In this document: positions 1 through 37,276 of the stretch, piece after piece
How positions within the stretch are numbered: the first letter of the stretch is position 1
Layout: each line of letters starts with the position of its first letter
Assembly: GCA_022775765.1 (NCBI GenBank)
Contig: JALFKC010000066.1
Coordinates: 1-37,276 of the forward strand
Length of the DNA: 37,276 nucleotides
Source of the DNA: Campylobacter sp.
GTDB taxonomy: Bacteria; Campylobacterota; Campylobacteria; Campylobacterales; Campylobacteraceae
Reading direction: 5' to 3'
Translations under genes and position numbers: made by a program
Notes under the pieces: model-generated
Told to the model about the DNA's origin: nothing
The model's input: only the letters and a program-made list of their open reading frames with translations
Databases searched by the model: none

Positions 1-1551
1 TTTTTTCGATAAAATCGATACTAATTCCATTATGCGTGGCAGTTTTAATCACGCTAGAACTAAGCGAAATTGGGGCTTGGATAATAATCTGTTTGATTGA
101 TGAAATCTTAAAAGAGTGTGTTATTTTGCCATTTTATCTGATGATAAAGCTTCCTTTACTAATGCCTAAAAAGCAAAATGGCGTGGTGATATTTAAAAGC
201 GATGCAGCAGCAAATTTTTGCAAATAAATGCGTTTTTGTTCGCAAGTTTGGTGGTGATATTTATTTGTGGTTTTGCTTTGCAAATGGCTACATTTTGGGC
301 GTTATCGTGGATTAAATTTGATGGAATTTCTGGCGTAAAAGCGGATGAGATTTCTTGTTTAAGATTTGATGGAATTTTGGTTTTTTAGTTTTAAAAATAG
401 CATAAATTTCATCAAAAAATTGGTTTTGTACGGTTTTATTTGAAAAAGAAAACGGAAATTTTAGCATCTTTAAAAGCTTAAAAATTTCAGCCTTATTTTT
501 AAGATCTCGCCTTTAAATTTGCTCTGCAATTACGATTTTTAGGTCTTTTATCAACTCATCATTTAAAATTTTATCCTTGTAAATAAGCGGAAATTCCACT
601 AAAGAAATATGCCCCATGTAGGAATTAAAATCATCCATAAAACGGCTAGAATGGGCGATTTTGATAAGATTTTTTTGGATTTTTTGAAATTTGGCTTGTG
701 AGATAGAAATTTTACTTCCACAAAACTGCACGCCCAAAAACTCAAAACTATCTTTTGGCGAAAAAATGTGCGTTTTTTCATCATTTAAGCTTAAATTTAT
801 CGTTTTTAATAACTATTTTAGTGATAAAATTTCATCTTTTGCATTTTGCAAATTTTCGCACAAAATCACGAAATCATCGGCATATCTTATAAAAATTTTG
901 CCATGATTTTCAAGAAATTTATCCATCTTATCAAGATAAATATTTGCTAAAAGTGAGCTTAAAACATCACCTTGATGAACTGATGAAAAATGTAATTTTG
1001 GCATTTGAAAATCCCATTTTTAAGCCAAAGTTTAATAAAATGCAAAATCCGCTCATCTTTAAAATGCGGATGCAAAATTTCAATTAAAATTTGGTGATTT
1101 ATATTTTCAAAATAGTCTTTAATATCGCTTTTTATCACAAAAAATTCAGCACTTTTTAAAAAATCACGCGTCCTAAAAATCGCGTTTTATAAGATTTTCC
1201 AGCCCTGTAAGCGTAGGATTTATTTGAAAAAAGCCTGTCAAAATATTTGCAAAGTTCGGTAGCAAAAATCTTTTGGATTAATTTATCTTTAAGCGCTGGG
1301 ATTGCGAGTCTTCTAAGCCCACCGCTTGATTTTAGATAAATTTTTGAAGCACGGGCTCTGGCGAATAAGCAAGATTTAAGCAATCATTTTTTTAAGGAAT
1401 TTATAAAGTTTTGGCTTGAAATTTCATCAAAATCCATCTTGTCGATGCCAAGAGCGGTTTTTTTAAACAAATTTAAAGCAATCTGAAAATTTTTCTCACA
1501 TAAAATTTCATCCAAACTTTTTTCAAACATTGTATTTTCTAAATCTTTCAT
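1..1551 (-). pseudogene. RT-Cas1 fusion, multiply disrupted, truncated by window edge
   Basis: This was a CRISPR reverse transcriptase fused to the Cas1 integrase, used by some type III systems to acquire spacers from RNA. The start ATG (1549-1551) lies inside the end of the csx20 gene. Reading across frames gives an RT N-terminus ending near 1390, the segment KSSGGLRRLAIPALKDK (about 1330), palm motif IKSDIKDYF (about 1110), QGDVLSSLLANIYLDK and the catalytic box IRYADDFVIL (about 860), LGVQFCG (about 730), a linker, and a Cas1 N-terminus with SFKISSIKQIIIQAPISL and TATHNGISIDFI (positions 120-1). Lesions I can place include frame changes near 1390, 1340, 1170, 1015, 800, 375 and 220, and in-frame stops at 513-515 and 134-136. 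No Cas6 domain precedes the RT. The Cas1 catalytic half is outside the window. Sequencing error is unlikely for so many lesions beside clean genes. Confidence 0.9.
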
Positions 1552-1897
1552 GGTGAAAAACCGTCTTTTTTACGCCATTTTCATCCATCAAAACATCTCT
1601 TTTTGTGGTCGCATAGTTGGGAATTAAGCCATTTTTAAGGCAAAAATTTACAAGCAAAAAAGTTAGCCCAAAATCACCTTGAATTAGTACGTAATCGCCT
1701 TTTTTAGCAGATTTTTGCAAAAATTCATAAAATGGCTTTGCGACCTCATCAAGCGATGAAATTTCAGGTGGGACATTTGAAAATTTTTCTTGCAAATTGC
1801 TTGGCAACGCCACAAATTCAGTAATGCCTAATGAATTTTTTGCATCAATTTTTTGCGTCTCATTTAAAGTATGCGAAAAAAGCAGAAACATTTTCAT
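1523..1897 (-). CDS. csx20: Csx20-like CRISPR accessory protein (predicted ring nuclease)
   Basis: A 124-residue protein whose motifs MFLLFSH at the N-terminus, GDYVLIQGDFG in the middle and IPNYATTKRD followed by FHHERFRKY at the C-terminus match what I recall of the Csx20 family. Csx20 has been predicted, with Csx15 and Csx16, to degrade or sequester cyclic oligoadenylate and so switch off type III CRISPR signalling. The start overlaps the stop of the CARF-HEPN gene by ATGA, so the two are translationally coupled, which fits an effector/off-switch pair. A second Met at codon 3 is an equally good start. The family call is from remembered motifs; the enzymatic role is inference. Confidence 0.75.
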   Translation of the reverse strand: MKMFLLFSHTLNETQKIDAKNSLGITEFVALPSNLQEKFSNVPPEISSLDEVAKPFYEFLQKSAKKGDYVLIQGDFGLTFLLVNFCLKNGLIPNYATTKRDVLMDENGVKKTVFHHERFRKYNV

Positions 1898-3366
1898 TTT
1901 AAACTCTCATCAAAATATTTGGTTTTATTTTTGATATTTTTGTAAAGTAGCTTAGAGTTTGAATTCGACCTAAAAATCTCTGCTAACTCATTTCTAGTTT
2001 CATCGCTTTTTAGGAACTTTCCACCTTCATCATAATACTCAATAAGTCTTTCAATGATTTTATCATCGCCCATTTGTCTTAAATTTTTAACCGAGGCTTT
2101 ATCTTTGATTTCTGATACAAAATTCTTTTTATGATATGCTGTGAGTTTATGAATATTTGCTTCGCTAAAATCTAAATCTGAAAGTATGTTTTTATTTATA
2201 ATGACAGCTTCAAACTCTTCTATGCACTTTTTTAACTTTTCATCGATATTTTTTGTTGTATTTTTATTGATATGTGTTAGATCATTCCTTATACTACCTA
2301 TTTTATCTTTAAGAGTTCGCAAAAGCTCAAATTTCTCACAATTTAAATCTAAAAAAAATTGATTTTGATGAGTAAAATGATAATTTTTATGAACAGATTG
2401 ACCACTACTAGATAAAAAATTAGAACACAACTCATATACATCTAAATTATCGATACTTATATGGGTATTATTGTCATTTTTAATCAGTTGCTTTTCATTC
2501 ATCTTTTCAAAAAGATATCTAATAACACCCTCTATCAAAAATTGAGATGAATTTAAATAATACTCTTTTTGGTATAAAAATTTTGCAACTACAAAATAAA
2601 TTTCATAATTTTGCTTTTTATCAAGGCCATCAAAAAATGAAATTTCAGCCAAAATTTCATTAATAAAATCTTTCAAAAATTCAAGTTCGTTCTCTTTTTC
2701 GTGCTCTAAAATTTCCTTTAAAAAAGGATAAATTTCTATACATTTATAAATTTGATTTGACAAAAATGCGTTGCTAAATTCACTAAGTTTTATGTAAATT
2801 TCACTATTTAATGCCATTTGTGGCACTTTTATAAATTGCTTAAAACTAATCAAAATAAATGAAATTTGCATAATTTTAGCAAATTCATCAAGGCTTACAA
2901 ATTCAAAAGTTTTCTTTTTTTCTGATTTTATAATCTTAGCATAGATTATCTTTACATTATTTTCACCACCAAGTTTGCTAAGCATCGTCGCAAATGGTGC
3001 AATAAAGCTCACATCTCTATCTCTGTGCGTTATGTCAATGATAATCTGTTCGTTTGCAACTGAAATTTCATCTAAAATCATAGAGAAAATTTGTCTATAA
3101 TCATCGTTGATTTCTAAAGTTTTAATATTTTTGTTGGCAATTTCATTATTTAATGTATTTTCGTCGCTAAAACGATTGGTGACATTTTTTATCTCAGTTT
3201 TTCCGCCCAAAAATAGAAATTTTGCACCCTGATTTTGCATAAAAATCGCATCGCTTGAAGTGATAAAATCGCCATCCTTTAAAAAGTCAAAGCCCCCTGC
3301 TTTGTATTTGCAAGGGCTTAAAAAGCTTTCATTTTCTACTGTTCTTAAAAATGAGATGATTTTCAT
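1894..3366 (-). CDS. CARF-HEPN ribonuclease, Csx1/Csx2 (MJ1666-like) type
   Basis: A 490-residue type III ancillary effector. An N-terminal CARF-like Rossmann domain ends in IIIDITHRDRD (residues about 108-118), corresponding to the ITHG-type loop of Csx1/Csx2 proteins; the usual Gly and following hydrophobic/Pro residues are replaced by charged ones. A helical C-terminal half carries the HEPN RNase motif R-x4-H as IRNDLTH (residues about 359-365). Such proteins are activated by cyclic oligoadenylate made by Cas10 and cleave RNA non-specifically. I chose the ATG at 3364-3366, preceded by AAAGGA at a proper distance, over an ATG 15 bases upstream that lies before that ribosome site. It overlaps the end of the cas7-insert gene by 38 bases and is coupled to csx20 downstream. 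Confidence 0.8.
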   Translation of the reverse strand: MKIISFLRTVENESFLSPCKYKAGGFDFLKDGDFITSSDAIFMQNQGAKFLFLGGKTEIKNVTNRFSDENTLNNEIANKNIKTLEINDDYRQIFSMILDEISVANEQIIIDITHRDRDVSFIAPFATMLSKLGGENNVKIIYAKIIKSEKKKTFEFVSLDEFAKIMQISFILISFKQFIKVPQMALNSEIYIKLSEFSNAFLSNQIYKCIEIYPFLKEILEHEKENELEFLKDFINEILAEISFFDGLDKKQNYEIYFVVAKFLYQKEYYLNSSQFLIEGVIRYLFEKMNEKQLIKNDNNTHISIDNLDVYELCSNFLSSSGQSVHKNYHFTHQNQFFLDLNCEKFELLRTLKDKIGSIRNDLTHINKNTTKNIDEKLKKCIEEFEAVIINKNILSDLDFSEANIHKLTAYHKKNFVSEIKDKASVKNLRQMGDDKIIERLIEYYDEGGKFLKSDETRNELAEIFRSNSNSKLLYKNIKNKTKYFDESLK

Positions 3367-5269
3367 TGATATCCTTTGCATGCGGTAAAACGTTCTTTTT
3401 GTTTGTGGATCTTAGCCCCATGTAGTCAAAATCTCCTTGTTTGCCATATCTTAGCATTGTTTTTAATTCTTGCATTCTTACTTCGTCCCAAATAGATTTT
3501 TTATCAGATTTTATTTTACTGAGTATATATTCTTCAAAATTTTGCTTGAAATCACCCATATTTTTATCAGAAATTTTTGGCTCAAAAAAGTCGCCATTTT
3601 TATCAAAAACTTTCTCATAACGCTTAGAAATATCGTGCAAAATTAGCCTAGGCTTAATCTCTATACTTCCCATTCCAAGGGGTTTTGCCATCCCTATTTT
3701 ATGATAACACCCATCCGGCAAATCAAGCACAAAAATTAGTGCTCCAAGCTCGGTAGCATTTAAATTTTCAAATCTAATTTTACCTTTAAAAATAGCACCT
3801 TCTCGCATTGCATTGATTTTTTTAATAATTTTTTTGTTTTCTCTTTGTTTTTGAGTTATAAAATGGCTAAATTCTTTATGATGATACATTTTATAACCTC
3901 GAATTTTAGTATCATCATCGTAGTGCTTCATTTGAGCCTGATTACTAATATTACCGTCATTTTGCTCCAAATATAGATTAAAACTTGTCGGTTTTGGCAT
4001 AGAAAGCAAAATTTCCTTCTCCTCAAATCTCGCTTTATTTTGTGAATTAGCATCTTCAAAAAATACTCTACTAGCAAACGCACCATCTTTACCAAAAATC
4101 GCCTCTGCCATATCAAAACCGTCATTTTTATCCAAATAACTCTGCGAAATCAAATCTCTAACCCTATGTTTGTATGGGATTCTAAAATACGGTGTGTGCC
4201 CAAAATAGACATTTTCGCCATCTTTGACATAAAAACAAGGAATGCCGTTTGGATATCTTAATTTGTCATTTTCTATTTTTTCATTAAGCTTTTCTATTAA
4301 ATTTAAAAAACCACCACGCTTAAATTTTGGCTGACTATCATACACATATGGCAGAATATCTCGCCTGTAATATAAGTTAATTTTTTCATTTTTATTTTTT
4401 GGAATTTTAACCTTATAATACACTTTTTTGCGATTATCTTTTTTCTTATCCTTGCTAATAGAGCCTATTTTTCCAGTAAATACCTCAAAGTAGTCATATT
4501 TCTCAGAGTAGTCATATTTTTTATTTATCTCAAATTCTGGCATATTTTTGTTTTCAAATGGTTCTAAAAATTTTTTCGTTTCATAAGTTGTTTTAATTAT
4601 ATAAAATTCCTTGTCATTTTCACGTACTAAAATTCCACAATCTGCTTTTGGTAAAAAGTTCTTTTTATTTTTATCATTCTGTTTTACTTCATTATTATTT
4701 TTACATTCTTTTTTCATTATTTTTTCATATGACACTTTTAAACTGTTTTTTGACACACCTGCCACATCTCTATAAAAAAACCTGTTATCGTTGAAAAACT
4801 GAAATTTCGAATATGACGCGATTTCAACCAAATTTCTTACCATTCCACGAATTGAACTTCCAGGGATCGCCTCTTTGCCATTTATACTAAAAAACTCTTG
4901 TTTTGTGATCTCCTTATCATCTTTTTGTTTGGTAGCTTTTTGCGATTCTTTTTTATTAAGAGTAGCATTATTTTTCCCATTATTTTGTTCTTTGAGACTA
5001 TCACCGATAAAAAGCGGGGTTAAATTTTTAATCTCAAGCTCAATATATCCACTAAAATGGTCTTTATGAAACTTACTAAACCCATCACCACTGATGATTT
5101 TATTTTTGCTATCAAGCTCTAAATCAAGCACAGAGTCAGTTATTACATCATCATTTAACGACACAAAATTATAAGGTGCAAAAGCCGGCTCATTTGATGC
5201 TAACTTCTCTTTCTTATCGTTGTTTCTACCTTGATTAAAACCTTTTGTATTTGTATAATTCTTAGCCAT
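3329..5269 (-). CDS. Cas7-insert RAMP protein (TIGR03986-like), type III-D
   Basis: A 646-residue RAMP subunit of the type III-D effector. The start region APYNFVSL (residues 31-38), GYIELEIKNLTPLFIG (74-89), the glycine-rich RAMP loop IPGSSIRGMVRN (135-146) and the late loop HKIGMAKPLGMGSIEI (about 535-550) fit the single-RAMP family TIGR03986. Between these a long lysine/asparagine-rich region separates the RAMP motifs, as in the Cas7-insertion subunit of III-Dv complexes, which lines the crRNA backbone and contributes one target-RNA cleavage site. The start ATG overlaps the csx19 stop by 8 bases and has AAAGGAG upstream. The C-terminal tail past residue 560 has no motif I recognise. Confidence 0.85.
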   Translation of the reverse strand: MAKNYTNTKGFNQGRNNDKKEKLASNEPAFAPYNFVSLNDDVITDSVLDLELDSKNKIISGDGFSKFHKDHFSGYIELEIKNLTPLFIGDSLKEQNNGKNNATLNKKESQKATKQKDDKEITKQEFFSINGKEAIPGSSIRGMVRNLVEIASYSKFQFFNDNRFFYRDVAGVSKNSLKVSYEKIMKKECKNNNEVKQNDKNKKNFLPKADCGILVRENDKEFYIIKTTYETKKFLEPFENKNMPEFEINKKYDYSEKYDYFEVFTGKIGSISKDKKKDNRKKVYYKVKIPKNKNEKINLYYRRDILPYVYDSQPKFKRGGFLNLIEKLNEKIENDKLRYPNGIPCFYVKDGENVYFGHTPYFRIPYKHRVRDLISQSYLDKNDGFDMAEAIFGKDGAFASRVFFEDANSQNKARFEEKEILLSMPKPTSFNLYLEQNDGNISNQAQMKHYDDDTKIRGYKMYHHKEFSHFITQKQRENKKIIKKINAMREGAIFKGKIRFENLNATELGALIFVLDLPDGCYHKIGMAKPLGMGSIEIKPRLILHDISKRYEKVFDKNGDFFEPKISDKNMGDFKQNFEEYILSKIKSDKKSIWDEVRMQELKTMLRYGKQGDFDYMGLRSTNKKNVLPHAKDINENHLIFKNSRK

Positions 5270-5813
5270 TTTTAACTCCTTTTAAATCTACCAATCTAAA
5301 ATCACTATAATATACTTGATCTGTTTCGCAATGTTTTCTAATATAATTTCGCCTAACAAGTTTTACAAAAGATTGTTCGGACACCTCAAGCGGAATAATA
5401 AACTCACTTCCACTCTCGCCGATAAGCCTAAAAAAGCCATTCTTAAGTGGCACGATAGGGTTTTTGCCACCGCCAAGTAAAGTAAGTTCTTCGTCGTTAA
5501 AACCTTCATTTTTATCAATAAATTCATCTTTTTCATCGTTATATCTAACTCTTGCTTTTAACGATTCAGAACTTCTATAGATAAAAATTTCTCCATATTG
5601 ATTGAAAATCCTAGCTGATTTTATTTCGTTTTTAGGTGGAATTTTACCGTCATAAAACTCTAATTTATTATCTTTTACAAGGGTGAATTTTATATTTTCA
5701 TCAAGCCAAAAAATTCCAAATCCATCTTTTATCTCAAAATCTCCATTTTCAAGCGGAATTTTTACACCATTTTTTAAAATTTCATAAATTTCACTACCAA
5801 AATTTTTTATCAT
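5262..5813 (-). CDS. csx19: Csx19-like subunit of the type III-D complex (TIGR03984-like)
   Basis: A 183-residue protein in the position where type III-D operons carry csx19. Its C-terminal signature RRNYIRKHCETDQVYYSDFR (residues about 153-172) followed by LVDL resembles the RNYI...TGQV..D.R end of TIGR03984/Csx19 proteins. The N-terminal half is beta-rich with many short charged strands and no catalytic motif. In the III-Dv complex Csx19 is a structural subunit lacking RAMP motifs. It overlaps cas7-2x by ATGA and the next gene by 8 bases. Identification rests on the tail motif plus gene order. Confidence 0.75.
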   Translation of the reverse strand: MIKNFGSEIYEILKNGVKIPLENGDFEIKDGFGIFWLDENIKFTLVKDNKLEFYDGKIPPKNEIKSARIFNQYGEIFIYRSSESLKARVRYNDEKDEFIDKNEGFNDEELTLLGGGKNPIVPLKNGFFRLIGESGSEFIIPLEVSEQSFVKLVRRNYIRKHCETDQVYYSDFRLVDLKGVKNG

Positions 5814-7126
5814 TTTTGACTCCTAAAATCGCTAACAAAGTTATTTAACTCTATATTTGACAATTTCTTGCCATCTTTTTTAGCTACCATTGCGCCTTTA
5901 AAAACTCCACGCCCTATATTTTTGCCACCGCCAACAGCTAAAAATCCTGTGCAAAGGTCTTTTGCCACCAAAAGTAAAAGCCCAATTTCAGCATTTTTTG
6001 GCTCAAAAATTGTGATTTTTGCATTAATTTGCGTTTTATTATCGTCTCCGCCCATCAAAACCTCACTATCAAAAAGTGCTCCATCAATCGTCGCACCGCT
6101 AAAACGGTCAATTTTGGTGCGTTGGTGAAGTTTTCTAGCGACATTTTTTATCGCATTTTCGCTGATTTTAATCCGCCCTTTTTTGGCATTTTTCTCATTT
6201 TCATCCACAAAACCAAAAAGATTTTCAACGATTTCGTCCCTATTTTTATTTTTATCATCTTTATTTTCATCGCTTCTAAAAGTCCTAGCGATTTTTAATG
6301 CTTGATTTCTAATCGCTCCTTTTAGGCTACTTCCGCTCAAAATAAAATCACCATTTTCCTTTAAATTCGCAATATCCGCATCGGTTTGAGTGTAGGCTGA
6401 GCCAATTAGCAAAGTTGTTTTTAAGTTTAGTATCAAATCAAGCTCAAATTTATTTAACTTTGGCGTTTGAAGTGCGAAATTATAATTATTAGTGAAATTT
6501 TCATTGATATAATTTTCAAAGGCCACACCACCACGCGAAAAATCATATTCACAAATCTCAAGGCTTATGTTTTTTAGCTTTCCTAGACCACTATTTGTTT
6601 TCGCTCCAACGCTAAATCCGCGTTTTAAAATCGTAAGAAAAATATCCAAAATAGCTTTAAAATCACTATTTTCGTGCATTTTTCTAAGCGTAAATTCCGC
6701 CTTAAAATCAAACTCACTTCCAGCACAAACCACCTCAAAATCAAAAAGTGCCGAATCTTTTGCAATTCCACTTTTTTCGTCAATTTTAATGCCATTTCTA
6801 AGTGAAATTCTTTGCGAATTTTTAACATTTTTGCAAGAAATTTCATCGCCATTTTCGCTCAAAACCGCATCGCTAATGCTAATGGCACTAAATCTATTTG
6901 ATGAGCCAAAAAATTTATCAAACGCGTTTTCGTCAAAATCGTATTTTTTAAACTCATTTCTAATTACGCCAACAAGCGAAGTAGCAGGGATAAACGGCAA
7001 GCCATTTGCATCTTTTAGCACGGGTGCATCGATAAAATCGCCATCGCCACAACCGATATTAAAAGCGGTTTCGTTTTGAAATTTCGCCCTAATGAGAAAT
7101 TTTTTAAGAATTCTAGCAGTTTGCAT
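5810..7126 (-). CDS. Cas7-2x: two fused Csm3-like Cas7 domains
   Basis: A 438-residue protein with two consecutive Csm3/Cas7 folds. Domain 1 (about 1-205) has the acidic loop GDFIDAPVLKD (candidate RNA-cleaving Asp33), the glycine loop IPATSLVGVIRN, a thumb region ending in DSALFDFEVV (124-133) and FSVGAKTNSGLGKL near its end. Domain 2 (about 225-430) has TDADIANLKENGDF (candidate Asp249/Asp251), LSGSSLKGAIRN, the classic Csm3 thumb HQRTKIDRFSGATIDGALFD (334-353) and the late loop GGGKNIGRG. Fused Csm3-type proteins are normal in type III-D; they hold the crRNA and cut target RNA at fixed spacing. Start ATG shares one base with the stop of the previous gene (TAATG) behind a GGAGG site. Confidence 0.88.
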   Translation of the reverse strand: MQTARILKKFLIRAKFQNETAFNIGCGDGDFIDAPVLKDANGLPFIPATSLVGVIRNEFKKYDFDENAFDKFFGSSNRFSAISISDAVLSENGDEISCKNVKNSQRISLRNGIKIDEKSGIAKDSALFDFEVVCAGSEFDFKAEFTLRKMHENSDFKAILDIFLTILKRGFSVGAKTNSGLGKLKNISLEICEYDFSRGGVAFENYINENFTNNYNFALQTPKLNKFELDLILNLKTTLLIGSAYTQTDADIANLKENGDFILSGSSLKGAIRNQALKIARTFRSDENKDDKNKNRDEIVENLFGFVDENEKNAKKGRIKISENAIKNVARKLHQRTKIDRFSGATIDGALFDSEVLMGGDDNKTQINAKITIFEPKNAEIGLLLLVAKDLCTGFLAVGGGKNIGRGVFKGAMVAKKDGKKLSNIELNNFVSDFRSQK

Positions 7127-9330
7127 TACGCCTCCTTTTTGTGTCTTAGATATCTTATTTTGGCGATTAACACTCTTTTTTGAAGCTCAAAAGATTTGTT
7201 GCTCTTTACAAATTCGTCAAAAAGAGGATATTTGCTTGATGGAATTTCGATCTCTAAATTCTTAGCTTTTACGCCTTTATCAGCCATTTTTTGATTGAAA
7301 GCTGTTGGATTATTTTTGGTATCAAGCTCAAATTCTATCTCATTAAAATTTTGAGCTCTATTTACAATGCTTTCAAGTCTTGAATATTCGCTAGTTGTGA
7401 GTTTATCCTCTTGATCATTGTCATCTTTATTGGAATTTTCATTGATTTTATAATACCCAATAGGATTTTCAAAGCTCTTATCCAAAACCATATCTTTGTA
7501 TAAAATCTCACTTAAAATTTCAAAAACTTTTTCTTTTTGATTTGGCGAAATTTTTTCGTAATCAAAGCCTGAAATTTGCACAGTTTTTTGTGCGCCATCG
7601 TGCAGTATTTTTGCATTTTCAAAAGTTTGCGAGTTTTGTGAATTTTCCGCTTTTTTCGCGGTTTTATCTGAAATTTTAAGATCGCTGAAATTTTCATAAA
7701 TTTCAACCTGCCCGTAACCAAATTCTTTTAATTCGCCAATGCCATTTTTAAAAATTTCAGTGTCTATTTCTTTGTCACAAACTATCTTAAAAACGCTTCC
7801 GGCGGCAAATCCAAATGTTTCGGCGACTTTGCATTTATAGCTTAATTTATAAAATTTCTGCCTTGAAAATTTCGCATTTAAGCTTATCTGTAATTTTGCA
7901 TGAGTTAAATTTTCTAAGTAATCTTTTAAGGTCTTTGCATTTGGACTAAAAACGCCATTTTCATCGTATAAAATAATCGGACTTTGTGCCACGATATAAA
8001 ATTGTTTTGCCAACATTTTTAGCGATTTTTTAGGTGCAATTTTTATGGTTGCGATGGTGTTAGAATACCCTGCACTTTTGGATCTGCCAAGCTTTAGATT
8101 AAAAATTCCACCATCACCGCAAAGCTCATTTTTTAGCCTTTTTAGCAGATTTTCATCGCAGACTATTTTAGCGACGAAAATCTGATCTTTGCAAAGTGCC
8201 TCATAGACAAAAATCGCACCATTTTGGGCGTTTTCATCAAAAATTTCGCCCTGGGCATTTTTTCGTGCGTCATCAATGACAGAACTGTTTTGCGTCTGCC
8301 TTACTCTTTTAGTATGAAAAAAGCTCTCTTTTAGTGGTGACTTCACGGAAATCTCAGTACCATTAATAGTAGCGAACTCGCCAATACTGCAAGTTTTGAT
8401 ATCAGTTTGTTTTTTATAAAAAAAATCATCATAAATTTGTGCGTTATCGCTATATTTTTGCTTTTTAAGCGAGTTTGGTGCGTGAGAGTAAATTTTGCCA
8501 TCTTCATAAAAATATCCATTTTTTAGCGTTACTTTTTCAAAATCACGCTTTAAGTTCTCATCTTTGATTTTGGCTAAAATCGCTCCTTTTAGCGTGGTTG
8601 CAGGGATAAAACTAAGCGTGGCTATATTAAAATCATCGCCTTTTTTGTGCGTCAAAGCAACAGGTGAAGTTAGTTTTAAAATGATAGAATTTTCATCTAT
8701 TTTTGATGAAAATTCACTAATTTCTTGCAAAATTTTGCTATTTTTTGCACCATTTTGCGATATATTTTGTGCCCCGCTCTCTAAAATTTCGCACCTAATC
8801 TCGCCAAGACCACGATTTCTAGCAAGCCCGATGCGTTTTAAGTTTTTGACTGAATTTTTAATCAGCCTTTCATCTTTTTTATCGTATGAAAAATTTGCCT
8901 CAAATACTAGCCCTTTTTTAGCTACTCTTTTGCGGCGCAAACTGCCATTTTTAGCCACTCCATTCTTATCAATAGAGGTTTGATTTAGAACTATTGAATT
9001 AAGATTTAAAACGCTATTTTTCGAAAAATCCAAGCTCAAAGCCTTGTAAAATTCCGCGTCCTTTAAAAGTGCGTCTTGCACCGATATAGTGCCATTTTCG
9101 TGTGCTGTGCCAAAAATTTTATCTACTTTTTTTGCGACTTCATCATCGTTAAAATTTTGCATTTCTAAAATTTCAGTTGCACTTTCTCTTAAAACGCCCT
9201 TTAATCTTTTTGCCGGTATGTAAAAACGCCCAAATTCATCACTAATCGTGTCGATATCGATCAACCCTTCGCCATCGCCATTTGTGATAAGTGCATTACT
9301 TTCTAGGGTAATTTTTAAAATTTTAGTCAT
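7126..9330 (-). CDS. Cas7-Cas5-Cas11-type fusion (Csx10-like), type III-Dv
   Basis: A 734-residue fusion. Residues 1-185 form a Csm3-like Cas7: acidic loop GLIDIDTISDEFGR (Asp25 or Asp27 is the candidate cleavage residue), IPAKRLKGVLRES, and GLARNRGLGEIRCE. Residues about 212-545 form a Csx10/Cas5-like region with FIPATTLKGAILAK, LKLGRSKSAGYSN and a final glycine-rich loop LKEFGYGQVEIYE. The remaining ~190 residues are low-complexity then helical (about 590-734) and take the place of the small subunit Cas11; no separate csm2 gene exists in the operon. This is the same domain order as Cas7-5-11 of the Synechocystis III-Dv complex. The Cas11 assignment of the tail is the least certain part. Overlaps cas10 by ATGA. 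Confidence 0.8.
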   Translation of the reverse strand: MTKILKITLESNALITNGDGEGLIDIDTISDEFGRFYIPAKRLKGVLRESATEILEMQNFNDDEVAKKVDKIFGTAHENGTISVQDALLKDAEFYKALSLDFSKNSVLNLNSIVLNQTSIDKNGVAKNGSLRRKRVAKKGLVFEANFSYDKKDERLIKNSVKNLKRIGLARNRGLGEIRCEILESGAQNISQNGAKNSKILQEISEFSSKIDENSIILKLTSPVALTHKKGDDFNIATLSFIPATTLKGAILAKIKDENLKRDFEKVTLKNGYFYEDGKIYSHAPNSLKKQKYSDNAQIYDDFFYKKQTDIKTCSIGEFATINGTEISVKSPLKESFFHTKRVRQTQNSSVIDDARKNAQGEIFDENAQNGAIFVYEALCKDQIFVAKIVCDENLLKRLKNELCGDGGIFNLKLGRSKSAGYSNTIATIKIAPKKSLKMLAKQFYIVAQSPIILYDENGVFSPNAKTLKDYLENLTHAKLQISLNAKFSRQKFYKLSYKCKVAETFGFAAGSVFKIVCDKEIDTEIFKNGIGELKEFGYGQVEIYENFSDLKISDKTAKKAENSQNSQTFENAKILHDGAQKTVQISGFDYEKISPNQKEKVFEILSEILYKDMVLDKSFENPIGYYKINENSNKDDNDQEDKLTTSEYSRLESIVNRAQNFNEIEFELDTKNNPTAFNQKMADKGVKAKNLEIEIPSSKYPLFDEFVKSNKSFELQKRVLIAKIRYLRHKKEA

Positions 9331-10859
9331 TTTTTTTCTCCTAAATCATTCGGATAAAAATTTAGCATTTCAATCGCGTCAAGTAGCATCTCTTTTTTGA
9401 AATTTAGCTGAGTTTCGCCGTCAATTTTAGTCAATAAATTTGAGTTTTTCCCACAATAAATTTCAATAAATCTTTTTGCGTTCTCAAAACTCACAAACGC
9501 AAGTTCTCTAAGCTTCATCACCTTATTTTTGGATAGTTTTGAAAGTTTTTGCATTAGGCTTAAAAGTTCGCTAAAATCGCCATTTTCATCTAAACTATAA
9601 CCACCATTATAAAGCTTTTTGCCATCTTTTGAAAAGTAATTTTCTCTCATCAAATCTAAACTTCCAAGCGAAACATTCGCACTGCTTATCATAAAATCAA
9701 TGCTTGTTTTTGCTGGACTCTCAGCCCTTGTTAAAGTTTTAGCACTACTTGCTAACTCTTCACAAATCTCATAAGCTCTAAAAAACGGCGACTTTGCTTT
9801 GATAATCGCTACTCCACCACTTGCAAAAAGTGGTGCAAAAAATTCGCTATTATCGTCATTTAGGCGGTGATTTTTAAGCTCATTTATAAAAATTTCACTT
9901 ATTAAAATTCCAAGGCGTCCTTCACTTACAAATGTAAAATCATCACCACTTAGAATTATTGGACAAAATGGCAAAATCATTTTGTCATTGTGAAGTTTTA
10001 AATCTTTTTGACTAAATTCCACGCCATCACCGAATTTAAAGCCTTTTTCAAGCTTAGCAATCAAAATCTCAACCGTTTTATTTAGCGTTTTTTGCATAGC
10101 TTTATCGATGCCATTTGAAAATTTCGTGGCTGTTAATTTATCATCAATAGCTCCACCTTTTAATCTCTCACCAAGCTTGTTTGCATCTATGTGAGATACC
10201 GCTATAAAGCCATTTTCGCTGTAATAAATCTTGTCTAATTCATCTGAAAACTCATACTTATTTTTTAGTGCACTTTCGCAAATTTCATCAAAAGTTTTTA
10301 ATTTTTCACGTTTGAAATTTGATTTAAAATTCGCCGAAATATTAAAATTTCGCTTTGCAAAAGTTGCACTACTGATGCGAATTTTTTCTTTAAAATTTTC
10401 AGGGTTTCTATCTTCGCAAGTCACCGAAAAATCACTATTTGGACAAAGACTTTCAATGCCTAATGTTAATGGCTGAGTTAGTGGAAAAAAGCTATTTTTA
10501 AGCTCGTCAAGCATTTCGTGGGTTTCCCTGACGCTTTTTGCATAATTTTGCTCATCAAACTTGCAATTTAGTGCAAAATATGGCACCAAAGATGGAAAAT
10601 TTAGAAGCAAATCTTTAGAATATTGTTTGATGAAATTTTTTGCCACACTCTTTTCATCAAAAAATAAAAGTGCATTTCCACCACCAAAAACGCCATCCAT
10701 CGCCACTTTTGGCATATTTTCACTCATAAATTTTCTAATATAATCGCTTGACGAGACAAGTGCGATAATTCCGCTAGCACCAATAATATCTTTGAGTTTA
10801 TTTGAGCTAAAAATGTAATTTTGTTTAGCTGCAATGTCTAAAAATACTGCATTTTTCAT
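9327..10859 (-). CDS. cas10: Cas10 without HD domain, type III-D
   Basis: The 510-residue large subunit and signalling cyclase. It starts directly in the first palm domain (FLDIAAKQNYIF, residues 6-17), so the N-terminal HD DNase found in Csm1 is absent, as is usual in type III-D. The palm motif HIDANKLG (223-230) and the active-site turn ILSGDDFTFV (302-311) are present; the common GGDD is SGDD here, with both aspartates kept, so cyclic oligoadenylate synthesis is plausible. Only two cysteines (139, 148) remain where many Cas10 proteins bind zinc. The C-terminus is helical. It is the first gene of the operon, with AAGGA six bases before the ATG. The downstream CARF-HEPN gene agrees with an active cyclase. 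Confidence 0.92.
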   Translation of the reverse strand: MKNAVFLDIAAKQNYIFSSNKLKDIIGASGIIALVSSSDYIRKFMSENMPKVAMDGVFGGGNALLFFDEKSVAKNFIKQYSKDLLLNFPSLVPYFALNCKFDEQNYAKSVRETHEMLDELKNSFFPLTQPLTLGIESLCPNSDFSVTCEDRNPENFKEKIRISSATFAKRNFNISANFKSNFKREKLKTFDEICESALKNKYEFSDELDKIYYSENGFIAVSHIDANKLGERLKGGAIDDKLTATKFSNGIDKAMQKTLNKTVEILIAKLEKGFKFGDGVEFSQKDLKLHNDKMILPFCPIILSGDDFTFVSEGRLGILISEIFINELKNHRLNDDNSEFFAPLFASGGVAIIKAKSPFFRAYEICEELASSAKTLTRAESPAKTSIDFMISSANVSLGSLDLMRENYFSKDGKKLYNGGYSLDENGDFSELLSLMQKLSKLSKNKVMKLRELAFVSFENAKRFIEIYCGKNSNLLTKIDGETQLNFKKEMLLDAIEMLNFYPNDLGEKK

Positions 10860-10902
10860 CTATCATCCTTAAATTTCATTTAATATTATTTGTCCAAGCC
10901 CA

Positions 10903-10938
10903 AAAGCCGTGGCTTTAACAACGCCGATAATTTCGGCG
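10903..10938 (-). promoter_or_regulatory. Hairpins in the cas10 leader
   Basis: On the minus strand, upstream of cas10, a hairpin CGCCGA/TCGGCG (10922-10938, five-base loop) is followed by AAAGCC/GGCTTT (10903-10916), which ends in a short T run. An AT-rich TAATATTA stretch lies nearer the gene. The pair could be a terminator or attenuator between rpsR and cas10; no confident promoter hexamers are visible. Confidence 0.4.
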
Positions 10939-10958
10939 ATTTCAAGCAAATTAAGGCT

Positions 10959-11001
10959 AAATTTATCAAGTTGATAAATTTGAGCCATTTGGCTCAAATT
11001 T
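10959..11001 (-). terminator. Overlapping palindromes, probable rpsF operon terminator
   Basis: Two near-perfect palindromes share six bases. Right: AAATTTGAGCC/GGCTCAAATTT with a four-base loop (10976-11001). Left: AAATTTATCAA/TTGATAAATTT with a single central base (10959-10981). They cannot both form fully, since 10976-10981 belongs to both. The right one, first reached by transcription from rpsR, is a plausible terminator. Confidence 0.6.
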
Positions 11002-11224
11002 GAAGCATAATTATAAAATCTCAAAAGGATTAGCTACTACTTCTTTTCTATCTATGATATATGGGATAAGTGCAGCTTGTCTAGCCCTTTTGATAGCTTT
11101 TTCTACCATCCCTTTGAAGCATAATTATAAAATCTCAAAAGGATTAGCTACTACTTCTTTTCTATCTATGATATATGGGATAAGTGCAGCTTGTCTAGCC
11201 CTTTTGATAGCTTTTTCTACCATC
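10999..11224. repeat. 112-bp tandem duplication of the rpsR 3' end
   Basis: Positions 10999-11110 and 11113-11224 are identical, with a period of 114 bases (a multiple of 3). The right copy is the true 3' end of rpsR plus 12 bases past the stop; the left copy encodes the same last ~33 residues and stop, without the gene's start. It lies between rpsR and its terminator, at the border of the CRISPR operon. Identity at every base points to a recent event. Confidence 0.97.
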
Positions 11225-11385
11225 TCTTGGTATTTTTTACTTGTGCCTGTAAGTCTTCTAGGCATAATTTTAAATCTCTCAGAAAGACAATATTTTAAAA
11301 GTTCAGTGTCTTTATAATCGATAAACTCTATTTTAGCTTCTGTATATCTGCAGTATTTTCTAGCATATTTTCTTTTGTCTGCCAT
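11125..11385 (-). CDS. rpsR: 30S ribosomal protein S18
   Basis: An 86-residue S18 of usual length. It binds 16S rRNA as a heterodimer with S6 in the platform of the small subunit. Diagnostic stretches are [18 protein letters not shown] at the start and the core [11 protein letters not shown] followed by [14 protein letters not shown]. It is the third gene of rpsF-ssb-rpsR, 12 bases after ssb. Its last third is repeated downstream without a start (see the duplication), which leaves this protein itself intact. Confidence 0.97.
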
Positions 11386-11397
11386 AATTTTCCTTTA

Positions 11398-11967
11398 TTA
11401 AAATGGTATCTCTTCATCAATATCACCGATATCGCCATCGACATCAATGTCTGGAAGAGTATTTTCTTTGTAATCATCAGTAGGCGGATAGCTGTTAGCT
11501 TGCCTGTTTTGATATGATGACCTATTTTGCGAATAGTTTTGGTTGTTTGAATAACCTTGGTTATTTGATTGATATGAGTTTTGTTGATATGGGGCTTGTT
11601 GCTGATAGCCACCTTGGTTTCTTTGATTTTGATTGTTTTGTGAACCACCACCTAACATTTTCATATTTTCAACGACAACTGAATGTCTACTTCTATTTTG
11701 ACCATTTTGATCTTGCCACTGGTCAAATTTCAATCTACCCTCTATCAAAATTCTTGAACCTTTATTGAGATATTGGTTTGCGATTTCAGCAGTTCTACCA
11801 AAGAAAGTTATATCTATAAAACAGACTTCTTCTTTTTTCTCACCATTTGCACCTGTATAGTTTCTAGTTACAGCTATAGCTGTATTTGCAACGGCCGCAT
11901 TGTTTGGAGTATATCTAAGTTCGATATCTCTAGTTAAGTTTCCTACCAAAATCACTTTGTTAAACAT
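11398..11967 (-). CDS. ssb: Single-stranded DNA-binding protein
   Basis: A 189-residue SSB. The OB fold covers residues 1-108 (MFNKVILVGNLTRDIELRYT, then RNYTGANGEKKEEVCFIDI and GSRILIEGRLKFDQWQDQNG). A low-complexity Gln/Asn/Tyr-rich linker follows and the acidic tip ends in DEEIPF, which recruits DNA repair and replication partners. It protects single-stranded DNA as a tetramer. Placement between rpsF and rpsR is the standard bacterial arrangement, with four bases between rpsF and ssb. Confidence 0.97.
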   Translation of the reverse strand: MFNKVILVGNLTRDIELRYTPNNAAVANTAIAVTRNYTGANGEKKEEVCFIDITFFGRTAEIANQYLNKGSRILIEGRLKFDQWQDQNGQNRSRHSVVVENMKMLGGGSQNNQNQRNQGGYQQQAPYQQNSYQSNNQGYSNNQNYSQNRSSYQNRQANSYPPTDDYKENTLPDIDVDGDIGDIDEEIPF

Positions 11968-11971
11968 AATC

Positions 11972-12406
11972 TTACTCGCTTATCTCTTCAACTATCTCAT
12001 CGCTTGGTTCATTTTTATCAGCGACTGGCTCTTTGCGTCTTCTAGGCTCTCTTTGATCTTTTTTGATAGTATTGAGCTTGATTCCTTTGCTAAGCTTTTC
12101 CCATGCTGAAATTTCTCTTTTGTTCTCATACTTAACTGTAAGAAATCTTATGATATCTTCACTATATCTAATATTTCTTGTAAGCTCTTCAATTAAAGCT
12201 GGCGGGGCTTTAAAATATATGACAAAATAAACGCCTCTTTCATACTTGTCAATAGTATAGGCTAATTTTCTTGTCCCCATCTCAATGGCACTAGCTATCT
12301 CACCACCATTTTTTTCTATAATTTCTTTGACGAAATCAACTCTTTGCTTAACTTCTTCTTCGGTAAGCGTTGGCTTAACGATAAAAAGCACTTCATAATG
12401 CCTCAT
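11972..12406 (-). CDS. rpsF: 30S ribosomal protein S6
   Basis: A 144-residue S6 with the ferredoxin-like core [20 protein letters not shown] ... [20 protein letters not shown] and [21 protein letters not shown] charged C-terminal extension (residues about 110-144) is typical of epsilonproteobacterial S6. It partners S18 in the 30S platform. First gene of the operon, with AAGGAG five bases upstream. Confidence 0.96.
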
Positions 12407-12428
12407 TTTCTCTCCTTATGGTTTATTA

Positions 12429-12448
12429 GCTTATCTACACAAATAAGC
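12429..12448 (-). promoter_or_regulatory. Hairpin in the rpsF leader
   Basis: GCTTAT/ATAAGC with an eight-base loop lies about 23 bases upstream of the rpsF start. S6:S18 bind a leader RNA to repress this operon in many bacteria; I see a stem in the right place, but did not recognise the consensus motif, so the role is a guess. Confidence 0.3.
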
Positions 12449-12510
12449 AAGGATTTTGTAAAATACAAAGTTTGCATTTTATCCAAAAGAGCTTAAAAAC
12501 AGATAAAGTT

Positions 12511-12543
12511 AAATTTGCAAGGGTTTTAAACCCTTGCAAATTT
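12511..12543 (-). terminator. Terminator of the large surface-protein gene
   Basis: A 13-bp perfect palindrome, AAATTTGCAAGGG/CCCTTGCAAATTT with a seven-base loop, overlaps the stop codon of the 2236-residue protein by two bases. The T-rich distal arm can serve as the U tract. Confidence 0.8.
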
Positions 12544-15500
12544 ACCAACGCCTCAATCTTGATGGTGCATTTAATTCTTGTCTAGCACCTGCATTGCTTT
12601 TATCCATATAAATACCAACATCATCGCCCCCTCTTGTTCCACCTTGTCCTGCCCATTGAGATATATCTGCAAATTCTATATTAAATGTATTATAATTGCC
12701 AACACCAGCTTTTGTAGGATCACTAGCTATACCATCATTAAGTAAGAAATATGGTTGAGTATAAACCTTGATATATTCTTGTATCTTGCCAGAACCCGTT
12801 GCACTTATTGAAATTGATTCTGGTATAGGTGCACCAGTTGTATTCAACAATCTCCTAGCTGCTGGTAAATCATCAATTTTTATTTTTTGATCATTAGAGG
12901 CTTCATATCTATTTACAAAATATAGTGCCACATCAGATGTAGTGTTAAATCTCTCACCTCTATTGATAAAAAATCTCGCTTTATCTGAATCGTTACCAAT
13001 AATTGCACCATTTATCAAAGAAAAAGAGTTGCAGTTAAGAACACCCACGGCATTATTAGATGAATCAGCACAATATACAAATGTATCTATATCTACAGTA
13101 CGGATAGTGTCTTTTGCCACATTTTCTATATTTGGTTCGTATGAATTTACATATCCAAAATAAAAATCAGCATAATTATTTATAGGTGATGTTGTTGTGC
13201 TATTTATAATATTAGTTGTATTTCTATCATCATAACTATAAACTTGAGCTAAATTTGGATTTTTAGCCACTATACCATCTGGGTTCTTTGTCTCTCTAAC
13301 AGGAGATGATTGTATGAAGTCTTCAGCAACAATTCTAATAGGATTTTGCGGTCCATCACTAAAACTTCTATCAAAGTTAAAGTTTATAGCTCCCTTATCA
13401 AATTTACCATCTTTGAAAGTGCTTTTGAGATAATTAATAGTCATATTGCCTGAATCTCTTGTGAAAGTTACATTTTTATCAGCGTGGTTCATATCCAAAT
13501 TAGCTCTAAGACCTCTAACACTATTTAAGCCAGTGTAATTTCCCTCATCTGAAATCCCACGACATCTTATTCCAGTTACATCATTAGTAGGAGCATTACA
13601 ACTAAAATTAAGTCTTACACCAAAACTAACATCATTAGAAAAGCATTTATCTGAATAAAGTGTTGGAATTATCCTGTGAGATATATTATTACCAGATGAT
13701 GTTTTTTCTATATAGTTTGCCATTAAAGCATACATATCTATAGTAAGTCTTGCTCCCATATTTATAGACTCGGCAGTAGGAACATTTCCTATAGGTAAAG
13801 AGTTTAAGCCATTAAAAAATGTATAAGAATAGCCATTGTGGCTTTTAGCGTTTGCTAGATTAGATATATTTGCTTCTAAATGATCATAGGTAAATTTAAG
13901 TGGAATATAGGTATTTTTATTAGTATATAATTTAACCTTATCATGGATATTTTTATCTTTGTTGCCTTTATATTTACCTGGCACCTCTATAGGAACAGCT
14001 ATAAATTTAGCATTTTCAAATTGCTTTTTGATATCTTTTGTTTCGTCTCCATTACCACCCCAATTTATACTGTTATAATCAATATAAGTTGATATATCAC
14101 AACCTATTCTACCAACTTCACCAGCTTTTTTATCTGGGTCTTCATTTGGATCATTTGAAGTAGAACCAACCACACAATCATCTTTTGCTTGATCAGCATA
14201 AGTCCAACTATCATCATAAATTTTCATCCTTGCATAGCCGATATTATAATAACTAAAAGTATCTTGACAATTAGTTCCATTTACATCACAATATCTTAGA
14301 TGAGCATTATTTTTATATTTATCATCAATGGCTACATCCGATGGATTTTTATTTAAAAATAGTCGTCTGTGAATTTCTGAATGATTTATCTTTTTGTCTG
14401 GATTTTTAAAATCAGCCAGTATTACAGCTGACATACTATCTTTATCCCAAAGCTTTTTAAAATTTCCAGTTGATAAATTAACATCAACAATAGCTGGATT
14501 TGTCTCATAACAAATCTCGCCCAAAACAGGTGCTATATAAGAAAGATTATAGCCAGTAAAATAATATTGATATTTTGCTACATTTGGATTTTTGTTTTTT
14601 TTATCTGTCAAATTTAAATATTTCATATTCTTAACCGGATCTTTATAAGTCATATTAGAATCATACCCAAGAGCAAAATTATCGTTTTCATCAACTGCAT
14701 AAAATTTCTCACTAATAGCACTTTGTTTTTTGTTGCCATCAAGCAGCACATCACCAGCCTGCCTAACTTCTAGAGGATCTTTAAAACCATCAACTTTAAT
14801 ATATTTTGGTCTTATAGAGAAATCATCTGAATTGCATACATTATATACGCCTTGCAAATTTGGCTTGAAAGTCTCTTTAGCCTCAAACAAAAAGTCCATT
14901 TCGTTTTTTAAATTTTCATCGTCAGTTGATTTTTTGAGGCATTCGTGATATTCATCTTCAGCTTTTTTCTTTTTTTCTTCATTGTTGCCAGCTTCATCTA
15001 GAGCGAGATTATACTGCTCTTTGCACTCTGTATCATACCTAAAACCACCAGCTGGGACATAAGTTACCATAAAAGTAAGATTTTTGGCAGCTAAATTAAC
15101 ACTCAAATCTTCCAGTAGCTTATGGGAAGTAGGTTTTATTTGGTATGTTAAATAAGCCTTGCCCTTATCTTTGTCGCTATTAGCTCTAATTCTCTCTTGA
15201 GTAAGATCTTTTTTAGTAGATGTATATTCGAATTTGTTAAATTCATTCCATACGAAAGGTATTTTATGGTCGTCAGTTATGAGATCACATCCTACCCCTC
15301 GTGCCAAAGAGAGATCTTTACCGTGATCTATAGCGTATCTTGTAGCGTTTTGTTCCAAAGCGGCTAATAGATCTCTACTTATCAATGATACTTCCAAAGT
15401 TCCTGTAAGCATTGAAAAGGCATCCATTTTTTCATTATCTATTTTTGCTTCGCCATCTTCGTCAATATTTTCTTTGATATCAGATCCATCTTCATCTTTT

Positions 15501-18500
15501 GTTTTAAGCTTAGGTCTAAAGGCGAGAACTCCATCAAAATTTTTACCTGAAATTTGAGAATATAGAGTATCTTTTTTGCCATCCATTTTGTCACTATTTT
15601 TAAAATTTGGATTTGTAATCTTAAGTTGACTAATATCAACAATAGTTACAACTTTGTTTGGATTGCTTTTGCAAGCTTTGATAGGAATTCCTTCAACAGG
15701 AATAACTTTGCCACCAAGAATTTTTTGAAATCCAGTATAGAATTTAGGCTCTTGGTACTCTTCACCAACCCTTGTATTATATTCTACCTCTACATATTCT
15801 CCAGGCTGAAAAGTTCCACCATTTGGTCTTAAATTCCCATTTTCATCTTTTGCAAGTCTACCACCATCTTTACCAACAAACAAATCAAGTTTATCTTTGC
15901 CATCATATTCTATAAATTGCCTATCAGGGTAACTATCAGGAGATTTTAGATTTATGATATCGCCAAGGCGATCAAACTCAAAACTAGAGTTATAAAGACC
16001 TCTTTTGTTATCTGCTGAATATCTAAATTTTTGACCAGGTCCAGAGTGGCTACTTGGATTATCAGGGTCATCTTTGATTTTCATAGAGTTTTTGATATAA
16101 ATTGTATTTTTATCAAGACGAATATTAAATTTAGCTCCTATTACTTCAGCAGTTTTTTCATCAGTTTCATCAGCAGGTGCTTCATTTCTAATTTGAACCC
16201 TATTTTTCAAAATATCACCAGTTGCTGCGACAAATTTATTTTCTGTTCCATGAATATCAGAAACTGTAACTTCATAGCAAAGTTTTGGTTCATAAATATC
16301 TGTGGAGAGAGCCAACATAGTAAAATAGTTAGTTGCTCCACATAAATCACCATCACATTTATTACCTTTACCACTTGTTTTTATAGTAGTTTCATATTGC
16401 TCTTTTTTCATATATTTATTTACATCAAAAGTATTTAATGATACACCACTAAACGGTCCATTTAACTTCTCAATTGCTTTATCTTTGATATTTTCAACTG
16501 TTATTGATTCATTACCTTGAGTGTATAGATCCACAAAATCATTTTTAACTTGTTCAAAATTGCTACTATAAGCATCTTTTATCCACACACTATTTTCTAT
16601 CTTATTTTTTGAACTACCACCATTACCTAGGGCAAAAGTAGAAATTTTAGCCTCATAGTCATCTGTTCTAGGAGTGAAAAACCCATCGAATTTATATTCT
16701 TGTGAGATAGCAGATCTAGTTCCATCAGATGGTTTTATAAAAAATGTAGAAAAGCCATCATATATAGTTACAGATTTTGATTTGTAATATTTTTTTTGTT
16801 CCTCTTTAGAAAGTGACTCATAGCTAGGGTCTTCTGGATTTTTGTTATAAACAACCACAAGACTCCATCCAGCCATATTTTTTGTAAAATATGTCCCAGT
16901 TTGTAATAATTCAAGCGAACCATTGATCCATCTGTAGTTTCCACCAAGAGCTCTTGGATCATATATGTCATTATCAAAGGCAGCTGCACCATTTGTCCCA
17001 TTTGTTCTTGCTACTATATCACCAGCTCTAACTTTTATAGTGGTTTTATCAGGATTATTTTCTATCATACCTTTTACATAATCCAAAACATCTACGCTTG
17101 CACTATAAACAAAATAAAGCGATCCTTTACATTCGCCTTTAAGCTTACAAACTCGAGCAAGATTAGTTGTATTGCTATTTGTTGAATAAACATATTTTAT
17201 ATCCTCATCTTTTGCCTCGTAATTTTCTAAAGGTGTATTTTCAGCTTTTAATTTTATTTTTCTATAATTTTTTATTGTTTTTTTGGCACTTTCGTCTTGA
17301 AGATCTACAGCAGTTCTACTCATAGACATTCCACTCCAATAAAGCCTTGCAAAGACTATATCTTGCGATTTTATATCAGGGGGTAGGTAAAGATTATTTT
17401 CACCAGAATTTTCAATAAATCCATCTTTTGATTTGGCACCATAATAATTTGAACTAAAATATCCACCTGTTGATTTAAAATCTAAGACACCAGCACCAGT
17501 AACTGTGTAATCTCCCCTAACATAACCAACGGTTTGACCACCAAATCTTATTTTATTGGTTGTGCATATATAAACTGGGACATCTACATATCTATAACCC
17601 TTAAAATGCGTTGCACGTCTTTCTCTTGTACCGCTATCTATACAAGGAACATTGGTTTGCCATTTTGCACCTATAAAAGGGCTATTGCGATTATCTGGGG
17701 AATAAGTTGGCGCATCTATATAACCACCATTAATAAGTAGTTGTGAACCACTACCAAACAAATCATTTTTTATAACCTTACCAGAAGAGTCAACTAAGCT
17801 AACTTTATTAAAACTAGTTTCTATAGTATTTATATATCCCCTTATTGTTCCATCGTTTAAAGGAGGAGGAGCTAAATATGGTGGTTTTAAGGGGTTTACA
17901 CACTCTTTACCTTCATAACATTTTTTTGTTTCACCATCTTTTGGAGGTAAGATTGCTTCATCATTCGGTAAATATATCACATCTTTTGTTGGGTCTTTAC
18001 TTGCGTTATTAGGATCAACATTTCCCGTGCTTGGATTTGTAGGAACTGTCACGTTTGAATTATCTACTTTATATGTCAATTTGTATTTTAAAATTGGATT
18101 ATTTATAATAGTATCTGTAGTTGATACATAAATATAAATTTTTTCATTAGCTTTTACTTGCATTTGAGTGGGCGATTCACCCAATAGGCAACCATTAGTT
18201 GGTGAAATTTTTGAGATCATTTGTTTGATATTTGGATTATCGGAAGCAACTTCTAAAATCCCATCTGTTATAGGAACTATTGTGTAATAATACCTAATTG
18301 TGCTACTTAATGGACCACTTATTTTAAAATCCTTGAATTGACCATCAGAATCTGCATTTACTTGATTTACTTGACTATTATTAAGTAGATTATGACAAGT
18401 TGAACTATTAGATTTTGAAATAAAAGTAATTGATGCTTCTCCACTTTTTTTTGTAGTTGCACTGTTAGTTGGATTTATATATACATATACGGTTTCACCT

Positions 18501-19252
18501 TTTATAAGTTCAATATTTTCATTATTAGTTGGCTTACAATCTTTATCCTTATTTTTAGAAAATGTAATTTTATAATCTTGATTATTATTACTAACAGACA
18601 ATTTACCATCTTTTGTAATTTTTAATTGATAAAAATTGGCCACAGTACTACCGTTAGAACTTTTTACAATATCTTTATAATCTAAACTAATATTAACGAT
18701 ATTTGCACTATTACTATCAGGTATATTATAAAATTCATTATCATTTCCATAACATTGTATGGAAGATGTATTGTCACTAGAAGGTATGGAAGATGTATTG
18801 TCACTAGAAGGTATGACTTTATCTTGTGGAGAAAGATTAGCATTATCAAACGTAATAGGCGGATTTTTAGCTCTTGAACTACTATCAAGTTCAAATACAA
18901 TAGTCATATAAGATTCGTTTGGAATTTCAACATTTTGTTTTCTTTGAAACTGATTGGAATTTAAATTTTTGCACTCGTCCAAACTCATCTTACCAGGTTT
19001 AACATAAAAATTTAAATTATAACCAGGAACTAAATTTTTAGTAGACCAAGAATTAACATTTGCTTCATCAGCATTTAAATAAATATTGTACATTACCCTT
19101 TGGTTTTTTGTAATTTTGTCACTAGAAAATTGGTTCGTTAATATACCATTTTTTTGTTCTATATTTTTGCTCTTATCGATACAATCAAAACCATAAATCT
19201 GTCCACTTAAAAACAGCAATATAGCTATAACCAAAAACTTTAAATTTTTCAT
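12542..19252 (-). CDS. Giant exported protein (2236 aa), function unknown
   Basis: Begins with a clear signal peptide (MKNLKFLVIAILLFLSGQIYG then FDC), so it leaves the cytoplasm. Residues about 25-400 are Ser/Asn/Thr-rich beta-type repeats with scattered Cys; about 400-480 is a Pro-rich hinge; about 600-1000 has a beta-sandwich-like region with LYWSGMSMSRTAVD and MAGWSLVVVYNK, a pattern seen in large bacterial surface proteins with DUF11-like domains; near residue 1470 is a short charged helical stretch (EEKKKKAEDEY). Many Cys pairs suggest disulfides. The end (SRLRRW) lacks an autotransporter-type barrel, an LPXTG signal or a terminal Phe. A strong AGGAGGA site precedes the ATG. It stands alone between hpf and rpsF. 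I do not recognise its exact family; adhesin or surface layer component is inference. Confidence 0.85.
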   Translation of the reverse strand: MKNLKFLVIAILLFLSGQIYGFDCIDKSKNIEQKNGILTNQFSSDKITKNQRVMYNIYLNADEANVNSWSTKNLVPGYNLNFYVKPGKMSLDECKNLNSNQFQRKQNVEIPNESYMTIVFELDSSSRAKNPPITFDNANLSPQDKVIPSSDNTSSIPSSDNTSSIQCYGNDNEFYNIPDSNSANIVNISLDYKDIVKSSNGSTVANFYQLKITKDGKLSVSNNNQDYKITFSKNKDKDCKPTNNENIELIKGETVYVYINPTNSATTKKSGEASITFISKSNSSTCHNLLNNSQVNQVNADSDGQFKDFKISGPLSSTIRYYYTIVPITDGILEVASDNPNIKQMISKISPTNGCLLGESPTQMQVKANEKIYIYVSTTDTIINNPILKYKLTYKVDNSNVTVPTNPSTGNVDPNNASKDPTKDVIYLPNDEAILPPKDGETKKCYEGKECVNPLKPPYLAPPPLNDGTIRGYINTIETSFNKVSLVDSSGKVIKNDLFGSGSQLLINGGYIDAPTYSPDNRNSPFIGAKWQTNVPCIDSGTRERRATHFKGYRYVDVPVYICTTNKIRFGGQTVGYVRGDYTVTGAGVLDFKSTGGYFSSNYYGAKSKDGFIENSGENNLYLPPDIKSQDIVFARLYWSGMSMSRTAVDLQDESAKKTIKNYRKIKLKAENTPLENYEAKDEDIKYVYSTNSNTTNLARVCKLKGECKGSLYFVYSASVDVLDYVKGMIENNPDKTTIKVRAGDIVARTNGTNGAAAFDNDIYDPRALGGNYRWINGSLELLQTGTYFTKNMAGWSLVVVYNKNPEDPSYESLSKEEQKKYYKSKSVTIYDGFSTFFIKPSDGTRSAISQEYKFDGFFTPRTDDYEAKISTFALGNGGSSKNKIENSVWIKDAYSSNFEQVKNDFVDLYTQGNESITVENIKDKAIEKLNGPFSGVSLNTFDVNKYMKKEQYETTIKTSGKGNKCDGDLCGATNYFTMLALSTDIYEPKLCYEVTVSDIHGTENKFVAATGDILKNRVQIRNEAPADETDEKTAEVIGAKFNIRLDKNTIYIKNSMKIKDDPDNPSSHSGPGQKFRYSADNKRGLYNSSFEFDRLGDIINLKSPDSYPDRQFIEYDGKDKLDLFVGKDGGRLAKDENGNLRPNGGTFQPGEYVEVEYNTRVGEEYQEPKFYTGFQKILGGKVIPVEGIPIKACKSNPNKVVTIVDISQLKITNPNFKNSDKMDGKKDTLYSQISGKNFDGVLAFRPKLKTKDEDGSDIKENIDEDGEAKIDNEKMDAFSMLTGTLEVSLISRDLLAALEQNATRYAIDHGKDLSLARGVGCDLITDDHKIPFVWNEFNKFEYTSTKKDLTQERIRANSDKDKGKAYLTYQIKPTSHKLLEDLSVNLAAKNLTFMVTYVPAGGFRYDTECKEQYNLALDEAGNNEEKKKKAEDEYHECLKKSTDDENLKNEMDFLFEAKETFKPNLQGVYNVCNSDDFSIRPKYIKVDGFKDPLEVRQAGDVLLDGNKKQSAISEKFYAVDENDNFALGYDSNMTYKDPVKNMKYLNLTDKKNKNPNVAKYQYYFTGYNLSYIAPVLGEICYETNPAIVDVNLSTGNFKKLWDKDSMSAVILADFKNPDKKINHSEIHRRLFLNKNPSDVAIDDKYKNNAHLRYCDVNGTNCQDTFSYYNIGYARMKIYDDSWTYADQAKDDCVVGSTSNDPNEDPDKKAGEVGRIGCDISTYIDYNSINWGGNGDETKDIKKQFENAKFIAVPIEVPGKYKGNKDKNIHDKVKLYTNKNTYIPLKFTYDHLEANISNLANAKSHNGYSYTFFNGLNSLPIGNVPTAESINMGARLTIDMYALMANYIEKTSSGNNISHRIIPTLYSDKCFSNDVSFGVRLNFSCNAPTNDVTGIRCRGISDEGNYTGLNSVRGLRANLDMNHADKNVTFTRDSGNMTINYLKSTFKDGKFDKGAINFNFDRSFSDGPQNPIRIVAEDFIQSSPVRETKNPDGIVAKNPNLAQVYSYDDRNTTNIINSTTTSPINNYADFYFGYVNSYEPNIENVAKDTIRTVDIDTFVYCADSSNNAVGVLNCNSFSLINGAIIGNDSDKARFFINRGERFNTTSDVALYFVNRYEASNDQKIKIDDLPAARRLLNTTGAPIPESISISATGSGKIQEYIKVYTQPYFLLNDGIASDPTKAGVGNYNTFNIEFADISQWAGQGGTRGGDDVGIYMDKSNAGARQELNAPSRLRRW
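18757..18810. repeat. 27-bp direct repeat inside the giant protein gene
   Basis: Two identical 27-bp units (18757-18783, 18784-18810) encode a nine-residue duplicate IPSSDNTSS near residue 150-170. In frame, so slippage would change length without killing the gene. Confidence 0.95.
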
Positions 19253-19277
19253 CTCATTCCTCCTATAAAAGGCTAAA

Positions 19278-19331
19278 TTTAGCCAAATCTTACGTATAAA
19301 ATTTGGCTAAATTTACCCCGCACAAGGCGGG
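19278..19331 (-). terminator. Two hairpins between hpf and the giant protein gene
   Basis: First after hpf is CCCGC/GCGGG (19317-19331); then an 11-bp stem TTTAGCCAAAT/ATTTGGCTAAA (19278-19288 with 19301-19311). Either could end hpf transcription; the second is only about 25 bases from the next start codon and could also shape the 5' leader of the giant gene. Confidence 0.55.
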
Positions 19332-19342
19332 AGCTGTTTGGA

Positions 19343-19873
19343 TTAGTAAAGGCCAAATTTGCCATCTTTTCTTTTGTATAGTACTCTAAGTTTAGCATCT
19401 ATGTCGTTAAAAACAATGAATTGATCTTCGCTATTTTTTAACTTTTTGAGAGCTTCGTCGATTTCTAGTGGTTTATAAAGTTCAAGCTCGATTGGAACTA
19501 TCTCATCAGCCTCAAAGTCGCTTATAGCGTTAGCTCTATCAAGCACCATCTCTTTAAGCTCATCTTTGTTTTTGTGAGTAGTAGCTTTGTCATGATGGCG
19601 ACGAAGAACTTTGGAAGCTCTGTCCGCGATACTATCAATTGCAGCGTATAGGTCCTTGTCTTTGCCACCGATGACGATAGTGTCTTTGCCTGCTAAATTT
19701 AGAGCTAAATCTACATTAAAGCCTTTTTTGCCTTGTCTTTCGTCAGCTGAGATTACGCACCTTGCAGATATTATATCAAGGCCATATTTTTCTAACGCCT
19801 CAAATGCACTGTAAGCGTAGTTTTTGATCGGCTCAGTCAATTCGAATTGTTTGCCTACTAGATTAATATTCAT
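19343..19873 (-). CDS. hpf: Long-form ribosome hibernation promoting factor
   Basis: A 176-residue HPF/RaiA-family protein. The N-terminal domain (about 1-100: MNINLVGKQFELTEPIKNYA ... GGKDKDLYAAIDSIADRASK) binds the decoding site of idle 30S subunits; the C-terminal domain (about 118-176: IVPIELELYKPLEIDEALKK ... FVFNDIDAKLRVLYKRKDG) dimerises ribosomes into 100S particles, so this is the long form. I chose the ATG at 19871-19873, seven bases after AAAGGA, rather than the ATG at 19886-19888, which overlaps the stop of the upstream pseudopilin and would read through that ribosome site. Confidence 0.93.
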   Translation of the reverse strand: MNINLVGKQFELTEPIKNYAYSAFEALEKYGLDIISARCVISADERQGKKGFNVDLALNLAGKDTIVIGGKDKDLYAAIDSIADRASKVLRRHHDKATTHKNKDELKEMVLDRANAISDFEADEIVPIELELYKPLEIDEALKKLKNSEDQFIVFNDIDAKLRVLYKRKDGKFGLY

Positions 19874-19887
19874 TTTGTTTCCTTTCA

Positions 19888-20349
19888 TTATGGTATAGCG
19901 GTAGTTCTATAGACATACCTTAGGTTTGGGTCAGAATTTGGAGTGCCCTCGACGACTACATCTATGATGGCGGCGTTATAAGATATCTCAGTAGCAGGAT
20001 CTATAGATATACTATTTGGTAAGCGGTGAGCTACACTACATGGGCCAATACCATTGACGATAGTGTTATTTGCATAATAGAGATCAACTTTTATCTTGTA
20101 TAGTGGGGTATTGGCGTTTGGATAAAAAATCACTACCTCTTCTAGGCAATTTTGGGTATAGTCGTGCATCTGCATAGCCATAATGGTATAATCTACAGCG
20201 TTTAGTGCTAAAATTTCAGCTTGCTCTTTGAGATATACATCGCCTGCTTGTTTGGCTGATTTACTAGCAAAAGATAATCCTAAAGCTCCTATTGTAGCTA
20301 CAAGAACTATAAATATCATTGCCATTATAAGTGCAAAACCTCTTTTCAT
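19888..20349 (-). CDS. Pseudopilin-like protein (PilX/GspK-like N-terminus)
   Basis: A 153-residue exported protein with a type IV pilin-like start: MKRGFALIMAMIFIVLVATI, a short basic leader followed by a hydrophobic helix, but Phe-Ala rather than the usual Phe-Thr and no Glu at position 5, as in minor pilins that cap the pseudopilus. The rest is a small periplasmic domain with one Cys pair (CLEE, GPCSV). It overlaps the upstream pseudopilin by ATGA. Probably part of the DNA-uptake or type II-like machinery with its two neighbours; exact role not resolvable. Confidence 0.65.
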   Translation of the reverse strand: MKRGFALIMAMIFIVLVATIGALGLSFASKSAKQAGDVYLKEQAEILALNAVDYTIMAMQMHDYTQNCLEEVVIFYPNANTPLYKIKVDLYYANNTIVNGIGPCSVAHRLPNSISIDPATEISYNAAIIDVVVEGTPNSDPNLRYVYRTTAIP

Positions 20350-21257
20350 AATATCACCTTTGCTTTACAAACTCTAAAATCAAATCTACTATCTTTTACA
20401 CCTTCTAACTCTGGGTCTTTGACACATATTTTCATATCAACACTTCCATAATTACCACGAAATCTAAACATAGTGACATTATTAGCTAAAATTTGATGAT
20501 TTGTATTGGTATTAAAATAATCTGTGTATTCCTCATTATCCCATGGTCTATAATCATAAAACAAAACTAGATCAAATGTCCCATCGGCTCTAATACCCCC
20601 TTCTGTAAAATGCCCTGTAGTTTCATCTACAAGCCCTGGTGCTATAGTATAAGCAGTTTGTACCATATAATATATAGAACTTGTATTTGTTGGTAAAGTA
20701 GTAAATGTTATAGGCGTTGTACTATCCTTATCAATAGTAACTTTTCCAACATCTGAGACAATACCACTTTTATCATATCCCCAAGAACCTACTCTAGATA
20801 CTGCGGAATCAAAAATAATAGCCACATTGTTAAAATCAGTACTTTTATAGCTATTAAAATTACTTCCTGGTGTTGCCACTGATTTTGATAGTGCAACTTC
20901 TGTTGTGTGATTTGGAAGTATTCCACTCCATCCAGCAACACTCGGTGCTGGTTGATTAAATCTAGTATATTCGTATATGCCTATCCATTCAAGAGTTCTA
21001 TGCCTATCTGTCGTCTCATCTAAAGTAACATTTGAAACTCCTGGGCCTCTAGCGATGGCAGTAGCACGAACTCTATCGGCAAAAAGATTTGAAATTTGAT
21101 CGAGTAAAATTTGACTTTGGCTCTCAAGTTTATCAACGCTTCTTGAAAATATATAATTTGTATACATATTGGTATATATATTGACAGTAAATAATGATAT
21201 GATGCCAAGGACAACGATTACAAAAATAATCTCTATCATAGTAAAAGCTTTTTTCAT
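20346..21257 (-). CDS. Pseudopilin with prepilin signal
   Basis: A 303-residue protein starting MKKAFTMIEIIFVIVVLGII, a classic class III prepilin leader: basic residues, a cleavage site before the Phe, Glu at +5 (FTMIE) and a hydrophobic alpha-1 helix. PilD-type peptidase would process it and it would join a pseudopilus. The long periplasmic part is Ser/Thr-rich with two Cys near the C-terminus (MKICVKD, FRVCKAK). Sits in a three-gene pseudopilin cluster, 12 bases after the previous gene. In C. jejuni natural transformation genes lie near proC, which supports a competence role by recollection only. Confidence 0.75.
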   Translation of the reverse strand: MKKAFTMIEIIFVIVVLGIISLFTVNIYTNMYTNYIFSRSVDKLESQSQILLDQISNLFADRVRATAIARGPGVSNVTLDETTDRHRTLEWIGIYEYTRFNQPAPSVAGWSGILPNHTTEVALSKSVATPGSNFNSYKSTDFNNVAIIFDSAVSRVGSWGYDKSGIVSDVGKVTIDKDSTTPITFTTLPTNTSSIYYMVQTAYTIAPGLVDETTGHFTEGGIRADGTFDLVLFYDYRPWDNEEYTDYFNTNTNHQILANNVTMFRFRGNYGSVDMKICVKDPELEGVKDSRFDFRVCKAKVIL

Positions 21258-21269
21258 TATTATCTCCTT

Positions 21270-22058
21270 TTAATTGTTGTCCCCCAAAGGTGCTATATTA
21301 AAAGCAAAAGTTCTAAGAACTGTTGAAAAAGTACTGTTGTTATCTGTAGCAGTGATAATAACGCTTTTGATATTACTTACTCGATTGCCTGGATCTGTAG
21401 GATCTATAGCTGGAAAAACAATGCATATCTTTTGACTATTTATATAACCATTTCTACCATTATTGCAATTCATCTCCCCAGGTAAATTTATTAATCTATC
21501 ACTAACATAATTAACCGCAACACTTATACGTGCGTCTGTAACAAAATCACCATCATCTATAAAAGAACGAATTCGATAATTTCTATTTTGAAAATCATCT
21601 ATATCATTAAAGGGATCAGGACCATTACTAACAGCTTTAAAATTAGCATATGGTGTTGGATTAAAATTAGCATCGGCCACTAAAGTGGTAGTATCTACAC
21701 CAGTTGCATTTAATGCATAGCCTCGCCTTGAAGGTCCTATACCGAGCCTATTGGCAGTATCACCAGTGGTGTCACCATTAGCTATTTGGTTATGAAGTGG
21801 GACCTTATTATTCCAATCGCCACAACTTTTATAATCAGTCACATCTTTGCAAATCTCTATGCTACCATAAGCTGCACTATCCCATGGAAACTTCATCATC
21901 ATCAATGCTTCTGATTTAGCGTGAAAGATTAGCTCTTGTTTAAGAGCCATTTCGTTTGATTGCTGCGACATAATCACTATTCTAGGAAGTGCGGCAATGC
22001 CTATAGCCATCACAACTATAGTCAAAACCAGCTCAAGTAAAGTAAAACCTTTTTTCAT
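21270..22058 (-). CDS. Pseudopilin with prepilin signal
   Basis: A 262-residue protein starting MKKGFTLLELVLTIVVMAIG, with the canonical GFTLLE prepilin cleavage site (Gly-Phe, Glu at +5) and hydrophobic helix. Four or more Cys in the periplasmic part (ICKDVTDYKSC, EMNC, KICIVF) suggest disulfides. First gene of the pseudopilin cluster and larger than typical GspG, so a minor pseudopilin is likely. Type II secretion or competence cannot be separated from this sequence; no ATPase or inner membrane platform gene is in the window. Confidence 0.75.
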   Translation of the reverse strand: MKKGFTLLELVLTIVVMAIGIAALPRIVIMSQQSNEMALKQELIFHAKSEALMMMKFPWDSAAYGSIEICKDVTDYKSCGDWNNKVPLHNQIANGDTTGDTANRLGIGPSRRGYALNATGVDTTTLVADANFNPTPYANFKAVSNGPDPFNDIDDFQNRNYRIRSFIDDGDFVTDARISVAVNYVSDRLINLPGEMNCNNGRNGYINSQKICIVFPAIDPTDPGNRVSNIKSVIITATDNNSTFSTVLRTFAFNIAPLGDNN

Positions 22059-22170
22059 TTTATAAACCCTATCTAGCCAAAATTTGTGCCATTATACTAT
22101 ATTTTGTGCTAAAAAACAATTTAATTTAATAAAATAACAATGTAAATTTAAATCTCAAGGCAAATTTAGC

Positions 22171-22194
22171 CTGTAAATTTGCCTAAATTTACAG
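22171..22194 (-). terminator. Hairpin after proC
   Basis: CTGTAAATTT/AAATTTACAG with a four-base loop lies just past the proC stop; the distal arm is T-rich on the minus strand. Confidence 0.6.
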
Positions 22195-22196
22195 AC

Positions 22197-22931
22197 CTAT
22201 TCGCCCTTTGAACTCGCCTCTACAGCTTTAAAAAATGCACTCCTAACCCCGCACTCTTCTAGGGCTGCAATGCCTTTGATAGTAGTGCCACCAGGTGAGC
22301 AAACTCTCTCTTTTAAAAGTGCAGGATGAGAGTGTGTTAAAAGCCTATCCATACTAAAAAATAGTCCATTTACTATATCTGATGAAAGGTCGTTTCTAAG
22401 GCCAGCTTTAACGCCAGCATTTGCCAAAGCCTCAGCCACAAGTGCAAGGTAGGCTGGTGCACACCCGCTTAAAACTCCTGCAACATTAAATGAGTTTTTA
22501 TCACCTGCGTCAAAAACTCTGCCAAACTCACTAATGATTTTAAGAGCAGTTTCACGCTTAGAAGTGGCGATATATGGCGTAAGCGAGGCTTTATAGCTTG
22601 CGGCAATATTTGGCATACAACACAGCTTTTCTCTAGCCGCAATCCCGTCCAAATCCTCCAAATATGTCCTAGCAAGTATGCTAATTAGGCAGTTTGCCTC
22701 TCCTTTTAGCTTAAGCCCTATGCTAGCTAGTGCGTAAGGCTTAAAAGCTAGGATGATATTTTTGTCGGTTATATCAAAGCTTTCACTATAAGTTCCTATC
22801 TCAAAGCCTTGAATTTTGAAGCTTTGAAGTTTAGCTTCATCTCTACCAATTATTGTAACCTTAAATTTATCTTTGATCCCATTTGCAATAGCTGTAGCCA
22901 TCGCTCCACTACCTAGTATATAAACTTCCAT
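22197..22931 (-). CDS. proC: Pyrroline-5-carboxylate reductase
   Basis: A 244-residue ProC, catalysing the last step of proline synthesis with NAD(P)H. The Rossmann dinucleotide loop is ILGSGAMATAIANG near the start; LAFKPYALASI, CCMPNIAASY and the C-terminal substrate/dimer motif LLKERVCSPGGTTIKGI are family hallmarks. Slightly short of the ~270 residues common in enterics, as in other epsilonproteobacteria. I prefer the ATG at 22929-22931, six bases after AAAGG, over the ATG two codons upstream that abuts the ribosome site. Divergent from bamD. Confidence 0.95.
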   Translation of the reverse strand: MEVYILGSGAMATAIANGIKDKFKVTIIGRDEAKLQSFKIQGFEIGTYSESFDITDKNIILAFKPYALASIGLKLKGEANCLISILARTYLEDLDGIAAREKLCCMPNIAASYKASLTPYIATSKRETALKIISEFGRVFDAGDKNSFNVAGVLSGCAPAYLALVAEALANAGVKAGLRNDLSSDIVNGLFFSMDRLLTHSHPALLKERVCSPGGTTIKGIAALEECGVRSAFFKAVEASSKGE

Positions 22932-23064
22932 ATCCATCCTTTCAAATTCAATGTGAAATTATAGATAAAATTGATAAATTTTACAAAAATCGCACTTTTA
23001 TTGCTTCATTAATCATAAATATAGTAAAATTAAAATTTAATTATAAATCTCAAAAAGGAAATTT

Positions 23065-23709
23065 ATGAAATATGCCAAATTTACTTTGATATTCTTAGTC
23101 GTAGCTTTTTTAATTGGATGCAATACCAAAAGCTCATCAGGGCTCTTTAATCTCCCACCTGAGGGCTGGTACCATGAAATTTTATCAGACCTTAAAAACA
23201 AAGATTTTGAACAAGCCGAGAAGCACTATGTCTCATTTTCTAGCGAACATATCAATTCACCACTGCTTGAACCAACACTTCTTATAATGGTGCAAGCCTA
23301 CATAGAAGATGAAGAGTATGTCAAGGCTAATGAGTATATTGATGAGTATATCAAAAGATTTGGTGACGCATCAAATATCGAGTTTGCTCAGTATCTAAAA
23401 ATCAAGGCTAACTATGAGTCATTTATCAGACCAAACCGCAATCAAGGTCTTATGCAACTAAGTATCAATCAGATCAATGATTTTCTCACAAGATACCCAA
23501 ATAGCGAATTCGGGCCACTTGTAGAGACAATGAAAGTTAAGTTTAAACTAGCCAACCACTACCTAGATATGAATATCCAAGATCTATATGAAAGAACTGG
23601 CAAGAAAACTTCAGCTGAAATTTACAAACAAAGAGTTGAAAACTCAGCTATGAAAGACGCTAATCTTCAGCCCCCAGAACTTCCGTGGTATAGGTCGATA
23701 TTTGAATAA
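23065..23709 (+). CDS. bamD: Outer membrane assembly lipoprotein BamD
   Basis: A 214-residue lipoprotein: signal peptide with lipobox FLIGC (Cys19), then TPR-like helices (DFEQAEKHYVSFS, EYVKANEYIDEYIKRFGDA, QLSINQINDFLTRYPNSEFG). BamD works with BamA in inserting outer membrane proteins. Length and repeat pattern agree with the family. A good AAAGGA site precedes the ATG. It is nine bases upstream of lon, an arrangement I recall from other Campylobacter. Confidence 0.9.
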   Translation: MKYAKFTLIFLVVAFLIGCNTKSSSGLFNLPPEGWYHEILSDLKNKDFEQAEKHYVSFSSEHINSPLLEPTLLIMVQAYIEDEEYVKANEYIDEYIKRFGDASNIEFAQYLKIKANYESFIRPNRNQGLMQLSINQINDFLTRYPNSEFGPLVETMKVKFKLANHYLDMNIQDLYERTGKKTSAEIYKQRVENSAMKDANLQPPELPWYRSIFE

Positions 23710-23718
23710 AGGAGAGAA

Positions 23719-26091
23719 ATGTTACAAATAAATGAAGCACAAACTTTTCCAATGGAACTGCCTATAATAGTAGAAGATGAGCTGTTTTTATACCCATTTA
23801 TGATAACTTCTATATTTTTAGGCGATGATGAAAATTTAAAAGCCCTAGAACTAGCCATTAAAAATAGATCAATGGTGATGGTAGTGCCATCAAAGAGCGA
23901 TTATAGTGGTGCTAGAGACTTTAAACACATATATAAAGCTGGCGTCATCGGCAATATAATGAGACGCATAAATATGCCTGATGGCAGGGTCAAAATCCTT
24001 TTTCAAGGGGCGTTAAAAGGTGAGATAAAAGCTGAAATCTCAGCCGATCCGCTCGTTGGAAGTGTGGATATAATAGATACTAAATTTAGCAATAAACTCA
24101 AAGTCGAAGCTCTTTTGAATGTCCTAAAAGAACGCATTGTCAGTCTATCAAATATCACTCATCTTTTTCAGCCCGATCTTTTGAAAAATATAGAAGAGAG
24201 TAGCGACGCAAATAGAGTGTGCGATCTCATACTAAACTCACTTCGTCTCAAAAAAAGCGTGGCTTATAGATTTTTTATCCAAACAGATATGGAAAAGAAA
24301 ATTTTTGATTTGATTGATTATGTGAGCGAAGAGATTGAGGCAAATAAACTAGAAAAAGAGATAAAAACCAAGGTGCACTCTAAGATTGAAAAGACGAATA
24401 AAGAGTATTTTCTAAAAGAGCAGCTAAGGCAAATTCAAAAAGAGTTAGGAAGCGATAACGACAAAGAAGAAGAGATCAAAGAATACCGCAAAAAGCTTGA
24501 GATCAAAAAGCCATTTATAAGCACCGACGCTTACAAAGAGATAAACAAACAGATCGATAAATTTGCTAGAGTTCATCCTGATTCAGCAGACGCAGCGGTG
24601 GTGCAAAGCTACATTGACTGGGTTTTGGAAGTGCCGTTTGAGAAATTATCTAAGAAAAATCTCTCAATTGATGATGTCAAAAAAGAGCTTGATAAGGATC
24701 ACTACGGGCTTGAAAAACCAAAAGAGAGAATAGTTGAGTATTTTGGATTAAGAGAGCTTTTGGAACTTAGGGGGCAAAGTTCCAAAATCAACAACGGCAT
24801 AATTTTATGCTTTGTAGGGCCCCCTGGCGTTGGTAAAACTAGTCTAGCTAACTCTATCGCAAACGCCCTAAAACGAAGCCTAGTGCGTATAGCTCTTGGT
24901 GGGCTTGAAGATGTAAATGAGCTAAGGGGGCATAGAAGAACCTATGTTGGGGCGATGCCTGGTCGTATAACTCAAGGGTTAATTGAAGCTAAAGAGATGA
25001 ATCCGGTGTTTGTATTAGATGAGATAGATAAAATCTCTAAAAATTTCAGAGGCGATCCGACTGCGGTTTTGCTAGAGATATTAGACCCTGAACAAAATAG
25101 TAAATTTAGGGATTATTATCTAAATTTTGACATAAATTTAAGCAAAATCATCTTTGTAGCTACCGCAAATGACGCTTCGATGATACCAGCCCCACTTAGA
25201 GATAGGATGGAGTTTATATTCTTAAGCTCATACACACCACAAGAAAAGTATCAAATCGCCAAACGCTACCTAATCCCTCAAGAACTCACCAAGCACGGCC
25301 TTAAAAACTCAGATGTCACAATAAGCGATAGTGGTCTAAAGTTAATCATCAGCGACTACACTAGAGAGAGTGGCGTGAGAAATCTAAGGCGAAAACTAGC
25401 TGATATATTTAGGAAAATCGCGGTTGAAATTCTAACCAAAAAAGTAACTGATAAGGTTAATATCTCAGTTAAAAATCTAAACAACTACCTAGATAAAAAG
25501 GTCTATGAGATAGATGCGGTGGATAAAAAAGATGTCGTTGGTGTGGTAAATGGGCTAGCTTGGACTAGCGTTGGTGGCGATATCTTGCAAATCGAAGCTA
25601 TCAAAATCAAAGGCAAAGGCAAACTAAGCATAACCGGCCAACTTGGCGATGTGATGAAAGAATCCGCTCAAATCGCCCATAGCGTGGTAAAAGTGTTAAT
25701 TGATGAAAAGAAAATCAAGGTTAAATCTGATGAAGAGCAAATTTATAACCTTTATGACCTTCATATCCATGTCCCTGAGGGTGCTACGCCAAAAGATGGA
25801 CCGAGTGCTGGCATAACGATGGCTACAGCAATCGCTTCGATACTCTCAGACCAAAAGGTTAAACACGATATAGCAATGACTGGCGAACTAACCTTGCAAG
25901 GCAAAGTCCTTCCAATAGGTGGGCTCAAAGAAAAATTAATCGCAGCCCACAAGGCCAAAATCAAAACCGCTCTAATTCCACACAAAAACTACAACCGCGA
26001 CCTTGATGATATCCCTGAAGATGTAAGAAAAGATATGCAAATTCTACCTGTAGATACGATAGAGGATGTGCTAAAACTAGCACTTTGCTAG
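23719..26091 (+). CDS. lon: Lon ATP-dependent protease
   Basis: A 790-residue bacterial (LonA) protease, which unfolds and degrades damaged and regulatory proteins in the cytoplasm. In order: N-terminal substrate domain (1-200), coiled-coil (about 200-300, [19 protein letters not shown]), AAA+ domain with Walker A GPPGVGKT (367-374) and Walker [10 protein letters not shown], and the protease domain with catalytic Ser696 in [10 protein letters not shown] and Lys739 in GGLKEKL. All key residues are intact. Starts behind GGAGAG, after bamD. A terminator hairpin follows. Confidence 0.98.
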
Positions 26092-26107
26092 GGATTTGAT
26101 GACGCGT

Positions 26108-26147
26108 AAATTTGGCAAACTTGAAAGTTTGTCAAATTTTATTTTTT
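26108..26147 (+). terminator. Rho-independent terminator of bamD-lon
   Basis: Stem AAATTTGGCAAAC/GTTTGTCAAATTT (one G-T pair, six-base loop) followed by a T-rich run, 17 bases past the lon stop. Confidence 0.85.
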
Positions 26148-26901
26148 GAAAATTATATTATTTTGAGATTTATTTAGAGTTAGCATTTTGCTCTATGAGA
26201 TAAATTTAAGCTAAAAAATTAAGTAAATTTTACTCATCATATCTCTTTTGCTTTTTAGCTAAAATAAGCTCTTATATCTATCTTTTTGTATATTTTAACC
26301 ACTAAATTTGATATCTTTTGGTGGTTATTTGATATTAGAATTTAATCTCTTTTGAAACTCGTTTGAAAATTTATTTGAAAATTTGCCCGGTAAATTTGAA
26401 TAAATTTTTGTTAATTTTGCTATTTTTACTGTTTTTTATCTAAACAAAATAGCTTAAATTCTTAAAAATTTAACTTTTTAATTTAATTTATAACCAACCA
26501 CAAAAGGCATAATAACTAAATTTTAATACAAATTATAAGCAAATATTTCACCTAATTAATTATCGATTAATTTTTGATTTTTATTTTTTCAAAAATTTAT
26601 CTGAGTTTTATTGCAAGAAGTGTTTATCAAAATTTTTAGAGTTATACATCCCGCTCTCGTAGGCATTAAATTAGCCTTATACGCATTTTCGCACTTTTGT
26701 ATATCCGCTCTGATAACCTATATTTTTAAAGTTATTTTTCGTTATTAAAGTGCGTTATAGTTTAAATTTTATCACTTAGCTTAATAATTTATTAAAAATT
26801 AACAATCAAACTTTAAAAAATTAAAATTAGCGATAATTATGTCTAAAATTAACCCAAACAATATATCAATCGCTCAAATTTAACACAAATAACTAATAAA
26901 T
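26148..26901. other. AT-rich intergenic region between lon and argJ
   Basis: About 750 bases between two convergent genes with no convincing open frame on either strand, no tRNA-like cloverleaf and no array. One inverted repeat, TAACCAC/GTGGTTA (26296-26302 with 26321-26327) followed by TTT, may be a terminator. The rest is very AT-rich with short repeats such as TTTGAAAATTT. I see nothing else. Confidence 0.6.
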
Positions 26902-28098
26902 TTACGAGCGATAGTCTGAGTTAATCTCCACATATTTATGGCTCAAATCACACCCATAAGTGGTGAATTCATCCTGTCCTACGCCAAGTTCGCAAGTTAT
27001 TTTAAAGCTATCTTTTTGCATAATTTTGTGAGCTTTCATCTCAGTCTCTGCGTCAAGTTCGGTTTTGACATTGCCAAATTTATCCCTACCAAAAATCAGC
27101 AAATCGTCAAAATAGATATTTAGCCTATCTTCATAGCACTCAACCCCACTCGCTCCGATAGTTGAAGCTATTCTCCCCCAGTTTGGATCCTCTCCAAAAA
27201 GTGCAGTTTTGACTAAAAGCGAGTTTGATAGCATAGTTGCGGCTTTTTTAGCCTCACTCTCATCTTTTGCACCCTTTATCTCAAAAGCGACTACTTTGTT
27301 TGAGCCCTCACCGTCTTTTAATATCATCATAGCTAAGTTTTTAGTTATCATATCAAGTGTGGTTTTAAAAGCTAACTTGTCATAGCCATTTTTGCCACTA
27401 GAGCACAAAAAAACGGTGTCATTTGTAGATGTGTCGCCATCCGTGCTTATTAGATTAAAGCTCTGTTTAACCGAACTGCTTAGTAGCTCATCCATATCGC
27501 TTTTTGGGATATTTGCGTCAGTCAGCACAAAGCATAGCATTGTGGCTAAACAAGGATTTATCATACCAGCACCCTTACAAACTGCGGCGATATTAAAGCT
27601 AGTACCATCATCAAGGCAAACCTTAAAAGCCAGCTCTTTTTTGAATGTATCAGTTGTCATCACCGCACTAGCAAACGCGTCTGAGTTTTTAGAATTAAAA
27701 TCAAATTTATCAAAAGAGTTGTAGAAATTCTCTTTTTTAAGGCGGTATCCTATCACGCCGGTTGAACTCATTATAGGGTTAATCAGCTCAATATGAGAGC
27801 TTAAATTTGCAAAAATATCATCAATATCGCTCACCCCAGCTTCGCCTGTCATCGCGTTAGCGTTTTTGGAATTTGCGAGAATAAAATTGCTCTTAAAGCC
27901 CTTTTTGTATCTTAGAAAATGCCTAATTGGTGCAGCTTTAAAAACATTGCTAGTAAAAACCCCACTCACTTCAAAGCTCTCATCACTTCTTATAAATCCA
28001 ACATCAAAGCCCTCTTTTTTAAAGCCGACATTTACCCCACCACAATAGAACCCATCAACATTCTCAAGCCCATTTTTTAAACTAAAAATTTCAAACAT
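26902..28098 (-). CDS. argJ: Glutamate N-acetyltransferase / amino-acid acetyltransferase
   Basis: A 398-residue ArgJ, which moves the acetyl group from N-acetylornithine to glutamate in the cyclic arginine pathway (and may also use acetyl-CoA). It is made as a precursor that cuts itself before the nucleophile Thr in CLATMLCFVLTDANI. Other motifs: ILANSKNANAMTGEAG, STDGDTSTNDTVF and FGEDPNWGRIASTIGASG. Length is normal. It overlaps the upstream channel gene by eight bases. Confidence 0.95.
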   Translation of the reverse strand: MFEIFSLKNGLENVDGFYCGGVNVGFKKEGFDVGFIRSDESFEVSGVFTSNVFKAAPIRHFLRYKKGFKSNFILANSKNANAMTGEAGVSDIDDIFANLSSHIELINPIMSSTGVIGYRLKKENFYNSFDKFDFNSKNSDAFASAVMTTDTFKKELAFKVCLDDGTSFNIAAVCKGAGMINPCLATMLCFVLTDANIPKSDMDELLSSSVKQSFNLISTDGDTSTNDTVFLCSSGKNGYDKLAFKTTLDMITKNLAMMILKDGEGSNKVVAFEIKGAKDESEAKKAATMLSNSLLVKTALFGEDPNWGRIASTIGASGVECYEDRLNIYFDDLLIFGRDKFGNVKTELDAETEMKAHKIMQKDSFKITCELGVGQDEFTTYGCDLSHKYVEINSDYRS

Positions 28099-29221
28099 AT
28101 TTTATCTCCTGCGGTTTGTATCTTTGCGTGATTAGCTTTTTGGCAAATCTTATCCCATCAGCTGTTCCAACTACGAAAAGTTTTGCATTTGTTCCTATGA
28201 TAGTTTCGCCACTTGGCATAGGGATAAACCTCTCATTTTCGTCCAAAATCCCAATAATATCAGCACTTGTTAACTCTCTAAGTCTAGTCTCTCTTATGCG
28301 TTTAAATCTCACCCACGAATACTCAGGCACCAAAATCTCTTCAATATCAATGAGTGAGCTTTTTTGATACAAAAATCTATCAAGCATATTTTCCATATCT
28401 GGACGCACACTTATCGCACTTAGGCGTTGAGCGGCTAATTTGGATGGGGAAATGACTGAATTTGCCCCTAGCTTTTTGAGTTTTTCTAGGTCTAGTTCGT
28501 TGTCAGTAACTGTCATTATAAAGTAAGGCTTATCTCTTTGAAGCTCTTTTTCATAAAGTCTAACAGTTGCTATTATAGCGATATTGTCCGCTATATTTTC
28601 ACTCAAAGAGATCACACCCTTTGCACTAGATAGGTGAGCTTTAAGAAGGGTTTTTTCGGTGTGAGCTTCACCAACTATGTAGTAAGGATATCTATTTTCT
28701 TGGGCAGTATTTTCAAGGTTTGGGTCATTATCAACCACCACAAACGGTATGTGATTTTCTCTAAACTGCTTAGCAAGTTCTACAGTGTAGATATTGTTAT
28801 AGCATATAACTATATGGTTTTTTAGCCTTGCGATTTTGTAAATCATACTTCTTTCTTTTATCAGCCCTACAAGTTTGCCTTTGTTAATTATCTCTATAAC
28901 AAGACCCATTGAAAATGTAAAAACTACAAATCCAAGCAGTATAAAACATATAGTAAAAATTCTGCCTGCCATAGTGATATGAGCAACCTCAGTATATCCT
29001 AAGGTCGTAAATGTCATCCCCGCTTGATAAAACGCATCTGCAAGGGAAAATTTGCTAAAAACTATATATCCCAAAGTTCCGATGAGCATCATCAAAACTA
29101 TCAAGATAGCAGGCAATCTAAAAAATCTAAACTGCTCGTAAAGTTCAGTATCTACATCAATATCAGGCTTAGATGAATCTTTCCAATCAAGAAATTTCTT
29201 GAATTTTTTTATAAGAGACAT
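28091..29221 (-). CDS. Two-TM potassium channel-like protein with RCK (TrkA-N/TrkA-C) domains
   Basis: A 376-residue inner membrane protein. TM1 is about residues 36-55, a pore helix and filter-like TTLGYTEV lie at 72-79, TM2 is about 86-110, followed by an RCK N-domain (about 133-265) and a C-domain (about 280-376). The layout matches MthK-type channels. Two departures: the filter lacks the last Gly of T-x-G-Y-G (Thr77 instead), and the Rossmann glycine motif expected after HIVIC is YNNIYT, so nucleotide binding in the usual way is doubtful. It may be a channel with altered selectivity or a sensory relative. Overlaps argJ. Confidence 0.8.
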   Translation of the reverse strand: MSLIKKFKKFLDWKDSSKPDIDVDTELYEQFRFFRLPAILIVLMMLIGTLGYIVFSKFSLADAFYQAGMTFTTLGYTEVAHITMAGRIFTICFILLGFVVFTFSMGLVIEIINKGKLVGLIKERSMIYKIARLKNHIVICYNNIYTVELAKQFRENHIPFVVVDNDPNLENTAQENRYPYYIVGEAHTEKTLLKAHLSSAKGVISLSENIADNIAIIATVRLYEKELQRDKPYFIMTVTDNELDLEKLKKLGANSVISPSKLAAQRLSAISVRPDMENMLDRFLYQKSSLIDIEEILVPEYSWVRFKRIRETRLRELTSADIIGILDENERFIPMPSGETIIGTNAKLFVVGTADGIRFAKKLITQRYKPQEIKYV

Positions 29222-29242
29222 CTAAGCTCTTTTTATCCTAAA

Positions 29243-29434
29243 CTATTTTGAATTTTTTCTAAGAGTTCTTAGAGTTGAAGCTGCAACTTTGATTTTTTTG
29301 CTTGTTCCATCTTCAAGCCTTACTCTAATAGTTCTAAGGTTTGGTAAAAATCTTTTTTTGGTTCTATTGTTAGCGTGACTAACGCTATTGCCAACCATTG
29401 CACCTTTGCCTGTTAAATCGCATCTTTTTGCCAT
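29243..29434 (-). CDS. rpmB: 50S ribosomal protein L28
   Basis: A 63-residue L28 with [20 protein letters not shown] at the start and [20 protein letters not shown] in the second half, the normal length for epsilonproteobacteria. Twenty-one bases upstream of the channel gene, possibly co-transcribed. Confidence 0.96.
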
Positions 29435-29589
29435 TGTCTAATTCCTTATGATTTTAAAATGAAAATAAACGCTGATTATACCAAATCATAGTTCAAATTT
29501 AACTTAAAGCAGTTTTGAGTTATAGTTTTATGAGAATTTATGATTTAAGAGTGTAAAATACAAAATTGATTTAAATTTAAAGGTAAAAA

Positions 29590-30237
29590 ATGTATGTAGC
29601 ACCAAGTATATTATCGGCTGATTTTTTAAATTTAGAAAAAGAGATAAAAGCCATCTGTGAAGCTGGGGCGGATCTAGTGCATATTGATGTGATGGATGGA
29701 CATTTTGTGCCAAATCTAACTATCGGCCCACTTGTAGTAAATGCCGTTAGCAAGATTAGTAGCATTCCACTTGATATACATTTGATGGTAAAAAATGTAG
29801 GATTTTTTGTGGATATGTTTTTGCCACTAAAGCCAAAATTTCTTAGCTTTCATATAGAAGAAGAGACTCATCCACTAAGAATGATAGATCATATCAGAAA
29901 AAATAGCGTTAGCCCAGCAATAGTGCTAAATCCGCACACTCCGGTAAGCTTGCTTGAATATATTATCAAAGAGGTTGATATGGTGCTTTTGATGAGCGTA
30001 AATCCGGGCTTTGGCGGTCAAAGCTTTATCCCATCAACACTTCACAAAATTTCTCAATTAAGAGAGCTAATTGATAAAAGTGGTGCAAAATGCATGATAG
30101 AGGTTGATGGTGGTATAAACGGACTAAATATCGCAGACATAGAAGAGGCTGGAGCAGATATAGTGGTGGCTGGAAACTATATATTTACATCAAACAATTA
30201 CAAAGAATCAATTAAATCATTAAAGCTAGAGTTTTGA
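29590..30237 (+). CDS. rpe: Ribulose-phosphate 3-epimerase
   Basis: A 215-residue TIM-barrel enzyme interconverting ribulose-5-phosphate and xylulose-5-phosphate in the pentose phosphate pathway. Metal/catalytic motifs are visible: APSILSADF, HIDVMDGHFVPNLTIGP, LDIHLMV, LLMSVNPGFGGQSFIP and IEVDGGIN. All expected Asp/His ligands are present. Start ATG follows AAAGGTAAAAA. The next gene starts inside its stop codon. Confidence 0.97.
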   Translation: MYVAPSILSADFLNLEKEIKAICEAGADLVHIDVMDGHFVPNLTIGPLVVNAVSKISSIPLDIHLMVKNVGFFVDMFLPLKPKFLSFHIEEETHPLRMIDHIRKNSVSPAIVLNPHTPVSLLEYIIKEVDMVLLMSVNPGFGGQSFIPSTLHKISQLRELIDKSGAKCMIEVDGGINGLNIADIEEAGADIVVAGNYIFTSNNYKESIKSLKLEF

Positions 30238-31028
30238 GTCCAAAATTAGAAAATTTTATAAATTTGCTTGCAAAAACAAGCCTAAACCACTATGATTTTT
30301 TGCAAAAAGCCTACGATATCGATGAGATAAGAGAGCTTTTTGAGCCAAAAGATTTTAATAATTGGAAGCTTCTTGGATTAGAGCTACAAAAGCTTGATAA
30401 TACCAAAATCACACTCAAAACAAGGCAAACAAGCATAGAAGATGAGACTTTTTGCATAGTCGATATCGAAACAAATGGCGGAATCAAAACAGGTCAAATC
30501 ATCGAAATTGGTGCTATAAAAATAATGGATAATGAAATTTTGGATGAGTTTAAAACTCTAGTGTATGCCAAAGAGATCCCTGAAAATATCAGCGAACTGA
30601 CTGGAATTTATGTTAGCGATTTAAAAGACGCACCGCCACTTAAAGCTGTGCTTGAAAAATTTAGGCTATTTTTGGGAACTTCAGTTTTTGTGGCTCACAA
30701 TGTCAAATTTGACTATGAATTTATCAGCAAAAGTTTGCAAAATTTAGGCTATGGAATGCTTTTAAATAGACGAATTTGCACGATAGAACTTGCAAGAAGA
30801 ACTATTCCAGCTCAAAAATATGGTCTTGAAAGCTTAAAAGAGCAGCTTGGAATTAGTGGCGTTCATCACAGAGCCCTAAGTGACGCAATTAGTGCGTGGG
30901 AAGTGTTTAAAGTAAGCTTACAAAGAGTTCCATGGAGCGTGCAAACTACTGAAGACTTAATCACATTTAGTCGCACCGCCCCGAGTGTAAAAATACCAAC
31001 AATCAAAATAGACGCACAAAATCAGTAA
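30234..31028 (+). CDS. DEDDh 3'-5' exonuclease, DnaQ/PolC epsilon-like
   Basis: A 264-residue exonuclease of the DNA polymerase III epsilon superfamily. Catalytic residues are in FCIVDIETNGG (Asp, Glu; Exo I), VAHNVKFDYEFI (Asp; Exo II) and HRALSDA (His and Asp; Exo III), the DEDDh pattern. About 70 residues before Exo I form an extra helical domain seen in epsilonproteobacterial members. The most likely start is a TTG whose T-T-G-A overlaps the TGA of rpe, so it is translationally coupled; no better ATG is available before Exo I. Whether it is the replicative proofreading subunit or a repair nuclease is not clear. Confidence 0.85.
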   Translation: MSPKLENFINLLAKTSLNHYDFLQKAYDIDEIRELFEPKDFNNWKLLGLELQKLDNTKITLKTRQTSIEDETFCIVDIETNGGIKTGQIIEIGAIKIMDNEILDEFKTLVYAKEIPENISELTGIYVSDLKDAPPLKAVLEKFRLFLGTSVFVAHNVKFDYEFISKSLQNLGYGMLLNRRICTIELARRTIPAQKYGLESLKEQLGISGVHHRALSDAISAWEVFKVSLQRVPWSVQTTEDLITFSRTAPSVKIPTIKIDAQNQ

Positions 31029-31088
31029 AATCTATAATACTTAGATTATCAAAATTATCCCTAAATGGTAAAATTTACTTAATTAAAT

Positions 31089-31113
31089 AAATTTAGTATA
31101 TTATACTAAATTT
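31089..31113. terminator. Perfect 25-bp palindrome after the exonuclease gene
   Basis: AAATTTAGTATA and its exact complement flank one central T, 60 bases past the exonuclease stop. It has an AT-only tip and no clear U tract. It is either the terminator of rpe-exonuclease or a dyad operator ahead of dba. Confidence 0.55.
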
Positions 31114-31171
31114 ATAAGTATTATTTTATCGTTGCTTTGCTATACTTCGCTAAATTTTTCAAGGAGATAGT

Positions 31172-31336
31172 ATGGAATTTTTAGAATACCTATTAGCACT
31201 TTTTGTGTTGTTTTTGGTTCTATTTTGACCCAAAAAAGAAGCTCTTGCTTTTAAACTTCTTTGGGTTTGTATAGGTTTGGACGCGGTGTTAATAGTAGCT
31301 AGTGCGTCAAGTTGGCTACCTGGATTTAATCTATAA
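31172..31336 (+). pseudogene. dba: Dba-like small membrane protein, broken by an in-frame TGA
   Basis: A reading frame of 54 codons beginning MEFLEYLLALFVLFLVLF, then TGA at 31226-31228, then continuing in the same frame through KKEALAFKLLWVCIGLDAVL to a TAA. AAGGAG precedes the ATG. Size, hydrophobic start and position just before dsbI match Dba of Campylobacter, a small protein of the disulfide bond system. The downstream dsbI is also broken, so the TGA is most simply a nonsense mutation. Confidence 0.7.
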
Positions 31337-31346
31337 GGGATAAATT

Positions 31347-32918
31347 ATAAAATTTTTAAATCAAAAAAATTTTACTTTAATAGTCACTCTAGCCATTTTT
31401 CTCATACTTGTTATTCTTGTTGGTATGGCAAATATCTATCTTGGCTTTTTATAAAGGCAGAGCCCTTGCTTGCTTTGTGGACACGAGAGATTTGGGATGA
31501 TTTTGGTTGGAATTACTGGTATTTTTATGCTAAGATATGGCGTTAAAATCAAATATATTGCCACAGTTTTTATCATAGCATTTTGGTTTATGTTTGAAGG
31601 GCTTAGACATATGGTTAACCACGCCGCTAGAGATATCGGAATGGGCTTTGGAGAGGCGATTTTGGGCTTCACACATATACGGCGTTTGTGGTGTATTGGA
31701 TAGTTATTTTAGCGATGGCTTTGATGATGTTTTTTATCAGACCAAACAACGAACTAGGCAAAGAGATCGCCACTGAAGAGCTACAAATAAAAGAGTTTTC
31801 ACCATTTACAAAAGCAGTTGGAATTTAGCTTTTATAGTAGTGTTAAGCAATACTTTTCAATTTTTGCTTACAAACGGCATTCCACCATATGGCAGAAGCG
31901 GTAGCCCTGCTAGATTTACACCAAATATCGCCAAATCATCTCAGTATTGGGATAATCACCACTGGCATGAAAACTTTAATCTCGGTAAAGCTAGCCTACT
32001 TGGAACCAATCAAGGTCCAAAACCCTATGTTCTTGGAATCAACGAGTATGATTTAAACCTAGACCTAAATTTTGAAAATCTGCCTTTTAAAGGTAGCGAT
32101 ACTAAGATCCAAATCTTATCTGAAAAAGAGATAGGATTTAAAACAACAAGTGCTTTCAAAAAGCCTGTAGCTGGTGGAATTGCGTATGATAGAGTAAATG
32201 ATGAGTTTGCAATAATTGGCGTTGGTGGCTCTGTATATTTTACAGATGACGAGTTTAAAGAAGCAAAAAACTATGCTATCATCGATCAAGTCAATGGAAT
32301 GGACGCTCCTATTAGCGTTGGTGCGTCGTATTTTGGTAGCCAAAAAGTTGTCGCAACCGCTTATAGCAAAACAATTTGGGGCGTGATGAATAGTGATGAA
32401 ATCGATGAAAAAGTTCAGTGGAAATACTTAAGAAAAGTTAATGGAAACTTAATGCTAATATTTAATAGAAGTAGAGCCAGTGTGATGACAACAAGGCTAA
32501 AAAAGCCTATATCCTAAACCTTGCAAAAGACCCTAATAGCGAGTTTGCGTATATGATAAGCATTCTGGTTAAAAAGTCTCCAAAGACGATTTTGCTTAAA
32601 TTTGACACAACAGACAATCAAATTAGCGAAGAAACTGTGCTTAAATTTGATGAGAGTTTATCTCTAAAAAATGGGGCTAATGTAAGTGATTTGTATATAG
32701 TTGGGGCTGATATAATTGATGGCAAAATGCTAGCTCTCTCTAAAAGCTTCAGTACTTTGATTGAGATAAATTTAAGCTCAAAAACCATAACAAATGCTTA
32801 CAAACTGCCACAAATTGGTGATTTTAGCGATATAGCAATCAAAGGCGAAAATCTTTTTGTACTCTTAAGGGTTGATGGCAAAGACAAGGTTTATGTGCTA
32901 AATAATCCATTGTATTAA
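31347..32918 (+). pseudogene. dsbI: DsbI disulfide oxidoreductase, multiply disrupted
   Basis: A DsbB-type inner membrane thiol oxidase fused to a periplasmic beta-propeller-like domain, the Campylobacter DsbI layout. The apparent start is ATA (31347-31349) behind AAGGG, probably a mutated ATG. The first helix (KFLNQKNFTLIVTLAIFLIL) is followed by an in-frame TAA at 31452-31454 just before the DsbB redox motif QSPCLLCGHERFGM. Frame changes occur near 31665, 31812 and 32490. The C-terminal part (31840-32918) keeps long open stretches, e.g. NGIPPYGRSGSPARFTPN and PVAGGIAYDRVNDEFAIIG. Five lesions make a working protein very unlikely. The remnant is still highly readable, so the loss seems recent. 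Confidence 0.88.
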
Positions 32919-32924
32919 ACCAAT

Positions 32925-32952
32925 TTAGACCAAAACGATTGTTTTGGTCTAA
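32925..32952 (+). terminator. Hairpin after dsbI
   Basis: A perfect 12-bp stem TTAGACCAAAAC/GTTTTGGTCTAA with loop GATT, seven bases past the dsbI stop. Followed by a moderately T-rich stretch. Confidence 0.75.
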
Positions 32953-33042
32953 GATTAGGTTATTTTATACTGCTATCAATTATTTTTTGGCTTTAAATTT
33001 GCAAATTTAATGATACAATTACTACTAAATTTTAGGAAATAT

Positions 33043-33096
33043 ATGAATTTACAAAACTTTTTAATAACCAAATTTGGCATAATATGTTGTGGTTAG
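33043..33096 (+). CDS. Possible 17-residue leader peptide overlapping the EamA gene start
   Basis: ATG at 33043 behind TAGGAAA opens MNLQNFLITKFGIICCG and stops at 33096, ten bases past the EamA start in another frame. The EamA ATG at 33084 has no ribosome site of its own nearby, so this small frame may bring ribosomes to it by coupling. It has no known function and could be chance. Confidence 0.35.
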   Translation: MNLQNFLITKFGIICCG

Positions 33097-34013
33097 CATT
33101 TGGACTTTTATCAGCATTTTTTGCTGGAATTGTAGCGATTTTGGCAAAAATTGGGCTTAGTGGAAGTTTTAGTTCAAACCTAACAACCCTAATCCGCTCA
33201 GTTATAATTACAGCTTTTGCGTGGATTTGGCTAATTTGTCTAAATTTACAGGGTGAAATTTACTCTCTAAGCTCTAAAAACTGGCTGTTTTTGCTACTCT
33301 CAGGCTTTGCAACTGGTGCGTCGTGGCTATGCTATTTTAAAGCTTTGAGTTTGGGTGAAGTTAATAAAGTAACACCAATTGACAAGTTAAGTACGCCACT
33401 TGGGATAGTTTTTGCGCTTTTAATATTAGGTGAGAGTTTTAATACTTTAAAGTGGCTAGCTGTAGTTTTGATAGGATTTGGGGTAATTTTGATGACAAAA
33501 GGCTCAACACAGATAAATAGCATAAATTTAAAACTAAAATCTACTAATAAATTTAAAAACTTCAGAGTTTTAGAGTGTTTAAAGAGAAATTTATGGCTAA
33601 TTTACGCTTTGCTTTCAGCTATTTTTGCTGGATTAACTGCGATTTTGGCTAAAATATCTTTGGATGGGATTAACCCAGATATCGCCACAGCAATAAGGTG
33701 CGTGGTGATAGTTTTGATGGCGTGGATAGTGATTTTATATGGAAGTGAGAGATTTAAATTTATAGAGCTTTTTAGGTATAAAAAAGAGCTTTTGTTTATT
33801 GTTTTATCAGCATTTGCGACTATAGCTTCGTGGCTATGCTACTTTAGAGCCTTAAATCTTGGCAATGCAAGTGCGGTGATAGCTATAGATAAGCTTAGCA
33901 TTGTTTTTACGGTTGTTTTTTCATATATTTTATTTAAAGAGAGACTTAGCAAAAATGGAATATATGGACTTTTGATGATAGTAGCGGCAAATATAATCTT
34001 AGCTTTTGGCTAG
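33084..34013 (+). CDS. EamA/DMT-superfamily transporter
   Basis: A 309-residue inner membrane protein of about ten TM helices, with two EamA domains (about 1-140 and 168-309). Each half repeats the same signature: AILAKIGL/AILAKISL, SWLCYFKALSLG/SWLCYFRALNLG and IDKLSTP/IDKLSIV, unusually alike for the two halves of a DMT protein. Odd numbers of helices per half would place them in opposite orientation. The substrate is unknown; drug/metabolite, amino acid or nucleotide-sugar export are all known for the superfamily. Monocistronic, with a possible leader peptide upstream. Confidence 0.88.
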   Translation: MLWLAFGLLSAFFAGIVAILAKIGLSGSFSSNLTTLIRSVIITAFAWIWLICLNLQGEIYSLSSKNWLFLLLSGFATGASWLCYFKALSLGEVNKVTPIDKLSTPLGIVFALLILGESFNTLKWLAVVLIGFGVILMTKGSTQINSINLKLKSTNKFKNFRVLECLKRNLWLIYALLSAIFAGLTAILAKISLDGINPDIATAIRCVVIVLMAWIVILYGSERFKFIELFRYKKELLFIVLSAFATIASWLCYFRALNLGNASAVIAIDKLSIVFTVVFSYILFKERLSKNGIYGLLMIVAANIILAFG

Positions 34014-34027
34014 ATAATAAATTTATA

Positions 34028-34154
34028 AATCTTAATTGAAAACTATTTATCTGCAAAATAATTCTTAGTAAATTTATATCACTTAGTCTTAATTTGTAAA
34101 TTTACAATCTTAATTGAAAACTATTTTTGGCAAACAGCCCATTTATATCACTTA
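34028..34154. repeat. 78-base-period direct repeat, diverged
   Basis: A 21-base segment AATCTTAATTGAAAACTATTT occurs at 34028-34048 and 34106-34126, and ATTTATATCACTTA follows each (34072-34085, 34141-34154). The middles differ. It looks like an old tandem duplication in the spacer after the EamA gene. Confidence 0.8.
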
Positions 34155-34256
34155 ATTTAAATTTATACTTTATAAAATAACTATTTATAAAGGGGAAAGG
34201 GTATCTATTTTTCTTTCTAAAGAAACTACCCTACAACTTCATCTTTGGGTCGCATA

Positions 34257-34348
34257 TGCTGATTTTACAGGAAATCTTTTGCTACGCAAAAACGCGTTGC
34301 TGATTTTACAAGAAATCTTTTGCTACGCAAAAACGCGTTGCTGATTTT
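34257..34348. repeat. 41-bp tandem repeat, two full units plus a partial
   Basis: Units 34257-34297 and 34298-34338 differ at one position (ACAGG versus ACAAG); a third begins at 34339 and merges into the structured element after ten bases. Each unit holds a small hairpin TTTTGC-TAC-GCAAAA and an ACGCGT site. Units abut without spacers, so it is not a CRISPR array. Confidence 0.95.
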
Positions 34349-34440
34349 CATAGGTGTGTTTTAAGGGAGCATACTGATAGTATGTGACCCAAAAACACAT
34401 ATAAGAAAAGCGTTAAATCCAGCCGAGTTGAGGAATAAAC
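34343..34440. repeat. Structured repeat element, copy A
   Basis: Nested hairpin: outer stem GATTTTC/GAAAAGC (34343-34349, 34405-34411; one mismatch), middle stem GTGTTTT/AAAACAC (34356-34362, 34392-34398), GGG/CCC (34365-34367, 34388-34390) and tip CATACT-GAT-AGTATG (34370-34384). A tail TTAAATCC...GAGGAATAAA follows. Copies B and C keep the same layout. Strand of action unknown. No protein frame explains it. Confidence 0.75.
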
Positions 34441-34474
34441 AATAATAAATTTGATAAACAAATAAACAATATAA

Positions 34475-34585
34475 GGAGGACAGGGGCTTCAAAGTTGCGA
34501 GGACCAGCCACTGTCCCCCTTAACAACCCACAACCCTGACCGACGCTAGAGATGCGGATAGTAGTTTGCTTACGCAAACATCCGC
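34475..34585. other. GC-richer structured spacer segment (possible ncRNA)
   Basis: A hairpin GGAGGACAG/CTGTCCCCC (34475-34483, 34511-34519; one mismatch) encloses GGCT/AGCC, and a second nested stem GCGGAT..GTTTGC-TTAC-GCAAAC-ATCCGC sits at 34554-34585. The stretch is much richer in GC than the spacer around it, and no coding frame is evident. Further on, ATCCG/CGGAT plus a T run (34644-34675) may be a weak terminator. Function unknown; an expressed RNA is only a suggestion. Confidence 0.45.
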
Positions 34586-34814
34586 AGATTATTTAAATTA
34601 AAAACTTATTTACAAATAAACAATTTGGGGCAGACATTCAGATATCCGATTACAGAAAACAGAGAACGGATTTTTGACTTAAATTTGGTTAAATTTATCT
34701 AATTGTAATTTTTAATTAGATTAGTAAAATCAAATTTGAGTAAAATGCCTAGAATAACAAAATAAAACTTAAATTTGCAAATAAATAATTCAAGAGAGAT
34801 TGTGTGTAATTAAT

Positions 34815-34912
34815 AAAATCGTAGTGGACTTTCAAGGGCACGCACTTATGGTGCATAAGCACAAAAAGTTCGCTAGGATTTAGGATAAATCCAAGCCAGG
34901 TTGGGAAATAAA
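34815..34912. repeat. Structured repeat element, copy B
   Basis: Same architecture as copy A with different sequence: outer AAATC/GATTT (34816-34820, 34877-34881), middle GGACTTT/AAAGTTC with one G-T pair (34826-34832, 34865-34871), AAGGG and tip GCACT-TAT-GGTGC (34842-34854). Tail ATAAATCC...TTGGGAAATAAA. The tip bases changed in pairs relative to A and C. An alternative tip CTTATG/CATAAG also exists. Confidence 0.7.
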
Positions 34913-34961
34913 AAATAGCAAAGATACTAACAATTCAAGACAGTATCGGCGTAGTTAATTT

Positions 34962-35055
34962 AAACTCGCACCATCCCACGAAGGAGCATACTTTTAGTAT
35001 GTGACTGCTGTGGGTGGTAAGAGTTTAGTTTAAATCCGTCATTAGTGGGGAATAA
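34962..35055. repeat. Structured repeat element, copy C
   Basis: Outer AAACTC/GAGTTT (34962-34967, 35021-35026), ACCA/TGGT, middle CCCAC/GTGGG (34975-34979, 35010-35014), AAGGAG then tip CATACT-TTT-AGTATG (34987-35001). Tail TTTAAATCC...GTGGGGAATAA (35030-35055), like A and B. It ends at the 3' end of the cytochrome gene. Confidence 0.75.
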
Positions 35056-35070
35056 TTTTACTCATTCCCC
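35047..35070 (-). terminator. Possible terminator of the flavocytochrome operon
   Basis: GGGGAAT/ATTCCCC with a ten-base loop spans the stop codon of the cytochrome gene. The AT-rich loop and lack of a clear U tract make it a moderate candidate; it also overlaps the tail of repeat copy C. Confidence 0.45.
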
Positions 35071-35405
35071 TTTCTTAGATAATCTTGCAAAGCCTTAAGC
35101 TCTTCATCATTTATCTCAGTCTTTCTAAAAAATGGCATTGAGTGTTTTCCGTTTCTTACATAAAACGCTATAAAATCACTTGTTAGATCCTCCCTTTCTT
35201 CAAGCACAGCTGGAACACCTGTATCTTTATATAGAACTGCTAAAGCATTAGTTCCTGGCATATTTTTAGCGTGACAAGTAGCACACCAGTATTGATAGAT
35301 CTCTTTTCCTTTGGTTTTTGAACTCTTATCATTTGAACTATTTTCACCAAAAGATAGACTAATACTAACTGCTATTAAAAGTATAAATTTGATTAAATTT
35401 TTCAT
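35058..35405 (-). CDS. Small periplasmic c-type cytochrome
   Basis: A 115-residue monoheme cytochrome c with a Sec signal (MKNLIKFILLIAVSISLSFG), the heme-binding motif CATCH and a likely Met ligand in HSMPFF, ending in a LQDYLRKG helix. It overlaps the flavoprotein gene upstream by ATGA, so the two are made together. By analogy with p-cresol methylhydroxylase, which pairs a flavoprotein with a small cytochrome, it would take electrons from the flavin and pass them to the respiratory chain. That function is inferred from context. Confidence 0.85.
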   Translation of the reverse strand: MKNLIKFILLIAVSISLSFGENSSNDKSSKTKGKEIYQYWCATCHAKNMPGTNALAVLYKDTGVPAVLEEREDLTSDFIAFYVRNGKHSMPFFRKTEINDEELKALQDYLRKGNE

Positions 35406-37033
35406 TTGTTATCCTTTTTTGCTTCTCTTACAGCTTTTGGCCAAATCCCACCTCTACCAGGTGCGATAATACCATTTGGATCAATTGTATCTTTTAGGCT
35501 CTCTATAAAGCGTCTTAGAATATGATTGTTGTATGAATATACATTCATAACATCATCTTGGAATGTTGGGGCTGCTCTGTAATCACCCCAGCCATTTTTA
35601 GCAGCAACTTCTATCATCTTTCTAAATGCTACTCTCATCTTTTTGTTGTGTTCTATGTCGGTGCGAGAGTTGCCAAAATTTAGCATAAAACAAAACGCCC
35701 TATACATCCAGCTTCTAGGGTGTGAAAAAGGTGTAATTGGCGATGGCATTCCTAGTTCGTGGAAAACTTCGATATAGGTATCTTGACACTTCATTAACTC
35801 TTTGCCATCTCTAGGGATTATCGGTGAGAACCACACATGCCCATCTTGGGGCTCAAGCACTTCGCCCCTTGTGCTTAGCCAAAATATCTCCATATTTGGC
35901 ACACCTAAAGTAACTTTGTGTTTCATCTCTTCTATCTTTTCAGGCTCATCTTTGACACTAAATTTCTCTAAAATTTCAATATTTGAGCCTTTTATTTCGC
36001 TAAATCTAGCTTTAATATACTCTATGTCTGCTTCTACACTTGCTTTATTTCCATAGATTGGAATGTCGATTTGCCAGTAAGGAATCTTATTTCTCATAGC
36101 GTAATCTTCAATTTTAGCGACATCTGGCAAGCCATTTTTTGAAGTTAGATATGATTTTAGCTCTTCATTCATCGGTTTGCCGTGTGGTGGATTAAGTGGA
36201 CTTCTATAAAGTGGCCAACCACAGATAAATGAATCTTCAAGGTAGTTTAGAATTTCAACTATCTTTATAATGTCATTTCTTTTTGGTGTTGTAAGGCTAA
36301 GAAGTGCATAATACTCCGGTTTAGGCATCATCCAAAAGCCCATCTTTGTTACTATTCCAAAGTTTGATTGAGCAAATAGTCCATCTACATAAGCACCATA
36401 CCCATATTTATTCTCAGCAAATGTTTTAGCCCCAGGCAGTGCACCCATTCCTGTTCTCATTAGTTCGCCATTAGGAAGCACAACCTCCATTCCACAGTGT
36501 GAGCCAAAATGATCTCTATACATTCCATAGGTGTATCCCCAGCCGTGATCTAGGGCGTTTCCTACTGGACTTCCCCAACCAGGATCTGGAATATCTAAAA
36601 ATACATTTAAATTATTTTTTTTGCAGTATTCATATAAATCAAAATAACTAACACCGGGCTCTAAAATGCAAAAATTTCTCTTATCGTCAACTTCAATGAT
36701 TTTATTCATTCTTTTTAGATCTAATACTACATCACCTCTTCTATTTGGGGCTGATGAGCCATAACCTAGATTTTTACCTGTTGAGATTGGAAAGAGTGGG
36801 ATTTTATACTCATTTGCAATTTTTACTATTTCTTGCACCTCTTCAGTAGTTTTTGGGGCTAGGGCTAAAGATGGAATAGCTTCATTTGGCTCATCCCACT
36901 CGGCTGAGTATGCGTCTCTGTATAGATTAACATCATCAGGGTTATCAAATACCCACTCATCTCCTAAGAGCTTTTTAAACTCTTCTACTGCTTTTTTAAA
37001 ATCAGTTTCACTTACACCAACTGGAAGTATCAT
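35402..37033 (-). CDS. VAO-family FAD oxidoreductase, p-cresol methylhydroxylase flavoprotein-like
   Basis: A 543-residue flavoprotein. The FAD-binding PCMH-type domain (about 30-250) shows FPISTGKNLGYGSSAP, DVVLDLKRMNKIIEVD, the segment GWGSPVGNALDHGWGYT and GLFAQSNFGIVTKMGFWMMP; the C-terminus ends in DPNGIIAPGRGG, usual in the vanillyl-alcohol oxidase/4-cresol dehydrogenase group. These enzymes oxidise 4-alkylphenols at the benzylic carbon. The linked cytochrome gene argues for a dehydrogenase rather than an oxidase. There is no Sec signal at the N-terminus, so how it meets a periplasmic cytochrome is open (PCMH flavoproteins also lack obvious ones in some cases, I am not certain). The actual substrate is unknown. 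Confidence 0.82.
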   Translation of the reverse strand: MILPVGVSETDFKKAVEEFKKLLGDEWVFDNPDDVNLYRDAYSAEWDEPNEAIPSLALAPKTTEEVQEIVKIANEYKIPLFPISTGKNLGYGSSAPNRRGDVVLDLKRMNKIIEVDDKRNFCILEPGVSYFDLYEYCKKNNLNVFLDIPDPGWGSPVGNALDHGWGYTYGMYRDHFGSHCGMEVVLPNGELMRTGMGALPGAKTFAENKYGYGAYVDGLFAQSNFGIVTKMGFWMMPKPEYYALLSLTTPKRNDIIKIVEILNYLEDSFICGWPLYRSPLNPPHGKPMNEELKSYLTSKNGLPDVAKIEDYAMRNKIPYWQIDIPIYGNKASVEADIEYIKARFSEIKGSNIEILEKFSVKDEPEKIEEMKHKVTLGVPNMEIFWLSTRGEVLEPQDGHVWFSPIIPRDGKELMKCQDTYIEVFHELGMPSPITPFSHPRSWMYRAFCFMLNFGNSRTDIEHNKKMRVAFRKMIEVAAKNGWGDYRAAPTFQDDVMNVYSYNNHILRRFIESLKDTIDPNGIIAPGRGGIWPKAVREAKKDNK

Positions 37034-37276
37034 ATTATCTCTCCTTGCATATCTTTTGGGGCTAATATAAATGAGTATAGTTTAGCCCTATTGTTTAAAT
37101 CTGTTTTTGAAGTAGCACTTAGCTTAATCTTATCACCACTTAGTATAAAATTTGAGTAAGTATAGTTTAGAGTATTTTTAAAGCTATCTTTACCTAAGGC
37201 TACATTAACTCTTGAAATCATCTCTTTTGGTAGAGTTAGATTGTGAGTTATAGTATTAGAGTTTAAATAGTGAGTG
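37030..37276 (-). CDS. Partial gene upstream in the flavocytochrome operon, unknown
   Basis: The frame is open to the right window edge and ends at 37030, overlapping the flavoprotein start by ATGA, so at least 81 C-terminal residues are present. Visible parts include LTLPKEMISRVNVALGKDSF and LYSFILAPKDMQG. No motif is recognised. The close coupling suggests a role in the same pathway. The real start is outside the window; an internal Met at 37221 is probably not the start, as the frame continues well past it. Confidence 0.6.
   Translation of the reverse strand, partial: THYLNSNTITHNLTLPKEMISRVNVALGKDSFKNTLNYTYSNFILSGDKIKLSATSKTDLNNRAKLYSFILAPKDMQGEII

Follow-up and report, generated by a model that had tools for sequence, protein, structure and literature searches.

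REP and REPIN sequences are dispersed palindromes that lie mostly between unidirectional or convergent genes, 3' of coding regions, where they often touch stop codons and often form inverted doublets (PMC3733652, PMC3116915). The attC-like OTH-22-1 motif is a folded single strand (PMC8632094), and MRSC-65-2, a very abundant multi-phylum motif with a single long covarying stem, was proposed to be selfish and possibly to act as DNA (PMC11109978). We analyzed a 37,276-nt stretch of a Campylobacter sp. genome (contig JALFKC010000066.1; hereafter, the window), for which an earlier note made from the letters alone had described three diverged copies of one nested-hairpin element. The three related nested hairpins are real, and they lie where they had been placed (34343-35055), all on the + strand, as copies (A, B and C) of one element with a shared 5' box, core and 3' side. 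The element is best seen as a real, selected and widespread structured repeat of the dispersed mobile palindrome kind, with an unusual shared core.

The copies retain different amounts of the element (Table 1). Copy C retains the 5' box, which is degraded in B (the boxes of B and C form a 74% direct repeat) and lost in A, where a 41-nt tandem repeat (34257-34338) takes its place. This tandem repeat consists of two head-to-tail units (TGCTGATTTTACARGAAATCTTTTGCTACGCAAAAACGCGT) immediately 5' of copy A, and related units lie elsewhere in the genome, on contigs C20, C6, C67 and C68. Additional dispersed repeats lie between copies A and B (34472-34600 and 34593-34811); one is a hairpin (AGGACAGGGGCTTC...CCAGCCACTGTCC) that recurs in genome G011, and the second is a 220-nt stretch with 86% identity to contig C9 of the window's genome. 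Copy C has its 3' end 3 nt from the stop of a convergent cytochrome gene. At 35040-35075, the final part of the copy (ATTCCCC) and the last codons of this gene (GGGGAATGAGTAA) make up an inverted repeat, and the C-terminus of the gene product is unlike that of its relatives; the insertion of copy C may have changed the end of the protein.

Table 1 Positions of the element copies, their cores and the adjoining gene in the window.
Feature	Position	Strand	Evidence
Copy A; 5' part lost, 3' side complete	34337..34435	+	R1 covariance match 66.7 bits; RNA fold z -3.3
Core of copy A, AAGGGAGCATACTGATAGTATGTGACCC	34363..34390	+	Direct sequence; aligned in A1
Copy B, with 5' box AATTCAAGAGAGATTGTGTG...	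34784..34911	+	R1 match 34806-34907, 76.9 bits; RNA fold z -4.5
Core of copy B, AAGGGCACGCACTTATGGTGCATAAGCACA; more diverged than the cores of A and C	34834..34863	+	Direct sequence; aligned in A1
Copy C, complete, from 5' box AACAATTCAAGACAGTATCGGCGTAGTTAA to GGGGAATA	34929..35055	+	R1 match 97.2 bits (34951-35052); RNA fold z -6.5
Core of copy C, GAAGGAGCATACTTTTAGTATGTGACTGCT; AG-CU replacing the GG-CC pair	34980..35009	+	Direct sequence; pair types
Cytochrome-type gene	35058..35405	-	Pfam Cytochrome_CBB3, 5.9e-14

RNA folding set all three copies apart from dinucleotide shuffles (z-scores in Table 1; matched by 0 of 200 shuffles), and DNA folding gave z-scores of -4.9, -3.5 and -4.5 for A, B and C, respectively. 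The full element is ~160 nt long, with 158-166 nt between conserved flanks in the sister-species genomes G002 and G012. From outside to inside, its + strand forms a short terminal inverted repeat (ATTC/GAAT or AGATTT/AAATCT) and then a loop, followed by the GGCG/CGTC stem and an internal loop of TAG/ATC. Next is a long stem, which has a different sequence in almost every copy. Inside the long stem are AA facing GCA, two pairs (GG/CC, with the variants GC/GC and AG/CU), a tandem G.A and a tip hairpin of 6-7 bp, which opens with a near-invariant G.T pair adjoining the tandem G.A, so that the order of the core is AA-GG-GA-stem-loop-stem-GA-CC-GCA. A kink-turn reading of this core was rejected because the three-nt bulge is absent and the tandem G.A has pairs on either side. 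Two types of element ends occur in Campylobacterota, one (ATATTCAAGACAG...TATGGGGAATT) mainly next to host genes and the other (ATAGATTTTCAAAAATAGGCG...AAGATTTTAAATCTT) mainly within prophage gene clusters.

All the stems, the AAGG-type internal loop and the tip hairpin named in the earlier note were recovered, loop and tip being common to the copies, and two of its descriptions needed amendment. The AAGG sequence is shared but is not a plain loop; it belongs to an ordered motif of AA, GG-CC pair, tandem G.A and tip, with GCA facing the AA. The shared TAAATCC...GGAATA end is likewise present, not as a loose tail but as one half, the 3' one, of additional stems in which the partner is the 5' box (ATTCAAGACAG...GGCGTAGTTAA).

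The covariation reported from the three copies held strongly when it was assessed statistically in an alignment of 31 distinct copies from several phyla. Changes on both sides were found for 16 of the 18 stem pairs, the covariation score was 0.753 (0.177 for shuffled and ≤0.235 for slid controls), and 89.6% of the cells were paired, compared with 59.2% after shuffling, supporting the claim of a selected RNA or single-stranded DNA structure. The second G.A pair also changes on both sides, from A.G to C.A (33 versus 19 copies). For the copies from other phyla, the core belonged to the search pattern and the stems outside it did not, so the invariance of the core in these pattern-found copies is partly by construction. 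On the + strand, the Campylobacterota copies had 38 G.T against 6 A.C (18:3 in the rows of alignment A5), part of this set having come from a model that rewards G.U. This excess points to the + strand as the one required to fold; the signal is suggestive rather than general, because G.T and A.C were even (13:11) in copies that the pattern search found in other phyla.

Copies of the element are dispersed through the window's genome and well beyond it. A BLAST search of this genome with copy A alone detected further core copies (E = 2.5e-5, 0.001 and 0.014), which fold like A, B and C. The search of genomes with a covariance model that had been proposed as a check was performed with a model built from nine copies (R1); covariance models detected about 12-14 copies in the window's genome (~14 at E below 0.002), and R1 had matches in 12 of 60 relatives, with E-values reaching 1e-17 in one genome. 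The universal model (R2) detected the element in 57 of 249 Campylobacterota genomes, representing 16 of 55 genera. Among selected carriers, the R2 copy counts were 73 for Helicobacter canis (G269, on the contig of locus L157), 121 for a deltaproteobacterial MAG (G287), and 49, 35, 23 and 22 for Clostridia (MAGs up to 49).

The exact core pattern occurred in more than 110 stretches of contigs from one genome per species, and those among the matches listed were mainly from Clostridia MAGs, with Helicobacter bilis, H. canis and a small number of other sources; certain single matches are probably due to chance. Repeats of distantly related bacteria from the gut and the environment have this conserved core as well. 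Although copies were found within a Mu-like prophage, an origin from phages or plasmids was rejected, as a prophage copy had no match in 50,697 phage records, the window copies had none in 72,556 plasmid records, and the exact core had none in IMG/VR.

Of 35 Campylobacterota cases, 26 have the 3' end of the element facing a stop codon, at a median distance of 5.5 nt (≤17 nt in 20 of the 26), and the distance from the 5' model end to the upstream stop is always ≥84 nt. Some copies begin 0-15 nt past stop codons. The Clostridia copies sit 3' of rpsS, rplE, rplN, rpsQ, rpsN and rplF, and one copy in G008 is located in the 23S-5S rRNA spacer (L070, 2916-3244), that is, not in the 23S interior, which rejects a 23S intervening sequence. 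In several further relatives, groups of two or three copies are identical, a pattern that one copy in each rRNA operon would produce. Within operons, the antisense orientation outnumbered the sense orientation by 17 copies to 8, which is no more than a tendency and weak alone (p = 0.11). Inverted doublets also occur. No constant neighboring gene was detected across 110 loci, where the largest ORF clusters read through the element itself. Many copies in H. canis (L229-L237) are inside long predicted ORFs; these copies may be translated in frame in the manner of Rickettsia palindromic elements; alternatively, the predicted ORFs may not be real.

Comparison of orthologous sites revealed that the element is present in some genomes and absent from others. 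Among the clostridial loci, the rplN|rplX junction is filled in L170 and a 52-nt gap in L164, the rpsQ|rplN junction is filled in L164 and empty in L170 and L108, and the rpsN|rpsH junction is filled in L164 and empty in L108; the C-termini of the proteins are unaltered between filled and empty junctions. The site of copy C in three relatives (G001, G005 and G008; L282-L284) has no element, with a plain hairpin and T-rich sequence directly after the orthologous gene. In G002, a 158-nt element lies exactly between two conserved flanks, which in G012 enclose a different 327-nt insert, and no target-site duplication was evident at this site, the only one with both flanks aligned. Given that the element is dispersed and its sites are variably occupied, "mobile structured element" suits it better than "an RNA gene".

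Two of the three element sites compared between G002 and G012 are exactly at synteny breakpoints (L063 and L247 of G002). Element copies may be recombination points, and the repeat may thus also shape gene order. In G012, another hairpin repeat, distinct from the element (GAGCCTAGCTTT...CTTCGCTCG...), is found at the element site of its sister genome (L261, C51:13900-15500; L265, C2) and may be a diverged sibling.

The candidate mobilizers were profiled in the carrier genomes. The RAYT/Y1 transposase family (PF01797) was absent from G001, G002, G006-G008, G010-G013, H. canis G269 and the 121-copy MAG G287, was represented in the window's genome by a broken fragment only, and was present in some Clostridia carriers. 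A RAYT/IS200 mobilizer was therefore rejected, given its absence from most carriers, including the two richest in copies. A reverse transcriptase (group II intron or retron) was rejected as the spreader as well, since RVT_1 is sporadic, being detected in only 6 of the 22 genomes searched and missing in most carriers. Tyrosine recombinases (PF00589; a family-level search that was not IntI-specific) were found in all carriers and all controls and are thus uninformative.

Consistent with the earlier statement that the structure matches no known family, neither the window copies nor the distant ones had a match in Rfam 15 at gathering or lax thresholds, and the skipping-rope family did not match. 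The element is apparently unnamed, as the literature compared (supplementary tables aside) gives analogues only. Like REP and REPIN, it is dispersed and multi-copy, lies behind genes, touches stop codons and forms inverted doublets, and the Campylobacterota copies bear GCGTAG and ATCCGTC, which contain the GTAG and CGTC tags of REP, on the two arms. Unlike REP (20-40 bp), it is ~160 nt long, folds in a nested manner and has a conserved core at an internal loop, its GTAG/CGTC is at an internal loop inside the hairpin rather than unpaired at the foot and is not conserved in other phyla, and most of its carriers are without RAYT. Because of these differences in size, fold, core and RAYT, we did not assign it to REP.

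The element resembles the integron attC and OTH-22-1 in that a folded single strand lies right behind a gene, often on the template strand, with variable stems and few conserved positions. Its aligned consensus lacks the RYYYAAC...GTTRRRY pair of attC (GTTAGGC is seen in single copies only), however, and it is dispersed behind resident genes, for example those for ribosomal proteins, without a cassette array. MRSC-65-2 is a close analogue in style, being likewise multi-phylum with dozens of copies per genome, but its UYCCGG repeat is absent from the consensus of the element (A5, A6), whose conserved part is the AAGGGA / GUGACCGC core. As with MITEs, the element is short, non-coding and multi-copy with short terminal inverted repeats; in contrast to MITEs, it is the fold and not the ends that is conserved across its hosts. 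No target-site duplication was visible at the one site with both flanks aligned.

We consider it fairly likely that this is a dispersed REP-like element of ~160 nt that is mobile, or once was, and whose working form is the + strand folded into the long nested hairpin. A protein would read the core (the tandem G.A, the G.T pair, the GG-CC pair and the AA facing GCA) on the folded strand, and would use it in excision, copying or insertion of the element. For the variable stems, pairing would be the sole requirement, and they could therefore drift through compensatory change, while insertions would persist where they are least harmful, just past gene ends. Because many copies run antisense to their operon and no promoter turned up at copies A, B and C, the form that is acted on is probably single-stranded DNA and not a transcript. 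The mobilizing enzyme would be neither a Y1/RAYT transposase nor a reverse transcriptase of the carrier genomes. Counting against this reading, the searches revealed no mobilizer, the resolved site showed no evident target-site duplication, the G.T excess did not extend to the copies that the pattern search found in other phyla, and the antisense excess is weak. More tentatively, and with the odds somewhat against it, the element could represent a multi-phylum class of mobile nucleic acid that spreads via a folded single strand read at its tandem-G.A core by an enzyme that is neither Y1 nor a reverse transcriptase. If the REP-like reading is right, a structured repeat that reaches ~120 copies per genome has escaped annotation in Campylobacterota, Clostridia and other bacteria. 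Such a REP-like class, in which the core is shared and RAYT is missing, would make the spread of RAYT-less palindromic repeats directly testable. The core is also sharply defined enough to be used as bait for its putative protein partner.

The same fold could instead belong to a structured non-coding or cis-acting RNA, with the + strand transcribed and the core binding a protein or a ligand. The tandem G.A beside a near-invariant G.U and the exchange of A.G for C.A fit an RNA three-dimensional motif, and the preference for G.U over A.C in Campylobacterota copies agrees with this, but we regard an RNA family as unlikely, given that promoter-like and terminator-like sites at the window copies were no commoner than chance, that no neighboring gene is constant, that occupancy differs among genomes, and that many copies are antisense to the operon, even within ribosomal-protein operons.

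If the reverse strand were read, the element could act in the mRNA of the upstream gene, as a transcript end, a stabilizer or a processing site. The copies that start 0-15 nt past stop codons and after the 23S rRNA would suit such a role, as would copy C, which occupies the position of the plain hairpin and T-rich sequence of relatives. This seems slightly less probable still, as the G.T/A.C asymmetry favors the other strand in Campylobacterota, some copies lie between genes that are necessarily co-transcribed, the window copies have no terminator-like site, and the sense-orientation minority is sizeable; a role of the sense strand in mRNA is also disfavored as the main function. AT-rich intergenic DNA abounds in weak hairpins, from which unrelated palindromes or terminators might come to look alike by chance, an explanation that is refuted for practical purposes by E-values to 1e-17, by loops conserved across phyla and by covariation well above both controls. 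The REP-like mobile element remains the reading that we prefer.

Elsewhere in the window, RAMP-superfamily genes on the minus strand (3329-9330) probably constitute a type III CRISPR-Cas cluster, and a broken reverse-transcriptase fragment at 723-1001 perhaps represents the remains of an RT-linked Cas1.
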